The position numbers were made by a program, and so were the translations under genes. The notes under the pieces were generated by a model, which was not told where the DNA came from, did no database searches, and was given only the letters and a program-made list of their open reading frames with translations. From contig SMSO01000005.1 in assembly GCA_004764695.1 (NCBI GenBank), positions 1,011,501 to 1,075,500 on the forward strand: a DNA stretch of 64,000 bases. Reading direction: 5' to 3'. How positions within the stretch are numbered: the first letter of the stretch is position 1; each line of letters starts with the position of its first letter. This DNA is from Schizochytrium sp. TIO01 (taxonomy: Eukaryota; Sar; Bigyra; Thraustochytrida; Thraustochytriidae). This document shows, piece by piece, positions 1 to 64,000 of this stretch.

Positions 1-2
1 AA

Positions 3-2321
3 ATCGCGTGTTACATCAAGGTTCAGGGCGAAGATCATGCTCGAGGCAAGGTGGTGCTTGTTCTTGATACTTGCCTGCCAATTGTCGGAGCTCAAGTCCA
101 AAGCTTTCAGGACGAGAAAGAGCTGCTTCTTGAGTTTACTCGCCTTGTACAGCGTGCAGACCCTGACGTTGTCACAGGTTACAACGTTGAGTCCTTCGAT
201 TTCGAATACCTTCTCGGACGTGCAAAAGCTCTTAAAATTGACTCCCAATTTGCGCAGCTGGGTAAGCTACGTAACAAGGTCGCCAAGATAAACAAGAAGA
301 CTTTCTCATCCGCTGCCTATGGTACTCGTGAAAACTCTGAAATTGAGATGGAAGGTCGCGTGGTTATGGATATGATCCAATACATGTACCGTAATCACAA
401 GCTTTCTTCATACTCTTTGAACGCTGTGTCTAGTGAGTTTCTTGGTCAGCAGAAGGAGGATGTGCATCATTCCATCATTAGCGATCTCCAACGTGGTACT
501 GACGAGGATCGCCGTCGTCTTGCTGTGTACTGTCTCAAGGATGCTTACTTGCCGCTACAACTGCTAGAAAAGCTCATGGTTCTCATCAACTACCTCGAGA
601 TGGCTCGTGTTACTGGCGTCCCTATCCCATACCTATTCTCTCGCGGACAACAGATCAAGGTTCTCAGCATGCTTTACCGGAAGTGCCTGCAGCATGATCT
701 CATTGTTCCTGTACTCCCTCGGGCTGGCGGAGAGGGCGGCGGTGACGTGTCATACGAAGGTGCTACTGTGATTGAGCCTATTCGAGGCTTTTATGACGAG
801 CCAGTTGCTACTTTGGATTTTGCCTCTCTCTACCCATCAATCATGATGGCTCACAACCTTTGCTATACCACTTTGATTCCTCCTGGGGGAGAAGCAAATC
901 TTAAAGAGGGTGAAGACTATAAGAGGACCCCATCTGGTCATCTCTTTATTACGTCTCAGCGCAACAAGGGTATCCTTCCCACAATTTTGGAGGAGCTTTT
1001 AGCTGCTCGCAAGCGCGCTAAAAAGGACATGAAAAATGCAACTGACCCTCTTGTAAAGGCTGTAATGAACGGTCGCCAGCTTGCTCTCAAGGTATCTGCT
1101 AACTCAGTCTACGGTTTCACTGGTGCCACAATTGGTGCTTTACCCTGTATTCCCATCTCTTCTTCAGTCACTGCCTATGGTCGTGACATGATTAATCTTA
1201 CCAAAGAATCTGTAGAGAAGAAGTACACCATTGCAAATGGCTACACAGCAGATGCTCAAGTTATTTATGGTGATACTGATTCTGTCATGATCCGATTTGG
1301 ACTGCCGACTGTGAAGGAGACTATGAAGCTTGGTCTCAAGGCTGCTGAGGAACTGACCAAAGAACTCTTTATCAAACCCATCGCCCTTGAGTTTGAAAAG
1401 GTTTACTTTCCTTTTTTGCTCCTCGCCAAGAAACGCTATGCCGGTATGTACTATTGCAGCTCTTCAGAGAAGCCTGATAAGATGGATGCCAAAGGTCTTG
1501 AAACTGTGCGTCGTGATACATGTGGACTCGTGCGTACCGTTGTTGGGACTTGTCTGCATAAGATTCTCGTTGACCGTTCTGTACAAGGAGCGACCGAGTA
1601 CGCAAAGGAGACAATTTCTGCGTTGCTTCAGAACAAGGTCGATATTTCATTGCTCATTGTCACCAAGTCCCTCAGTGGAAAGTCTGAAGACTATGCTGTG
1701 AAACAAGCTCATGTCGAGCTAGCACGCCGTATGCAAGAACGAGATGCAGGTTCGGCACCTGTAGTAGGCGACCGTGTGCCATACGTGATTATCAAGGCTG
1801 GAAAGGATGCACCTGCATATATGAAGTCTGAAGATCCTCTTTGGGTTCTGCAGCATAACCTTCCCATTGATTTCGACTACTACTTACAGAACCAGTTATC
1901 GAAACCGCTACTGCGTATTTTCGCACCGATTCTTCCGAACCCTGAATCTCTTCTCAAGGGTGATCACACTTTGAAACGTTACAAGGCAACTCCATCTTCA
2001 ACTGTCGGTATTGCTCGTTTTGCGGTGAAAAAGCTACAGTGCATTGGTTGCCGTGCCCCTATTGACCAAAAGGGCGGCTTGTGTCGTAACTGTGAGAAGA
2101 ATCGGGAATCAATCTACCTGGATCGTCTAGCTGAGTCTAATGAACTTGAAGACCGTTTTTCGAGACTTTGGACTGAGTGCCAGAGATGCCAGGGCAGTCT
2201 ACATCAGGATGTTTTGTGCACATCGCGTGACTGCCCAATTTTCTACATGCGAAAGAAAGTCCAAAAAGATATTGAGCAAGTACAAGAGAAGATCAATCGC
2301 TTCGCTGAAATCGACTTTTGA
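3..2321 (+). CDS. POLD1: DNA polymerase delta catalytic subunit, 5'-truncated by window edge
   Basis: Catalytic subunit of replicative DNA polymerase delta (B family), which extends the lagging strand and proofreads 3'-5'. The frame is open from base 3, so the first in-frame GTG at 51 is not a start; 772 residues are visible against about 1100 in the family, and the N-terminus with the Exo I DIE motif lies upstream of the window. Visible in order: the PxIQIAC-type strand just after Exo I, Exo II (GYNVESFDFEYL, near base 178), Exo III (YCLKDAYLPLQLL, near 526), polymerase motif A (DFASLYPSIM, near 817), motif B (KVSANSVYGF, near 1090) and motif C (YGDTDS, near 1267). The C-terminus has two Cys modules: CysA (CxxC...CxxC, 2041-2096) and CysB (CxxC...CxxxxC, 2179-2245), the latter being the known Fe-S site. 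No intron is seen in this part. The assignment is secure. Confidence 0.97.
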   Translation: MACYIKVQGEDHARGKVVLVLDTCLPIVGAQVQSFQDEKELLLEFTRLVQRADPDVVTGYNVESFDFEYLLGRAKALKIDSQFAQLGKLRNKVAKINKKTFSSAAYGTRENSEIEMEGRVVMDMIQYMYRNHKLSSYSLNAVSSEFLGQQKEDVHHSIISDLQRGTDEDRRRLAVYCLKDAYLPLQLLEKLMVLINYLEMARVTGVPIPYLFSRGQQIKVLSMLYRKCLQHDLIVPVLPRAGGEGGGDVSYEGATVIEPIRGFYDEPVATLDFASLYPSIMMAHNLCYTTLIPPGGEANLKEGEDYKRTPSGHLFITSQRNKGILPTILEELLAARKRAKKDMKNATDPLVKAVMNGRQLALKVSANSVYGFTGATIGALPCIPISSSVTAYGRDMINLTKESVEKKYTIANGYTADAQVIYGDTDSVMIRFGLPTVKETMKLGLKAAEELTKELFIKPIALEFEKVYFPFLLLAKKRYAGMYYCSSSEKPDKMDAKGLETVRRDTCGLVRTVVGTCLHKILVDRSVQGATEYAKETISALLQNKVDISLLIVTKSLSGKSEDYAVKQAHVELARRMQERDAGSAPVVGDRVPYVIIKAGKDAPAYMKSEDPLWVLQHNLPIDFDYYLQNQLSKPLLRIFAPILPNPESLLKGDHTLKRYKATPSSTVGIARFAVKKLQCIGCRAPIDQKGGLCRNCEKNRESIYLDRLAESNELEDRFSRLWTECQRCQGSLHQDVLCTSRDCPIFYMRKKVQKDIEQVQEKINRFAEIDF

Positions 2322-2858
2322 TTATCAACCTCAAGAAATGCTTCGCTGAGTCGACTGGCTCCTCATTTCTATCGCACAAGTGATCTTGAAGTATATTTCG
2401 CAAAGAGTTGGAAGTTCGTTTGTTCGGTGTTCTTTGCGTGAGTTTTTTTTGTTTGGTGTCCTATCGTAATTGTCATGTCCTTTGTTCGGTTTTACCCTGC
2501 TCATTCATACCTACCACTTTACCCTTTTTTTGATTTTGTTTTTCTTCCCTGCTTTAGTAAGAAGGTGCAGGGGGGAATAAATCTAAATACTTCTTTTATA
2601 AGTAGCATAGTAGTTACCTATTTTTCAAGTATCAGAGGTGCTCCCTCCTTTCCTGAAATTACTTCTCCCTCATTAGAGATATAGTTATCAAGTAGTATGA
2701 TTATATCAGTGCATTTGATAATGTCAGTGAAGTAGTTGTGATACCGCAAATCCATCTGAGTTTGATCAATCAGAAACATAAATTATAAAAAAATAAACAC
2801 TTATTCATGTCTTTATAAAAATACATATCTGATTGTGGTTCTTTTCAGTATTACACAT
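2322..2858. other. Spacer between POLD1 and the 205-residue gene
   Basis: Convergent-gene spacer. It is T-rich just after the POLD1 stop and AT-rich throughout. I see no ORF of substance, no RNA gene and no repeat. Both 3' untranslated regions should lie here. Confidence 0.5.
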
Positions 2859-3476
2859 TTAGAAAGCGATATCTGCAACTTCAGGTTCAATAGCATTAAT
2901 AAGATTAGCTGCAACTTCTCTGATGCGGCCATCCTGATAATAGACAGTCATTGCTTTAGAGTCAGGCCTCTTTGCTTCCGTACATGCAGCGCAACCTGAG
3001 CAGCACTCGTTGCAACCTGGTCCCACTTGCGATAATGGCACAATGAGAACCTCCACAGCTTCGCTATGAATATCTCTCCGAGCATGTTTTCGAACAAACT
3101 GAACAAGGTTTGTCTCCCCTTCAATACTTAAAGGCACGAGCTTGGGCACTGGTTTGCCTTCTTTGTCCATGTATGCCAGTCGATAAGAGGATCTGCGAAC
3201 GCGGTTTGTCCAGAGATGCGGGTTCTTTGAGTGCTCGCACTCAAACAAAATTTCTCGAAAGAGAGTCGACCGTCTTCCGCCTGATGTGCCCGCATGCGCG
3301 CTACCAGCGTCGAGTTCTACGAGTCCACGAAATCTCTCAAAGCTACAAGTCGTGTCGTCCACGTGCACAAGACCAAGAACATCAGACACTCCGCCTGGAG
3401 AGCTACCGACGAGGTACGCATGCTCTTCTTGAATACTTGCAGGTGTTGTATAAAGGCGAACCTGCACAACAACCAT
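2859..3476 (-). CDS. Unrecognised 205-residue protein with a Cys cluster
   Basis: I do not recognise this family. The frame opens at a TTG (3485), but the first ATG is at 3476 (MVVVQVRLYTTPASIQEEHA), giving 205 residues. The first two thirds look like a mixed alpha/beta soluble domain with several hydrophobic strands (VVVQVRLY, VSDVLGLVHV, AVEVLIVPL). Near residue 155 there is a compact cysteine cluster, GCNECCSGCAAC, which could bind a metal or an Fe-S cluster. The C-terminus is a short amphipathic stretch (VAANLINAIEPEVADIAF). No signal peptide or membrane span is evident. It is convergent with POLD1 and in the same orientation as the next gene. Coding status is likely because the frame is long and well composed, but function is unknown. 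Confidence 0.6.
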   Translation of the reverse strand: MVVVQVRLYTTPASIQEEHAYLVGSSPGGVSDVLGLVHVDDTTCSFERFRGLVELDAGSAHAGTSGGRRSTLFREILFECEHSKNPHLWTNRVRRSSYRLAYMDKEGKPVPKLVPLSIEGETNLVQFVRKHARRDIHSEAVEVLIVPLSQVGPGCNECCSGCAACTEAKRPDSKAMTVYYQDGRIREVAANLINAIEPEVADIAF

Positions 3477-3883
3477 TTTGGACAAAGTGGCCGTGATCTG
3501 TTTGCCTTATTTCTCGTTTGACGTTTTGGCCGTCGCTGAAGCGTATTGATCTATCAAGCGAATTGTTCACAACCACAGCAACGAAATTAAAATTAAAAAA
3601 AAAAAAAGGTGGAAAAGTGCCGTTAAGGTTCCATCTCTTAGCCTAGCAATTTTGGAACATAACATATTTCGTCAAATGCCGGAAAAAGTCGAGAACATTT
3701 TTTTCTTCAATTTCAATTTCAGTTAATTAAGAAAAAAAAAAAAGATTTACAAAGAGCGAATTTTCATGAATAGTAATATTTAGGAAGACGAAGACAGAAA
3801 GAGGAAAAAGAAGCCCTCAATTGAGTATAAACTTTCAAGCCATCATAATGACCAAAGACTGCTCACATGATCTTAATATCATT
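3477..3883. other. AT-rich spacer
   Basis: Upstream of the 205-residue gene and downstream of the 610-residue gene, both on the minus strand. It contains two A-runs (about 3593-3607 and 3732-3743) and no recognisable feature. Confidence 0.4.
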
Positions 3884-5716
3884 TTAGGAGGCATGCAAGC
3901 GCCGAAAGCGATTTTTCACGCGTAACAGAGGTTGATGGATGGTGTTGAAAGTTGCCGTAGCTTTGGGGTCTGCATCCGTCTGTTGCATATGAAGTTGTTT
4001 AGATTTCAAAGGAGCTGGTGCCATGAGGAGATCAACTTCTTGACGTGACATTACGCGTAGGAGCTGTTCTTCATCATTTCCAACGAGCTCTCGTACTAGA
4101 CTTAGGTCGTGAAGGACACAGAAACCGTGAATAAGCTGCATGTCCAAAATAATCAAGGCAGCTTCTTTCTTGAGAATTGGGGTCACATAACTCTCAAGAA
4201 CAATGCGACGAAGAAATGCCCCAACAACATGGAGATCCTGACTCGACATTGCTCCATGGACAACAAGAGCAAGGATCCACTCCAGGCCAAAGTTGAGGAT
4301 ACTTTCTTCGCGCATATATTCCCTTTCTAAGAATTTGATCATATCACGTGTGGGTGATAGCTCTCGAGAATGAAGAGGAACACATCGTGAGAGTGCTTCA
4401 AAGGAAAGCCTGCTAATTCGCAGGAAATCTTCATCGTGTGTATCGAGACAAAGCATTTCGCGGAAAATCCGCTCTCCAACTGCTGCCACAGGTGGGTCGA
4501 GAGAGTATTGAAGGCTTGATTCACATAAGATGGTATTGCACAGCGCTAGAGCATCTGGTTTGATTTGATCCAGACGGCAGTCCACCAAAGAAGATGATGT
4601 AGTCCAAATCCTTTTTAATGTCTCCTTGCGTATGTCTAGACTTTCATCTGCAAGAAATCTCTGGAGGGCAGTCGCAAGACGACCAAACGCAAGCTTTAAG
4701 GATGCTTTGTCTTGAGAAACATATTCAAATAACTCCACCATGGAGCTCAAGAGCGAGTTACTCATTTGTGTTGAAATGATCTTCTGAGATGATAACAAAA
4801 GGCACATCTCAGCAGCATCAACAATACGTACTGACGAGTCGTGGCTTTGAAGCACCTTGGTGACGAACTCAGTGGCAATATTACGAACAGTATCCCTCAA
4901 TATCGAAATGTCTTTCCGTGCAGAGCTACCAATATCGGAACAAAAAAACATATCAAGGCTTTTGTAAACTTGCAATGGCGGAAGCTTGGCTTTAACTAGA
5001 GTGAGCCACTCAACAGCTAGTTCAATCCACTTTATCATCATGCTAAGCACCTCGCCTTCTTCATTCATATCATCATCAGAATCTGTGCTATTTTCCGAAA
5101 CATCATCCATTTGCATGCAACTAGTAACATTGATAATTGAAGTAAAGACATTAAGGCCGTGGTACAGTTCTGGAAACCTCTGGCTCACTTGAAGAATTCC
5201 TTGAAGTAACGTTACCATATGACCTTGCACCAAATCCTCAGGCGCAAGTCTGTCTACAACTTGTGCCGTCGCAAACGAAACAGCAAAACCTGCTTTGTGC
5301 GGCGGCGAGTCGGCAATGTAGGCGAGTAGCTCTGTCACAGGCTCAGGGTCCCTAAGCACTACAACAATTGCCAGTAGCGTCGCTGCGCTTCGGTGAAGTC
5401 GCCAATTTTGTTGATGCACAGCAACCTTTGCAAATTTCAAGGCATGCAGTTCTAAGTCGAGCTCAAGCTGAGGATGGTCACGTAGCGCAAAGAGAACATC
5501 TTCGCTGGCCTCGAGAGTTTCCACTTCATTGGCTTCTGTGAGGATGTGAGTAAGTGCCTCGAGTAGCTCAGCAACATGGTCAGACCTTACCTTGCCAACT
5601 TCGAACGCATCGCTTCGCAGGGTATCTGAAAGTCGCCCAAGGTTGTCGCGTAGTTCCTCAATATCTACCTCTTCATACGCACGGAGCAGAGCGGCTTCGG
5701 CGCCTAAGGTACTCAT
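3884..5716 (-). CDS. 610-residue all-helical (HEAT/ARM-like) protein, family not recognised
   Basis: Single-exon gene starting at ATG 5716 (MSTLGAEAALLRAYEEVDIE). The sequence is a succession of amphipathic helices with Leu/Ala-rich faces from residue 1 to about 560, the look of a HEAT/armadillo or glomulin-like solenoid. An acidic loop (STDSDDDMNEEGE, near residue 212) interrupts it, and the C-terminus is basic (LLRVKNRFRRLHAS). No catalytic motif, membrane span or signal peptide is visible. The length is close to that of glomulin-type cullin-RING regulators, but I see no diagnostic match, so that is only one possibility among scaffold or adaptor proteins. The start is 57 bases from a plus-strand ATG at 5774, so the two may share a bidirectional promoter. 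Confidence 0.75.
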   Translation of the reverse strand: MSTLGAEAALLRAYEEVDIEELRDNLGRLSDTLRSDAFEVGKVRSDHVAELLEALTHILTEANEVETLEASEDVLFALRDHPQLELDLELHALKFAKVAVHQQNWRLHRSAATLLAIVVVLRDPEPVTELLAYIADSPPHKAGFAVSFATAQVVDRLAPEDLVQGHMVTLLQGILQVSQRFPELYHGLNVFTSIINVTSCMQMDDVSENSTDSDDDMNEEGEVLSMMIKWIELAVEWLTLVKAKLPPLQVYKSLDMFFCSDIGSSARKDISILRDTVRNIATEFVTKVLQSHDSSVRIVDAAEMCLLLSSQKIISTQMSNSLLSSMVELFEYVSQDKASLKLAFGRLATALQRFLADESLDIRKETLKRIWTTSSSLVDCRLDQIKPDALALCNTILCESSLQYSLDPPVAAVGERIFREMLCLDTHDEDFLRISRLSFEALSRCVPLHSRELSPTRDMIKFLEREYMREESILNFGLEWILALVVHGAMSSQDLHVVGAFLRRIVLESYVTPILKKEAALIILDMQLIHGFCVLHDLSLVRELVGNDEEQLLRVMSRQEVDLLMAPAPLKSKQLHMQQTDADPKATATFNTIHQPLLRVKNRFRRLHAS

Positions 5717-5773
5717 GGCACACTACAGCTCCAGTCCCACGTGAGGAGAGGCCCAGACTTTAAGCAGACCAGA

Positions 5774-6490
5774 TGGCGAGTGCCGCCAAGGTTGACAAGG
5801 GACTGCCCCTCGGCCACTTCGAGCTTCGTGAAAGCCTTTGTCAAGGCGTGCGCCTATTTCTTGAAAGGTCCCATCGATTCTTGCAGATAGCACGGGGCCT
5901 CAAAGGGTTTCTTGCACTGTAGGTGCGTCGCTTCACGACATCTACCAAGCTTGAAGAGAGGGTTAAGAAAAAAAAGAGGATAAGTAAAATTTTCATTTTT
6001 AGCTTTGAAAGTTATTTTCATGGAGCGCAAGTGTGGGAGGGCACACCTTTGATAGATGGCAAGAGCTAAGAATGCAACACCCCAGAGCCCTGAAACTGGA
6101 GAATATATTGCTGCTGTGCTCGTAGCTTGAAGATGCCCTGTATCTAGAGAGGTCTCTACTTCGTAGCCTGGCCTTGCTCCTCGAAGTCAAAAACTGGCTT
6201 CGTGATTGTCGTCTCGCTTGCTTGATTACTGCACACGTGTAGGTGTGTCGAAGCTGTATGTCGATGTACTTAGTGACATCAGCGCTCTCACAGCCATCCT
6301 GACAGGCTCAGCAGCTAGTGACTCCAGCCGTACTAGCTTGACCACCCCGCTTAAGGATGCCCTCGAATGCCACAAACAGTTGATCGCAACAGATGTAGAC
6401 CGTGGCTTCTTGGTTGACTTGGGTCCAATAGCAACGACGCGCGGAATTGGGAGTACCAGCATCACGATGATCACTTGTCTTTCAGCTTGA
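5774..6490 (+). CDS. Possible intron-containing gene, exon structure unresolved
   Basis: No single frame spans this stretch, yet pieces look coding. From ATG 5774 a 49-codon frame encodes a helical segment (MASAAKVDKGLPLGHFELRE start) and stops at a TAG overlapping a GTAGGT donor-like site near 5927. A second helical piece (LEDALYLERSLLRSLALLL) is open from about 6129 to 6240 in another frame. A third frame is open from 6206 to its stop at 6490 (SKLYVDVLSDISALTAIL ... DALECHKQLIATDVDRGFL). Candidate acceptors are at about 6002 and 6128. The helix pattern and the Gly-containing C-terminal hydrophobic segment faintly recall PEX11-type peroxisomal proteins, but this is weak. It is divergent from the 610-residue gene, which is a normal place for a gene start. 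I could not find one splice model that keeps the frame throughout. Confidence 0.3.
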
Positions 6491-6506
6491 AAAATAAAAC
6501 TTTTCA

Positions 6507-6541
<35 letters not shown>
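6507..6541. repeat. (AAT)n microsatellite
   Basis: About eleven uninterrupted AAT units directly after the last stop codon of the possible spliced gene. A shorter run of AATAAT units follows near 6605. Confidence 0.95.
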
Positions 6542-7513
6542 GTAGGGTATACTATATATTAAACATCGTTTGATTAAAAAAGTATTTTTTATTTTTTTGA
6601 TTAAAATAATAATAATAAACACAGCAACCCATTTATATAAAAAGTGGGTTGTGCTGTTGCACTTCTAGAACATGAAACCGCCGTAGGAAAGCATTACGAG
6701 TTATGCAGGCCAGGCCATAATAAAAAGCGTTGGATAAAATCAGATAAAAGTTAATTATGATATATTTTGGTTGAGATTTTCAAATGAAATATACGCCTGC
6801 GCCTCCAAACTAGCGGAGAGCAGAGCTTGCAAACAGCCATCCTCTGTTTGGTCGCGCTCTCGAGGCGGCCCGCGCAGCAGAGCGGCATTGCCTGCAGTTG
6901 CGGAAGAACGCGGGAGAGAACGTCGAGTGTCTCTCACGTCTCGAGAGCGGTCCTTCGGCGCCAGCCGGGTTTGTGGTTGCTGGCATCAGCCTCATCGGCC
7001 GATTGGCCATCCATTAAGTCATCGCCGTATCCACTACGGTCGAGCCTGGCCTGGGCGTTGGTACTTCTCACAATTTACAGGAACCTAGTCAGACACCTAT
7101 TGTAGTCAAGGATTGTAGTGCAGGGCTCGCGAATAGCCTTAGTCAAACCGCGTATCCGCAGTCGATCCCTGAGCTGTCAATCAGCCATATATTTGATAGT
7201 GCAGATTTTTATTAAGGTTCAATAAGGGGCTCCGAGAGTCTCTTCCGCAAAAACGTAAAAGATTGGTCGAAGCTGTACGGGGGCCTGATCTTTGAGAATA
7301 TTCACTTTGGTGAGGGTACTTGTAAACCTGGGGGGGGACAAGCAACAAAGCAGAAAGCTGTGAGCACAGTGTCTCTGGGTTTGATATTGGTTGATTTGTT
7401 CAATAATTAGTTGTAAGAGCAACCAGTTTTGGACAAGGGGTCACTAGCGATACAGTTCAAGGTTTCAGTGAAGCCACTTCGTAGGCAATTTGAAAGGCAA
7501 GCGTAAGGCGAAG
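6542..7513. other. Spacer and 5' region of the SAP-domain gene, with a GC-rich patch
   Basis: AT-rich to about 6780, then a distinct GC-rich patch (about 6790-7050, with CGCGCTCTCG and GGCGGCCCGCGC-type strings) and mixed sequence up to the start codon. Short overlapping ORFs in the GC-rich patch exist in several frames and look incidental. I read the patch as promoter or leader DNA. Confidence 0.4.
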
Positions 7514-10500
7514 ATGGTAGCCAAAACTCCAGCCAAGATCAAGGCATCGACGCCAGCAGGAGAAGCGACGCCAGCGGCGATCCGCAGAACACCGAAGCCA
7601 AGTGTGACACCTCAACGCGTGCTTGAGAGCAGGCAGCAGTACAATGATCAGCGAATTGCGGAAATGACTGTGAAGGCTCTTCAAGACGCTCTACGAACTC
7701 TTGGCGCAGCAGTATCTGGCCGTAAAGCTGATTTGCAAGAGCGCCTACTGGACACCCTCGAGAGTCGCCCAGGGAGCCTTGCAGAAGGCAATACTTATCC
7801 AATGTCCATGAGCACACCTGGGGCTAGCCATAGTCTCAGTGCAGCTGTGCATAATGCTACGCCGATGCCGCTCTCCGGAATGCCCCCAGTACATACAGCA
7901 ACGCCTGTGGCAATGTCCAACCACGTGGCGACACCCCGGAGAGTACCGTCCAGCAGATCTTCCGTATCGTCGCGGTCTTCAACAGGATCAAGAGCAAGCA
8001 AGGTGATCCTACCTCCGCCCATTGCTGGTGCTGTTGACACAGTGTTTCGTGAGGAGGATGGTAGCTTTAGTTGGCGTGGTGTTGACATCAGAAAGTTCAA
8101 GGTTATTGAGCTCAAAGAAGCTCTTCGCGCATTGGGTCTAGATCACGGCGGCCTCCGTCTTAAAGCAGATCTTGTTGAAAAGCTTGAAGAAAGCGCTGTT
8201 CCACGTATGCTTAATCTTGGACCTCAAGCAATCCCTGCTACCCCGACACCTTCAGAGATGGAAGATGAGGCCGGCGCGGATATCCACAGCGACGAAGAGG
8301 ACGGTGAGCCCGAGGCGCAAAGCGACAACAAACGTTTGGGCGAAAGGGGCCAAGACGGACCTGTCAATGAACCTAGATTACAGGTTAACGAGAAAGCGCC
8401 CACCCCATTCAAACCACCAGCTCCGCGTCGAACAGGTCCCGGTTCGAGGGTAAAATCTGCAAACAAGGTGAAGCCTCAAGAAGCTGGACTTGATGAAAGT
8501 GTTCCCTCGGCAGCAACCTCATCTGAAACTGCTATTGATGGGCCCGTTCCAGTTTCTAGTGTAGTTACTCCTGGAACGCGCAAAACAGGACCACGGAGGC
8601 GATCACTAAACAATGAGGATTCTACTGAATCTTCACTTAAAGCTGCAGAAACAGGCAGTGTGTCAGACGACGAAGTCGAGAGCGAAGAAGAACAAGAAGA
8701 AGTAGAGGACTCAGGAGAAGAAGAAAGTGTCCACGAGAATAGTGACAAAGAAATTGACAATTCAGAGGAGGATGAGGTTCAACTAAAAGTAGCTGCTGAA
8801 TCTGATGAACAGTCAAAATCACCAATGTCGTCACGACCTGAATCGCCACTTGCGGCAGGATCTCCATCGCAAGAGGAGTATACCAGCTCGCCTGCACTTC
8901 CTGAGGCCAAAGAAATTAAGAACAATGAGGATGACCTTGAAGTGTCACCCCATATTGTCAATGACGTCACACCTCGAGCACTTCAACGGAAAGATTCCGA
9001 GAGTGTGGTGCGTAAGACAGGGCGTCGTACCGGCCCACGTTCCGCCAAGAAGTTTCAAGCTGGTATGAACTCACCTGAATCACTTGAAGAGTTGAGTAGC
9101 TCAGAGTCGTCTTCCGAAAGCGAGAATTCCTCCGAAGAGCATGAAGAGCTCTTGGCTGCGTCTGATGTTGATGATGTTGATGTCCATGATGTTAATGCTG
9201 ATAATATTGTAGAAGTCAACGAAACAGAGGAACAAGAAAAAGACGATGGAGAAGAGCAAGAAGTGGAGGAAGATGCAGGTCAAAAGCAGAAGGAAAAGGA
9301 GGACGTAGACCAAGGGCAAGTTGTAGAAGAAGACGAGGGAGAGGAAGTAGAAGAAGACGAGGAGGAACGAAAGGAAGAACATGTCGAGGAAGAAGAGGAG
9401 GAACATGAAGAAGAAGAAGAAGAAGAAGAAGAAGAAGAAGAAGAAGAGGAAGAACATGTCGAGGAAGAGAAGCCCCAACCTGCTGTGGCTATTCCTGCTA
9501 ACCTCTTCTCTGCTCTTGAACTTCAGCATGTACCGGAACTTTTTGCTTCTGCCAAAAGTCTTGATCTTGACGTAAAATCTCATGATCACAAGCACACGCT
9601 TATAGAGATGCTTGCAACGCATCTCGTGCAGGAGATTGGTAAGATGACTGTTGCTGACATGAAAGTATACCTCCATCTCATCGGAGCGAAGATTTCTGGA
9701 CGCAAGAATGAACTTTCTGAACGCCTTACCACTTTTCTGAGTGGTGATATTCGAGGAACTACCCTGGGAGCTCACAGAAAGCAACATCACGAGCAAGCTA
9801 TTGCATCGCCACGAAAACAACGCTCACAATCTTCATCCTCATCTTCACCCTCTGCAAAAAAACATGAGCACGTTTCTGGTCCAGAGGATATGGACGTTGA
9901 TTCGGATCATGACGAAGAAGATGTCGGCAACGATGAGGATGAGAACAAGAATAATGATAATAAGGACAAAACCAACGGACAGATGGAAGGTGATGATGAC
10001 CATGTCAACGTTGATGAATCTAACATGATTCATGATAATAATGATGAGGTCTTGAGTGGGGATGAGGCGGACCAGGCTCATGCCGCTGATGAGCAAAGTG
10101 ATCCTAGTGTACACGAGGAAAAAGAAATTGAGCAAAGTGTTTCAGAAAGTGAAAATGCAGATGAATTAGATGATGATGCTGCCCAAAATGTGATACGGGA
10201 CGAAGAAAATGTTATCATCGAAACTCTTTCCGTACAAGTAGACACTACTACACAGGAGTTACCGGAAAGCTCTTTGCCCAGCTCGCAGTGGACGCAAGCT
10301 GGCGTAAATGAGTCGGTATCCGAAGAGCGTGCACCTGTCGCAGTTGCCATTGCAGTTGATGAATCTAATGTGAATGATCAGCTACCGTCAACAATCTCCG
10401 GTGGTGTTCCCGCCGGAGAAGAGTCTCCAAGCCTCGTAGAGTCTGCGGCTTCTGCTATTCCGGCCCATCTACGCCCGCCGGGTTCAAAAACTGACAAAGC

Positions 10501-12094
10501 TCTCGAATCAGCATCTACCCCACCTCGTCAACACAACAAAAACGAAGCAGAGAACTCAGTAGAAACATTCTTTACTCCTGAAGAGGGTGAACATGGTGTG
10601 GGGTCAAACAGTGGTGAAGAGCTTCTTAGCGAGAAACCTCCAGCTGAGATTATCCCCCCCACTCCAGCACCGACAGGGCATGCCCTTTCGGGTAATTGGA
10701 GTGATGCTGCCGTGCCTGGATCTCCAGAAAACTCTGCTGAAATTCGGGCTGCTGCTGTGGACCCTGAGAAGGATAAAGAAGTTATTGTCCCAGAGACTCC
10801 GGCTCGTCCTAAGTCATCCGACCCTGGTAAGGAGATCGAAAGGTTGATGGACGAATTACAAGAAGATGGAATTACTGCAGACGACTTCAAGAAGTTTCGC
10901 GGTCTATTATCCAAGCTTGTTGGCGGTGAATCAAAGTCGAGCGGTAAAAAACGCAAGTCCAAGAGTGGGAAAAAGTCGAGCAAGAAGAAGAAGAAGCTAT
11001 CTGCTTCTTCTAAAAAGCGAGGCAAGCGGACACCGAAGGAAGCTAGACTAGATGACGATGATGAGGAGGCAGAAGAGGAAGAAGAGCCCATTCTCGGCAA
11101 CGAGGATGCTGCTGGCGCTCGCAAATCCAAAAAGAAGGAAAAGTCCAAAAAGAAGGAGAAGTCTGCAAAGAAATCGAGCAAGAAGAAAAAACGGAAGAAG
11201 GATATCTTCGCAATTGATTCCGGTGATGACGCTGTGATTGGTATTGGATCTCAAAGTGCAACGGCTCGAAAGCTGGGTCGGTCTCATGTGAAAGATTCTG
11301 TGCGACTAGTTGACGACTCCTTGAACTCTTTGACATCCCCTGCTATTAGGGCCACTCCCTATGCATCAATGCGCGGTTACGTAGACAAGAATGACTCGAT
11401 CTTTCCGGATAAGCCTAAATGGCGGGAGTCTCTTCTTTCGAACCAGAGCTTTGAGCAACAGTCGCTGCACGATTCTAATGGCTTTATTAATGCTTCACCA
11501 TTCACAAGCACGCCTAGAACCCAGTTCGGTGGTCCTCGTACTGTAGTTGGACAAACCGGTTATTCCACGTCCTCTCGCTCGCGTGCTACGCCACTCTTTC
11601 CCCGTTTCGAAAACGCTACATCGATTACAAGTCCAGCTGCGAGCAGTTCGTATCGGCAGCGAGGGGGCTTCTATGAGTCTGCAAAGCACGATCCCAGTGT
11701 TGTGGCACAAAGAGTTTTGAAGTCTATTAACCAAGAGTCGAAGGCGCTGTCGCGTGATGCTCTTAGCCACCACAGTCAGTTTGCCGCACCCAAGGCCCCC
11801 ATTCCGACAGTTGCAGTAAATGCAACTTCGTCACAACCTCTTTCCAAGCCGATTTCATCAAGCAAAACAGTTCAATCAAGCTCACGTCTTCCATCTTCAG
11901 ACTCCAATTTTGCAATACCTGACACCCCACCTGTGAAGCATCTGACAGTCAAAAGGGTAGGATCTGCTGTAAAGCCTACATTTCAATTTTCCCCTGCACG
12001 CTCGGACCGCTCACCAGATGAATCCAACCTTAGCATCGATCCCGTCCGTGATGAGGCGCTCGAAAATAGCTTTCAATTCCCAAGCCTTGAGTAA
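7514..12094 (+). CDS. Large acidic SAP-domain protein with Nup153/Nup1-like C-terminal motifs
   Basis: The frame opens at a TTG (7490); the first ATG, in good context (gaagATGG), is 7514, giving 1526 residues. Three SAP-type helix-extended-loop-helix motifs are visible: residues about 51-82 (MTVKALQDALRTLGAAVSG), about 193-228 (VIELKEALRALGLDHGG) and about 711-742 (MTVADMKVYLHLIGAKISG). A degenerate fourth may precede the last (LELQHVPELFASAKSLDLD). SAP motifs usually bind AT-rich or scaffold DNA. The rest is disordered: Glu/Asp-rich blocks including an almost pure Glu tract (about 9405-9456), then Lys/Ser-rich basic runs (KSKKKEKSKKKEKS). The C-terminal 230 residues change character and contain SPFTSTPRTQFGG, an AQRVLKSINQESKAL helix and two FxF motifs (TFQFSP, SFQFPS), in the order seen in Nup153/Nup1-type basket nucleoporins. 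A nuclear, chromatin-contacting role is inferred; the nucleoporin link is tentative. No intron is apparent. Confidence 0.85.
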   Translation: MVAKTPAKIKASTPAGEATPAAIRRTPKPSVTPQRVLESRQQYNDQRIAEMTVKALQDALRTLGAAVSGRKADLQERLLDTLESRPGSLAEGNTYPMSMSTPGASHSLSAAVHNATPMPLSGMPPVHTATPVAMSNHVATPRRVPSSRSSVSSRSSTGSRASKVILPPPIAGAVDTVFREEDGSFSWRGVDIRKFKVIELKEALRALGLDHGGLRLKADLVEKLEESAVPRMLNLGPQAIPATPTPSEMEDEAGADIHSDEEDGEPEAQSDNKRLGERGQDGPVNEPRLQVNEKAPTPFKPPAPRRTGPGSRVKSANKVKPQEAGLDESVPSAATSSETAIDGPVPVSSVVTPGTRKTGPRRRSLNNEDSTESSLKAAETGSVSDDEVESEEEQEEVEDSGEEESVHENSDKEIDNSEEDEVQLKVAAESDEQSKSPMSSRPESPLAAGSPSQEEYTSSPALPEAKEIKNNEDDLEVSPHIVNDVTPRALQRKDSESVVRKTGRRTGPRSAKKFQAGMNSPESLEELSSSESSSESENSSEEHEELLAASDVDDVDVHDVNADNIVEVNETEEQEKDDGEEQEVEEDAGQKQKEKEDVDQGQVVEEDEGEEVEEDEEERKEEHVEEEEEEHEEEEEEEEEEEEEEEEHVEEEKPQPAVAIPANLFSALELQHVPELFASAKSLDLDVKSHDHKHTLIEMLATHLVQEIGKMTVADMKVYLHLIGAKISGRKNELSERLTTFLSGDIRGTTLGAHRKQHHEQAIASPRKQRSQSSSSSSPSAKKHEHVSGPEDMDVDSDHDEEDVGNDEDENKNNDNKDKTNGQMEGDDDHVNVDESNMIHDNNDEVLSGDEADQAHAADEQSDPSVHEEKEIEQSVSESENADELDDDAAQNVIRDEENVIIETLSVQVDTTTQELPESSLPSSQWTQAGVNESVSEERAPVAVAIAVDESNVNDQLPSTISGGVPAGEESPSLVESAASAIPAHLRPPGSKTDKALESASTPPRQHNKNEAENSVETFFTPEEGEHGVGSNSGEELLSEKPPAEIIPPTPAPTGHALSGNWSDAAVPGSPENSAEIRAAAVDPEKDKEVIVPETPARPKSSDPGKEIERLMDELQEDGITADDFKKFRGLLSKLVGGESKSSGKKRKSKSGKKSSKKKKKLSASSKKRGKRTPKEARLDDDDEEAEEEEEPILGNEDAAGARKSKKKEKSKKKEKSAKKSSKKKKRKKDIFAIDSGDDAVIGIGSQSATARKLGRSHVKDSVRLVDDSLNSLTSPAIRATPYASMRGYVDKNDSIFPDKPKWRESLLSNQSFEQQSLHDSNGFINASPFTSTPRTQFGGPRTVVGQTGYSTSSRSRATPLFPRFENATSITSPAASSSYRQRGGFYESAKHDPSVVAQRVLKSINQESKALSRDALSHHSQFAAPKAPIPTVAVNATSSQPLSKPISSSKTVQSSSRLPSSDSNFAIPDTPPVKHLTVKRVGSAVKPTFQFSPARSDRSPDESNLSIDPVRDEALENSFQFPSLE
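9405..9456 (+). repeat. In-frame GAA/GAG tract coding polyglutamate
   Basis: A trinucleotide run (GAA with some GAG) within the SAP-protein gene encodes an almost uninterrupted Glu stretch. Its mirror on the minus strand gives a false poly-Phe ORF. Confidence 0.9.
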
Positions 12095-12545
12095 TGGAAT
12101 GACAATTTATTAGTTAGTATTCGTATTTTGATGTTTCGCCGAATGTGCAAATTCTGCACTCTCCGATTTTCATTTCAAGAATTTTCTTACTCTATCTCTA
12201 GAGTTAAGGAACATAGAGAAAGTGATGTGGTTTTTGACATCCGAGTGATGAATCTTAATTTTTATTTTGTTATTTTCCCTCTTCTTTCTTTAATAAATCG
12301 CATTTTTGTGAACTTCTTCATTTTTATATTCGTAATAAGATGGGAAAAAAGAACAAAAATTCTATTTAGGGTGTCACTAGCTAGGTATCCTTCGAAAAAT
12401 TACAAATTGGTTTCTTAAATGAAACATTTTGATGTTGTGCGCTTAAAAACCTGGATCTGTTTTTATAAAGGCATAGTAGTTTGGGAAGAGAAAGGGGCAA
12501 ACGTGAAGCTTTGAATTTTAGATTAGATTTGATATCTGGAGAATT
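12095..12545. other. Convergent spacer
   Basis: AT-rich 3' flank shared by the SAP-domain gene and the Cys-repeat gene. A 96-codon frame inside it has unlike-protein composition (Phe/Arg/Ile runs) and is not called. Nothing else is seen. Confidence 0.4.
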
Positions 12546-14165
12546 TTAGGCAGATACACATACCTTTGAGACGGTATCGTACGTGTATCGGTTTTTGCAG
12601 AGTTTAGCGCCAACCTGATTGAGACAAGGAGGTTGGTTTCTGCCACCACATGAAGTGCATGTGCCATCACTTTTCGGAGTGAGGCCAGAACGACAGAATT
12701 CTTCGGAGAAGTTTACCTCTGCATAACTCGGCGGAATGGTTCCAGGGGAAACACCAACAACTCCATCCTTCGAACGACCCCAGCGGCCATAGATGTAAAA
12801 GTCTCCCTGGGGTGTGATGACTAGCTGGTTTTGTGCAACATTATTGGAGACAAGGTCGTTTGTGTTGCTTTCGTCAATAGAGTTGACGTATACAATGTTG
12901 AGGAAGGGATTAGACTCGCTCTTGCTTTTGCGGATACGCATCGTGCTATGGTCGCTTGGATCCGTCCAATGGTCAAACATAAAGCTGATGCGTGGAGCAG
13001 AATAGTGTAATTCCAGATCAATTACAGTACTCTTGTCGACTGCCTTGCAACTATCAGGCACTTCTGTAGTTCCATCTTCAACCATAACAATGTGACCCTG
13101 AGTGCTTACGCAAACCTTTGTATATACCTTGTCGTAAAAGGGGAACTCAAAGCCCAACTCAACAATTTTACTTTCGAGAAGTGTATCCCAGTTGGTTTCC
13201 CCTAGGTCAACCCACTCGGTGCTTGAATACTTTGTGACACGGTAATTTTCGTCATTGACCTTGGTAAAATGCATCACGTTCAAGAACAAATCATACGTTT
13301 CCACACTACTCTCCCCATCATCAGTCCACATCTCCGCAATGTATGTTCCAACTATGCCACATTGAGGCGTATTGGAGTATCCACAGGTAAGACAAGTGTG
13401 ATCTTCAGAAGGAGTGTAGCCAGGGTTGCAAAAATCTTCTCCAAGGTTTGTGCACCAGGGCTGGTTGCTGTATCCACATCTCGTGCATTTGCCATCGTCT
13501 CCCTCAACAAGTCCACTTTTGCAAGGTTCACACGTATTCGCGCAAGACACCTTTCCGCTGTAGCCACAGTAAACACAGGCTTCTTCATCGCTGTCATAAG
13601 CAAGGCCAATATAGCACTCAGCCTCATTCACATTTGTGCACCTTGGCTTTCCATTTGTACCACAACGGGTGCATGTCTTGCCTTCATTCGTTGGATCAGG
13701 GGTGTATCCAGGCTGACACTGTCTTTCCATATCTTCACAAATATTGCGTCCTTCGTAGCCACAAAGCAAGCAAATATTGTCACTCTGGTAATACCCAAGG
13801 TCGCAGGGGTTTTCATTAGAGTAAACACAGATGGGTTTATTATTCGTGCCGCAGCTGGTACATTTTTCCACGCTGTCTTCGGTCCACAAGGCTAGGCCAT
13901 TGTAGCACGGATGAGTTGTTGTTCCATCAGGGTCGGTGAAGTATGCCTCCTCAGGGCAAGGTAGCTGGCCCCAAAAGCCGCACTTTACACAAAGAGGTTC
14001 AGCGCTTGTCAGGCTAGGGACATACTTCGGCTCGCTACAGAAGGCAACACCGTCTGCATTGTAACATGGAGTTCCCTTATACGCTCCGCACTCAGTAGTG
14101 TCTTCACCATGGCAAAGAGCAAACGTTACTCCAAGAAACGCAAGGATATTTTTATAATGTATCAT
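12546..14165 (-). CDS. Secreted Cys-repeat protein with a plexin-domain-like (TEM7-type) module
   Basis: The frame opens at TTG 14180, but ATG 14165 gives a clean signal peptide (MIHYKNILAFLGVTFALCHG, cleavage near residue 20), so 539 residues with an extracellular destination. The mature N-terminal half is a tandem array of about eight Cys modules, each closing in CxxCGxxxxPxC (for example CTRCGTNGKPRC and CTRCGYSNQPWC), spaced 30-40 residues. Residues about 270-470 form a different, Cys-poor beta-rich domain with LGFEFPFYDKVYTKVCVSTQG and an ISFMFDHW strand. This resembles the FPFYG...V.V.T.G pattern of the TEM7/PLXDC plexin-like domain. One more Cys module (CTSCGGRNQPPC) follows before the stop. 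No C-terminal membrane span or obvious GPI signal is seen. Likely a matrix, wall or adhesion protein; the ligand is unknown. No catalytic motif is visible. Confidence 0.85.
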   Translation of the reverse strand: MIHYKNILAFLGVTFALCHGEDTTECGAYKGTPCYNADGVAFCSEPKYVPSLTSAEPLCVKCGFWGQLPCPEEAYFTDPDGTTTHPCYNGLALWTEDSVEKCTSCGTNNKPICVYSNENPCDLGYYQSDNICLLCGYEGRNICEDMERQCQPGYTPDPTNEGKTCTRCGTNGKPRCTNVNEAECYIGLAYDSDEEACVYCGYSGKVSCANTCEPCKSGLVEGDDGKCTRCGYSNQPWCTNLGEDFCNPGYTPSEDHTCLTCGYSNTPQCGIVGTYIAEMWTDDGESSVETYDLFLNVMHFTKVNDENYRVTKYSSTEWVDLGETNWDTLLESKIVELGFEFPFYDKVYTKVCVSTQGHIVMVEDGTTEVPDSCKAVDKSTVIDLELHYSAPRISFMFDHWTDPSDHSTMRIRKSKSESNPFLNIVYVNSIDESNTNDLVSNNVAQNQLVITPQGDFYIYGRWGRSKDGVVGVSPGTIPPSYAEVNFSEEFCRSGLTPKSDGTCTSCGGRNQPPCLNQVGAKLCKNRYTYDTVSKVCVSA

Positions 14166-14220
14166 CGTGTTTCTTGTCAACGCTATTGCTCGGGAGTTTG
14201 GCAGGTCTTAATCTTTCTTG

Positions 14221-14267
14221 TTTTGGTTTTGGTTTTGGTTTTGGTTTTGGTTTTGGTTTTGGTTTTG
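14221..14267. repeat. (TTTTGG)n repeat in the 5' leader/promoter of the Cys-repeat gene
   Basis: Just over seven perfect 6-bp units, 55 bases upstream of the minus-strand start codon at 14165 (so CCAAAA units relative to that gene). It is too short and internally placed to be a telomere. Confidence 0.95.
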
Positions 14268-15954
14268 CGCTCTCCTAGACTTGTAAGCCTTCATGTATTT
14301 TATGTTAATTCTGGTTGTATTGTTTCCTTACAATTCATACTAAGGGGCATTAGGTCGTACATAAGAAACATTAGCCTTGGGCAAAGGGTGGTTGTGAAGA
14401 TGAGCCTTGGAAAATGTACAGCTTAAGGTACTATAAAATTTTAAAATACAATAGCAATCTTGTGGGATGGGCGGATACGGTGAAATCTTGCGAATAGCAC
14501 GCCGAGCAATTTTTTCATCAAAATTGCTCATTCAGTTCATAGCTTGAATCTGTACCATGTGCTTAACCAAACAATAGAATCTTCATTCATCATTATTTTC
14601 TTGCTAGATGGTAATTAGATACTAGCTCAACATTCGAGATCGCTTAATCAATGGTATTTACGGCTACTAATCACTGCTCAAGTTTCAATTAAATTGCAAA
14701 CAATAACTCATAGGAATCGATCTAAGATCTTCGATTTAGTTGTGCGACGTCCAATTCACACACATGCAAACACTTGGCAGAGCAACTTCACTCATTTATT
14801 CTTCTTTTTTCAGCCAGCAGATGCATAACAATCTATAGAAGTGTCTAAGGTCAGGACATATGTCGAAATGAACAGAGATTCCGCTTTTGTCCTAAATTAA
14901 CACACTTTTGTAACACACTCGTAGAACTTTTCAGCCCACTAATTTTTGTCTAGGGACTTAGGGACTCCACCAGCAAACGTAATGTCCTCGGAGACAACTC
15001 CATTATGGGCTTGTGTTGGGCAGGGACCCTACTTTGTCCTTAGTTCATATACACATGCGAGAATTTGTCTGTCCCATGCTCGGTTGTAGGTACCGGGAAC
15101 AAAGCTCCTAAATTCTAATGCTCATGCATGTGCACGATGAGCTAACCTTGGGCACCTGATATACTTTACTTCCGACATCCGCAGTCAGTGTTCATGAGAA
15201 AAAAACTCGTTTGTTCACCCCGAGGTGCCACCATGATATTTGCCTTTGGTTGTCATTTTATTCCTACGCGGGCCTTAGTTTATTTTTGTAAATACCTGGC
15301 GGATTAACTAAAAATCTTTTCTTGAAAAATAACAAAATGTACTACTTCAATACTGAACTTTACGGACTTATGTACCTTGTAATCAGTGGCGGGTCATAAG
15401 AGTCATGTGGAGTTATACCATTCTTATAAAAAACACATGGAAGTACTTTCTATCCATGCAGATGGTGTCTGATATATATTTGATAAAGGCCCAATACCTG
15501 CGTAGACTTGATCACAATTATAGTACTATGCCAATTTTTATTTTTTTTTAATTAAAAAAAGAACTGAAAATGAAATTAAAATAACTCTAGGGTACATACT
15601 ATAATCAAGCTTTCAACCCGAGTACTAAGCTCGCACTACTAGTGAGAGTGCAATTCTAGATGCAAAGTCCCAGACGATGCCATTCGTGACTCCAACCATG
15701 AAATATCAATCGCCCTTCTTGTCGAAATCAATCTTGAATGATCTTGGGGACGTAAATCAAACACTTATAGGATTCCAGCAAGGTTTGCAGGGAGAATCCT
15801 ACAAATTTTAACCTGCCTCCACATGATGTCAAATTGCATGCTATCACCTTTCAGTTGAACCAAATTTCTTAGGCGGACGTGAGTTCATATGGTGTTTCTT
15901 CTCTCTTCTTTCTTCTTGCGCACGCGCCTCTGTACGATAGCCGAAGCTAAGTAA

Positions 15955-16033
<79 letters not shown>

Positions 16034-16421
16034 GGAAACCCGGAATGGCGACGTTAATAAAAAGAAATACACAAACAATGCCAAGCAGTAAAATTGATGA
16101 ACTTGCCTGCTGAAGGAAACACTAAAACTTGTATTTGCCTCCGCGTCGTTCTTGAGGATTCCTAGGAACCAGATAAAAGACTGTTAAGCGAAGCAATACG
16201 CCTTGCGTTCTTGCTGCTTCAAGAACAAGCTACTAGATTTCCAGGTACTCTGTTGTAGTGAGGGTTTCTAACGAGGGCGTAGAACTAGTACCACGATGTC
16301 TTGAAATGCGAAGCGCGTACCCCTAGACACTTTGCTTCACGCCCGGGACTTTCTGGAGTGACGAAGTGTTGTCCTTGTAGCTATGCTATACTTTGTTTCA
16401 CATACGCGGCTCTCTAGGAAG
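14268..16421. other. Gene-poor AT-rich spacer
   Basis: No frame with protein-like composition on either strand, no RNA gene recognised. It contains the (GCAA)n array listed separately. The string GCGAAGCGCGTACCC at 16309-16323 recurs at 16518-16532 inside the first copy of the tandem duplication. Confidence 0.4.
15957..16033. repeat. (GCAA)n microsatellite
   Basis: About nineteen perfect tetranucleotide units without interruption. On the minus strand it gives a spurious Leu-Ala-Cys repeat ORF, which is not called. Confidence 0.97.
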
Positions 16422-17173
16422 CAAAATGGATGGAGGGTACTGATGGTGTTCATTTATACTTTGTTGGATCTACACAGGACCTTGAAGGAAGGAATACTTT
16501 CTTTTGAGCTGATTGCGGCGAAGCGCGTACCCGGGACGACTGCTTTGTCGACTCTTACGGATAGCACTATGTGGAATACACCTCTTCCTGGCAAAGAATA
16601 GCCGGAAGAGTCGACTGATCTGACCAAGAGAGTTTGAGACCAGGAAAAGACCTTGTCCTAATTCGCTCCTTGGTAGCTTTGATACGTCCCTCATTATCTT
16701 ATGCATCGTGAATATTATGTCAAGTTTGTATGCTGAACACATTTATTTGTTTAACATCATAGAAGAGATTTAACCAATTCCTAGAGAGGACATATTCTAT
16801 TTTACGTATCGAAAGCTTTCAAGGATATTTGCCATCGTATGGCGCCTCCGGAATTCTCAATTAGAACGCGGACCTCAACTTTGGCTGTAGTGCCCCCTTA
16901 TTCCTACATGTCGAATTCTGTCCCAAGAAAAGCATCACTTTGTACAATATTTAGAAGTTTTCCTCACTTAAAAACTTGTTTCAAGATGCTTCATACACTG
17001 GTAATTGTTCAAATTTAGATTCAAATTTAGTCGAACCAGGTATGGTCTATATCTCAGAATGTGCCAGTAGCTGTCTAAATATTTGCTCTACTATGCACAC
17101 TTAATCTAGTGCAATTCTATATATTGCAAGTTCGCATAAAATGAAAGTCATGTATGCTAAATCAAATGTATCA
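16422..17173. repeat. Tandem duplication, copy 1 (752 bp)
   Basis: First member of a head-to-tail duplication, beginning CAAAATGGATGGAGGG and ending ATCAAATGTATCA, where a short TCAAAATGGA overlap joins it to copy 2. It differs from copy 2 by two indels (11 and 5 bases, both extra here) and scattered substitutions. No credible gene is inside; a 90-codon minus-strand frame diverges from its counterpart through the indel. Confidence 0.95.
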
Positions 17174-17907
17174 AAATGGATAGAGGGTACTGATGGTGCT
17201 CATTTATACTTTGTTGGATCTACACAGGACCTTGAAGGAAGGAATACTTTCTTTTGAGCTGATTGCATACCCGGACGACTGCTTTGTCGACTCTTACGGA
17301 TAGCACTATGTGAAACACACCCTTCCCTGGCAAAGAATAGCCGGAAGAGTCGACTAATCTGACCAAGAGAGTTTGAGACCAGGAAAAGACCTTGTCCTAA
17401 TTCGCTCCTCGGTAGCTTTGATACGTCCCTCATTATCTTATGCATCGTGAATATTATGTCAAGTTTGTATGCTGAACACATTTATTTGTTTAACATCATA
17501 GAAGAGATTTAACCAATTCCTAGAGAGGACATATTCTATTTTACGTATCGAAAGCTTTCAAGGATATTTGCCATCGTATGGCGCCTCCGGAATTCTCAAT
17601 TAGAACGCGGACCTCAACTTTGGCTGTAGTGCCCCCTTATTCCTACATGTCGAATTCTGTCCCAAGAAAAGCATCACTTTGTACAATATTTAGAAGTTTT
17701 CCTCACTTAAAAACTTGTTTCAAGATGCTTCATACACTGGTAATTGTTCAAATTTAGATTCAAATTTAGTCGAACCAGGTCTATATCTCAGAATGTGCCA
17801 GTTGCTGTCTAAATATTTGCTCTACTATGCACACTTAACCTAGTGCAATTCTATATACTGCAAGTTCGCATAAAATGAAAGTCATGTATGCTAAATCAAA
17901 TGTATCA
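17172..17907. repeat. Tandem duplication, copy 2 (736 bp)
   Basis: Second member of the head-to-tail pair, aligned along its whole length to the copy starting 750 bases upstream. The 16-base length difference is fully explained by an 11-base loss near 17266 and a 5-base loss near 17780. The junction microhomology and high identity point to a recent duplication. Confidence 0.95.
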
Positions 17908-18657
17908 GTACGAAGTCTAGGGAATAACAACAACAACGCTCAACCTCACACAAATACTAATTGTTGCATTATCCAAAGTGGATGATTTATGAGCTAGGAG
18001 TCGAAGAGGTTGAAGCAAATACTTATTATTGAACGATGATATACAGAAAAAGTTGAATAAAGCTCTAGGCTCTTATCCTGACCTCATTCAGGACACGAAG
18101 AAATATATGACAAACAAATGTAGCTTAACTAGATGAAAATAACTCAACTCTCCACAAAACTAGAGGTTCTCACGCAATAGTTGTATTTAACTATTATATC
18201 TCTTGGCTGGATAAATTGATGGCATAATCCACATCTTCGCCCACCTTAGCAGTACTACCTAATGCCACTCATTGAGCTAGAAAGGGACGTTCACGAGTTC
18301 TTCTTTGTACTATCGCCACGACTTTAGAAAGATTTCTCAAGCTCCATCTGTTCCTAAGTTATGATATTGAGCGTGAGAAAGTAATAGATTGCTCAACGAA
18401 CGATAGTCAAATGTTCCATTGATAGACGTATCGCTACCTACCTAGGTATTGCACCTAGATACTGCCCGGTGTGACGTTAAATTGCGAATTGTTCATGCGC
18501 TGTTTTTGATATACAGCACAGTAAGATGAATAGGTCTAGAAGGTTACTATGCAGAAAAGGTAATACTGCATACTACCCTTTTTACTAATATCTAGTTAGC
18601 TATCAGTATATTATTTTCACTCATATTAAACAAGAGACTCGGAGAAGAAGAAGGATA
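17908..18657. other. Spacer and promoter side of the PTPA-TIP41 gene
   Basis: AT-rich, with a TACCTACCTAGGTA element at about 18435-18448 like those found in other gene-poor stretches. No ORF of interest. The 5' leader of the next gene should lie at its right end. Confidence 0.4.
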
Positions 18658-20778
18658 ATGGGAGGATATCTTGTAGCAGACAAAGCTGATTTCGAGGAGA
18701 AGACCGATTGTGCGCGACGCAAAATGTCGGGAGATGGGGAGGATATGGCTCCCGTGCGGCGCATTGCTCGCACGGAGCATTTGAATGCGTTTCTAACATC
18801 ATCTTCGTACGACCGTCTGGTGAACTTTCTGCTGGAGATGAATCATGCGGCCCTCGGTGGCAAACCCTCGAGTCCGAGCAATTTTGAAGGTGCCAGCGAA
18901 GCGGTTCTCGCAATGATCGAGATTCTCGAGAAAGCTGAACAGCTTTTGGAGGAATTCCCCCCAATGCAACAGAACGCACGTTTCGGAAATGCTTCATTTC
19001 GAGATTATATGGAGGCTATTCGGGAACGCAGCGAAGAAGATATGGCCTCGCTCAGTCAAGAACACGCCAAAGAGCTCGCAGGATATTGGTGTGCGAGCTT
19101 CGGCAATAGCCGCCGCCTAGACTTTGGTACAGGCCACGAGGCAAGCTTCCTCGTATGGATGTTCGCATGTCGTGAGCTTGAAATTACCGATGACCTGGAA
19201 GGTCTGGTGCTCCACGTGTTCCCTAGATATCTCGAACTGGTGTACTCTGTACAATCTCTCTACAGGCTGGAGCCGGCTGGGTCACACGGGGTCTGGTCTC
19301 TTGATGATTATCACATCCTTCCATTCGTTTTTGGATCTGCTCAACTTTGTTCTGCAGAAGACGGATCTCAAGGAAGTTTACTAGGCACTCGGCCCAAAAC
19401 TGTACGCGATCGAATGATGGTTGACGATCTGTCTCCGGTTAGTATGTACATGAGAGCGATCAAACGCATCAACGAGCTCAAGTCCGGCCCTTTCGAGGAG
19501 CATTCGCCGCTCTTGAACGATCTTGCGAATATTCCCTCCTGGAAAAAGGTCAACAGTGGTTTATTGGAAATGTTTAAAGGGGAGGTTCTTGGCAAATTTC
19601 CAGTCGCACAGCATTTTCTTTTCGGACCTACTTTCCCATGCACATGGGAAGTTAGCTCAGGCGACATCTCTATTCTAGAGAGCGATCAATCTGTAAGTAG
19701 CTCTCATGCAGGGAGCAGTAGTGGAGCTGGGGCGCCTTCTTCAGGTTCTGGCATCCCGAGCCCATTCGATGTGGCTCGACTTCGAACTCCAGCTGACGGA
19801 GATGCTCTGACGAAATATTTTGGAATTTCTCGACGGCCTACACACGGTGCTATTCGACCAGGCGGTTCTGGTGCATCCATGCCGCAGGGCGAAACCTGCA
19901 TGATGCCGAAGGATCTGAAAATTGCCGAGGAAACTGCAGCAGTGCCGCATACTTTACTTGACGGCGATCGCGGGGTTGAGGTGAAGGGGTTTCGCATCGA
20001 AACAAACAAGGGTCGTATATCTGGCGAAGCAGAGCTGGAAAATGTGAGAGACCAGCATACGTTTGAGGGTCACTGCTTGGATTTCCCTCTCCCTGAGATG
20101 CTTTTTGGGTTTAATAAAGTACAATTTACGCATCTTGACAGCGGAATAACACTTGATTTCAATGCTTCTGATGCTTTGTGCGGCTGTAAGATCGTACGCA
20201 ATGAGGAAGGTGAACCCGATCGCACGGTGTTCAAGCTGCCGAACTCTGCCCATTGGGAGAACAGGCAGACCTTGAACGGTGAAACCATTAAGTCGTGGCG
20301 AGATGATTTTGACTGGACTTTCTCTACACGCTATAGGGGTTCTTTGTCTCGTGATGGAGAGCCGATTCCAATGCCCACTGAGGTTTGTGATGAAAAAATC
20401 GACTACCAGCTTCTGCGCAAGCGCGAGCCATTTCTGTATTTTGACACTGTTCCTCTTTATGAAGATGATCTTTTCGACAATGGCGAAAGCAAGCTTACCG
20501 TACGCTTGCGTGTAATGACGTCATGCTTCTTTGCACTCTCTCGCCTTTGGCTTCGTGTTGATAACACCTTTGTGCGCTGCTTTGATACGCGTGTTTTCCA
20601 CAAATTTGACACCGACTATATTTTGGTGGAGCACACTCGTAAAGAAATGAGTGCCAAGGAGCTCCAGGATAAGGGCTTTGGTGATATGCGCATCATGATG
20701 AACGAGGAGCGGGTTGAAAAACTCTTGAAGGAAATTTCTTGCGAAACGGTGAAGATCCCTCTTACGTCTTCATCTTAG
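18658..20778 (+). CDS. PTPA-TIP41 fusion: two PP2A-family phosphatase regulators in one polypeptide
   Basis: One uninterrupted 706-residue frame. Residues about 38-330 are PTPA (PP2A phosphatase activator, Rrd1/Ypa1 family), a prolyl-isomerase-like chaperone that activates the PP2A catalytic subunit. Hallmarks are SFGNSRRLDFGTGHEASFL, EPAGSHGVWSLDDYHILPF, VFGSAQL and a KFPVAQHFLFG helix. A Ser/Gly/Pro linker spans about 345-430. Residues about 443-690 are TIP41 (TIPRL family), which binds catalytic subunits of PP2A, PP4 and PP6: LPEMLFGFNKVQFTHLDSG, FNASDAL, DWTFSTRYRG, VPLYEDDLFDNGESKLTVR, RVMTSCFF and RVDNTFVRCFDTR. Both domains look complete with conserved cores. Start: ATG 18658; ATG 18724 (MSGDGEDMAPVRR) is equally well placed and would still keep the whole PTPA domain. 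In animals, yeasts and plants these are separate genes. Likely cytosolic/nuclear. Confidence 0.95.
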   Translation: MGGYLVADKADFEEKTDCARRKMSGDGEDMAPVRRIARTEHLNAFLTSSSYDRLVNFLLEMNHAALGGKPSSPSNFEGASEAVLAMIEILEKAEQLLEEFPPMQQNARFGNASFRDYMEAIRERSEEDMASLSQEHAKELAGYWCASFGNSRRLDFGTGHEASFLVWMFACRELEITDDLEGLVLHVFPRYLELVYSVQSLYRLEPAGSHGVWSLDDYHILPFVFGSAQLCSAEDGSQGSLLGTRPKTVRDRMMVDDLSPVSMYMRAIKRINELKSGPFEEHSPLLNDLANIPSWKKVNSGLLEMFKGEVLGKFPVAQHFLFGPTFPCTWEVSSGDISILESDQSVSSSHAGSSSGAGAPSSGSGIPSPFDVARLRTPADGDALTKYFGISRRPTHGAIRPGGSGASMPQGETCMMPKDLKIAEETAAVPHTLLDGDRGVEVKGFRIETNKGRISGEAELENVRDQHTFEGHCLDFPLPEMLFGFNKVQFTHLDSGITLDFNASDALCGCKIVRNEEGEPDRTVFKLPNSAHWENRQTLNGETIKSWRDDFDWTFSTRYRGSLSRDGEPIPMPTEVCDEKIDYQLLRKREPFLYFDTVPLYEDDLFDNGESKLTVRLRVMTSCFFALSRLWLRVDNTFVRCFDTRVFHKFDTDYILVEHTRKEMSAKELQDKGFGDMRIMMNEERVEKLLKEISCETVKIPLTSSS

Positions 20779-21305
20779 GCTAGAATGACACCCATTCTTT
20801 ATGCCTTTTTGCTTTTCTTAATTTCATTGCCCCCCCTTTTTTCTTTCAGTTTTTTTTCTTACGACATATACGCAAAATGCATTCCTTTGTTTTGTTCTTA
20901 TTGAAAATGCCTTACCCACCTTTGCGCTGTTGAAATGGTTTCCTCATGAGCGCTTCCTGAGAATAGTAGAACCTTTGTTATGAAACAGAAATTAAACACA
21001 ATATTTGTGATGCATATGGAGATGTTTGCTCCTTGGTATATAGCTACTGCGATTCTAAAATCTACGCTATATGTATTTCTCTGAGATCCAAGTACTTCTG
21101 AAGCAGAATCAAATCAACTATATCTCAATATACAAAAAAGAGATGCTACCTGCTTATGTAAAGCGGGAGCCACAGTAAGTCAGATGATCAATTGCTTCCA
21201 TTTAAAAACAAGAAACAAAACAAATAAATCTTTAAAGAAGAAATTTGTTGGTCGGCGTACTTAAATGAATATGAACTAAGCGCATTATTGAAACCGATGA
21301 TTCAT
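20779..21305. other. Convergent spacer
   Basis: T-rich 3' flank of the PTPA-TIP41 gene, then AT-rich sequence to the 3' end of the nitronate monooxygenase gene. Nothing else seen. Confidence 0.4.
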
Positions 21306-22443
21306 TTACAAACGGGAGCTCACCAAAGCGTTGTTCATGCGGTAGCGAATTGTAGACTCGGCTTCGGCCATGAACTTATCCATAAGCTGCTTAACAGTAG
21401 GGATGTCGTCAATCAGACCAATAACCTGTCCAGCAGTCCAGATTCCGCCATCAGCGTCGCCGTCTTTCTCAGCCTGACGACCACGGGCACCAGCGACAAG
21501 GTGAGCAATATCACTGAAGTCAAGGTTCAAGCCCTTCTCCTTCTGGATCTCATCAACTTCGGAGGCAATCTTGTTTTTAAAGACACGTGCAGTGTTGTGA
21601 AGGGCACGAAACATAAGCACGGTGTCGGTCTCCTTGGCTTCCAGCATTCGTTGCTTGTAGGACTCAGGCCACATACATTCTTTGGTGGCACAGAAGCGAG
21701 TTCCCATGTTAACCCCTTCCGCTCCCAATGCAATGACAGCAGCGAGCTGCTTACCATCTCCAATACCTCCACTTGCGAGGTAAGGAACGCGGAGCTTTTT
21801 TGCAGCCTTGGCCAGGAGAACAATTGCACCAATGTCATCTTCACCAGGGCTATTTAGCGTTAGAATCAGTAACATATTTGTTAGTCCACATCCACAGGAA
21901 TTGATTAATCATCCTTCGCCTAAGTACTTGACATGGGCAGTGATATTACCCCAAGTGCACCTGGTGTAACAAAAATAGAAAAACTTACTGTCCAGCGCAC
22001 TCAAAGGAATCCATAGATACGATGTCAACGCCGATTTTCTCGGCGCTTAGAGCGTGACGAATTGTGACACACTTGTGAATGCAGATGAGACCAGCAGATT
22101 TAAATTTGCCGACCCACTTCTTTGGATTGTTTCCAGCGGTCTCCACGATCTTAACACCACTTTCAATGATGGCGTCAGCATAGGCCTCGTAGTCAGGAGG
22201 GTTAATTGCTGGGAGAATCGTAAGGTTGACGGCGAAGGGTTTCTTTGTCATCGCGCGAATGCGTTCTATATCGCGCTTGACATTTTCCGGAGATCCACAA
22301 GTCAGTGCTGTGAGCATGCCAAGACCACCAGCCTCAGAAACAGCTGCACAGAGCTCAACAGTGCCAACTCCAGTCATACCACCGCAAACAACAGGGTGCT
22401 CGATGCCGAGCAGTTCGGTCACACGAGTGCGGAAGGCCCCCAT
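21306..22443 (-). CDS. Nitronate monooxygenase (2-nitropropane dioxygenase family), two exons
   Basis: FMN-dependent TIM-barrel enzyme that oxidises alkyl nitronates such as propionate-3-nitronate. Exon 1 is 22443-21989 and exon 2 is 21849-21306. The 139-base intron 21988-21850 begins GTAAGT and ends TAG. Joining them gives 999 bases (332 residues plus stop) and restores the family hallmark ECAGHPGEDDIG exactly at the junction, which proves the splice. Other hallmarks are VVCGGMTGVGTVELCAAVS with AGGLGMLTAL near the N-terminus, and IHKCVTIRHALSAEKIGVD, whose HKC/RHA region carries the active-site His. The C-terminal part has WTAGQVIGLI. The upstream frame opens at a TTG (22506), but ATG 22443 (MGAFRTRVTELLGIEHPV) matches the usual family start. 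A GCTGCAG acceptor-like site just upstream (near 22500) leaves room for a 5' leader intron. Confidence 0.95.
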
Positions 22444-23855
22444 ATTGTCGCTCGTAAACTCTTCTTCTAAGTCAACACGTTCCGGCTTTGAAACACTGCA
22501 GCGCAAAAATTATATTTTATCAGTGAAAGGGTTTTGCAAGAATGAATCGCGTCGGTCCTCCCCCAAAATTTCGTTAGTTGTCATTGTAATAGGAAAGTTG
22601 ATCTTTCGCCCATCTTAGTACGAGCAAGAACAATTACACGAGTACTGTTGTTGATATCGAGAAAAATAATAGAGATCGGTCAAGAACTGCACAAGCGCAC
22701 ATGTTTCCCTGTTCCCAACTTTTGTCTAGTCGTGCAGATCTCAACTCTAATCTGAGGTGCTGCTCTGGTACTCGCACGATAGAATAGACAAGTACGAGTC
22801 CATCGGCTCGGTCCGCCGCCTCAGCGCGAGGCCTCTCAAGCTTCGCAAAATATTCAAAACCGGGGAAGGGTTTCATAAGTCCAGAAGGGGGTACGAAAGT
22901 GAACGTACAATGTAAGCGTGGTCTGTCTTCAAACCTTGGGCAGGAATGAAATTGGAGAACTGTTTTCTCTCTTCTTTTCTTGATTGGGAAACCAGGTTTT
23001 CTTGCCCTGTACCAGTATGTAGATACTATTATAAAAATAGGAAGAGGAAGTACGTGACAGTCGAGTGCGCTTTATACAGTCGCTCACAAGCACCTTGTGA
23101 AGGCGTTTTAATTCTTTTAATGAGTGTTTAAGGGGAAAGCTCTTTATGCTTATTTTTTTTAATTGATATGATACTTTCAAAGCCTAGAGATGACATTTTT
23201 ATTTTTTCGATTTCGGCTTCTACAATGCGCCACAATGAAGATCTAGGAACAGGCAACGTGATAGTTTTTTCTTATTTGCTTGTACTATCACCTGGCTCTA
23301 CTAGCGGCAACCCCCAGCACAGAGCTCATGTCCAATCGTCATGCTTTTCAATACCCGTATTACATGGCAGTTCCTTTGTACACGCACTCTCTTTAAGAAG
23401 AAATGGTGCATAATCTTTTCTATATCAATCTACTTTCAGTTGTTTATTTACCATGCTAGACTTAATGTCGGCTTTCCTTTACTGCTACATATACTCAACT
23501 GTTTTGTCGTAGTGATTGTTTGCTGCTGCTATGCGCCGCATGCACTTTAAAAAAAGAAAAGAATCAATCTATTTAAAAAAGCAATCCTACTCTTGCAAAC
23601 ACGAGTTCAATTTTCAAGTTTACAGATCTGCCAATGCCTTTGGTATCCTCCTTGATTCACGTTTCGAAAGATCTTTGGATGTACGTTATCTCGAGTTGCA
23701 GCTGTAAAGCCGTGGGGACAGTTTTCCAAGTTATTCCTGACACCGCGTGACCCTTTTTATTTTCCCAGTGATAGTATGTATGATGTATCTTTTTGTAGAA
23801 GCCGTTCTTCGGCAGGTAGAATTCAAATTCAGTTTCCACGACTAAGTCAGCTGTC
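22444..23855. other. Divergent spacer between nitronate monooxygenase and ATG5
   Basis: About 1.4 kb shared upstream region. Frames here (up to 81 codons) overlap each other on both strands and lack protein-like composition. No RNA gene or repeat recognised. Confidence 0.4.
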
Positions 23856-24839
23856 ATGGCTGCCGTGGCCTCACCCGATGTCCCTCCTGTTGTACGAGCC
23901 AGTTGGCGTGGTGGCCTACCTGTGCTCCTCGAGTGTTCTCCCTGTGACTTCGCTACCTCATCAGCTTCACCTTCTTCATCTTCTTCGTCTCCGAATCAAC
24001 AATCTCTAGCTCCGGGGTCCTCGGAAGCTGCTCCGCTTCCATCGCTGGTATTCTGCAGCCGCCAGTCCTTTCTACCCTTCGCGTTGGCGGCTCCTCTGGC
24101 CCACCTTCGTGGTGTGTCCATCGTCCCAGAGCCTATGCAAAGCGCTTGGATGGAAGCAAAACACGTGCCACTCAAATGGCAGTATCCTATCGGCGCCATC
24201 TTTGACACAATCTGCGGCGACCAGCGACCTCCCCTAAGGGTGAGGCTCCACCTATGTGGCGCAGGCCTTGATGGCTTGACAATGTCTTCAGGCTCGACGT
24301 CGGGATCTAGTTCCCAGAATATTGGCAACTCCTCGAATTCGAGAGCAATGGTAACCCCGATTCCTGGGCCAGGAAGAGCTCGTCAGGAGTTCTTCCATCT
24401 GTTCAAACAGGGTATGTTCTTAAGATTTGGATCAAGGCTGCCGTTCACGGAACTGGGTGATGACGAGGATGATGCACTATGGAGGAGCGTTGTGCATGGT
24501 CATGTGGATGAGTTCTGCGCAGTTATTGCTCGATTTCGGGATTTTAAACCGAAAGCCGCACCGGTCAGAATCTTGACAGTCATCCAAAAGGGTGACGCCA
24601 AGACGATTGCATGCACTCAAGTTTCGTTGCCCCTGAATAGTGAACTTACAGTGACCAGACTGTTGCAGGAGAATTTACCTGGCATGGATTCAAGAGCAGT
24701 TGCAAGGTGCCAGGGCATCGAGGTACCGATGGACGCAAAGGTAGTGGAGCTTTATGAGGCCTTGGCACATGGAGATATGTTTTTGTATATATGTCTGCAT
24801 GTGGATGGCGAAGACAGTGATGCTGAAAACCGTAGATAG
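23856..24839 (+). CDS. ATG5: Autophagy protein ATG5
   Basis: ATG5 is conjugated to ATG12 and, with ATG16, forms the E3-like complex that lipidates ATG8 on the growing autophagosome. Single exon, ATG 23856 in good context (gtcATGG), 327 residues. Ubiquitin-like domain A begins with the family start (ASWRGGLPVLLE) and ends with the strong signature PLKWQYPIGAIFDTI (from residue 105). A Ser-rich insertion (residues about 36-60) and a second one (about 140-155) are not typical of the family. The helical region contains QEFFHLFKQGMFLRFG; Lys184 there lines up with the known ATG12 acceptor lysine. The DDALWRSVVHGHVDEF helix and ubiquitin-like domain B (PVRILTVIQK... to MFLYICLHV) follow. The acidic tail is short. 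Its presence implies a canonical ATG12-ATG5 system elsewhere in the genome. Confidence 0.95.
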   Translation: MAAVASPDVPPVVRASWRGGLPVLLECSPCDFATSSASPSSSSSSPNQQSLAPGSSEAAPLPSLVFCSRQSFLPFALAAPLAHLRGVSIVPEPMQSAWMEAKHVPLKWQYPIGAIFDTICGDQRPPLRVRLHLCGAGLDGLTMSSGSTSGSSSQNIGNSSNSRAMVTPIPGPGRARQEFFHLFKQGMFLRFGSRLPFTELGDDEDDALWRSVVHGHVDEFCAVIARFRDFKPKAAPVRILTVIQKGDAKTIACTQVSLPLNSELTVTRLLQENLPGMDSRAVARCQGIEVPMDAKVVELYEALAHGDMFLYICLHVDGEDSDAENRR

Positions 24840-25533
24840 ATCGGTGTTGCTGGCGATAAAATGGATGTAGTCGTAAATGAGCTCAAAATTGATGCGTGAA
24901 AAGGACAAAGGACTTAGTTACCCCTGCAAGCTTGTTAGAAGATGATGGTCTCGTTTATTGTGCCAAATTTGTAAAATTACATTTAATTATTAGAAACTTG
25001 CCTCTCAGTGTTTATCTCGTGTTCCCACATATATACCATAATACTGAATACATTCTGGTGGGGAGGACGTGGGTTATGGACCAGCCACTCTCAGCGATGT
25101 ACCTTGAAACCTAGTAACAGCATATGATGATTATAACGTTCTCCGATTACTAGACCGTATCCAACTTGGGTCTGTTTATTCCTTTTAAAATGTTGTAGCC
25201 TCCTCTGAAGCTCGCGTCTAAGAATTAATAGATGTGCTAGAATATCTTACTTCAGCGTATACGATAACTCAGGGCTTAGAAGGATGATTTAATTCAATTT
25301 CTTTCAACCTTTTTAGTATATGACCAAGTTTCCCTTTTGTTTTGTTTTTTTGTGTGCAAAAATAATGAATACATTCAAGATAATCTTGCTGAAGGTTTCC
25401 TCAAACCTGACACCTTAGTTTGTCTAAAAATGGGAAGATAATTGGGGTGTTAAAGATACGCATAGAGTTTAAACAAGGAATAAGAAACCGCAGATATACA
25501 GCAGGAAGGAATGCGGAAGATCTGACTATATGC
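24840..25533. other. Convergent spacer
   Basis: AT-rich 3' flanks of ATG5 and the thioesterase gene. Nothing recognisable. Confidence 0.4.
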
Positions 25534-26655
25534 TTACTTCCTCTTAGGCTTCACAGGGCGGATGAGGCCCTCCTGCAGAGTTGTGCATACCAAATCACCA
25601 GAGACAGCATCAAAGATTTCCCCAGACACGAACCCACGTGCATTGGCGGCCACTGGAGAGGTTTGCTCGAACAAAATCCAATCGTCGAAAGTAAAAGGCT
25701 TGTGAAAATGCATGGAGTGAGTAAGCGAGGCTGCCATGACGGATTTGGACCATACCGTGGCTTTGTGGGGAAGAAGGGAGGTCCCTAAAAACCCGAAATC
25801 CACCATGAATGCCAACATCGACTGCGCAAGCTGAGTGTCGGTAAGCTCATTTCGCAAGCTTGCATCTCCAGGAAGTTCTTCGTTCATCAGATTTGCAGCA
25901 AACGATTTTTTAGCCTCCTCCAGTGACCCATTTGTTTTAAACCAACTGTACTGGTGTGGGTCAATGCCCTCATCAGCATCAAGAATGCTTCGGACTAAAC
26001 CAGGCCGCACATGTACAGGCTGTTCTTCTCCAAACATTACGTACTGAACCTGCGTTGGAATTACCTTATCAAGAGGTTTGTGAAGTTCCTTGGCAAGAGC
26101 TTCATAGCGCGGGCGATTGGGGCCAAGCTTATCTGGATGCACATAGTGCTCATCGGTAAGCTTAGAGCTCGCAGATGGCATCGGATTTGCCTGGTGTTCA
26201 TATCCAGGTTCCTCGACGTGGTAATTCACGAGCATATCAAGGATGTCGCCATGGTCCTGGTAAGCTCTCACACGTCGACTAGCAAAGCTACGCCCATTAC
26301 GAACATGTTCAACAGCAAACCTTGGCAATTCGTCGCATGTACCTTCCCGTACGAACATGCAGCTCATCCAGTGCGCATCCATGGATTCGTCCACAGTCAA
26401 GGATGCCGCAGAGAGAGCCTGAGCCATGGCTTGGCCTCCAAAAAGCCTACCCCAGCCAAAATCCTGGTTACTGCGGCCCTCAAATATATCAACAACGCGG
26501 GAGTGAGAAGTAGTCGCTCTTGGTCCGGGCGAGACGTCCTCATGACGCTCAATTGGCTTCACTGTCAGATGAGCAAGGAAATCCACCAGAGAAAGATCCT
26601 TAAAGCTGCCAGCAATGCTGCTACCGAGCTTGTTCGCGAGCTTCATTTGAGACAT
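25534..26655 (-). CDS. Acyl-CoA thioesterase II family (TesB/ACOT8-like), with an altered catalytic position
   Basis: Double-hotdog protein of the family that hydrolyses fatty acyl-CoA to free acid and CoA. The frame opens at GTG 26703; the first ATG is 26655 (MSQMKLANKLGSS), giving 373 residues. First hotdog: GRLFGGQAMAQALSAAS and RSFASRRVRAYQDHGDILDM. Second hotdog: VDFGFLGTSLLPHK, then ASLTHSMHFHKPFTFDDW, SPVAANARGF and a C-terminal TTLQEGLIRP. In TesB and ACOT8 the second-hotdog motif reads SLDHSMWFH and its Asp is catalytic; here that residue is Thr312 (codon ACT at 25722-25720). The Ser and Gln of the usual catalytic set are present. The C-terminus is PKRK, not a PTS1 signal, so peroxisomal import by that route is not supported. 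Activity is therefore uncertain although the fold is clear. Confidence 0.9.
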   Translation of the reverse strand: MSQMKLANKLGSSIAGSFKDLSLVDFLAHLTVKPIERHEDVSPGPRATTSHSRVVDIFEGRSNQDFGWGRLFGGQAMAQALSAASLTVDESMDAHWMSCMFVREGTCDELPRFAVEHVRNGRSFASRRVRAYQDHGDILDMLVNYHVEEPGYEHQANPMPSASSKLTDEHYVHPDKLGPNRPRYEALAKELHKPLDKVIPTQVQYVMFGEEQPVHVRPGLVRSILDADEGIDPHQYSWFKTNGSLEEAKKSFAANLMNEELPGDASLRNELTDTQLAQSMLAFMVDFGFLGTSLLPHKATVWSKSVMAASLTHSMHFHKPFTFDDWILFEQTSPVAANARGFVSGEIFDAVSGDLVCTTLQEGLIRPVKPKRK

Positions 26656-27618
26656 GACTCCAGAATATACAGCAAATGTGAAGCGTTGTTGCAGCTCGAA
26701 CACGCGTTCAAGGACTGGTCTCTTTTCGTTTCCTGAGCACTGAGAATCACCGTGATAATTGAATGATTCACTGAATTACTTTTAATTAACACGATCTTTT
26801 CAATATAAGAGCGCATTTTTGCAAAAGACCGGAAGCACACGCTCCTTTCTTCTTCGCGTGTAGTGCATAAAAGGACACAACTGTCGAGACAGGAAGAAGA
26901 ATAAACTCATGAACTTTTAGTCTTCCGAGGGCGCAAGGTATCTTAAAGCGTTTCGAGACAGCTCACATGGCTCTTGAGGATTTTGGTGCTTTCTTGCAAA
27001 CATGAGCGGACTAAATAGTCGTCGTCATCATTATTAGACACTTTCATATTACTAGTTAGGATCATATAATAGTTATTGGTCTAGCTAAATACTAAACATC
27101 CAACAACAGTGCTGATGCCAACAAAGCAGGATCACAGGTGAAATCGAGACTTGAAAACCAGAGATAGAGCGGGACATATGGGGGTTCGACGCAGCTTGCT
27201 TATTTAAGCGGATTAACCTTACCTAAGTTGCAGCTGCCTAGTTTCTCCATTCAACAGCTTGAGGGACCTCTTATTAGATATTGCGACCTTCATGATTTTC
27301 TTCTCGTTTCGGCAGCTCTCCATTTTGCGTCACATCTTTTCCATCTTGAGGAAATAATCAAACTTGACCAATTGTTTTCGGGGAGGGGGGGGGCCTAGGT
27401 AGGTATGCAGTTAGAGAGTATGGAAGCGTGGAAAAAGTACTCATGCTGGGGAATATCTTGGACATCTATTTTGAAATCTTGAGTTAACATTACTGAAAAG
27501 CAATGACATCTGTGCTCTAAAATTTCATAGTTCTTCTTATGATCTAAAATGAATAATTAGCTTTACACCTTCAAACGTCCAAGTTGATCGCTTAGGGTGT
27601 TATCTGAAGTATTGCCGA

Positions 27619-28030
27619 GATCTCCAATCGAAGGAACTAGTGGACAAGACACTGCTAGAGTTCTCGGCATCCCTTTGTAAAGACCCTCAATTATACAGGG
27701 CTCGCAGTCGAGTGGAATTAGGTAACCAGACCTGCACGGTTGAGAAGTTAAGAACCAAAAGTGTGATGACACAATCAAGTATGGTGTAATTTGAATTAAT
27801 AATTGAAGAGTTGAGTTAATATAGACCCGCCTACTCTGTATAACAAGGTTCAAGAATGCAATAGTTTCCTAATTTCTACATGAACCAGTCTGCGTTGAGA
27901 TTCGATTCCCAGGACAGCAGTTCGCTGACTCCTCACACGGACCTTTTTTAATCCTTCATCACACGACTCTTCCCTTATTCTTCATAGTCGACCTCCAGCT
28001 GACCAAATTCATCTCTCGGCAAGTATTTAA
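27619..28030. repeat. Diverged direct repeat, copy A
   Basis: Starts with a 20-base string (GATCTCCAATCGAAGGAACT) shared exactly with copy B 599 bases downstream, followed by patchy similarity for about 400 bases, ending near CATAGTCGACCT versus GATAGTCAACCT. Much older than the 750-bp pair upstream. Confidence 0.75.
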
Positions 28031-28217
28031 ATAGTTTTTAAGAAGATGAGGCAAGTTCTTTGCATTTATGTAAAAAAAATAAGGATAATTACGTTATCGC
28101 TTGTTCTGTGCATTTCTATTTTTGATAATTCAAGGCTTTTTAATAGGATTCAGACCTGTTCTGCCCTGTGCAGTGAGCCTTTTCATCGGTGACCTCAGCC
28201 TAGTTCCGGATCGCTGC

Positions 28218-28590
28218 GATCTCCAATCGAAGGAACTAATGGACAAGACTTTGCCAGAGTCCTAAGCGCTCCATTTTAAGACCTCGAAGTGTTAGTACTT
28301 ACTTAGAACTAAACAACCATACTTTCGTGGTTGCGAGTCCATGATATGAAAGTGTACATAAACACTCGCTAGAATCAAATATGGCGGAATGAAAATTGAT
28401 GGTTGAAGAGACGAGTTAACCTAAACTCGTCAATTATCTATAAACAGTACCCTAATCACAACATAAGTTAGGCCTTGACATTGGATTCCTAGGATAACAG
28501 ATTGCCAACTCTTAAAACCTCCCCAAGTATCTTGCCTTATCTTGATAGTCAACCTTCGAATTCATCTTTTAGCACATATGTTTTTATGAA
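28218..28590. repeat. Diverged direct repeat, copy B
   Basis: Partner of the copy starting at 27619. Shared landmarks in the same order are GGACAAGAC, CAATCAAGTATGG versus GAATCAAATATGG, GTTGAGTTAA versus ACGAGTTAAC, and GATTCCCAGGA versus GATTCCTAGGA. Confidence 0.75.
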
Positions 28591-31500
28591 ACGATATTCG
28601 ATTTTATTTCTTAATTGACACAATATTATTTGAAGCTACTGTATTCGGGTTGAGTCGTTGAAGGTATTCAAAATCAGAGCTTGTAATGTACAATATTGAG
28701 CTAAGAGAGTTGCAGGCAAAACTCATTCGTGCCAGTACGAGCTTCAAGGAGGTTAGCAGTTCAAGCATAGAATGCAATTAAATATTGTACTTTAAGATAT
28801 ATTCTCAAAATTCATGTTATTTTATTCGATACGAAGAACTAAAGAATAATATCTGGGTCACTAGCACTGCATATCTTTCAAGTTACTCAATCACACGATA
28901 GTAAGTGTACGTGAACGATCTCTTCTGGCAATGTAAAAACCACACATTTTTGGCCTTGACAAATATCTGGCAAACCCCGTACAGATTATCACAGACGAGC
29001 ATTACTGCGATGATGCATAATTCATACAACCGCCCTTTTCATATTTAAACTTACCATTAGTCGTGAAATATCTTCTGAGCAATTCTAAAATTTCCCTCAT
29101 CATTGGGAAAAAAACCAAAAAACTAACAAAGTTTGAAATAACAAATTGGCATAGCAGGCCTCAGCGTTTCGTCCCCCCTTTTGTTCTCTGATCTCATGAC
29201 AGTATCCTCCACACTACATTGGTAAGCTCATTTCAACGTTGTCTTTCATCAGTTATTCTCTCATCAGCTACACCCGAAGTCCATTTTTGCAAATCTCTGG
29301 TAAATATGAATAACGATGAGGAAAATTTAGTCTAACGAGGTATTTCGAGCTCATAAATATACAAAAAAGTCCCATTTGGGAATTATAACTTGATTGTGGC
29401 TCTCTACACTAGATCTCATTGTATTTTGATAAACCCTAACAAACGTATCCGAATCAACAATCTATAATGACATTATGAGTTGGAAAGCGCAAAAACATAA
29501 ATTTGCAAAGACGCCATGGTTTGCAGATTCAAACAGCATATTGTCTTAGATATCTTGGGGTAAATAGAAAAAAGAAGATCCATTCAGAGTTTTTGCAGAT
29601 TTAAGAGAGCAATTCCCGAAAAGCACCTATTTGGATAAATAACCCAAGTCAAAGCAAACACTGACAGTCAAATTTGAAATCTTCTTCATGGGAGCCGCGG
29701 TGCACTATGGGCACTTCCAAAACGCCTAATCATAGAGTTGGCTCCTGAACACGATCGGGTTACTTAAACTTCAAGTTGGATATTCGAGACCACTTCTTTT
29801 CTTAACATCATCATAGGTCTCTCAACCCATTTGCGTAAGTCTTAGATTTTCAACCTGTTGTTTGAACCAGCGCGATCTGCTGGGTAGAAGGTACCTGGCA
29901 GGTATTAGCATGGAGGTACTCATGGTGATAGTAAGTAGTATCATTCAACAGATTGTGTTTTCCAGCCAAAGAGCCAGGCCAGTATGGTTCTTCTTTCTTA
30001 CCAAAAAAAACACACCCACTAGTGATGTAGCACAACTTATTAGATCGCTTAGGCAGTTTTGCAGTTAAAGTTTGCAGTCGAGCCACACGAAGGAGTAGGT
30101 AGCACTCAGGATGTAGTAGTAGTACTTCTAAGATGATGAAGTGTTGAACCACATTCGATCAATCCTTCCGTCAGATAAACTTGAGTTTAGTACACCTTGT
30201 TGTAACCTTTACTGCTAATAAGCTGGAGTTACTCTTCCTAATAGTGCTATACGGCTAACTGTTACTATATACGGTTGCTAGTGGTTGTCTGGGCACGTGA
30301 ATGCCCAGGTAGGTATTATTTGTAGTTCCAAAGCTCAACAGCCAAGCTGTCGTGGACATCTTGAAGTTCAGAAAAATGTTAATTATGATAGTTGAAGAAG
30401 CCTGTTTTGCACTTTATAATCGAACATGAGCTTAAAATTGAACTACGGAAATGGGCGTGCGCCGGTCAATAGGAGGGCTTGTGGGTGCAAGAGAAATTTT
30501 GTAATTATTCAGTGTCGTCACTCAAGTCCGACTTGTAATGTGTGTACTATGTCATAAGAAAGGGTATTGTCTTAGGATTCTATCATGAATCCAAGTTTGC
30601 TTAAAATTAAAAGAGAGAGAGAGATTACCTCGATCTTGACGAACTATCAGAAATATGATTTTTAACATCTTGAACCCAGACCCTATTCAATGCTTTGTAC
30701 TCCTCGATGTTGCAGACCTGAGTCTTGGAAGCGACTAAGCGCGTAATGGTAAGTAGGCAGACTGAAGAATTCGGATGAAGAAACGACTCAGTGTGTCTTC
30801 TTCCCTTTAGAACCGGATGGAGCTTGCTGAGATCAAATCTTCAAGAAGTTTATTATTACCATTCCATCTGTGTACGTGTCCAGGTATAGTATAAAAGCTG
30901 AGTACTGCTAGTAGTTTATGTATGGATTACATCTTCGTGAAACGTTTATTCTAGAGCAAGAACTCTTATTGTTAACCTTCTCTTCCGCCTACTAGCTGGA
31001 CCATATTGTTTGGAGATCTACTAGGTTCTGATCGATCATTAGCAGCTCCGTCCTGGGTGCAGGGCGCATGAGATGTACCCGTGTGTTTGTTTTCCACTTG
31101 AGTTCTACCATGCTCGAGTCGAGTGAATTAAAGATATATATAGCTTCTGACTGGGGAGGGTGTCAGGCTCAGGGATCTTCAACGAAGATGCTGCAAAATC
31201 CTCAAAACTCTGATTGATCTACAAAGTCTGTCGCCACACTGACCGAGACGGACCACCGGGCGCTTGGAAGGCCCCGCAGAACTCCGCAAGCAAGCTTATG
31301 ATATTTGGCGAAGCCAGCCGTCCTCGCTCGACCACCGCTCGTGAAAACCGCAATTTTCTTAGTCTTGCGCACCTTGGAAATTACACTTTTATGTTTAGTT
31401 TTATACTTATTTAAATTAGTCAAAAAATTAAAAGCAGAAAATAAGAAATTAAAATGTCATCCCTTCCTACAAGATGCATCCATGACATATATAAAACTCC

Positions 31501-31949
31501 CCCAACTTGAAAGTACTTTTAAAAGGTTAATTTCGAATTAAACTATAATACCTGTATAAATGAATGGGGAAACAAAATGCTATCCCGTCTTAAAGTGAAG
31601 TTCAATCTGACTTAAATAGCTAACAGCTCGAACAAGGCGCACACTGTCGGATTCAAGCCATTCTTGCCTTGTGCACACCTCTTACACACACGCGTTGATT
31701 CATTCATTTTAAATCGTCCTTCAAAACATGATGAGTGATAAACATTATTCAGGTGTCTACTGCTATCAATATAGGCAGGCCCTTGTGGTACGTAAACTTC
31801 CGTTTTCTTAGAATTAAAAAAGAAAAGAAAAGATAAATAAAACCAAATAAAACTAGAAATCGTTTGGGAAGGGCCTCTCATGCTAGAGACCCTCATATCA
31901 ACGCTTGCCCGGAGAATTGCTGCTCACAAACCAGTAAGGCGACCTCGCT

Positions 31950-31970
31950 TTCCCAGCGAGAAGCTGGGAA
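31950..31970. other. Perfect inverted repeat (8-bp stem, 5-base loop)
   Basis: TTCCCAGC, then GAGAA, then GCTGGGAA. It lies in noncoding DNA, flanked by further partly complementary bases. It could be chance or part of a structured transcript; there is no T-run suggesting a Pol III terminator. Confidence 0.5.
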
Positions 31971-32390
31971 TCTGGAAAGTCGTCTTATACTCTGCTCTTG
32001 GTGCATGCCTGCCATTGCAAAATGCGCGAAGAAACCACTGAGTGATGGTTCTTGGTTGCTAAAACTTTTATCTATTTCAATCTAACCTGAATTGAATCTA
32101 GCTAGGAAATACTGCGGCAGAGCTAGCTAGCTAGCTACCCCTAGCCCTTACCTAGCCCAACACCTTCACCAGAGGAACCTCAGAATCAAAATGTTTTGAA
32201 ACTACAAAAAGAAAAAGAAAAAGAAAAAGTGCGGCCTCTCATTCATTCAATGACGCCAGTCACCATCACAACGAAAACGAAAACGTACCAGATCCCTAGT
32301 GCCCATATAGCAGCCCCACTAGGACTCGCGCCAAGCCCCGTCACGTGCTGACCCCGCAAGTAGATAGATAGGTAGATGGATACATACATT

Positions 32391-32538
32391 GTACATTTAT
32401 AGATTTATAGATTTATAGATTTATAGATTTATAGATTTATAGATTTATAGATGGATAGATTTATACATTTGTACATTTATAGATTTATAGATTTATAGAT
32501 TTATAGATTTATAGATTTATAGATGGATAGATTTATAG
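32391..32538. repeat. (ATTTATAG)n array with an 80-bp higher-order period
   Basis: An 8-bp unit repeated in two blocks. Each block starts GTACATTTATAG (32391 and 32471, exactly 80 bases apart) and each ends with the variant unit ATGGATAG, so the array has a second-level repeat of ten units. Confidence 0.95.
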
Positions 32539-33534
32539 TTAGGTAGATAGAGAAGAGGTGCCGCTTTGCGTACTATGGTTAGTCTGCGTTTTTCCCTTTG
32601 CCCAAAGCCGACTTTCTCCACGTTCACGTCGAAGGAGTTGAGGTCATGGAGGCGGTCCATTGCCAAGGCTCAGCGGCGGCGCGGCGGCGCTGGAGCCGCA
32701 CCGACTCGACTCAATTCAATTCAATTCAATCTAAGTCAAGTCCAGTCCAGCCCAGTCGAAGCGGCGCAACCAACCGCCGCCTGCTGAAGAGGCGGAGCCC
32801 GAAGAGCGCCAATAAGCTGCTGCAGCAGCTCTGCGTCTCCCTCCCTCCCGAGGGGACCCGAACTGGCGCCGCAGAGGCCCATCTCGGCGCGACGAGGGAA
32901 GGGGCCCAGTGGATGCGGAGCCGCGCTCGCGGCGGAGGACCGCGCGAGCGGGATCGACCAATCCTCCTCCTCCGTCACGGGTTTCTCGCAGCGGACTTGG
33001 CGGACCTTGGAGCGCTAACTTCGATGGTTCTCGCAAATTGCACATTGCACATTGCACATTGCAAACTGCTCAACATCGCAAATTGCAAGTTGCCGCAGAT
33101 GGTGGACTTCGAGCGAGGCTGGCTTGCTTGCCAATTCACGCACGCCGCAGAAAGGAAGGGCGTCGATGATGGCAATGGCAAACGGAGTGGGCTGAGTTCA
33201 GGCAGATGGTCTAATCGAGCGGTTCTGGGATCCAGGATCCGGCTTAGTCAGGGCTTAGGCCTCCCTACTGCGACAAGAAAGAGGCCAAAGGGCCATCCAT
33301 CTTCAAGAACTGCAGTCCGAAGCTTGTGCGCGGTCAGCTGACCGAGGCCGGAGCAAGGCTATTGCCTTCGAGGCAGGTATGGTCTCGCCGAGGGAGGGGT
33401 GGGTATACACGCCTCGCAGACCTCTCTGCGGCGCTGTGTCTCAAGATCCCTGGCGATTTCGGTTCTCCAGTTGAGGGAACTGTGAGGTACTAGGGAGGGA
33501 GTAGGTAGTAGTAGAGGTAGTGGTGGTCGAAGTG

Positions 33535-33573
33535 CTCTACTCTACTCTACTCTACTCTACTCTACTCTACTCT
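33535..33573. repeat. (CTCTA)n pentanucleotide repeat
   Basis: Seven to eight perfect 5-bp units. Confidence 0.95.
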
Positions 33574-35222
33574 GCAGCTCATAGTACATTTTGGCAGGCA
33601 GGCTGCAAACTTCAAGGGAGGCGAACAAAAGGAAATGCTCGAGTCCCAAGCTTGGGCTTGGTCCTGCGTTTGCAGGAGTCGCACTCGTCGCTGGTGTTCT
33701 CCAAGCCCACCTCGCAAGACGCTTTCGACAGGCGGTGATCCCACCCCAGAAGTTGTTCGATTATTTGAGGTGCTCGCGGTTTTATGGTCTGAGCCTGAAG
33801 CCCTGCAATCTTGAACTGCAGACCTAATCATGGCAGGCATGATGAGTTTTATTGGATGTACATCAGTATCAGGATGAACTTGAAGGTTCGAGTCGTTCTT
33901 TCAGAGTTCTCCATTCTTCTTGCTTTAGCGCTTGATTCTTCTCTCGAGTACCACTACCTCTAGCTAGGTAGTAGGTATTACCTACCTACCTACTTTCGAA
34001 CACACAATCGAGCCGTGAATCCAAATGGTGTGCGCCTCAGTGGGGCACTGGAGACCTCTCAGTGGAGGCAGTCGCAGTGGAGGGGTCTTTCAGCTTAGCA
34101 GTTGTCCTCTCAACCCTCGCTTTATCAATCACCACCGAGCCCATATACTGCACTTGCACGTGCGATGGATGCCTCACAATTCTCCCGCAGTAGGTTTTTT
34201 AATATTTACTTGAAATTATAATTTCATCATAGTTATGAAGTTTGTCGCAGGTTTTCAATCACATAACGAACCGATCATATCACTCAAAAAAAGGATAGTG
34301 GAGGTGAGAGGGGATTTTGGACAGTGGGAAGAACTCTGTGTCTGGACTATTAGACTTTGTCCCGAAGGCCGAGGAGTCCTAGTTTCCTAGTCTTATTTTG
34401 AAAATACTTTGAATGAAAAGAATAGGGGAAAGAAACAGTGAAACAGTGGGTTGCATGTAAATAGAAACAGCCGGGCGGGAGTCCGTCTCGCTCCGCCGCG
34501 ACAGCTCGGCTGGTCTTGGTGCGGCGCAGATCTTACCCACGCCAGCCTCGCGGCACCTCCCCCTGCCCTGTGCCGCCTCCTCACCCGTGCCCTTAACTTT
34601 CTGACGCCCTGAGTGAGATCGGGTTGTGTCCTGTCTTGCTTGACGTCAATTTTCAAAAGTTGTTTCAAACTCATCGAAAGGAAAAAGCCCATCGCGACAT
34701 CCAGCACCCCGGGACCGTGGGAGGCAACCAGGTAATCCTGGGAATCAAAAAAGCGAGCCTACAGCCCAGATTGGCGACTTTACGCCGGCCCCTGGCCTCC
34801 ACGCTCAACGCCGTCTCCGCAGCAGCCTGGTGCGCTTCGGAGAGATCGTTTCCTTTAGGTCCCACTTTAAGGTACTTGGTCCACCACCTGGTCCGGTACG
34901 AGATTACACACCAAGGAGGGAGAGAAGTGCACGCGCGCACACAGGACCTGGTGTATCAGGCGAGGGTCGCTGAGCTCTTTTTGGAGATCACTCAAAGTAT
35001 CTCATTTCATTTCTTTTCTTCTACTACTCTGGTAGGTACCTACCCACCTACCTAGATACATACATACCTAGGCTTGCCGCGATAATTCCCTTTGACTGAG
35101 CTGCTGGGCCCGACTGTCTGATTGATCAATTGATTCTGCTGTTAGACGTCGCGCTCGCTTGCCCATACAGTCTTTTGCGGTCACTTCTCGAACTCACTCC
35201 TTAGTAGGCTTTATTGAAAGTG

Positions 35223-35311
35223 GGTCTGTCTGTCTCTGATAGGTAGAGAGATAGAGAGATAAGTAAGTGTGTCTGTCTGTCTGTTTGTCTGTCTTTCTTT
35301 CTGGCTGTCTG
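35223..35311. repeat. GTCT-rich simple repeat
   Basis: Imperfect tetranucleotide array with two GTCTGTCTGTCT-type cores separated by an AGAGAGATAG stretch. Confidence 0.85.
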
Positions 35312-36256
35312 CGATCTCCGCCGCCGCAGAAGCGAAAAGCCGAGCGAGGGTCCGCAGCTCAGAGCGCCCGCGACCGCGGCGCCGGCTCGCCTGCCGAGAG
35401 CAGCGAGAGCAGCGAGAGCAGCAGCAGGGTACCAGGGCCTCCCGGAGCAGGCACGCCGCGACGCAGAGCTTTGGCACGTGCCGCGACGGCAGCGCTTGCC
35501 TCCTGTCGCTTCCTTTGCCTCGTTGTTTTTTACCTGCTTAGGTTGTGGCCGTTCTTTCATTGCGAAGGACCGTTCCTTTATTTGGGGGTTTCGTACGTTG
35601 ATTGCTTTTTCTAGGCGTTCCATTTTGAGGAAGTCTTCTGTTTTCAGGTGCTTCGTGTGCGCGTGTCGCAGCTACGGGAGGAACGTGGGCAAGCTGGTAT
35701 AATAAGCGGTAGAAAGGAAGGAACGAAGGAAGGGACGAGACGTGGGCGAGGGCTGGAAGCAAGCCGCTTGCTTCTAGCGATAGCTCCCATTGCTGCTGAG
35801 AAATTGTGCAAGAGGCTTTTTGTTTTAGGTCGCACTTTTTTTCTTTTCTTTTCGTTTACTCTTTTTCCTTTTTAGTTTGTGTATCGCGTGTCCTTTTTAC
35901 TCTATTTCTTGGGTTCGTACTTCATTTCCTTTTTCGAACGAGGTGGTTGTGCACGTGCGTGGACGCTGCTCAGCAAGTACGGAGTTCTGACGGGTTGAGT
36001 CGTTTGTGCTTGCGTGAAGGAACAGAAGTAGTCCCCGTACATTATCTCATTTGTCCTTCTGCCTGTCTGCTTCCCTGATTTTTGTTCGGAGCAACAAGGG
36101 TTTCTGCAAGAGAGTTTCTTCGTTTGCATTTGTCTAGCAGAACCAAGCGGAGCTAATTTAATCTCACAACTGCTTTGGGCTTCGCTGTTGTATTAAGTCG
36201 CAGGGAATAAGTCTCGTTGGTGCGAGCAACCCGAAGACAAACTATCACACATAAAG

Positions 36257-39175
36257 ATGGGCTGCAGCTCAAGCTCTCAAAGGAGCGGTGTCTACGATCA
36301 TGCCATTCAAATGGACATGGACGAAGATCTCACGCTCCGCCAAGCACCTAACCGGAGTAGCGACGCCAGCGCCGCTTCATCGGCCTTAGACGGCACCGGA
36401 GGGGAGCTTGTACTTTCCAGTTCCAGTAGGCATGGCGAAGGTACTGGAATCAGTACGTCATACAGTGGCACACAACAAACACAGTCGGTTCGTGTGGTTC
36501 TTGATGACGCAGACCCAGGGCTAGATTTTGACTCAGATGAAATGCGAGAGGATGATGAAGACCTAGACTCGCCACCAAACCCAGTTGAAAACCACCAGCT
36601 TGTATCTCGCCATCATGGCCTTAAAAAGACCCGCAAGGCTGTCTTCCAACGAGGCTTTACAAAAGATAGATCGGGACCATCCAGGTCAAAGACGCCTAAA
36701 ACAGACGAACAAATTGCAACTATTAATCGCGCTCTCTCAAGGTGCTACCTCTTCAGTTACCTCGATGAAAAAGACAGGGACGAACTTATCGCATACATGT
36801 GGAAAGAAAAGGTGAAGGTGGGATCAACAATCGTCTCGGCTGGCAAAAAAAATGATAACTACTATGTCATTGAGGAGGGAACCTTTGAATTCTTGGGAAC
36901 CTCAGGGTCATCATCTTCTTCTAGTTCAACTGCTCCATCTACATCACCATCATCGTCTTCTTCGTCATTAACAGCCTGTGCGCTACGATCGGGTTCTGGG
37001 GAGGAGCCCTTCTTTGGTGAGAACGCTCTGCTCTTCCAGAACCGCGCACCAGAGTCAATTCGCTGTACCTCAACTTTTAATGAAGATGGATCTGGTGGGT
37101 CATCATCAAAGCATGCACGTCTTTGGACAATCGATCGGGCGACATTCAGGCAAGTCATTACCGAGCAACAACTCGCCAACCAGGAGGAGTTCCGTTCAGC
37201 ACTTGATAGTATTCCCTTACTCACAGAATACCTTACTCCAGAACAACGTGACCTCATTGTCGGTTCCATGCAAGTCCTCAATGTTCGTGCTGGCCAACGT
37301 ATTGTTCGGAAAGGCGATTACGGTGATGTCTGTTATTTTATTCGCTCAGGAACTGTTGAGTGTGCTAACATTGGTGGCCAAGGTTTGGGTAAAATTGAAC
37401 TTGGGCCTGGGCAGCACTTTGGAGAGCGTGCTCTTATTACAGATGAACCCCGTGCTGCAGATGTGACGACCTTGACCGATACTGTGCTTCTTGTAGTTGA
37501 CCGCCGTGCATTCAATGAACACCTTGGTCCCTTGCGATCAATCATGGACGAGACGATGAAGGGCCGTGTAGTAGAAGCTGTACCAGTTCTACAACAACTT
37601 CCCAAAGGTTTGCGGTCACGCATCATTTCCAAATTTGAAATATTGCAATTTGCTGACCAAGAAGTTATTGTCCATGAAGGCGATATTGGTGATCGCTTCT
37701 ATGTAGTTCGTTCTGGTACTGTCGAGGTGCTTTCGGCGGAACTTCAGGCCGCTGGATGCGGCGTTGACAGTCCCAGTGGATCAATGGTATCAGATGGCTC
37801 AAGCATCAGTGTATCCTCCCTCGGTATACACATTGCAACCCTGTACGAGGGCGACTGGTTTGGCGAGATGGCTCTTTTGAACAATGAACCTCGTTCAGCT
37901 TCTTGCGTTGCACAGGGCGATGTGGAATGCTTCGCTCTTTCATTCGAAGTATTCAAACTTATGCGCGGAAAATCTGATCTCCTCGTGTCTACATCTCAAC
38001 GCCGTTTTGAAGAGAACATGCGTAAACGGGCTAGTGTACACTCGATTGACACCTCAGGGCTTACGCTTCGGGACTTGCACCGGCGAAAAATTCTGGGTAA
38101 AGGTACATTTGGTACAGTATACCTTGCTGAAGCCTCCTCCCGCGCAACTGTGCAGGGGGTATGGGCTCTCAAAGTTATGAGCAAAGCTCACATTGTTGAC
38201 TGTGACCAAACTCGTAATGTTGCAAACGAGCGCAGTATACTTATGGAAATGAACCATCCGTTTGTGCTGAAGCTCATTACTACTTTCCAAGACCGCAACT
38301 CCTTGTACATGCTTCTCGAGTTTGTCCAAGGTGGAGAGCTCTTTAGCATTATGCAGGAACACTATCGCCTTCCGTTACCCCATGCGCAATTCTACGCGGC
38401 TTGTATTGTCGACGCGTTCCACTACATGCATGACCAGCATGTGATCTACCGTGACCTGAAACCAGAGAACATCCTAATTGATCGCGATGGTTTCGTCAAG
38501 GTTGCTGACTTTGGTTTTGCAAAGCGCCTAATGAGCGGGAAAACCTTTACGCTTTGTGGTACGCCTGAGTATCTTGCACCCGAAATTGTCCTTGGCAAGG
38601 GTCATGACAAGGGTGTTGATTGGTGGGCCGTTGGTGTTCTCATTTACGAGATTTGCTGTGGTATTTCCCCGTTTGCAGATGAGTATTCAGACGATCAGAT
38701 CACAGTGTGTAAGAACATTGTCAATAGTAAGCCCGATTTCAATCGTCTTGAGGCTTGCATCCGAGAGACGGAAATGAATCCTCCTTCAACTTTGACCGAG
38801 GCCCAACTCGAGTACACCTTCCATGTCCCACGACGGGTTACGGAGCGTCGTGGATCATCGCATGTGGCACTTGCTGCTACACCCCACCGCCCTTCGCTCA
38901 ATGTACGTCCTGTTGAGCACCTTGTTCGTAAACTGCTTTCAAAGTCTCCAAGCCAGCGACTGGGCTGCCTGCGCGATGGTGCTCTTGATGTAATGCGCCA
39001 TCCCTTCTTTGCTCTTGACCAGCAGGGCTGGGATGATTTGCGGGCTAAGGGATGTGCTGCTCCCTTTGTTCCTACCATTTCTTCCCCTACCGATACATCA
39101 GCGTTCGACGATTTTGAGCCCGACCCACCTCGCGAAGCCTATACCGGGTCAGATACTTGGTGCGAAGACTTTTGA
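36257..39175 (+). CDS. cGMP-dependent-type protein kinase (PKG, AGC family) with N-terminal acylation signal
   Basis: Single exon, 972 residues. The N-terminus MGCSSSSQ is a myristoylation signal (Gly2) with an adjacent palmitoylatable Cys3, so membrane attachment is expected. Three cyclic-nucleotide-binding domains follow: about 158-290 (degenerate cassette FGENALLFQNRAPES and a Ser-rich insertion), about 312-425 (FGERALITDEPRAADV) and about 440-575 (FGEMALLNNEPRSASC). Ser after the cassette Arg in the third is the cGMP-type choice, and Ala in the second is the cAMP-type choice. The kinase domain (about 600-880) has GKGTFG, Lys639 in WALKVM, YRDLKPEN with Asp733, DFG at 751-753 and CGTPEYLAPE, all intact. 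A roughly 50-residue insertion follows the PDFN motif before the end of the C-lobe. The AGC tail includes FDDF and ends WCEDF. Fused regulatory and catalytic parts make it PKG-like rather than PKA-like. Which nucleotide activates it is not settled by sequence. Confidence 0.95.
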   Translation: MGCSSSSQRSGVYDHAIQMDMDEDLTLRQAPNRSSDASAASSALDGTGGELVLSSSSRHGEGTGISTSYSGTQQTQSVRVVLDDADPGLDFDSDEMREDDEDLDSPPNPVENHQLVSRHHGLKKTRKAVFQRGFTKDRSGPSRSKTPKTDEQIATINRALSRCYLFSYLDEKDRDELIAYMWKEKVKVGSTIVSAGKKNDNYYVIEEGTFEFLGTSGSSSSSSSTAPSTSPSSSSSSLTACALRSGSGEEPFFGENALLFQNRAPESIRCTSTFNEDGSGGSSSKHARLWTIDRATFRQVITEQQLANQEEFRSALDSIPLLTEYLTPEQRDLIVGSMQVLNVRAGQRIVRKGDYGDVCYFIRSGTVECANIGGQGLGKIELGPGQHFGERALITDEPRAADVTTLTDTVLLVVDRRAFNEHLGPLRSIMDETMKGRVVEAVPVLQQLPKGLRSRIISKFEILQFADQEVIVHEGDIGDRFYVVRSGTVEVLSAELQAAGCGVDSPSGSMVSDGSSISVSSLGIHIATLYEGDWFGEMALLNNEPRSASCVAQGDVECFALSFEVFKLMRGKSDLLVSTSQRRFEENMRKRASVHSIDTSGLTLRDLHRRKILGKGTFGTVYLAEASSRATVQGVWALKVMSKAHIVDCDQTRNVANERSILMEMNHPFVLKLITTFQDRNSLYMLLEFVQGGELFSIMQEHYRLPLPHAQFYAACIVDAFHYMHDQHVIYRDLKPENILIDRDGFVKVADFGFAKRLMSGKTFTLCGTPEYLAPEIVLGKGHDKGVDWWAVGVLIYEICCGISPFADEYSDDQITVCKNIVNSKPDFNRLEACIRETEMNPPSTLTEAQLEYTFHVPRRVTERRGSSHVALAATPHRPSLNVRPVEHLVRKLLSKSPSQRLGCLRDGALDVMRHPFFALDQQGWDDLRAKGCAAPFVPTISSPTDTSAFDDFEPDPPREAYTGSDTWCEDF

Positions 39176-41238
39176 TCACACAAGCTTCATGCTTCAAATT
39201 CATCATTTGTTCTATATATATATGAACGACATAGACAGTTTCACTATCGGAAGCCGTTTCTTCGAACATAGACTTCACCTGGATGATATTCCACTCTTTT
39301 ATTATCTGCCATTGTGAGTTCTTCATTTCAAGAAATATAATTGCGCAGTTGAGCTCGTCTTTATTCTTTTTCATCACTCCAAGGGTAGTCAAGATACTGA
39401 AATGATATCTCATGATGAGTATCTTGGTTTTCACCCTCGCACTCTGCTACGTGCTTGCTATGTACAAGTGCTTGTTTTTTCTTCCTTCCTTTCTTTTCTT
39501 TACCTTTCTTTTATCTTCAATTCTGTCTGTGCTTTCATTGAACAACTGCACAAACTGACTGTCACAACCTGGCGTGTTTTTGCCTTTGAGACCTGTTTTT
39601 AGCAAACCTGCGAGCGACACGCTAACAGCAATGCTCTTCTTTACAATACGAAGACTCTGCTGTTTGCACCAGGTCGCTGGTAGATATTCTTTCCCTCTGT
39701 CTTCTCTTTTTAGAAGGAGTAGTCTGAGATGAGATAAACCATCGTCCTCCGATGTGGACTGATTCTCCTTTTCTTTACCCCTAGCTTCCTTCTCATATTA
39801 ACCTTGTCATCTTCTCTGGCCATTGCGCATAGTGCCTTCGCATGAAAGTGCCGTCGTAATCCTGGGGCAAGCGCCTAAATGTGTAACTGTGTTTTTCATT
39901 CATTCATTATTCAATTGTTTATCTTGGTCCTTTTCCCGATTCAATTTTTGTAAGCTAATCACCTCACCTTGCAAGCACGAGAGTGAATTGATCTTCAAAA
40001 TTAAACCCGATGCATCCCTCTCGTCTACATGCTCTCTAGTACCTAATAATTTGCTCAGGACTTGCTAATTTGATTTTCGCTGGCACATGCTTTCGGTTGA
40101 TCGTCACTCAATCGAGCAATCTTTGCTGGCACTCTCTACATGCTCATGATCTACACAAGAGGTACTTTCAGAAAACGGATAAGCACTTCGTTTAATCTTG
40201 AGCGTCTCTTTCTTTGCCTGGTCCTATCATCGTTTTAAAAGTTTCTTTATCTTCTCAGGTTAACTGATCCTTCCCTAAGATATCTATAAGGATTTTTCCC
40301 TTGTCGATGGTGACTTCTTCTTTGCCGCTACCCCCTAAAATCTCATGCTCTCCCTCTGCCCTCGGCCCTTCCGTCGCCTACCCCCTTCACTCTAACTCCA
40401 CTAACAAATATTTATAAAGTATCATTTATAAAATATTTCCCACAGTCGCAAATTGCTTCCTCCCATGCTTCTCTTCGCCTCTCAATAAATTGAAAATATT
40501 CTAGTGCAATAGATCAATTTAGGATACAACACACTGCTTCACAATACACTATACGTAACTTATGTGCTTTTGTGAGGGAGTTCACTAGAGGTCGATGCCG
40601 CTCGTGGCGGAGGCCAATAAGGCGTCAAATGCAGAAACCACGAGAGGAAAGGGAAAAGGACCGCCGAGGAGAGACCTTGCGCAGTACCGCCAGAACTCCG
40701 CCGCGCACGCTTCGCCTGCACGCGCTTAGGAGCTAGGTGTGTGTGTCTTAGGGAACCACGTCGCCGCTCAGGCGTGGCTCTGTCCCTGCTGGCGGCATCG
40801 CGGCTTTCATTTCGTTTGTTGGCTCGGTTGCTTAGTTTTTCTCTCCTTCTTTGCCAATTTTCAAGTGTCTTTTGTTTTTCTGTTGCTAATACTTACTTTA
40901 CATAACTTCGTTCAAGGCCGTGGATGGCGACGAGAGCGGAGGTAGGGGCGCGTGGACTTAGATTGATTTGGATCTTCGAGTACTTCAACTGGGCTGGGGT
41001 CACAAGAGATTGCATTAAATATAATAGTCTGGTACCATTCGTGAGATTCTTGAGACAAATAGTGTTTCATCACGTTAGCAGAACAGGAGAACTCAGGGCA
41101 GCATTGCGTCGTACTATAAAATATTTCGACAAATAAGCACGTGGCTATCTACTTCATTGAGTAACATAAAGGCTTAGATAAAAGCACCCGGAGGATATTT
41201 CATAAGGTTAGGGTAGGTAATTATTCTGCTTGGTCACC
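39176..41238. other. Spacer between PKG and the homeodomain gene
   Basis: About 2 kb. AT/CT-rich to 40590, with an imperfect inverted repeat at 40406-40438 (AAATATTTATAAA then TTTATAAAATATTT). Then a GC-rich patch (about 40595-40735) and mixed DNA to the next start. Two short frames (40739-40945 and 40924-41136) lie in the presumed 5' leader and could be upstream ORFs; I do not call them. Confidence 0.4.
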
Positions 41239-43035
41239 ATGGACTTGTCTCGCGATGATATACACATGCATTTAACTCAGGAGGAACTCCAAGCTCAACA
41301 GGCTCAGCAAGCGGACGATCATCTGCATGGGCAAGGGGTTGACGACAGCTCGCACGGTGGTCAAATTAGGGTTGTTCATGACCATGATGATCACCCCTCA
41401 CACGACCCCCATCATGCAATGCATGGACATGTCCCCCTCACGCCACCCCCTATGCAAGACATGTCCAGCAACCCTGATCTTATACGAAAATTTGAGCGTA
41501 AAGAGGTCCACAAGTTTGTCTGCAATGGTAAAGAGTATATTCGTAAAAAGCGTGTGCCACTTTCGCAGGAAATTCGTGAAAAACTTGAGGAAGCCTATAA
41601 ATCAGGCCGCGTAACTCGTGGACGATCTGCTCGCCCCGCGAAGGTTCGTCTTGCGGATGAGCTCAACCTTACATTGACACAAGTCAACAAATGGTTTGAC
41701 AATCGTAGGCTGAAAGAATCTCGTCAGGAAAGCAAAATGTTGGACTACATCGATCATGCTGATGAGGAGCTGAAGTTGAAGAAACGCAAGGTAAGCAAGC
41801 AGCATGAACAAGCTCAACTTCAAGCTCAACTCCAGGCCCAGCAAGATCTTCAGCAGCAACATGACCACCACCAACAGCAGCAAGAACAGATACAACAGCA
41901 GCAGGACCACCAGGAATCGGACCAGCAGCAAGCTCAACGAGCACAGCATCATGGTATGAACCAAATGCCTGGCGAGAACTCTCATGTAGACACACAATCA
42001 ATGGCACCGCAACCTCCACAAGACGATCATCAGGGGAACTCGGATGAGTTGGAGCAAGCTTCTACTCACCCAGAGCATGTGCACCACGCCTCACACTTAG
42101 ATGCAGACGACACTCAGAGTAACCCGAATCGATCACGCAAAGAAACCGAGGCCTTTTCGTCCAAGTTACAGGAAAACAACCTTTCCGAGAACATTAACAA
42201 GGATATTGCTAGATCCTTCCGTGTTATCAAGCACTATTTAAAGGGTGATGGCTCGTTTTTTCAGCACATAAACCCAGAGCTGGACTTGATCGATGGAGAT
42301 GCAATGGGAGATCGCTCTTTTGCCTCGCGGCGTAATCGCAGAAGGACAAAGGTATCACCTACGATGTCGAATGTTTTAGAAAGTTTGCTCGGCAAGGAAT
42401 CTGTTCTTTTTCCTTGTGTGCGTGCAGTTCAGACCGCGGCAAGTCAAGGCGCTATCAAAGCACTCAAAACTTTGGTTTTGAAGAGCGAGCAGAATTTCCG
42501 TACATTTTTACTTTGGCACATTATAGGTAAATACAGTGGAGATCGAGAGGTAGAGACTATTATGAAAAGTGTCATGAATGGCTTTGGTAATTCTTTGCAA
42601 AATCTGAATGTGTCCGAAGCACTCGAACGTTGCTTTCCGGAGCTTATTGAGAGCAAGCCTCGCAGTGCCTATGACGCAGGTAATGCACTAGTCCTGTCAG
42701 GAACATCTGGAGGGCCATCTGCTCATATGCCGAGTGGTCTGCCCCATGGTGACTCTTCTCGTGTAATCTTTAGTGTCGACTCATATCCCAGTTCTACACA
42801 CTGGGCAGAAGGTTTCTTGAGCGAGGCTTTTGTTGGACAGAAAATAATCCATGAGAATATAGACGGTGAGATTACGCAGGTCTTGGGACCACTATCACGA
42901 ACATCCAAGGAACCCCGCTTCCAGGTCTACCTCGCGAGTGGAGAAAATATCACTTTATCCTGGGATAGCGTTAAACCTTACCTTGTCTCTGGCAGCCAGT
43001 GGGGTTCCGTCACATCCCATGCTCAGCATCCTTAG
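41239..43035 (+). CDS. Atypical homeodomain protein with Gln-rich region and C-terminal Tudor-like segment
   Basis: The frame opens at TTG 41230, but ATG 41239 sits in a perfect context (gtcaccATGG): 598 residues. The homeodomain (about 104-165) is recognised from helix 3, LTLTQVNKWFDNRRLKESR, with Trp48, Phe49, Asn51 and Arg53 in place. Position 50, which sets base specificity, is Asp, an unusual choice. The spacing from helix 1 (REKLEEAYKS) to helix 2 (RLADEL) is about four residues longer than in the classical fold, like TALE-class proteins, and QVNKWF also recalls TALE. Gln/His-rich low complexity fills about 185-260. A helical region of unknown type lies about 315-475. The last 70 residues (FVGQKIIHENIDGEITQVLG ... 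FQVYLASGENITL) look like a small beta-barrel of Tudor/chromo type. Nuclear DNA-binding regulator; target unknown. Confidence 0.88.
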   Translation: MDLSRDDIHMHLTQEELQAQQAQQADDHLHGQGVDDSSHGGQIRVVHDHDDHPSHDPHHAMHGHVPLTPPPMQDMSSNPDLIRKFERKEVHKFVCNGKEYIRKKRVPLSQEIREKLEEAYKSGRVTRGRSARPAKVRLADELNLTLTQVNKWFDNRRLKESRQESKMLDYIDHADEELKLKKRKVSKQHEQAQLQAQLQAQQDLQQQHDHHQQQQEQIQQQQDHQESDQQQAQRAQHHGMNQMPGENSHVDTQSMAPQPPQDDHQGNSDELEQASTHPEHVHHASHLDADDTQSNPNRSRKETEAFSSKLQENNLSENINKDIARSFRVIKHYLKGDGSFFQHINPELDLIDGDAMGDRSFASRRNRRRTKVSPTMSNVLESLLGKESVLFPCVRAVQTAASQGAIKALKTLVLKSEQNFRTFLLWHIIGKYSGDREVETIMKSVMNGFGNSLQNLNVSEALERCFPELIESKPRSAYDAGNALVLSGTSGGPSAHMPSGLPHGDSSRVIFSVDSYPSSTHWAEGFLSEAFVGQKIIHENIDGEITQVLGPLSRTSKEPRFQVYLASGENITLSWDSVKPYLVSGSQWGSVTSHAQHP

Positions 43036-44183
43036 AATCGAGGTATTTAAGGTACTGATTCTACTGTTATAGTACCTTTCACTCTGATTGATTATCCTTA
43101 TCCACATCCCTTTTCTACGTGAACTCCTATAGTAACTGTGTCCTCATTCTCTGCTTTAAATCCTTGTTATAAAATTCTTTTACCTTCTTCGTCTTTCGTT
43201 TCGCATCAATCCTTTAGGTTAAGTTCTGACGTTCACGTGCGCATCACTTAACAGATATAAAGAAAACGTGCAAAAGTCAGAAAGTTGTTTTATTAATTTT
43301 TTTGTTCATTTGGAGTTTCTTGCTCTTTTTATTATTATGAAAGGCACATATGTATTCTCGAACTCTTTCATGCCAGAACAGTGCATAGCTTTTAAAAAGG
43401 TGATGGAAAATAAACTATGAATGCTCAACAATTTCTTGTAGTACTCGATGTTCACGAAAGCAATTCACATGCAACTGAGCGTTTACAATTTCCTTCATGA
43501 GTTAGTTCTCCATGCACGTTTCAAGGTCAGATTTATGCACTGCTAACTAGGCTTTATGCAGATCATAGCAAGTGCTTACTACTTCCGAATGACATTCCTG
43601 AATCGAGACCAAAACCAGCATAGCAGCACAGCTAAAGCACTCGAACCTCTGCTCGTATTTTTTTTTTGCATATTATTCGCCTCGATAGTATTATCTTTCC
43701 TTTAGGGTTGAAGTAAGACAAGGTTTTATAAGAAAACATAAAAGGGAAATACAAATGCACTTCAAAATGAGCGACGCTATTGGTAAACAGAATGCTTCAA
43801 GTCGCCAAATATTTGATTAAATCAACCCACCTCACATCCTTCTGCTTAATCGTGTTCAACCTACGCAGCAGTTGTTCTTAGTTCATTTAGCTGACCGGCC
43901 GCTGAGGTTAGCGATGCGATTGAATGCGACGAATTAACTTAGGCCTAAGACCAATACCTTGCTTGCTCTTGTTGTCTCACTTTTCTTTACTTTTAGTGCT
44001 GCTAGTACTACCACTAATGCTATTACTATTGTTCACCAATCATGACAGCAAAAAAGGATGAGAATGTCTCTTCCTACTATTATGCTTAAATAATAACATA
44101 CTATAGGCATCCTTGCTTCCAGTGCTTGTTTCAACACGAGTCGAATCGCGACAGAGTACGAAGTTGAAGAGATTGTTGCCAGA
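43036..44183. other. Spacer between homeodomain gene and thiamin pyrophosphokinase gene
   Basis: AT-rich, with a T-run near 43660. No frame, RNA gene or repeat worth calling. Confidence 0.4.
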
Positions 44184-45443
44184 ATGCTTGCGGCGTCTAT
44201 GGCACCTCTTGGCAGACGCGTGCGCGACCTGGCCACAGTCCTGCGTGGCCCCACCTTTGAAAACAGTACTAGTACTGTCCAGAACAATGAGGATATGGGC
44301 ATCTGCGACGGCGAGGGCGTCCACGGCCATAACAACAACAATAACCTCAACCAGAAGAGCACTTCCACCACTGGTAGCAGCAACAACAATACCAACAGCA
44401 ACTTATATAATGTCAATGATTACAACGGCAGTGGCAACAATATCAGCAACAATCAACTCTACAATAATGGTCAAGGCGGGACCAGCGCAGAGAAGGCTGA
44501 CCTGAACAAGCTGGAGCCACCGCCGCTGGCCCTTGTGCTCGCCGACGGCCCTGAAAGTTTGCAGCCAGACTTCCTTGAGCACCTTTGGAATCTTGCTTCG
44601 CTCCGCGTGTGCGTGGACGGGGCTGCAAACTCCCTGCATGAGCAATATGGATCCCCACAGAAGTTATCCGCAGCGCACTTTACTCCAAACCTGATTATTG
44701 GCGACCAAGATTCCATTGATCCGCGTACGAGAGATCTTTTTGAAGCACGTGGCACTCGTGTGATGCACGTACCTGACCAAGATTCGCACGACTTGGAGAA
44801 AGCTTTACGCGCGATTGCAGAGCTACAAGAAGAGACGATGCCAGGTAAGAGGTTTATCGTGATTGTACTTGGCGCGACAGGTGGCCGTGTAGATCATCAG
44901 TTTGCAAACTTCAGTATGTTGTTCAAGTTTTATGACAAGTTTCATGATCTCTTCTTCCTCTCTGATCAAACACTCTCAATTCTTCTTATGCCTGGAGAGC
45001 ATATTATTGAAAGACCCGAGGAGATCATCGGACCCACGTGTGGACTGGCACCTCTTGCTGGACCTGCCTGCGTATCGACGACAGGTCTCAAGTGGAACCT
45101 GAGCAACCAAGTATTAGCGCTTGGGGGGCTTGTCAGCTCGTCTAACGAAATGCTAGGGTCTATTGCAACTGTGAAAACTGATAACGCCTTGCTGTGGTCT
45201 AGTGTTCCGCTTGGTCTCAAGGAGGATGATCTGGTTGATGCAAATGAAGAAATTGTTAATCATAAGTCAGCTCCCCTTTCTACAACAGGCTCATCGGCAT
45301 CTGCAAATAACTGTTTTGCACCAAGTGAATCGGTGACGATGTCAACGCCATCTACTATGATGGCAGGTTCGGTATCGCCGTCTTCCGCAGTAGTAACAGG
45401 AGTAGACTGTCACCAGGTGCAAGAGGAAAATCCTAGTAGCTAA
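44184..45443 (+). CDS. TPK1: Thiamin pyrophosphokinase
   Basis: Transfers pyrophosphate from ATP to thiamin to make the cofactor TPP. Single exon, ATG 44184, 419 residues, longer than the usual 220-260 because of an Asn/Ser-rich N-terminal extension (about residues 30-105) and a Ser/Thr-rich tail. Core signatures are complete: LALVLADG, RVCVDGAANSL (Asp145), PNLIIGDQDSID (Asp174 and Asp176), QDSHDLEKAL, VLGATGGRVDHQFAN and the thiamin-site STTGLKWNL ... LGGLVSSSN. The first 25 residues (MLAASMAPLGRRVRDLATVLRG) are basic and amphipathic, so an organelle-targeting peptide is possible, though family members are usually cytosolic. It is convergent with the next gene and shares four bases at the stop codons. 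The enzyme identity is secure. Confidence 0.95.
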   Translation: MLAASMAPLGRRVRDLATVLRGPTFENSTSTVQNNEDMGICDGEGVHGHNNNNNLNQKSTSTTGSSNNNTNSNLYNVNDYNGSGNNISNNQLYNNGQGGTSAEKADLNKLEPPPLALVLADGPESLQPDFLEHLWNLASLRVCVDGAANSLHEQYGSPQKLSAAHFTPNLIIGDQDSIDPRTRDLFEARGTRVMHVPDQDSHDLEKALRAIAELQEETMPGKRFIVIVLGATGGRVDHQFANFSMLFKFYDKFHDLFFLSDQTLSILLMPGEHIIERPEEIIGPTCGLAPLAGPACVSTTGLKWNLSNQVLALGGLVSSSNEMLGSIATVKTDNALLWSSVPLGLKEDDLVDANEEIVNHKSAPLSTTGSSASANNCFAPSESVTMSTPSTMMAGSVSPSSAVVTGVDCHQVQEENPSS

Positions 45444-47047
45444 TGGTTGTGCGCAGGCAACACAGCAAATGTTATTACAAATGGCACAAACCAGGCTGCA
45501 AAGCATGCTGCCCCCATCAGGATCATGTTTATGTATAAAGGTTCATCCTTCTGCTGGAGTCCGGCCATGAGGATTGACAAGGGAATTGGCATGTACGCCG
45601 AGCTAGAAATTGGCGAGAAGTAGCTTCTTGAAAAACAACCAGACAATGCAGAACCAATGTACCCGGCCATATTGATTGCGTAGTGTTCATCCATGTATGG
45701 GTACGCGGCTTCGACCATGTCTCCAAAACACATATTAATTAAGAATCCCTTGCGAGCTAGTGCGTCACCCCGCCGCAGCCATACTGCAGCACATATACCG
45801 CATGAGACGCACACCAGGGTGCAAACATCAAAGAAACCAATTGTGCTAAAATCGCCATGTTCCATTTCTACCAAAATTAGCGGCAAGGCCACAGAGTGGT
45901 AGTACCCGGTCTTGCTACCTCGGCACATTAACATTCCGACAATTGCAAAAAACAACGTATCATAATAGTATACTGAGATTTCCATACTGTTGCTATGAAA
46001 CCTACCGAATGGGTCCTGCAGGAAGGCAATGCCAATGTCACGTACTGGAATAAGTACCAATGATAACAAGTTGCCTAGCAGCACGCCATAAAAGCTGCAA
46101 GCGACCGTCATAATGATAGAGCAAGCTGTGGCGGGTACATTAGCTCGAATAAGCCCAAACAAAACCCCGGGAAGAGCGTGCGCAAGCACCATTCCCACAA
46201 TGAGCCCTGCGATAATAGAGCCTGAACAAGCAAGTCCTGCAATAGCGCTTGTCAACAGTCCCAGCGATCCCATTGCTGGACCGGCACGTCCCTGGACCAC
46301 TGCAATACAACAAAGAGTAGGTAGGCAGTACTTTTGGAGAACCTCATCGAGAATAGGATTTTCCTGGTGTGTTAAGACCAAAAGGCGCCGCAAAACAGTT
46401 ACGGCAATAAATGCAGGGACAGTTGAGTCGAGAATCGATAAGAGTGAAGGTTTGGGCTGTCCAAAATCTGTGCTTGGGTTATATGTACGCCCCAGTGCGT
46501 TGGACAGCGCGTGAGTGTATGACACTGCTCTTGACATTGCCGTGGTGGAAACAGAACCACCTCCACCTACAAAGTTTGCACCAAGCTCCATGATGCGAGA
46601 CACTGAGGAGCCACCAGTTCCGGTCATAGGCACTTGCCGCTTGATACATTCCTCAAGCGCTCGGGCGTTTATATCAACCACATCTGAGCTTACTGTGATC
46701 ATTCCTGCACAAGCTTTAGACTTGCGAATCCATTCAGCAAGGATCTTGTCGTTTGACCGAGCTCGATCATTCACATCCTTGAGACTTCCTTGGTAGGTGC
46801 TTAGTCTAGCTTCTCCTGGCAGTCTTTTGAATAATATAGCAGGTGTACCAGGTCCCGCGTGGTCAAGACCCGTTCCGTCTGCAGTTGCAACAATCTGCAC
46901 TGCTCCTAGGCAAAGGCCTGCTGCCCCAAGTTGCTTCTCTAGCATAGCTACGAATGAGGCTGGGTCGCTATGGCCTTCTGTAGCGCCACCGCCACCACTA
47001 CTGCCAATAAGTACAATCTTTCTGTCATTGAGGTCTGACGTTGTCAT
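45440..47047 (-). CDS. Unassigned multi-pass membrane protein with an N-terminal Gly-rich soluble domain
   Basis: Single exon, ATG 47047, 535 residues. I do not recognise the family. Residues 1 to about 205 form a soluble domain with well-defined motifs: VLIGSSGGGGATEGHSDPAS, ADGTGLDHAGPGTPAIL, MITVSSDVVDINARALEEC, MTGTGGSSVSRIMELGA and GGGGSVSTTAMSRAVSYTHAL. These suggest a nucleotide or phosphosugar pocket, but I cannot name it. From about residue 215 there are roughly eight hydrophobic membrane segments (for example LLTSAIAGLACSGSIIAGLI, CSIIMTVACSFYGVLLGNLL and ILMGAACFAAWFVPFVITFA), giving the look of a transporter or membrane enzyme. No signal peptide precedes the soluble domain, so that domain is probably cytosolic. 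Motif style is reminiscent of bacterial proteins, so horizontal origin is conceivable but unproven. Tail-to-tail with TPK1, overlapping at CTAA. Confidence 0.85.
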   Translation of the reverse strand: MTTSDLNDRKIVLIGSSGGGGATEGHSDPASFVAMLEKQLGAAGLCLGAVQIVATADGTGLDHAGPGTPAILFKRLPGEARLSTYQGSLKDVNDRARSNDKILAEWIRKSKACAGMITVSSDVVDINARALEECIKRQVPMTGTGGSSVSRIMELGANFVGGGGSVSTTAMSRAVSYTHALSNALGRTYNPSTDFGQPKPSLLSILDSTVPAFIAVTVLRRLLVLTHQENPILDEVLQKYCLPTLCCIAVVQGRAGPAMGSLGLLTSAIAGLACSGSIIAGLIVGMVLAHALPGVLFGLIRANVPATACSIIMTVACSFYGVLLGNLLSLVLIPVRDIGIAFLQDPFGRFHSNSMEISVYYYDTLFFAIVGMLMCRGSKTGYYHSVALPLILVEMEHGDFSTIGFFDVCTLVCVSCGICAAVWLRRGDALARKGFLINMCFGDMVEAAYPYMDEHYAINMAGYIGSALSGCFSRSYFSPISSSAYMPIPLSILMAGLQQKDEPLYINMILMGAACFAAWFVPFVITFAVLPAHNH

Positions 47048-47336
47048 GATGAACGCTACAGGTTTTTACTTTCCTTTTTTATTGTTTATGTGACTTCGGA
47101 CTGGATCTGGCGAGAATAATTCTAATGGACTTTTTAAAAAGCTAGCCGCTCTTGCAACAACCTAGGTATATATGTATAACCAAAGGATCCTCAGTTCTCA
47201 GCCTAGAAACCAAAAATGATAAGGGCTTTTCAACCTAAAATCAAACTCAACTCAAAATTATAGATTTCCAGCTCAGCTCTTGTCCTCAAACGATTGGCGT
47301 TTGTTTGACGAGTTGTGTCCGATTGTACTTGCTCCA
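47048..47336. other. Divergent spacer
   Basis: Short AT-rich upstream region of the membrane-protein gene. A TTTCCAG acceptor-like site at about 47265-47271 precedes an open frame continuing into the small ORF that follows, so that ORF might be a downstream exon. Confidence 0.3.
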
Positions 47337-47570
47337 ATGAACCACACCGAAACCTCTTTGCTTGAAAAGTTTAGGAGCTCAATCTCAAGGATACTCGCTG
47401 AAGGATACTCGCTGGTTTCTGAATATTGCAACAGCGCTCAGGAAGGTGAAATAGTCAAAAACCACGAAGCTGGCGTATCCTTAGTCACGCACACTCAAGA
47501 GCAAACGATTAAGTTCTTGCAAAGTATAGCTTCCCTGCTCTCAGTTGACTCTGCTGATGCCAATTTGTAG
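47337..47570 (+). CDS. Possible small helical protein or last exon
   Basis: The frame is open from about 47272 to a stop at 47570; the first ATG is 47337 (MNHTETSLLEKFRSSISRIL), giving 77 residues. The composition is protein-like and forms two or three amphipathic helices (LLEKFRSSISRILAEGYSLV and TIKFLQSIASLLSV), as in small adaptor or Mediator-type subunits. No specific family is recognised. Upstream residues LLSSNDWRLFDELCPIVLAP are also protein-like, and a splice acceptor precedes them, so this may be the 3' exon of a gene whose first exon I could not identify. An alternative is a chance frame. Confidence 0.35.
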   Translation: MNHTETSLLEKFRSSISRILAEGYSLVSEYCNSAQEGEIVKNHEAGVSLVTHTQEQTIKFLQSIASLLSVDSADANL

Positions 47571-48685
47571 GAGTGGGACTGTGGATAGATTTTAGTACCG
47601 CGTGCCATCTTAAAATTTAAAGATTTCAATTTATTATCTTTTAAGTTGATTTTTTTTTTTAATTAAAGAAAACATATCATCATGTTAACTATATTAATTA
47701 AAAAAGCTAAACTAAAAAGTAAAATTTGATAACTTGAGATGCGCCTGGGCAGAAAGGTTTAAGGCTTGGGCAAAAACGACCATACTCTTTCATCAGGGTG
47801 ATGCAGTTCGGAAATTCTTTTCTAAAGAACTTGACGTTGTTTACTTAATTGTAATCCTATAATGATATCTTTTGCGATGCTTTGAGGAAACAATCTTCTT
47901 TATTTATCTCTTCTTTCAATAACTCGAATGACTCGGCCAAAGCGAATTTGCTTGCAATGCCAACGATATATGTATCAGGTTGCTAGTTTAGCTCGTCTGT
48001 TTGCTGTTGTAGGGTTTCCAGCGCCAGGTTAAAGCCTGACTTTTGCTCAATTTTGTTTTGTATAATTCTCTTCTCGCACAAGTATTTCTACCACTGGTAT
48101 TTTGATGTTGTTTCATCATAACTACAAATAGAATGAACTACTGTATTGAAACATGCCAGCTTTCAAGAAGCCCTGGTTTTGAAAGTATGGGTTAGATATG
48201 CTTACAACCTGATAAACACTCGAGGTGCCTAAAGTTAAAAAGCCAGAAATAAAAATGAAGACAAGGAAAGATGATACAATGTGGCTACTTTGGTAGTTAG
48301 TTACCTTACCCTTATTGAAAATTTAAAATTCTTCGGTAAAAATATTCTGAAGAGGGTGGGCGTTATGGATTCTGATGCCATGTTCAGAGTACCAGCAGTA
48401 ATTTTTCACATTGACTTTCGCAAAACCTCTCAATAATTTGTGGCTCCTTTCTCCCTCGGGGGCCTCATTTCTAAACTCGATCAGGATTAAAATAATTAAA
48501 AAACTTTCAGGTTGTCTTTTTTATTTATTTATTTAATTTATTTTTTTCCCCCTAAAAATGGCCATTGACTATGATTGCTTGAGTGAATGGCAAAAGAAAA
48601 AAACAACCACGGTACAAATGCCAAACCGAAATAGGATCAATCAATCTCCACAAATACAAATTGATCAAACCCGGTGTCACAGGTC
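47571..48685. other. AT-rich spacer
   Basis: About 1.1 kb of low-complexity AT-rich DNA (T-run near 47650, TTTATTTATTTA near 48520). No gene-like frame on either strand. Confidence 0.4.
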
Positions 48686-49357
48686 ATGTCTGCTCTAGAA
48701 GAGGGTGCTGAGGCGCGCCTGCGCACGCTACAGGCTGTTGAATCAGCTCTGCGGGCAGAGGTGACAGCAGCTCAAGCGGATCTGGCAGAGGTGAGCGCAC
48801 GGGTGCGAGCACCGCCGACATCTGGGCTCTCTGGGCCGGAAAAGGAGTATGAGCTTGCAAGATGCCGCGTTCGCGAAATAAACTCCAAGACCATTGCACA
48901 GCTCCGCGAAACTGAATATTTATTGGAGATGCAGCTTGAAGAGACACGGCAAAGAATTAAAAAACGTAAGAATGAAGACCATGATCTCAAGGCTCTCGTT
49001 GAAGAGCTCCAAAAGGACAGCGACTCTGAGGAAGCGAGAAATCTTGTGTCTGCAATATCTACTGAAGGGAATAATGCAAGCGCCCCCCCTACGATATCTC
49101 AAACTGCAGCAGATGAGAATGCAAAGCTGCAGCGCATTGCAAAGGTATTTCTGAACAACCACTTTAATGTACCTGGGGATGTTGGGTTTTGGAAACGATT
49201 TCTGCGCATGCCAGAATCAGTCACATTAGCAGGGGCAGATGATGCCACCAACGTTGTAAATAGTCTCCTTGCTTCGGGAGTATGCGTGGAACCGAATGAA
49301 GATGAAGAGGAGGATCTTCCACCTGTGGGCGCGAAGCGTTTTATGATTGTGCAATAA
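48686..49357 (+). CDS. Coiled-coil protein, 223 residues; weak resemblance to kinetochore CENP-K C-terminus
   Basis: The frame opens at GTG 48674; the first ATG is 48686 (MSALEEGAEARLRTLQAVES). Residues 1 to about 120 are a long charged coiled coil (LRTLQAVESALRAEVTAAQA, then LRETEYLLEMQLEETRQRIK). After a polar linker the C-terminal 80 residues are a small domain: NAKLQRIAKVFLNNHFNVPG, FWKRFL, VVNSLLASGVCVEPN and a terminal GAKRFMIVQ strand. This order (helix with FxVP, a FW helix, an LLxxGI/V helix, a final beta strand) recalls the end of CENP-K, but the similarity is faint and the length is shorter. Any coiled-coil complex subunit is possible. Coding status looks good. Confidence 0.7.
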   Translation: MSALEEGAEARLRTLQAVESALRAEVTAAQADLAEVSARVRAPPTSGLSGPEKEYELARCRVREINSKTIAQLRETEYLLEMQLEETRQRIKKRKNEDHDLKALVEELQKDSDSEEARNLVSAISTEGNNASAPPTISQTAADENAKLQRIAKVFLNNHFNVPGDVGFWKRFLRMPESVTLAGADDATNVVNSLLASGVCVEPNEDEEEDLPPVGAKRFMIVQ

Positions 49358-49735
49358 TAGGACTTGCCAAGCCAAAATGGAACCAATAATGTGGTTTTCC
49401 CAATGCTTGGTCTAGTTAATTAATCTATAAAGAGGTATAGTTGAGGTTTTGAAGTGGCGTTATCCAAGAGAAATCGGTTTTGCGGACTGGTGTAATGACT
49501 TGGGACTACTATTGTATTATGGGAATTCGTTATAACCCGTCTTCTACTTCGTCTTCCTCAATTTTCTAGAATGCAGACAAGTATATTCCAGAATGGTAAA
49601 TATGGCTTTCATGGCAAACTAGCTTGCACAAGGCCCCTTGTCAACGAAGGAACTGAATGAACCGGGCGAGACACTTAGTTAATAATGAAAATCGCTTTTA
49701 AAAAAATTCGTACATGCAGGATCTTCTTCTTGTTT
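49358..49735. other. Convergent spacer
   Basis: AT-rich 3' flank of the coiled-coil and F-box genes. Nothing else seen. Confidence 0.4.
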
Positions 49736-51421
49736 TCAATTTGTTTCCATGATATTGCCATAAGCATAAACACCGGCGCAATCCATAGTAGCTTCAAGCT
49801 GTGGCGCGCGATGATCAGCGGCAATAAGCTTTACGCAAAGAAGACGAGCGACTCGAGGTTCTTCAAATTGAAGTTCGAGCCGTTGAATTGCCGAGCCTCG
49901 GGGCAAACAAAACCAGGCTGCGGGGTACAAAGCTGCATCCAACTGCTTAGGTTCTGGTCTTTCAAAAATGATGATACACGCTGAGTCTTGCAATGTTTGA
50001 ATTTCTTCAATGGGAGGCAAGACGCCTTGGCTCGAAAGATGCTGCACCTGTGCTAAACTCGTCAAGTCTGTAAAAGCAGATACCATTGCTGCTGCTTTTA
50101 GCTCCTGGATTTCTCTCGCAAGAGAGTCTGCAGCATCTTGCCCCTCTGGAACTCGACTAGCTGTCTCAAGCTTGATCACATCACACCCTAAAAAAACTGC
50201 AGCACATCGAACTGGGCTTGCAAGATCCATAGTGCGATCAATTACCAAGCGATGCAGTATTGCGTAAGATTGCACACGAGATCGACTCAAAAACGTTACG
50301 GGACGAACAACCTCAGGGTATTCTCTATCTTGAGCATGGTTGGAGTGAAATGCGTCTTGGAAAACCATCTTAGTACCTTTCATTGAGGTTTTATTTGTTG
50401 GGTTACGCGCCTTACGATCTTCAAGCTCTAACCTCTTGGATAATTTGCGTTGGAGCATGTATAGGCCTTGACGGTATTTCCCTACACTTTGTTGCTCTGA
50501 ATCAGGCAAAGCGCATTTTTTTTGTTTCATTGCTAGTAAACTTTGTACTCCAGACGAGCTCTGCATAATACGAAGGAACATCTTCTCAAGTTCATACGTT
50601 GTTACACTTGCGTCAAGCCGAGATGAGTGGCCAGGTAGACTTGGAAAGAAACCCTGGAGGCATGCCGAAAGAGCTGCAAATCGTCTGTTTTCTTCTCGTT
50701 CGATTGAATTCTCCTTGTTCAGCGATTCATTGTGCTGCATAATGGTTTGCTCATGTGTAGTGAATGACAAAATTCCGCATAAAAATACATTTGAGGCTTT
50801 TGCACTACAATAAAAGTTTCTATTGTCCGGTCGAAAGACAACGCCAGCCCAACACCGTTCTAAAGGTCCTCCACCTGGCGTGTGGCCTCCATCAGTATAG
50901 AATCCAGAAAAATTAATTGCATTGCAGTTGACTCTGCTTAGCTTCATGCATCGTTGCCAGCCATTTGGAGAAAGCAAGATACTTCTACGTATGGCATATT
51001 TCCGGTCTCGTACTTCCGTGTATAGTTTAACGCGTGTCACACTGCGTTGCAATGGGCCGTATTCACTAGCCATTAATTGTCGTAGATAAATGCGTTTCCA
51101 AAGTTGCTCATCTTGGGCGGCACAATGCAAATATCTGCAGACTAAACACAGGTTAGCAAGATCCGCAGCACATGTCACTACATAAGACAGTATCTCGCGA
51201 AGAATCTCAGAAGGTTGATGAATTATAGAATTCAGACGCGACTTCATAGCCGAGTCGTCTGCAAGAGTAGTTGTAGCAAGACTTGAATCCTCTTGGAAAA
51301 CATAACTTTGCTTGCAGACCGATCTTTCGGTGAAATATTCACAGCCTTCTGCGTCATAGAAATACTCTGCATCGGTAAACCCTAGACTTCGCAACACGCC
51401 ATTGTGCGTGAACAACATCAT
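49736..51421 (-). CDS. F-box protein
   Basis: Single exon from ATG 51421 (MMLFTHNGVLRSLGF), 561 residues. An F-box is visible at about 64-115: HQPSEILREILSYVVTCAAD, then LCLVCRYLHCAAQDEQLWKR and the following IYLRQL. F-boxes bind SKP1 and recruit substrates to SCF ubiquitin ligases, so this is a likely substrate receptor. The remainder lacks WD40, LRR or Kelch repeats. Its C-terminal 130 residues contain hydrophobic strands (SACIIIFERPE, LYPAAWFCLPRGS, VARLLCVKLIAAD) that suggest a beta-rich substrate domain, possibly jelly-roll-like. A polar basic stretch (RKLSKRLELEDRKARNPTNK) lies in the middle. Substrate unknown. It is convergent with the coiled-coil gene. Confidence 0.88.
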   Translation of the reverse strand: MMLFTHNGVLRSLGFTDAEYFYDAEGCEYFTERSVCKQSYVFQEDSSLATTTLADDSAMKSRLNSIIHQPSEILREILSYVVTCAADLANLCLVCRYLHCAAQDEQLWKRIYLRQLMASEYGPLQRSVTRVKLYTEVRDRKYAIRRSILLSPNGWQRCMKLSRVNCNAINFSGFYTDGGHTPGGGPLERCWAGVVFRPDNRNFYCSAKASNVFLCGILSFTTHEQTIMQHNESLNKENSIEREENRRFAALSACLQGFFPSLPGHSSRLDASVTTYELEKMFLRIMQSSSGVQSLLAMKQKKCALPDSEQQSVGKYRQGLYMLQRKLSKRLELEDRKARNPTNKTSMKGTKMVFQDAFHSNHAQDREYPEVVRPVTFLSRSRVQSYAILHRLVIDRTMDLASPVRCAAVFLGCDVIKLETASRVPEGQDAADSLAREIQELKAAAMVSAFTDLTSLAQVQHLSSQGVLPPIEEIQTLQDSACIIIFERPEPKQLDAALYPAAWFCLPRGSAIQRLELQFEEPRVARLLCVKLIAADHRAPQLEATMDCAGVYAYGNIMETN

Positions 51422-52610
51422 TGTCAGTCTAGCCTATCATCAACCTTGGATCCTTTAATCTAATAATTAAGTAGCACGTGGGAATCTATATCCTTCCGCG
51501 ATTCTTGAACCAAATTACTGCTCCTTGCAAGGAATGAATTGATTAACACTCTTGTCCATGCGCTTCCTACTATTGGGGCTTGCGTCTGGTTCAACACTGG
51601 CACTCTTGAAATGCGACTTTCTTCAGCCGGATACGTTCCCTCGCACCACGCTCTTCAACCTGCTAAAGTCACTCTCAAATCAGATTTGCTTGCTCAGCGA
51701 CTTTTGAATCGTCATATCCCCAGAGCAACGTTCTAGTTTCCGTTCCAAGGGTGAAGAGAACGTACCATGGTGTTACACTAGTAGTGCATATGTAGCACTG
51801 TTTGTTCTATCTATAGATTCACATTTATTTACCTGGGGAAGGAATCGACGTTGTTGCCTATGACCTAGCAAACATTGACGGCCTTTCGAGTTGTTTAGAC
51901 AAAAACCGCACCTTACTCTGCGCAGTTCCAATTCAAGTGTTTATTGAAACATGATCCTAAATTCGCCTTGATAATATACATTCATCTACCGTAGTATTCT
52001 GCTGCTTTCTCATCACGTGTGTTAAACATCGATGCCATTGCTTTGAGTGCAGGCATAACTTGAACAGCTGGACATTGTGTTATCTATTTGCACTGATCAT
52101 TGTGCTTCATCGGCTATGCTAGAAACTCTCTGTCCACTGACATACTTAGTAGCATCGTTACGACCCATCGCGGACAAACCTAATTCCAGTTGAATATTTT
52201 AATTTGTTTCTCGATTACAGTCATGTTGGCAACGACACGAATATCTTTCTCATTCTTCAAATTTGTGCTTCGCGGCTCTACCCCGTACCCCATACTTTTT
52301 ATATCCTCGCAGATATAGGTAACCGTGAAAATCTATTTGACGCAATAAATACAAATACAAACAAATACCTACTACTACCAGCAAACCTGAATGATCTGAG
52401 AAGCATCACTTATCATCTTCATTGGGACGCTCAAGCACAGCTAACCCAACAGTACCTCCCGCACACGTCCTAAACTTATTACCCATTGACACTGAAATAC
52501 CTGAAAACTTCACTGCAACTTAGCTCCTAACCTCATAAAGATGATGAAACCGCAATTGCGGATTTTACCTTCACGAATCCTCGGACTCGCTGAGCCTTAC
52601 TTCGAGCTAT

Positions 52611-52680
52611 ATCCATCTATCCATTCATCTACCCATCCATCCATCCATCTACCCATCCATCCATCCATCCATTCATTCAA
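52611..52680. repeat. (ATCC)n-type microsatellite
   Basis: Imperfect tetranucleotide array with ATCTACCC interruptions, fading into ATTC units. Confidence 0.9.
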
Positions 52681-55453
52681 TTATTCTCGCGTCATGATGC
52701 ATTTTGAGGGGTCTCTCAGAGCCTCAAAAACGGAAATTATGTGCGTCCTTTCAAAACATTAGCAACATGAAATGCAGTAGCAGCTACACATTGACTATGG
52801 TAGCATACTGTGATTGATGCAGTGTGCTGTGTTTGCTCTTGAGAGTCTGACGTTGACCCTCAAACTTTGTTAGCAATTGGACAGACATTTCGGAGATGTG
52901 ATGGTCATTTTCGCAGCAGACATGAAAATAACAGGTATCGAAAAGATTCTCCTCACTACTATATTATGTCATTGGAAGATCCACTCGTAGAGTTACTTAG
53001 GTACCTAGTACCTTACTAAGCTAGCTAGTATGGAGAGACGAGGTCAACTAGAACTAAGATAGTAATCTTTTATCTTATTTTAGAATTGAAGACTGGGGCA
53101 GAAATATTTTCGAAAGCGTACCCTGCGATGCAATTCGCGAATCCTTGCAGTCCCTGGCACTTCACAGTGCAGTCAACGATACCTTACTACCCATACAGGC
53201 CGAAACTTGTACGTTGCAGAGTAGCAACAGAGGGGAGTCCTTGTAGGTAGATAGGTCAGGCAACAATCGCTCGCGAAGATCCTGGAGACCTTCCGGCAAG
53301 GGCCTTTGCACCTTACGAAGACGAAAAGACTGAGCCGTACACGTTTCTGGTGCGAAGAGGCAGGAGATCTTTATACAAACTGCATAGCGGCTGTCTTATT
53401 TGAGAAGGTAGAGACGACTGAAATTGAGATAATCTGTGGCTGCGACGTGTAGTCTGTGGCAATTGTGGAGACTATCATTTTGGAATCTAAGTTTGCCCCT
53501 GTCAAACACACTACGCGAATTTTCGAGAGCGCCGTGCAAGGCCAGTCGATCCTGGATACACCCGACTGAGGGATTGAGAAGGTTCTTTCGCTTGCTCTGT
53601 GCACCCTGTGGTCATCGTTGATCTATCTTTGGGGAGCGCGGAACCTGCCGGCGAGTGCAGGCGGTCACAAGGAACCTGCTTTGCAGCTGACTGTGAAATT
53701 GACCTCAGCAAATCTCTAACTCATCGAAGTTGAACTGGCGTGGATTCTCCATAGTCTGCAAGTAAGTACCTGATATAGGCAACCACGCCTCACCTCGCGT
53801 CACCAAACAAATCACGCCATCCATCAATCAAAAGTCAACGAGATTTGACAAAGCGCCTTTCCTATTAAAATCCTGCAGTTCATTGGAGCCATAGCTCTGC
53901 TAGCCTCTTTCAGGATTCACCATCGCTCTAGTCTAGTCAGTTGTCTCTAAGGCTATCCTTCAAAGAGCGACGAGCTGTCAACTCGGTGCGGATCTAGGGC
54001 TCCGAAGTCACCACAACACTGGGACCCCAAGGCGTGCCATAGAAGTTCCGCAGAACCTCTCATTGTACCCAGCTCCAAGCTTGCCTTCTTTCTCTGTTGC
54101 CTCCATCGTTTTCTCTCCCCCGGCCAAGCCAACGCAGTACCTCGTGGTTTCAAGATTTCATCTGCCGTTCCAGCGAGCGCAATCGACTGGCTAGCGAAGC
54201 CAGCAGCACCTCCAGTTCACAGGCGAAAGGGGTTGTGAGCGTCTTCTGGTATAGACCATCTGTCCTCATCGATCTCTCTCAGAGCAACTCCCGGGTTGGC
54301 CACATAAACCTCATCTTTCTCACAAGTGTTAATTTTCATTTGTTCTAAATTTAAAACCGCCAAACAGGGAAGAAGTATAGGAAGCAGGAGTATCTCAGGA
54401 GTAGGGACCAGCCGGAACAGAACGCGGCAGAAAGAACGGAGGCCATTGGAACGGCACGAAAGGGAACGGAGCGTCGATCGATCATTGAAGATTTGTTCAT
54501 TCATTCATTCGTTGCCGGCAGGCGTTGAGAGCGTGCGAGGCGCCGCCCAAGCCGCATCCACGCCCGGTCTCACAGGCGAGTAGGCAGGCAGGCAGCCAGC
54601 CAGTGGCGGAGGGCGCCGAGCTTACAAGAGGCCGTGCCTTGCCGAGGAGCAACGCAGCAGGAAGCGGGCTCGAACGCGGCGCCACCTGCGCAGTGTATCA
54701 ACTAGCCGCTGAGCAGAGCAGCAGAAGTGGGACTTCCACCCAAAGGTTCCCTCGAGCATCCTGAGCAGGCAAGCAAGCAGGCAAGCAAGCAGCTCCAGCA
54801 GGCCCGCGACTGCTCAAGCTCGCTCTCGAGCGCTCGACCTCGACGTCACTCGCTCGAATTGGCTCTGCTCTGCGCTCAACTTTCTGTACGTACGTACGTA
54901 CATACGGATTGAAGTGCTCATAAATAATCTTCGCAACCGGCCGCTGGCTAGGCCTCGCTAGGCAGAACCGCTAGCGCTTGGAGCGCCGGGCGTTCCGTTC
55001 CGCGTTCCGGAGTGACTATTGTGGAGCGGGTAGGGAGGCGCTAGGGAGTGCTAGGCGGAAGAACCAGCTGCTTGCTGCCTTCTTCTTTGGTGGCGGCAGT
55101 AGAGGAGGGGTTCTGGGTTCTGGGGTGTGGCTTTGATTGGCTGGAGGTGCGTGGCAGGCGAGCTTCGTGCGGGAAACCTCACGGGGTGACGGTTTGGGCG
55201 TGGTGGTTGCGGCCGTGGAGGTGGTAACCAGGGAGGGAGCCAATAGGCGAGGAACCGAGGCACAGAAGAGAACGACAGGATAAGGAGGAAAAAAAAGAGA
55301 AGAAAATTGAAGAAAAAGAAAATACTTCGGCGGGTAGGGAGTGCCTAGGTAACTGCTATTTGGTAGGTACCTGTATTGAGATTGAGATTGAGAAAGGGTT
55401 TCGAAGAACGGCACTAGAGAACGCGAATTTGCGGAGAATTAGAACAGACAGAA

Positions 55454-55544
55454 ACAATCGATCAAACGATCAATCAAACAATCAATCAAACAATCAAACA
55501 ATCGAACGAACGGACGAACGGACGAACGGACGAACGAACGGACG
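55454..55544. repeat. Compound (AATC)n/(GAAC)n microsatellite
   Basis: AATCAAAC/AATC units grade into GAACGGAC/GAAC units, suggesting successive expansion of related tetramers. Confidence 0.9.
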
Positions 55545-56419
55545 CCACAAGAAAGAATCTCACCGTGCAAACCAAGCTAGAAATCAGACAAGAAGGACCT
55601 GGCCGCAGGCTGCAGGCTGCGCTCACAATTGTCGTAGCAGAGGTCTCTGAGAGCTGGAAGCATAGGAAGAAGTCCTGCTCAATTCGAAGTTTTCTATTTC
55701 TCGTAATCTTTTCTCTAACAAAAGCCAACTAAGTAAGAGAAGGTGAGCGAGACGCCATAGTAGCCAAGGGAATAGCAAGTCGCGGGTTGAGAAAGGAAGG
55801 CAAGGCAAGGAAAGGCGGAGAGCGCCACAAACCCGCGCGTGGAGGACAGCGAGAGCTGTACTGAGAGCGTCGGATACGGCGATAGATCAGGGAGGGCTGG
55901 GCATGGGCGTGCCCTGGTAGGCGATAGGAACCTCGCCACGTGTAGAGCAGCCGTCGGGGGTCCCGACAGCACGCTCGCCGTTTTTGCGTAGTAAATAGCT
56001 GGCTAGCTATATCCTAGAACTGCTTATCCGCGACCTTTGACTTAACCCGCCGCACCTCGTCGACTCAAATCGTGAGCGAGGTGAGGAACCGCGGAAAAGC
56101 GCACCAGAAGCTCATCTTCGAATTGTATTTACTGCGGTCATTAGAGTCCCGCGCCTGGCTCATCTGCTGTACGGCTTGGCACGCGTGCCTAACCTTCCGT
56201 CGAATCTCAATTTTCAAAAATCTGCCTCGGTAACGCTCTGCATCAACCCATCAGAACCCTGCGAGGTTCCTGGAGCCCTCGGCATCCTCGTGAGGCGGCC
56301 CCGTAGGCAAAACCAAGCGGCCCGCGGCGGCCCGCAGAGGGTCTTTGGCGCGGGCCCCGGTTCGGCATCGGCAGAGCCGTTGCGGTATCTATCTTCAAAG
56401 ACCATCCCTTGCCTTGGCG

Positions 56420-59400
56420 ATGGAGCCCGAACTAAAGCAGCTGTTGCTCAAGGATGGCCTCGTGCTTGGCCCACAAATTGGGCAGGGTAGCTTCGGAACA
56501 GTGTTTAGGTGCACAGATGTGAAGACTCAAATCGCATATGCGGTGAAAAAGGTGGACCTGAGGGTCCTCCGCATGCAACCGCATTTCATGATGGAACGGC
56601 TAAAGCGTGAGTGCTCAGTGCTGCAGAATCTCAATCACCCTTCAGTGATCAGGCTTTACAAAGTAATTGAAGCACAGGATGCACTTCTCATGGTAATGGA
56701 AATGGTTCTTGGTATGGAGCTCTTTGAGATGATCCTCGCTGTCTCAGGTCTGGATGAGGGAGAGGCATGCGCTGTCTTCATTCAGCTAGCATCAGCGCTC
56801 GCGTACATGCATAACCTGGGTATCGTTCACAGAGATATCAAACCAGAAAATATTTTAGTTCAAGGATCTACGAGCACAGAGGCAGAGACTGACCGCGCAG
56901 GGATTGTCTTCCAAGACGCGTTCAAACACCTCAGACCGCGCGTTAAACTTATCGACTTTGGACTTAGCAAGGTACTTGGCTCAGACAGAGGGGGGTCCAT
57001 GGCAAAGAGTCTTGTAGGCACACCGAGGTATGTGGCGCCGGAGATCATTGAGGTAGGAGAACGCATGCGCAATCAGACACGAACATTGGGAGAGGCGCCG
57101 CCACCGCACTTGGACAGATCGTTCTATAGCGAAAAGGTAGACTGCTACTCGACAGGAGTCCTGCTGCACGTGACTCTCTCTGCATGCTTTCCTCAGTTTG
57201 AGGCGGGCCAGCGTGTTATTTTCTCGGACCAGCGTATTGCAAGAGTCTCTAACTCGGCCAAAGACCTGATTGCTCATCTCATGGATCCAAACCCCAATAC
57301 GCGATACTCTATTGTGCAGGCTCTCAGACATCCATGGGTGGTCAAGCACCACCCAAGGGCTGCTCAGGCTGCCCTTACCATTGCAAATGTGCAATGTCCT
57401 CCGAGTCCAGAGGCTTCGCCGATGAACTCACCTTCACAGTCACCTACAGCTGGTCCTTTTCCGCATGGACCAATGCGTATCAGCGTGGTGGACCATATGA
57501 ACGGAGCACTCTCACCCGAGAACAGCTCACAGGACGTGACGATGGACTCCGCTCCGTCGGTCACTACACCTCCCCCTCGTGGCGATGCTGGGAGTAGGGG
57601 CAGCACCAAGAGTGCACCAACACCTAACTACAATTATTCCACACCGACCAATACTGGCGCGAACAAAAAGGGGGGATCAAATGGCCATAGCGCTGATGTG
57701 GATCGCTTCATGGACAAGGTCTCTGCTGCAGCTGCAGAGTTTGATCGTATGACCAGCTCAACATCTATGGAGTCCCTGCAGTTGGATCAGTCTACTGAAG
57801 ATGTTTCGCAGAAGACTAGCAATGCTTACCATGGTGACCGTATCACTGGCATGAAGCGGCAAATTTCAAGGCCAGCACCTCGTAACGCAAGCCAGACTGG
57901 AAGTGAACTTTTGGAGGGTACCATGTATGGAAGAGTGGGGGGAAATCTACGGACTCGGAATGAATCCGATGCCTCAACACGGTCAAACTCCAAATCCTCC
58001 ATCGAAATCCTTAACCTTCCTGGTGGGGCTGCCAAGGGCGTATGGGGTCCTCTGAAGGAGGCTAGCTCCCGCGCAGGTAGCATTAGCTCAGAAGCTGATT
58101 CAAGCAGTACTAGTGGTAACGACTCCCCCCCCGCTGACTCTCCTTTGGGTAGTGATGCTGGTTTTTCGTATGGCCAATCCAGCACATCATCGCATCGCTC
58201 ACCACGTGCGCATTCTGGTACAGGCACGCAGCAACATCAGCATCACCATGTTGGAGCTGCTGCACATTCTCATGCACAAGAACAGCCTAAGCAACAGCAA
58301 CAACATCAACAACAACAACAATCGCATACTCAACAGCAAGAACCTCAATATACTGGTGGAAGCCTAGTGCCGCGCCCTCCCGTGGATGTTGTGAATGTGG
58401 AAATACCTACGGGGGAGAACAACGCTATCATCAACCCAGATCTGTTGCTGCAGTTGCAGACTCAAATCGCCCAGTGCTTCCGGCAGTCTTTTGATGCATT
58501 TAAAGATGATGATGTGGTATCGCCTGGAATTGTTTCCAGTGCAGTGGCTAGCCGAGAGCTCCTTGGCGCCTCACAAACAATTTTAAAGAAGCTTGAGCAG
58601 ACCTCAATTTCTGTCACAGATCTACTGCCGGACATGCAAATTGCCGTTGAAGAAGGTGAATTTGGCATGGCGGTGCAATGTTTTGATACAATTAAGGAAT
58701 GGATTCGCGGAATTCAAAATGAATCCCAAGATCTCCTCAAGGCGAACGTCAAGGTTATTGCCGCAGTCAACAATACCCTACAGCTGGCGCGCCGCCGACA
58801 TCGCGTGCTTGCTGCCGCCGCAGCTGGTTACCGCGTGTCAGATGCAGTGGCTCTGGAAAAGAGCAACATGCGAGCGAGTATTCATCCATCGACCCCACTT
58901 CGCTCATCCGGAACTGGGGCTAGTGCTGGCGCAGTGGAGGCAGCCGAGCAGGGTCAAATGGAATCAACCAAGGCTCTCGAGCGTCAGGAGCAGGCCAAGA
59001 TGGATCTTGAGACCTCGGACTACAAGGAGTCATTAAGTGACCAGCGTAAACTTGCTCGTGAGCAACGGAAGAACGAGCGTGCTTTGGAAGAGCAAATTCA
59101 AGCATATAACGAGGAGATTGCCTCGGCCAACCGTCGCAATGCCGCTCGGCGCAAGGCAGAAGAGGAGGAGAGCCCAGATGCTTCTGCAATTGTTCCTGGC
59201 AATTTTGGTGTAGTAAGCATCGAAAGTAATATTGAGAACGACGTCGACATGGATGCCGACGAACTCGAGCCTATTAGTAAGGCCCTCGCCATGCTGAAAG
59301 AGATCGACCGCCTCTTGCAAAAGCATGCATCATTCTGGTCCCACATGGAAGTAGTGGTTGATGTTTTGCTACAACGTGCGAACCACGTGGAAACCATGGT

Positions 59401-59566
59401 AAACTATTCTCGCAACCCCCGACTTCGTGGTCGCTTTCTCGAAAGAGTCAACGACTACGGACAAATGTGGTCACAAATCATGCGCATGTGTCAACAGTTT
59501 CATAACAAGCTCCACACTGTAGAGGGGTCTAATATGTATGGCTTTTTGACCGATACGATTGGATGA
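56420..59566 (+). CDS. CAMK-like Ser/Thr protein kinase with a long, partly structured C-terminal extension
   Basis: The frame opens at TTG 56345; ATG 56420 (MEPELKQLLLKDGLVLG) sits 13 residues before the first kinase strand and gives 1048 residues. Kinase domain about 13-305: GQGSFGTV loop, Lys43 in YAVKKV, HRDIKPEN with Asp139, DFG at 179-181, GTPRYVAPE, and a final HPWVVKHH. All catalytic residues are present. There are insertions after PENILV (a polar 25-residue loop) and after the APE motif. The layout is CAMK/CHK2-like, but no FHA, CaM-binding or UBA domain is visible. Residues about 320-660 are disordered, with Gln/His repeats (about 603-645). Residues about 680-840 and 960-1048 are conserved-looking helical segments separated by a charged coiled coil (QRKLAREQRKNERALEEQIQ). 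Function unknown; a scaffold-binding tail is likely. Confidence 0.9.
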   Translation: MEPELKQLLLKDGLVLGPQIGQGSFGTVFRCTDVKTQIAYAVKKVDLRVLRMQPHFMMERLKRECSVLQNLNHPSVIRLYKVIEAQDALLMVMEMVLGMELFEMILAVSGLDEGEACAVFIQLASALAYMHNLGIVHRDIKPENILVQGSTSTEAETDRAGIVFQDAFKHLRPRVKLIDFGLSKVLGSDRGGSMAKSLVGTPRYVAPEIIEVGERMRNQTRTLGEAPPPHLDRSFYSEKVDCYSTGVLLHVTLSACFPQFEAGQRVIFSDQRIARVSNSAKDLIAHLMDPNPNTRYSIVQALRHPWVVKHHPRAAQAALTIANVQCPPSPEASPMNSPSQSPTAGPFPHGPMRISVVDHMNGALSPENSSQDVTMDSAPSVTTPPPRGDAGSRGSTKSAPTPNYNYSTPTNTGANKKGGSNGHSADVDRFMDKVSAAAAEFDRMTSSTSMESLQLDQSTEDVSQKTSNAYHGDRITGMKRQISRPAPRNASQTGSELLEGTMYGRVGGNLRTRNESDASTRSNSKSSIEILNLPGGAAKGVWGPLKEASSRAGSISSEADSSSTSGNDSPPADSPLGSDAGFSYGQSSTSSHRSPRAHSGTGTQQHQHHHVGAAAHSHAQEQPKQQQQHQQQQQSHTQQQEPQYTGGSLVPRPPVDVVNVEIPTGENNAIINPDLLLQLQTQIAQCFRQSFDAFKDDDVVSPGIVSSAVASRELLGASQTILKKLEQTSISVTDLLPDMQIAVEEGEFGMAVQCFDTIKEWIRGIQNESQDLLKANVKVIAAVNNTLQLARRRHRVLAAAAAGYRVSDAVALEKSNMRASIHPSTPLRSSGTGASAGAVEAAEQGQMESTKALERQEQAKMDLETSDYKESLSDQRKLAREQRKNERALEEQIQAYNEEIASANRRNAARRKAEEEESPDASAIVPGNFGVVSIESNIENDVDMDADELEPISKALAMLKEIDRLLQKHASFWSHMEVVVDVLLQRANHVETMVNYSRNPRLRGRFLERVNDYGQMWSQIMRMCQQFHNKLHTVEGSNMYGFLTDTIG

Positions 59567-59682
59567 TCTGTGTCAACACCTAAAAATTTCTTCATTGAAA
59601 AATTCTGTGATGCTTATCCACCTTCCCTTAAACCTTTTATTTGACTAATCATCCTCATTATCACTCAAAATTTATAGTTTAT

Positions 59683-59715
<33 letters not shown>

Positions 59716-59905
59716 GTAAAAATGTACACCTTGAATGCAACGTTTCCCTGGTTTTTGGCCTTCGTGGACTTCTACATTTTTTCTGATTTTTTACACATTT
59801 AAATATCCTATTTTACCTGATCGAATTTTCTACTTTTCACTAGTGATATTGGATGAGGTAACTCAAATATTCTCCTCTTCAAAAATGAGCACACTGCGTT
59901 ACAAG
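59567..59905. other. Convergent spacer with a 28-base T run
   Basis: AT-rich 3' flanks of the kinase and REV7-like genes. An uninterrupted T-run covers 59684-59711. Confidence 0.6.
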
Positions 59906-61290
59906 TTATTCTAGTGGGCTGTAATCGAACTCCTCTTCTTCGTGTCTAAAGCCATGCTCGTGCTCATCTTCATCATCTTCGGCTTCAAGTCGGTGGGTCT
60001 CCACGAGTTCTTGCCGAGGTTGTTGATGGGGAGAGTTTGTTGGTAAGTGCTTATTATCGTTTCTTTCGTACTCCAAATCAAGTTGTCTTGCACCTAAGCC
60101 ATGTCTTTGTTGTTGTTGTTCATCTTCATTGACGAGCCCCAATTCGCCCGTTATTACTTGAACACCCCTGTCATCTTGGTTTCCTATTTGGGATAAAGGG
60201 GCAGCTCCATCCAGATCTTCACCGACAGCAGTACGAGGGGGGTTATCTCGCTCCGAGGCATCTTTTGGCGGTGATGTTTGGCTAAGTCGCGAGAGGTCGC
60301 TCGAGTGAAGACTATATCTGGGCTCAAGTACCTCGTTTCGAAGCTGACTCTCTCCAGAAATACGCAACAACTCCTTATTTACCTTTTCCATATGACTCAG
60401 CTCTACTTCATTGTACTGCGACTGTCGTTTTGGCTTGATAAGAGAAGCTGGGCCTGATTCAACACCATCTCCACTACTAAGAGATGCCTGCGAGTTTCCA
60501 AACTCTGGACTACTATCTGGGCGCGTTGTAAAGGAGTGTACAAGTGCTTCCAGTTCGAGGCCTTGAGATACAGGCACAGAAAGGATAGGGTCGATCTCTT
60601 GCACAACCTCCCCGGGGCTGCGCAGAGCGTTTGAAGCTTCGCGAATCCAGGTGGCCGTGTATGACTGCGGTTCTATATCATGGCAGACAAGGAGAAGTGT
60701 AAATGAGAGTCGATTGGGCTGCCTTCGAAAATCCTTGCACATCAATTTCTCGAAGAAGCATCTGCACGAGTCTGCTGTAAGCACCTCTAGGTGTAAATTT
60801 CCGCTCGTCTTAAACCTGAATCTGAATCTTTCAACTGGAACAGCTTCCTGTGGCTCGTTTAGCACAATTTGCAACTCCTGCAACTTTCCCTTTAGTAGCC
60901 ATGCTTCCGCATCCCGAATATGCGTTTCGATATACCTGTGACCTCGAATAAAATCATAAGAGTGGTCGCATAGCGGTTGAGGTTCCACCATTCAAAGGTA
61001 TTAGATTTGCATCCATTGAGCATAAACGAAAGGCACATTTGCACAGAAAAGTTATTTTGGTGACATATCCTGTGATGTTAGAAATTCCAAACTTGCTTCC
61101 AAAAAACATTATCCCTATAAGAAACAACGTACTCGCACAGACCTTTGTGCATGCTTCTCCAAACAACTGTTCCCCATCGGATTGTGCGCTCGAAGGTTTC
61201 TCTCGGGTAGACCCTTCTACGCCAGAGCACCGTATGCACAGCCGTTGAAAGGAAGTCGCCGAGGTCCACGGATGTCTCAGCAGAAGACAT
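59906..61290 (-). CDS. REV7/MAD2L2-like HORMA-domain protein, two exons, long C-terminal tail
   Basis: HORMA-domain adaptor; REV7 is the accessory subunit of translesion polymerase zeta and also acts in mitosis and break repair. Exon 1 is 61290-61133 (MSSAETSVDLGDFLSTAVHT) and exon 2 is 60935-59906. The 197-base intron starts GTACGT and ends CACAG. The join gives 1188 bases (395 residues plus stop) and reads GLCEY-IETHIRDAEAWLLKG in frame. Hallmarks are the N-terminal FLSTAVHTVLWRRRVYPRETFER (REV7-type FLxxAVHxILYxRxVYPxxxF), YIETHIRDAEAWLLKGKLQE and VPVERFRFRF (PVExFVFE-like). The HORMA part ends near residue 190. The remaining 200 residues are polar, with Gln and His/Glu/Asp runs at the end, which human REV7 (211 residues) lacks. 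The ATG at 60991 inside the intron gives a false in-frame start. It is divergent from the SWR1-type gene. Confidence 0.85.
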
Positions 61291-62391
61291 GATTCTGTAC
61301 GAGCCGCACTCCTCTGCAAGCCTACAGGTCCTTCTTCCGCTGCAACAAAATTGATCCCTGTTTCTACGTTGCTATTGTCTACCTCCGGTCTAATAATTAG
61401 GTCATGCACGTGCATGAAGCATGATCACGACGATCTCAAACTGACGATCAACACATGTTCATAACCATCACCGTGATCACATTAATTTTTTTGTTTTGTA
61501 CAATTTCAAAAAAAGAATATATATTTTTTTTAATGAAAAATCAAATTCAAATTTCTAAATCATAATATAAATATAAATATGTGCCTACATCAAAATATAT
61601 ATAGCCTAAATAGTTATTACGAGTCCTATAGTAATAATATTATGATAGTGTAAAAGCTTTTTCCCTCCTAACCTTGTATAGTTTTTTAAAGGAGGATACT
61701 ACTTTACCTACTAACTAGTACTAGGGAGGAGAGTTTAGGAAAATCACCAATAAAAATATTTCATACTTAACTTGGATTTGTCTCTAGCTAGAGCTACCTT
61801 CGAAGTTGCTCTCGGATACGATGGCGTGATTAGTTTTCCCTTCTCATACGTGGAATTCGGACGATCTCATATAATCTTGATGAAAATAAACGTGAATATT
61901 TTCTTCTCGAATCCCACGATTGGCTATTTGCCCTCTTGCTCCAGAACCTATCCCTACGTACCTCTTAATCCTATCTTTATTTAATTTTTACCTTTCCATT
62001 GTACCATTCAAGTTATTGAAAGCTTCTTCTTTGTAAATTAAGAACTAAAAAGAGAGCATTTCCCATTCTCTCTTTTCTTGATTGTTCTTTCTGAGGAGTG
62101 CTATTGACCAGATATCCTTTTCCATAGTATGTGACAAATGGGATCAATTGAACATGGAGCAGGTGCCTCTTTTTTTATTTCTTTTTTCTTTTTCAATCGT
62201 TAGAATAATTGTTATAGTTTTTATTATTGGGATTAGTCAATAAAATAGAAGGGAAGAAAGATCAATTTCTAAACCACGAGGTGATTGACCTCTTTGCGGC
62301 GCCCAAGGTCGCGCTCCAGACGGAGACGCGGCGGCGCGGCGGGAGTCAAGGCGAAAGGCAGGCAGGCTTTGCCAGGCCGGCCGAACCCGCG
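61291..62391. other. Divergent spacer between REV7-like and SWR1-type genes
   Basis: AT-rich core (61480-62270) with homopolymer runs, then a GC-rich patch (62295-62400) directly before the SWR1-type start codon. A 70-codon frame at 61772-61984 is not convincing. Confidence 0.4.
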
Positions 62392-64000
62392 ATGGCACCT
62401 GCCACGAGCGGGCCAGAGTTCGCAGACGCTGGGCCTAACACCGAGTCGGCGACAACTTCAACATCCACAATAACGACATCGACGACGGCAATAAGGACGG
62501 GGAAAAGTGCTTCAGAAAGTAAGGTCAAAGATAAAGACGAATATGATACGAGAGGCAAAAATGACGAACACATCAAAATAACCAAACGAAATAGCGATGG
62601 CGGAGCCACTGAAGAGGATTCGACAAAAATCACTGCCGAGGAGAGCGCCGGCAAGAGAGCCAAGGACAAAGTCAACGCGAAAGACTCTGAATCGAGAAGT
62701 GGCGCCGATGACGATGCCAAGCCCGATTCTGAAGACATCGTGAAAATTAAGGCCGAAAATAACCATGGGGATGGTGGGCCCAAAGACAATGTCAATGGTG
62801 AAGAAGATAATGACACCATGGATAAAGGTAGCCGCGAAGAGGCCGAAAAGGTTGACGTGGAGAAGTTGCAGCAGCTGGATCTAGAAAAACTAGACGTAAC
62901 AGAACTTGTTCGTTACAAAGATATGGCACAAAGAAGAATACATGAACTGGCGCCAGTTTCGACACAGAGGATTGGCAAGACTCAAGATGATGTGCGCATG
63001 AATACAGCACACTGGGCATACTTGCTGCAGGAGATGGCGTGGATGGCAGAAGACTTCAAAAAAGAGCGTGGGTGGAAGCAAAAGCAGCAGAAGATTATTG
63101 TAAAGTCGGCCTTGAGGCAACGCGAAAAGATGTTCAATAAAGACCTACAAAACTCAATTGTTATGCGCAAAACGGCCAAGAAGATCTGTGCCAAAGTCGC
63201 GAGAGAGGTACGGACATTCTGGGAGAAGGTTGACCGCATCGTGGTCTATAAGTACAAGACCGAGTTTTATGCGCGACAACAGGCAGCCATGGACAAACAT
63301 CTTAATTTCCTCGTGGACCAGACAGAACGCTATTCGAACCTTCTCGCTACAAAACTCCGCCACGAAGCCCAGGAAGACGAACGCCGCTACATAGCCAAAA
63401 GTCCCGCAAGCTCCCGCACAGGTTTCGCTAGCGAACGGAGTGATGAGGGTGAGGAGGAATCGGGTGACGACCAGGACCATGAGGAGGATGAAGATGAAGA
63501 TGAAGATTATGGCGATCGCAGCGTGCCGAGCTCGCAAGCGTCTAGTGCAGGGGATGCACTCGTGGACGACCAAAGCTCGGCACCCTCACAAACCTATTCT
63601 TCAGGACGTGGTAGGTCACAACGGCGTCGTCGACGTACCACTGCAGGGTTTCTTGAGAATCGAAGTGACGACGGCCATGATCAGAGAGAAAACATTAAAG
63701 ATGATGAATACGAAATCAAAGCACGGGATAGTGATGCTGAGTCTCGAGAGTCATTTACGTCCATGTTGTACAAAAATTCATACAAGCGCCCTCGGCCTCG
63801 TGGGCGTGGGACCCATCACTCTGCTGCTAACATTCGAGACAGTGACGAGGATGAGGAGGAGGATTGGGAGGAGAGTGATGCAGAAAACGCACAAGATGAC
63901 GAAACAACCATTGAAAAGACCGGAGAAGGAACGGCTGAGGATAATGCTTTAGAATTGGAAGCGCTTCGAAGAGAAAGTGAAATGTCTCGCGAGGAACTTT
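62392..64000 (+). CDS. SWR1/SRCAP-class chromatin remodeller, N-terminal part (HSA domain), truncated by window end
   Basis: The frame begins at ATG 62392 (MAPATSGPEFADAGPN) and is open to the window edge, about 536 residues so far. The first 200 are polar and disordered. An HSA domain is clear at about 200-325: AHWAYLLQEMAWMAEDFKKE, then AKKICAKVAREVRTFWEKVD, followed by the DKHLNFLVDQTERYSNLL segment that in SWR1/SRCAP/EP400 and PIE1 follows HSA (xLDFLLxQTExYS). In those ATPases HSA recruits actin and actin-related proteins, and the complex exchanges H2A-H2B for H2A.Z-H2B in nucleosomes. After that come acidic Asp/Glu blocks (about 350-370 and 480-510) matching the histone-binding acidic region. 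The Snf2 helicase domain must lie beyond the window, so SWR1 versus INO80 class rests on the post-HSA motif. Confidence 0.85.
   Translation, partial: MAPATSGPEFADAGPNTESATTSTSTITTSTTAIRTGKSASESKVKDKDEYDTRGKNDEHIKITKRNSDGGATEEDSTKITAEESAGKRAKDKVNAKDSESRSGADDDAKPDSEDIVKIKAENNHGDGGPKDNVNGEEDNDTMDKGSREEAEKVDVEKLQQLDLEKLDVTELVRYKDMAQRRIHELAPVSTQRIGKTQDDVRMNTAHWAYLLQEMAWMAEDFKKERGWKQKQQKIIVKSALRQREKMFNKDLQNSIVMRKTAKKICAKVAREVRTFWEKVDRIVVYKYKTEFYARQQAAMDKHLNFLVDQTERYSNLLATKLRHEAQEDERRYIAKSPASSRTGFASERSDEGEEESGDDQDHEEDEDEDEDYGDRSVPSSQASSAGDALVDDQSSAPSQTYSSGRGRSQRRRRRTTAGFLENRSDDGHDQRENIKDDEYEIKARDSDAESRESFTSMLYKNSYKRPRPRGRGTHHSAANIRDSDEDEEEDWEESDAENAQDDETTIEKTGEGTAEDNALELEALRRESEMSREEL

What the first reader, a model, noticed from the sequence alone, without database searches (positions are those of the whole stretch)
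18658..20778. Two PP2A-family regulators, PTPA and TIP41, fused in one gene
One continuous frame encodes a complete PTPA domain (EPAGSHGVWSLDDYHILPF, KFPVAQHFLFG), a Ser/Gly linker, and a complete TIP41 domain (LPEMLFGFNKVQF, VPLYEDDLFDNGES). In model eukaryotes these are separate proteins that both act on PP2A-type catalytic subunits (PTPA as activator/metal-loading chaperone; TIP41/TIPRL as binder of PP2A, PP4 and PP6). A fusion is direct evidence that the two work on the same phosphatase molecule, and it fixes their 1:1 stoichiometry. I am not aware of this fusion being described.
Basis: partly seen in the sequence, partly recalled or inferred. Interest (0 to 1): 0.85.

Follow-up and report, generated by a model that had tools for sequence, protein, structure and literature searches.

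The report
PTPA-TIP41 fusion: PP2A activator plus inactivator
A single gene of a eukaryotic microbe joins, in one protein, the chaperone that switches the phosphatase PP2A on and a factor that switches it off; because the mammalian versions compete for the same spot on PP2A, the fusion looks like a two-way switch rather than a simple complex.

Summary
One open frame, 18658-20778 (+), 706 aa, carries a full-length PTPA domain (aa 32-328, E 6e-95) and a near full-length TIP41 domain (aa 481-669, E 9e-48). They are joined by 129 codons rich in Ser/Gly/Ala/Pro that score as coding in this frame. In the 64-Mb assembly each domain was found once, in this gene, so the fusion is apparently the only PTPA and only TIP41. 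Key contact residues are mostly kept. alpha4, LCM-family proteins, B56 and at least five PP2A-type catalytic subunits are present.

Mammalian TIPRL and PTPA overlap on PP2Ac and compete (PMC5741625), so the two domains should not hold one catalytic subunit together. The fusion joins an activator and an inactivator with mutually exclusive binding: best read as a tethered two-state switch that recycles PP2A. Eight paper searches listed nothing on it, but no eukaryotic protein collection could be searched, so spread and prior annotation are unknown. No RNA was available; a GTAAGT in the linker leaves alternative splicing open. 'Stramenopile' was not confirmed.

The parts
18658..20778 (+). PTPA-TIP41 fusion gene: one open frame, 706 aa plus stop
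   Evidence: single match in own assembly
18658..18750 (+). N-terminal extension before PTPA (aa 1-31)
   Evidence: domain limits
18751..19641 (+). PTPA domain (aa 32-328); human V209, E270, G290, M294, K302 identical, V281 is I
   Evidence: PF03095 E 6e-95, 1-293/293; residue map from the alignment to 2hv6_A, chain numbering taken as human numbering
19642..20028 (+). linker, 129 aa (aa 329-457), 44% S+G+P+A, in-frame and coding-like
19693..19744 (+). GTAAGT donor-like site with its best-looking acceptor (CTTCTTCAG); 52 nt, would shift the frame if spliced and end the protein at 366 aa after PTPA; GC about 0.57, unlike the two alpha4 introns (0.34, 0.36); probably chance
20029..20775 (+). TIP41/TIPRL region (aa 458-706; Pfam aa 481-669); tail-groove residues R144, R173, R184, R200, L141, F180 identical, K171 is R, T138 is Y, I147 is F
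   Evidence: PF04176 E 9e-48; alignment to 5d9g_A; residue map

Best explanation
The gene makes a single bifunctional regulator of PP2A-type phosphatases. The PTPA half uses ATP to load catalytic metal and activate the catalytic subunit. The TIP41 half grips the subunit's C-terminal tail and active-site loops and, with alpha4, inactivates and strips it. Because the two halves are expected to compete for one face of the catalytic subunit, the tethered protein would work as a two-state switch: whichever half lets go is replaced at once by its neighbour, with ATP/Mg and tail methylation biasing the outcome. This couples the first and last steps of the PP2A recycling loop and fixes the ratio of activator to inactivator. 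Shown: the fused frame, the two domains, mostly kept contact residues, no other copy found, presence of the partners. Inferred: each half's activity, the competition in this organism, and the switch.
For: Both domains in one frame. Linker coding in frame. Only PTPA and only TIP41 found in the assembly. PTPA contact residues 5 of 6 identical (residues named in PMC3958860). TIPRL groove residues 6 of 9 identical and 1 conservative (residues named in PMC5741625). TIPRL and PTPA overlap and compete on PP2Ac; TIPRL affinity about 0.31 uM for unmethylated core enzyme, and methylation raises its IC50 about 30-fold. A simple polymer estimate puts the tethered concentration at 0.4-2.5 mM for linkers of 100-140 residues, far above that affinity. 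alpha4, LCM-family proteins and B56 are present; 5 of 5 catalytic subunits searched have PP2Ac as best PDB match.
Against: No RNA, protein or activity data. The competition was shown for mammalian proteins only. TIPRL groove positions T138 and I147 differ, and the closest PP2Ac gene here ends TPSFLL, not TPDYFL, and changes frame near its start, so the tail contact may differ. A fused gene can also arise and persist neutrally. Methylation preference of TIPRL is disputed: PMC4973239 quotes a report of preference for the methylated form, against PMC5741625. The LCM family is broad (it also matches 2 of 14 prokaryote controls), so it does not by itself prove an LCMT-1.
Confidence: 0.5

Rival explanations
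1. Bivalent scaffold: the two halves act on two different catalytic subunits at the same time, for example PTPA on PP2A and TIP41 on a PP4- or PP6-like enzyme, so the fusion coordinates several phosphatases.
For: At least five PP2A-type catalytic subunits with different tails: SPAYFL, TPSFLL, VDYFL, PTYFM, PDYFM. TIPRL is expected to bind PP4 and PP6 in a similar mode and is reported to suppress PP4 (PMC5741625 discussion). A linker of 129 aa allows two partners.
Against: Nothing shows division of labour between the halves; which of the five are PP4 or PP6 could not be told, since PP2Ac was the best match of all five and no PP4 or PP6 chain was among the 60 rows shown for each.
Confidence: 0.2
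2. Neutral or expression-level fusion: two neighbouring genes merged by loss of a stop and the halves work independently, the gain being at most co-expression.
For: The linker is rich in S, G, P and A (44%) and no added domain is found.
Against: The two partners are functionally linked and opposing, and both were found once only; a random merger would rarely join such a pair (inference; not computed).
Confidence: 0.22
3. The mature RNA or protein is split: alternative splicing at GTAAGT 19693, an internal start in the linker, or protease cleavage gives stand-alone PTPA and TIP41.
For: A perfect GTAAGT lies in the linker; with the acceptor at 19744 the product would be a 366-aa PTPA, and 13 of 23 acceptors examined would end the protein after PTPA. 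Met codons lie in the linker.
Against: The linker as a whole is coding-like; the candidate intron is short and GC about 0.57 against 0.34 and 0.36 in the two alpha4 introns, the only introns measured; one GTAAGT in 2.1 kb is near chance (about 0.5 expected at equal base frequencies, my arithmetic).
Confidence: 0.06
4. Assembly error joins two separate genes.
For: The assembly may hold small errors: a PP2Ac-like gene changes frame once near its start (by eye).
Against: Both domains and the 129-codon linker share one frame with coding bias; an error would have to remove a stop and leave a whole spacer looking coding. The gene lies about 1.03 Mb into a 1.9-Mb contig.
Confidence: 0.02

Closest known systems
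PTPA / yeast Rrd1 and Rrd2 (PF03095)
   Same: Full-length domain; human contact residues V209, E270, G290, M294, K302 kept
   Different: In the solved chains matched (303-325 aa) PTPA stands alone; here fused to TIP41, and V281 is I
TIP41 / TIPRL (PF04176)
   Same: Near full-length domain; R144, R173, R184, R200, L141, F180 kept
   Different: In the solved chains matched (240-251 aa) TIPRL stands alone; here C-terminal to PTPA; T138 is Y, I147 is F, K171 is R
alpha4/TIPRL decommissioning and PTPA activation loop of PP2A (PMC5741625)
   Same: Members found in this genome: alpha4, TIP41, PTPA, LCM family, B56, PP2A-type catalytic subunits; scaffold A subunit and PME-1 not searched
   Different: Activator and inactivator are separate proteins in that scheme and one chain here
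Bifunctional regulators with opposing activities such as PFK-2/FBPase-2 or isocitrate dehydrogenase kinase/phosphatase (recalled, no call)
   Same: Two opposing actions on one target system in one polypeptide
   Different: Those are enzymes; here two chaperone-type binders that compete for a phosphatase

Membership tests
PTPA (PF03095) | Match over the whole profile above the curated cut-off | tested here: met
   318.5 bits against cut-off 27, profile 1-293 of 293
PTPA (PF03095) | PP2A contact residues V209, E270, V281, G290, M294, K302 (human numbering, PMC3958860) | tested here: met
   5 of 6 identical, V281 is I
PTPA (PF03095) | ATP/Mg-dependent activation of PP2A | not testable with these tools
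   needs purified protein
TIP41 (PF04176) | Match over the whole profile above the curated cut-off | tested here: met
   162.5 bits against cut-off 25, profile 1-173 of 174
TIP41 (PF04176) | Tail-binding groove residues (R144, R173, R184, R200, K171, T138, L141, F180, I147; PMC5741625) | tested here: inconclusive
   6 of 9 identical, K171 to R, T138 to Y, I147 to F; R200, which contacts the terminal carboxylate, is kept
TIP41 (PF04176) | Inhibits PP2A-type catalytic subunits | not testable with these tools
   needs purified protein
Gene fusion (one polypeptide) | One open, coding-like frame through both domains and the linker | tested here: met
Gene fusion (one polypeptide) | One transcript across both domains | not testable with these tools
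   no RNA data

The most novel reading that the evidence does not exclude
The fusion is a paradoxical bifunctional regulator: activator and inactivator of PP2A with mutually exclusive binding on one chain, making a tethered switch whose set point depends on ATP/Mg and tail methylation and not on the relative abundance of two proteins, in an organism whose closest PP2Ac tail (TPSFLL) and TIP41 groove (T138Y, I147F) both differ from the mammalian ones, possibly together.
Probability: 0.3. Interest if true: 0.8.

Novelty: new variant of a known kind. Interest (0 to 1): 0.6.

Why it matters
PTPA and TIPRL are known as separate, competing factors at opposite ends of the PP2A cycle. A natural fusion, apparently the sole source of both in its genome, says that evolution tolerates or favours a fixed ratio and close coupling of the two. 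It gives a ready-made reagent to test whether PP2A activation and decommissioning form one hand-over cycle, and whether the competition seen with mammalian proteins matters in a cell.

Tried and rejected
Relatives: protein scans of viral contigs (1 pattern stretch, no relative) and of bacterial and archaeal genomes (14 stretches, no relative) found nothing, as expected for a eukaryotic gene. I know of no eukaryotic proteome collection in these tools, and the metagenome collection had no scans, so the spread of the fusion is untested.

PP2Ac tail pattern for TPDYFL plus stop: 0 matches. This fits the later finding that the closest PP2Ac gene ends TPSFLL.

In-frame intron idea: I first thought, and wrote in note 1, that the GTAAGT to CTTCTTCAG piece was 54 nt and in frame. 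Searches show that the GT-AG piece is 52 nt and that splicing it would break the fusion. I keep splicing as a low-probability rival.

Lineage: the rRNA search did not complete; two TPI loci show no fused GAPDH in the flanks held, so 'stramenopile' is neither shown nor excluded. Rfam on the window gave no match at the gathering threshold. The bacterial promoter/terminator scan is not relevant to a eukaryotic gene.

Structure prediction and fold search were not run: no homologues were held for an alignment, and I judged that a lone-sequence model would not settle the arrangement of the two domains.

Papers: section 7 and the discussion of PMC5741625 (passages); passages of PMC4973239, PMC3958860 and PMC2705460; only search listings for the others. 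PMC2705460 reports 273 oomycete multifunctional proteins; its supplementary list could not be opened (no look-ups allowed), so a prior listing there is not excluded. PMC3915903 is not held.

Full report
Observation. The frame at 18658-20778 (+) codes 706 aa from ATG to TAG without a break. Pfam finds PTPA at aa 32-328 over the whole profile (E 6e-95) and TIP41 at aa 481-669 over positions 1-173 of 174 (E 9e-48). Sequence search of the PDB returns 11 distinct sequences, 8 PTPA and 3 TIP41-like.

Is it one gene? The linker (aa 329-457, 19642-20028) has no stop in the gene's frame, 6 stops in each of the other two forward frames, and a codon score of +0.165 per codon, like PTPA (+0.124) and TIP41 (+0.142). 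The other two forward linker frames score -0.337 and -0.418, and all 21 frame scores from 7 overlapping windows of flanking intergenic DNA (the two flanks laid end to end) are negative (the codon model came from 6 of the 7 other scanned window ORFs with Pfam hits). One GTAAGT lies in the coding frame, in the linker (19693). Of 23 possible acceptors examined downstream, 13 shift the frame and end the protein after PTPA, and 10 are multiples of three (8 marked 'TIP41 kept'; the other two, 20067 and 20097, keep the frame to the normal C-terminus but cut the marker stretch). The best-looking acceptor (19744) would make a 52-nt intron, GC about 0.57 (measured on the 54 bases that include it), against 154 and 85 nt with GC 0.34 and 0.36 in the alpha4 gene, the only introns measured. 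I judge it a chance match, not excluded.

Sole copies. In the 64.06-Mb, 37-contig assembly, PF03095 gives 1 match, PF04176 gives 1 match and the whole protein gives 1 match, all here (the two family searches gave 0 of 14 in the prokaryote controls). The search ignores introns and reads exon by exon, so a gene in many very short exons could be missed; the assembly may be incomplete.

Fitness of the halves. PTPA: of six residues reported as contributing strongly to human PTPA binding of PP2A (PMC3958860), five are identical and V281 is I. TIP41: of nine tail-groove residues named in PMC5741625, six are identical including R200, K171 is R, T138 is Y and I147 is F.

Partners. alpha4/TAP42: three exon matches at one locus, which read as one continuous protein after two introns are removed. 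LCM family: three matches, but 2 of 14 prokaryote controls also match; L008 looks most like LCMT-1 by eye (recalled motif, not tested). B56: 7 matches, 6 over the cut-off. PF00149: 41 matches, 30 held as loci; I read the frames of 14 of these (L009-L021 and L024; for plus-strand, for minus-strand loci). I sent five, chosen by eye, to the PDB search; 5 of 5 have PP2Ac as best match, with tails SPAYFL (L010), TPSFLL (L011), VDYFL (L013), PTYFM (L014), PDYFM (L016). The count of five is a lower bound. L011 is by far the closest to PP2Ac (E 1.2e-160, open part only) yet lacks the DYFL tail and changes frame once near its start (by eye); whether that is a sequencing error is open. The scaffold A subunit and PME-1 were not searched.

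Mechanism. In the mammalian system PTPA loads metal with ATP and activates PP2Ac, while TIPRL distorts the active site, prefers the unmethylated tail and, with alpha4, dismantles holoenzymes. TIPRL and PTPA overlap near the active site, both contact the tail, and TIPRL competes with PTPA for the core enzyme (PMC5741625); PMC4973239 also says TIPRL would not bind simultaneously with PTPA, though the two papers differ on the methylation preference. So the fusion should not clamp one catalytic subunit with both halves. The likeliest reading is a tethered competition: a flexible linker of 100-140 residues gives an effective local concentration of about 0.4-2.5 mM (simple polymer formulae, point ends), against a TIPRL affinity near 0.3 uM, so hand-over would be fast and set by ATP/Mg, methylation and alpha4. 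A two-subunit scaffold and a neutral merger remain live rivals.

Literature. Eight searches of the held open-licence papers listed, of those found: 4 of 4, 13 of 13, 20 of 6,527, 20 of 30, 20 of 398, 20 of 61, 15 of 148, 15 of 34. By titles and abstract starts none is about a PTPA-TIP41 fusion; the complete list is (all held papers with 'PTPA', 'TIP41' and 'fusion'), and those four were not read. PMC2705460's supplementary list of oomycete multifunctional proteins could not be opened. The fusion may already sit unremarked in protein databases.

Verdict. Real in the assembly and apparently the sole source of both factors; a new variant (domain combination) of known families. The striking point is that the fused partners are antagonists that, in mammals, compete for one site.

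Noticed in passing
L011 1368-2280 (G000:C30:7042123-7045704): Closest PP2A catalytic subunit gene reads RRTPSFLL at its C-terminus in place of RRTPDYFL, and its reading frame changes once near codon 30; sequencing error, pseudogene or real change not resolved.
   Followed up: partly
L010, L011, L013, L014, L016: At least five PP2A-type catalytic subunits with different C-terminal tails (SPAYFL, TPSFLL, VDYFL, PTYFM, PDYFM); two end in Met rather than Leu, which matters for a leucine carboxyl methyltransferase.
   Followed up: partly
window 7472-12094 (+): 1540-aa open frame with three SAP-domain stretches.
   Followed up: no
window 36197-39175 (+): 992-aa frame with three cyclic-nucleotide-binding stretches and a protein kinase domain, like a cGMP-dependent kinase (likeness recalled).
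   Followed up: no
L047 and L048: Two triosephosphate isomerase genes without a fused GAPDH in the flanks held, which would be unexpected in a typical stramenopile (marker recalled).
   Followed up: partly
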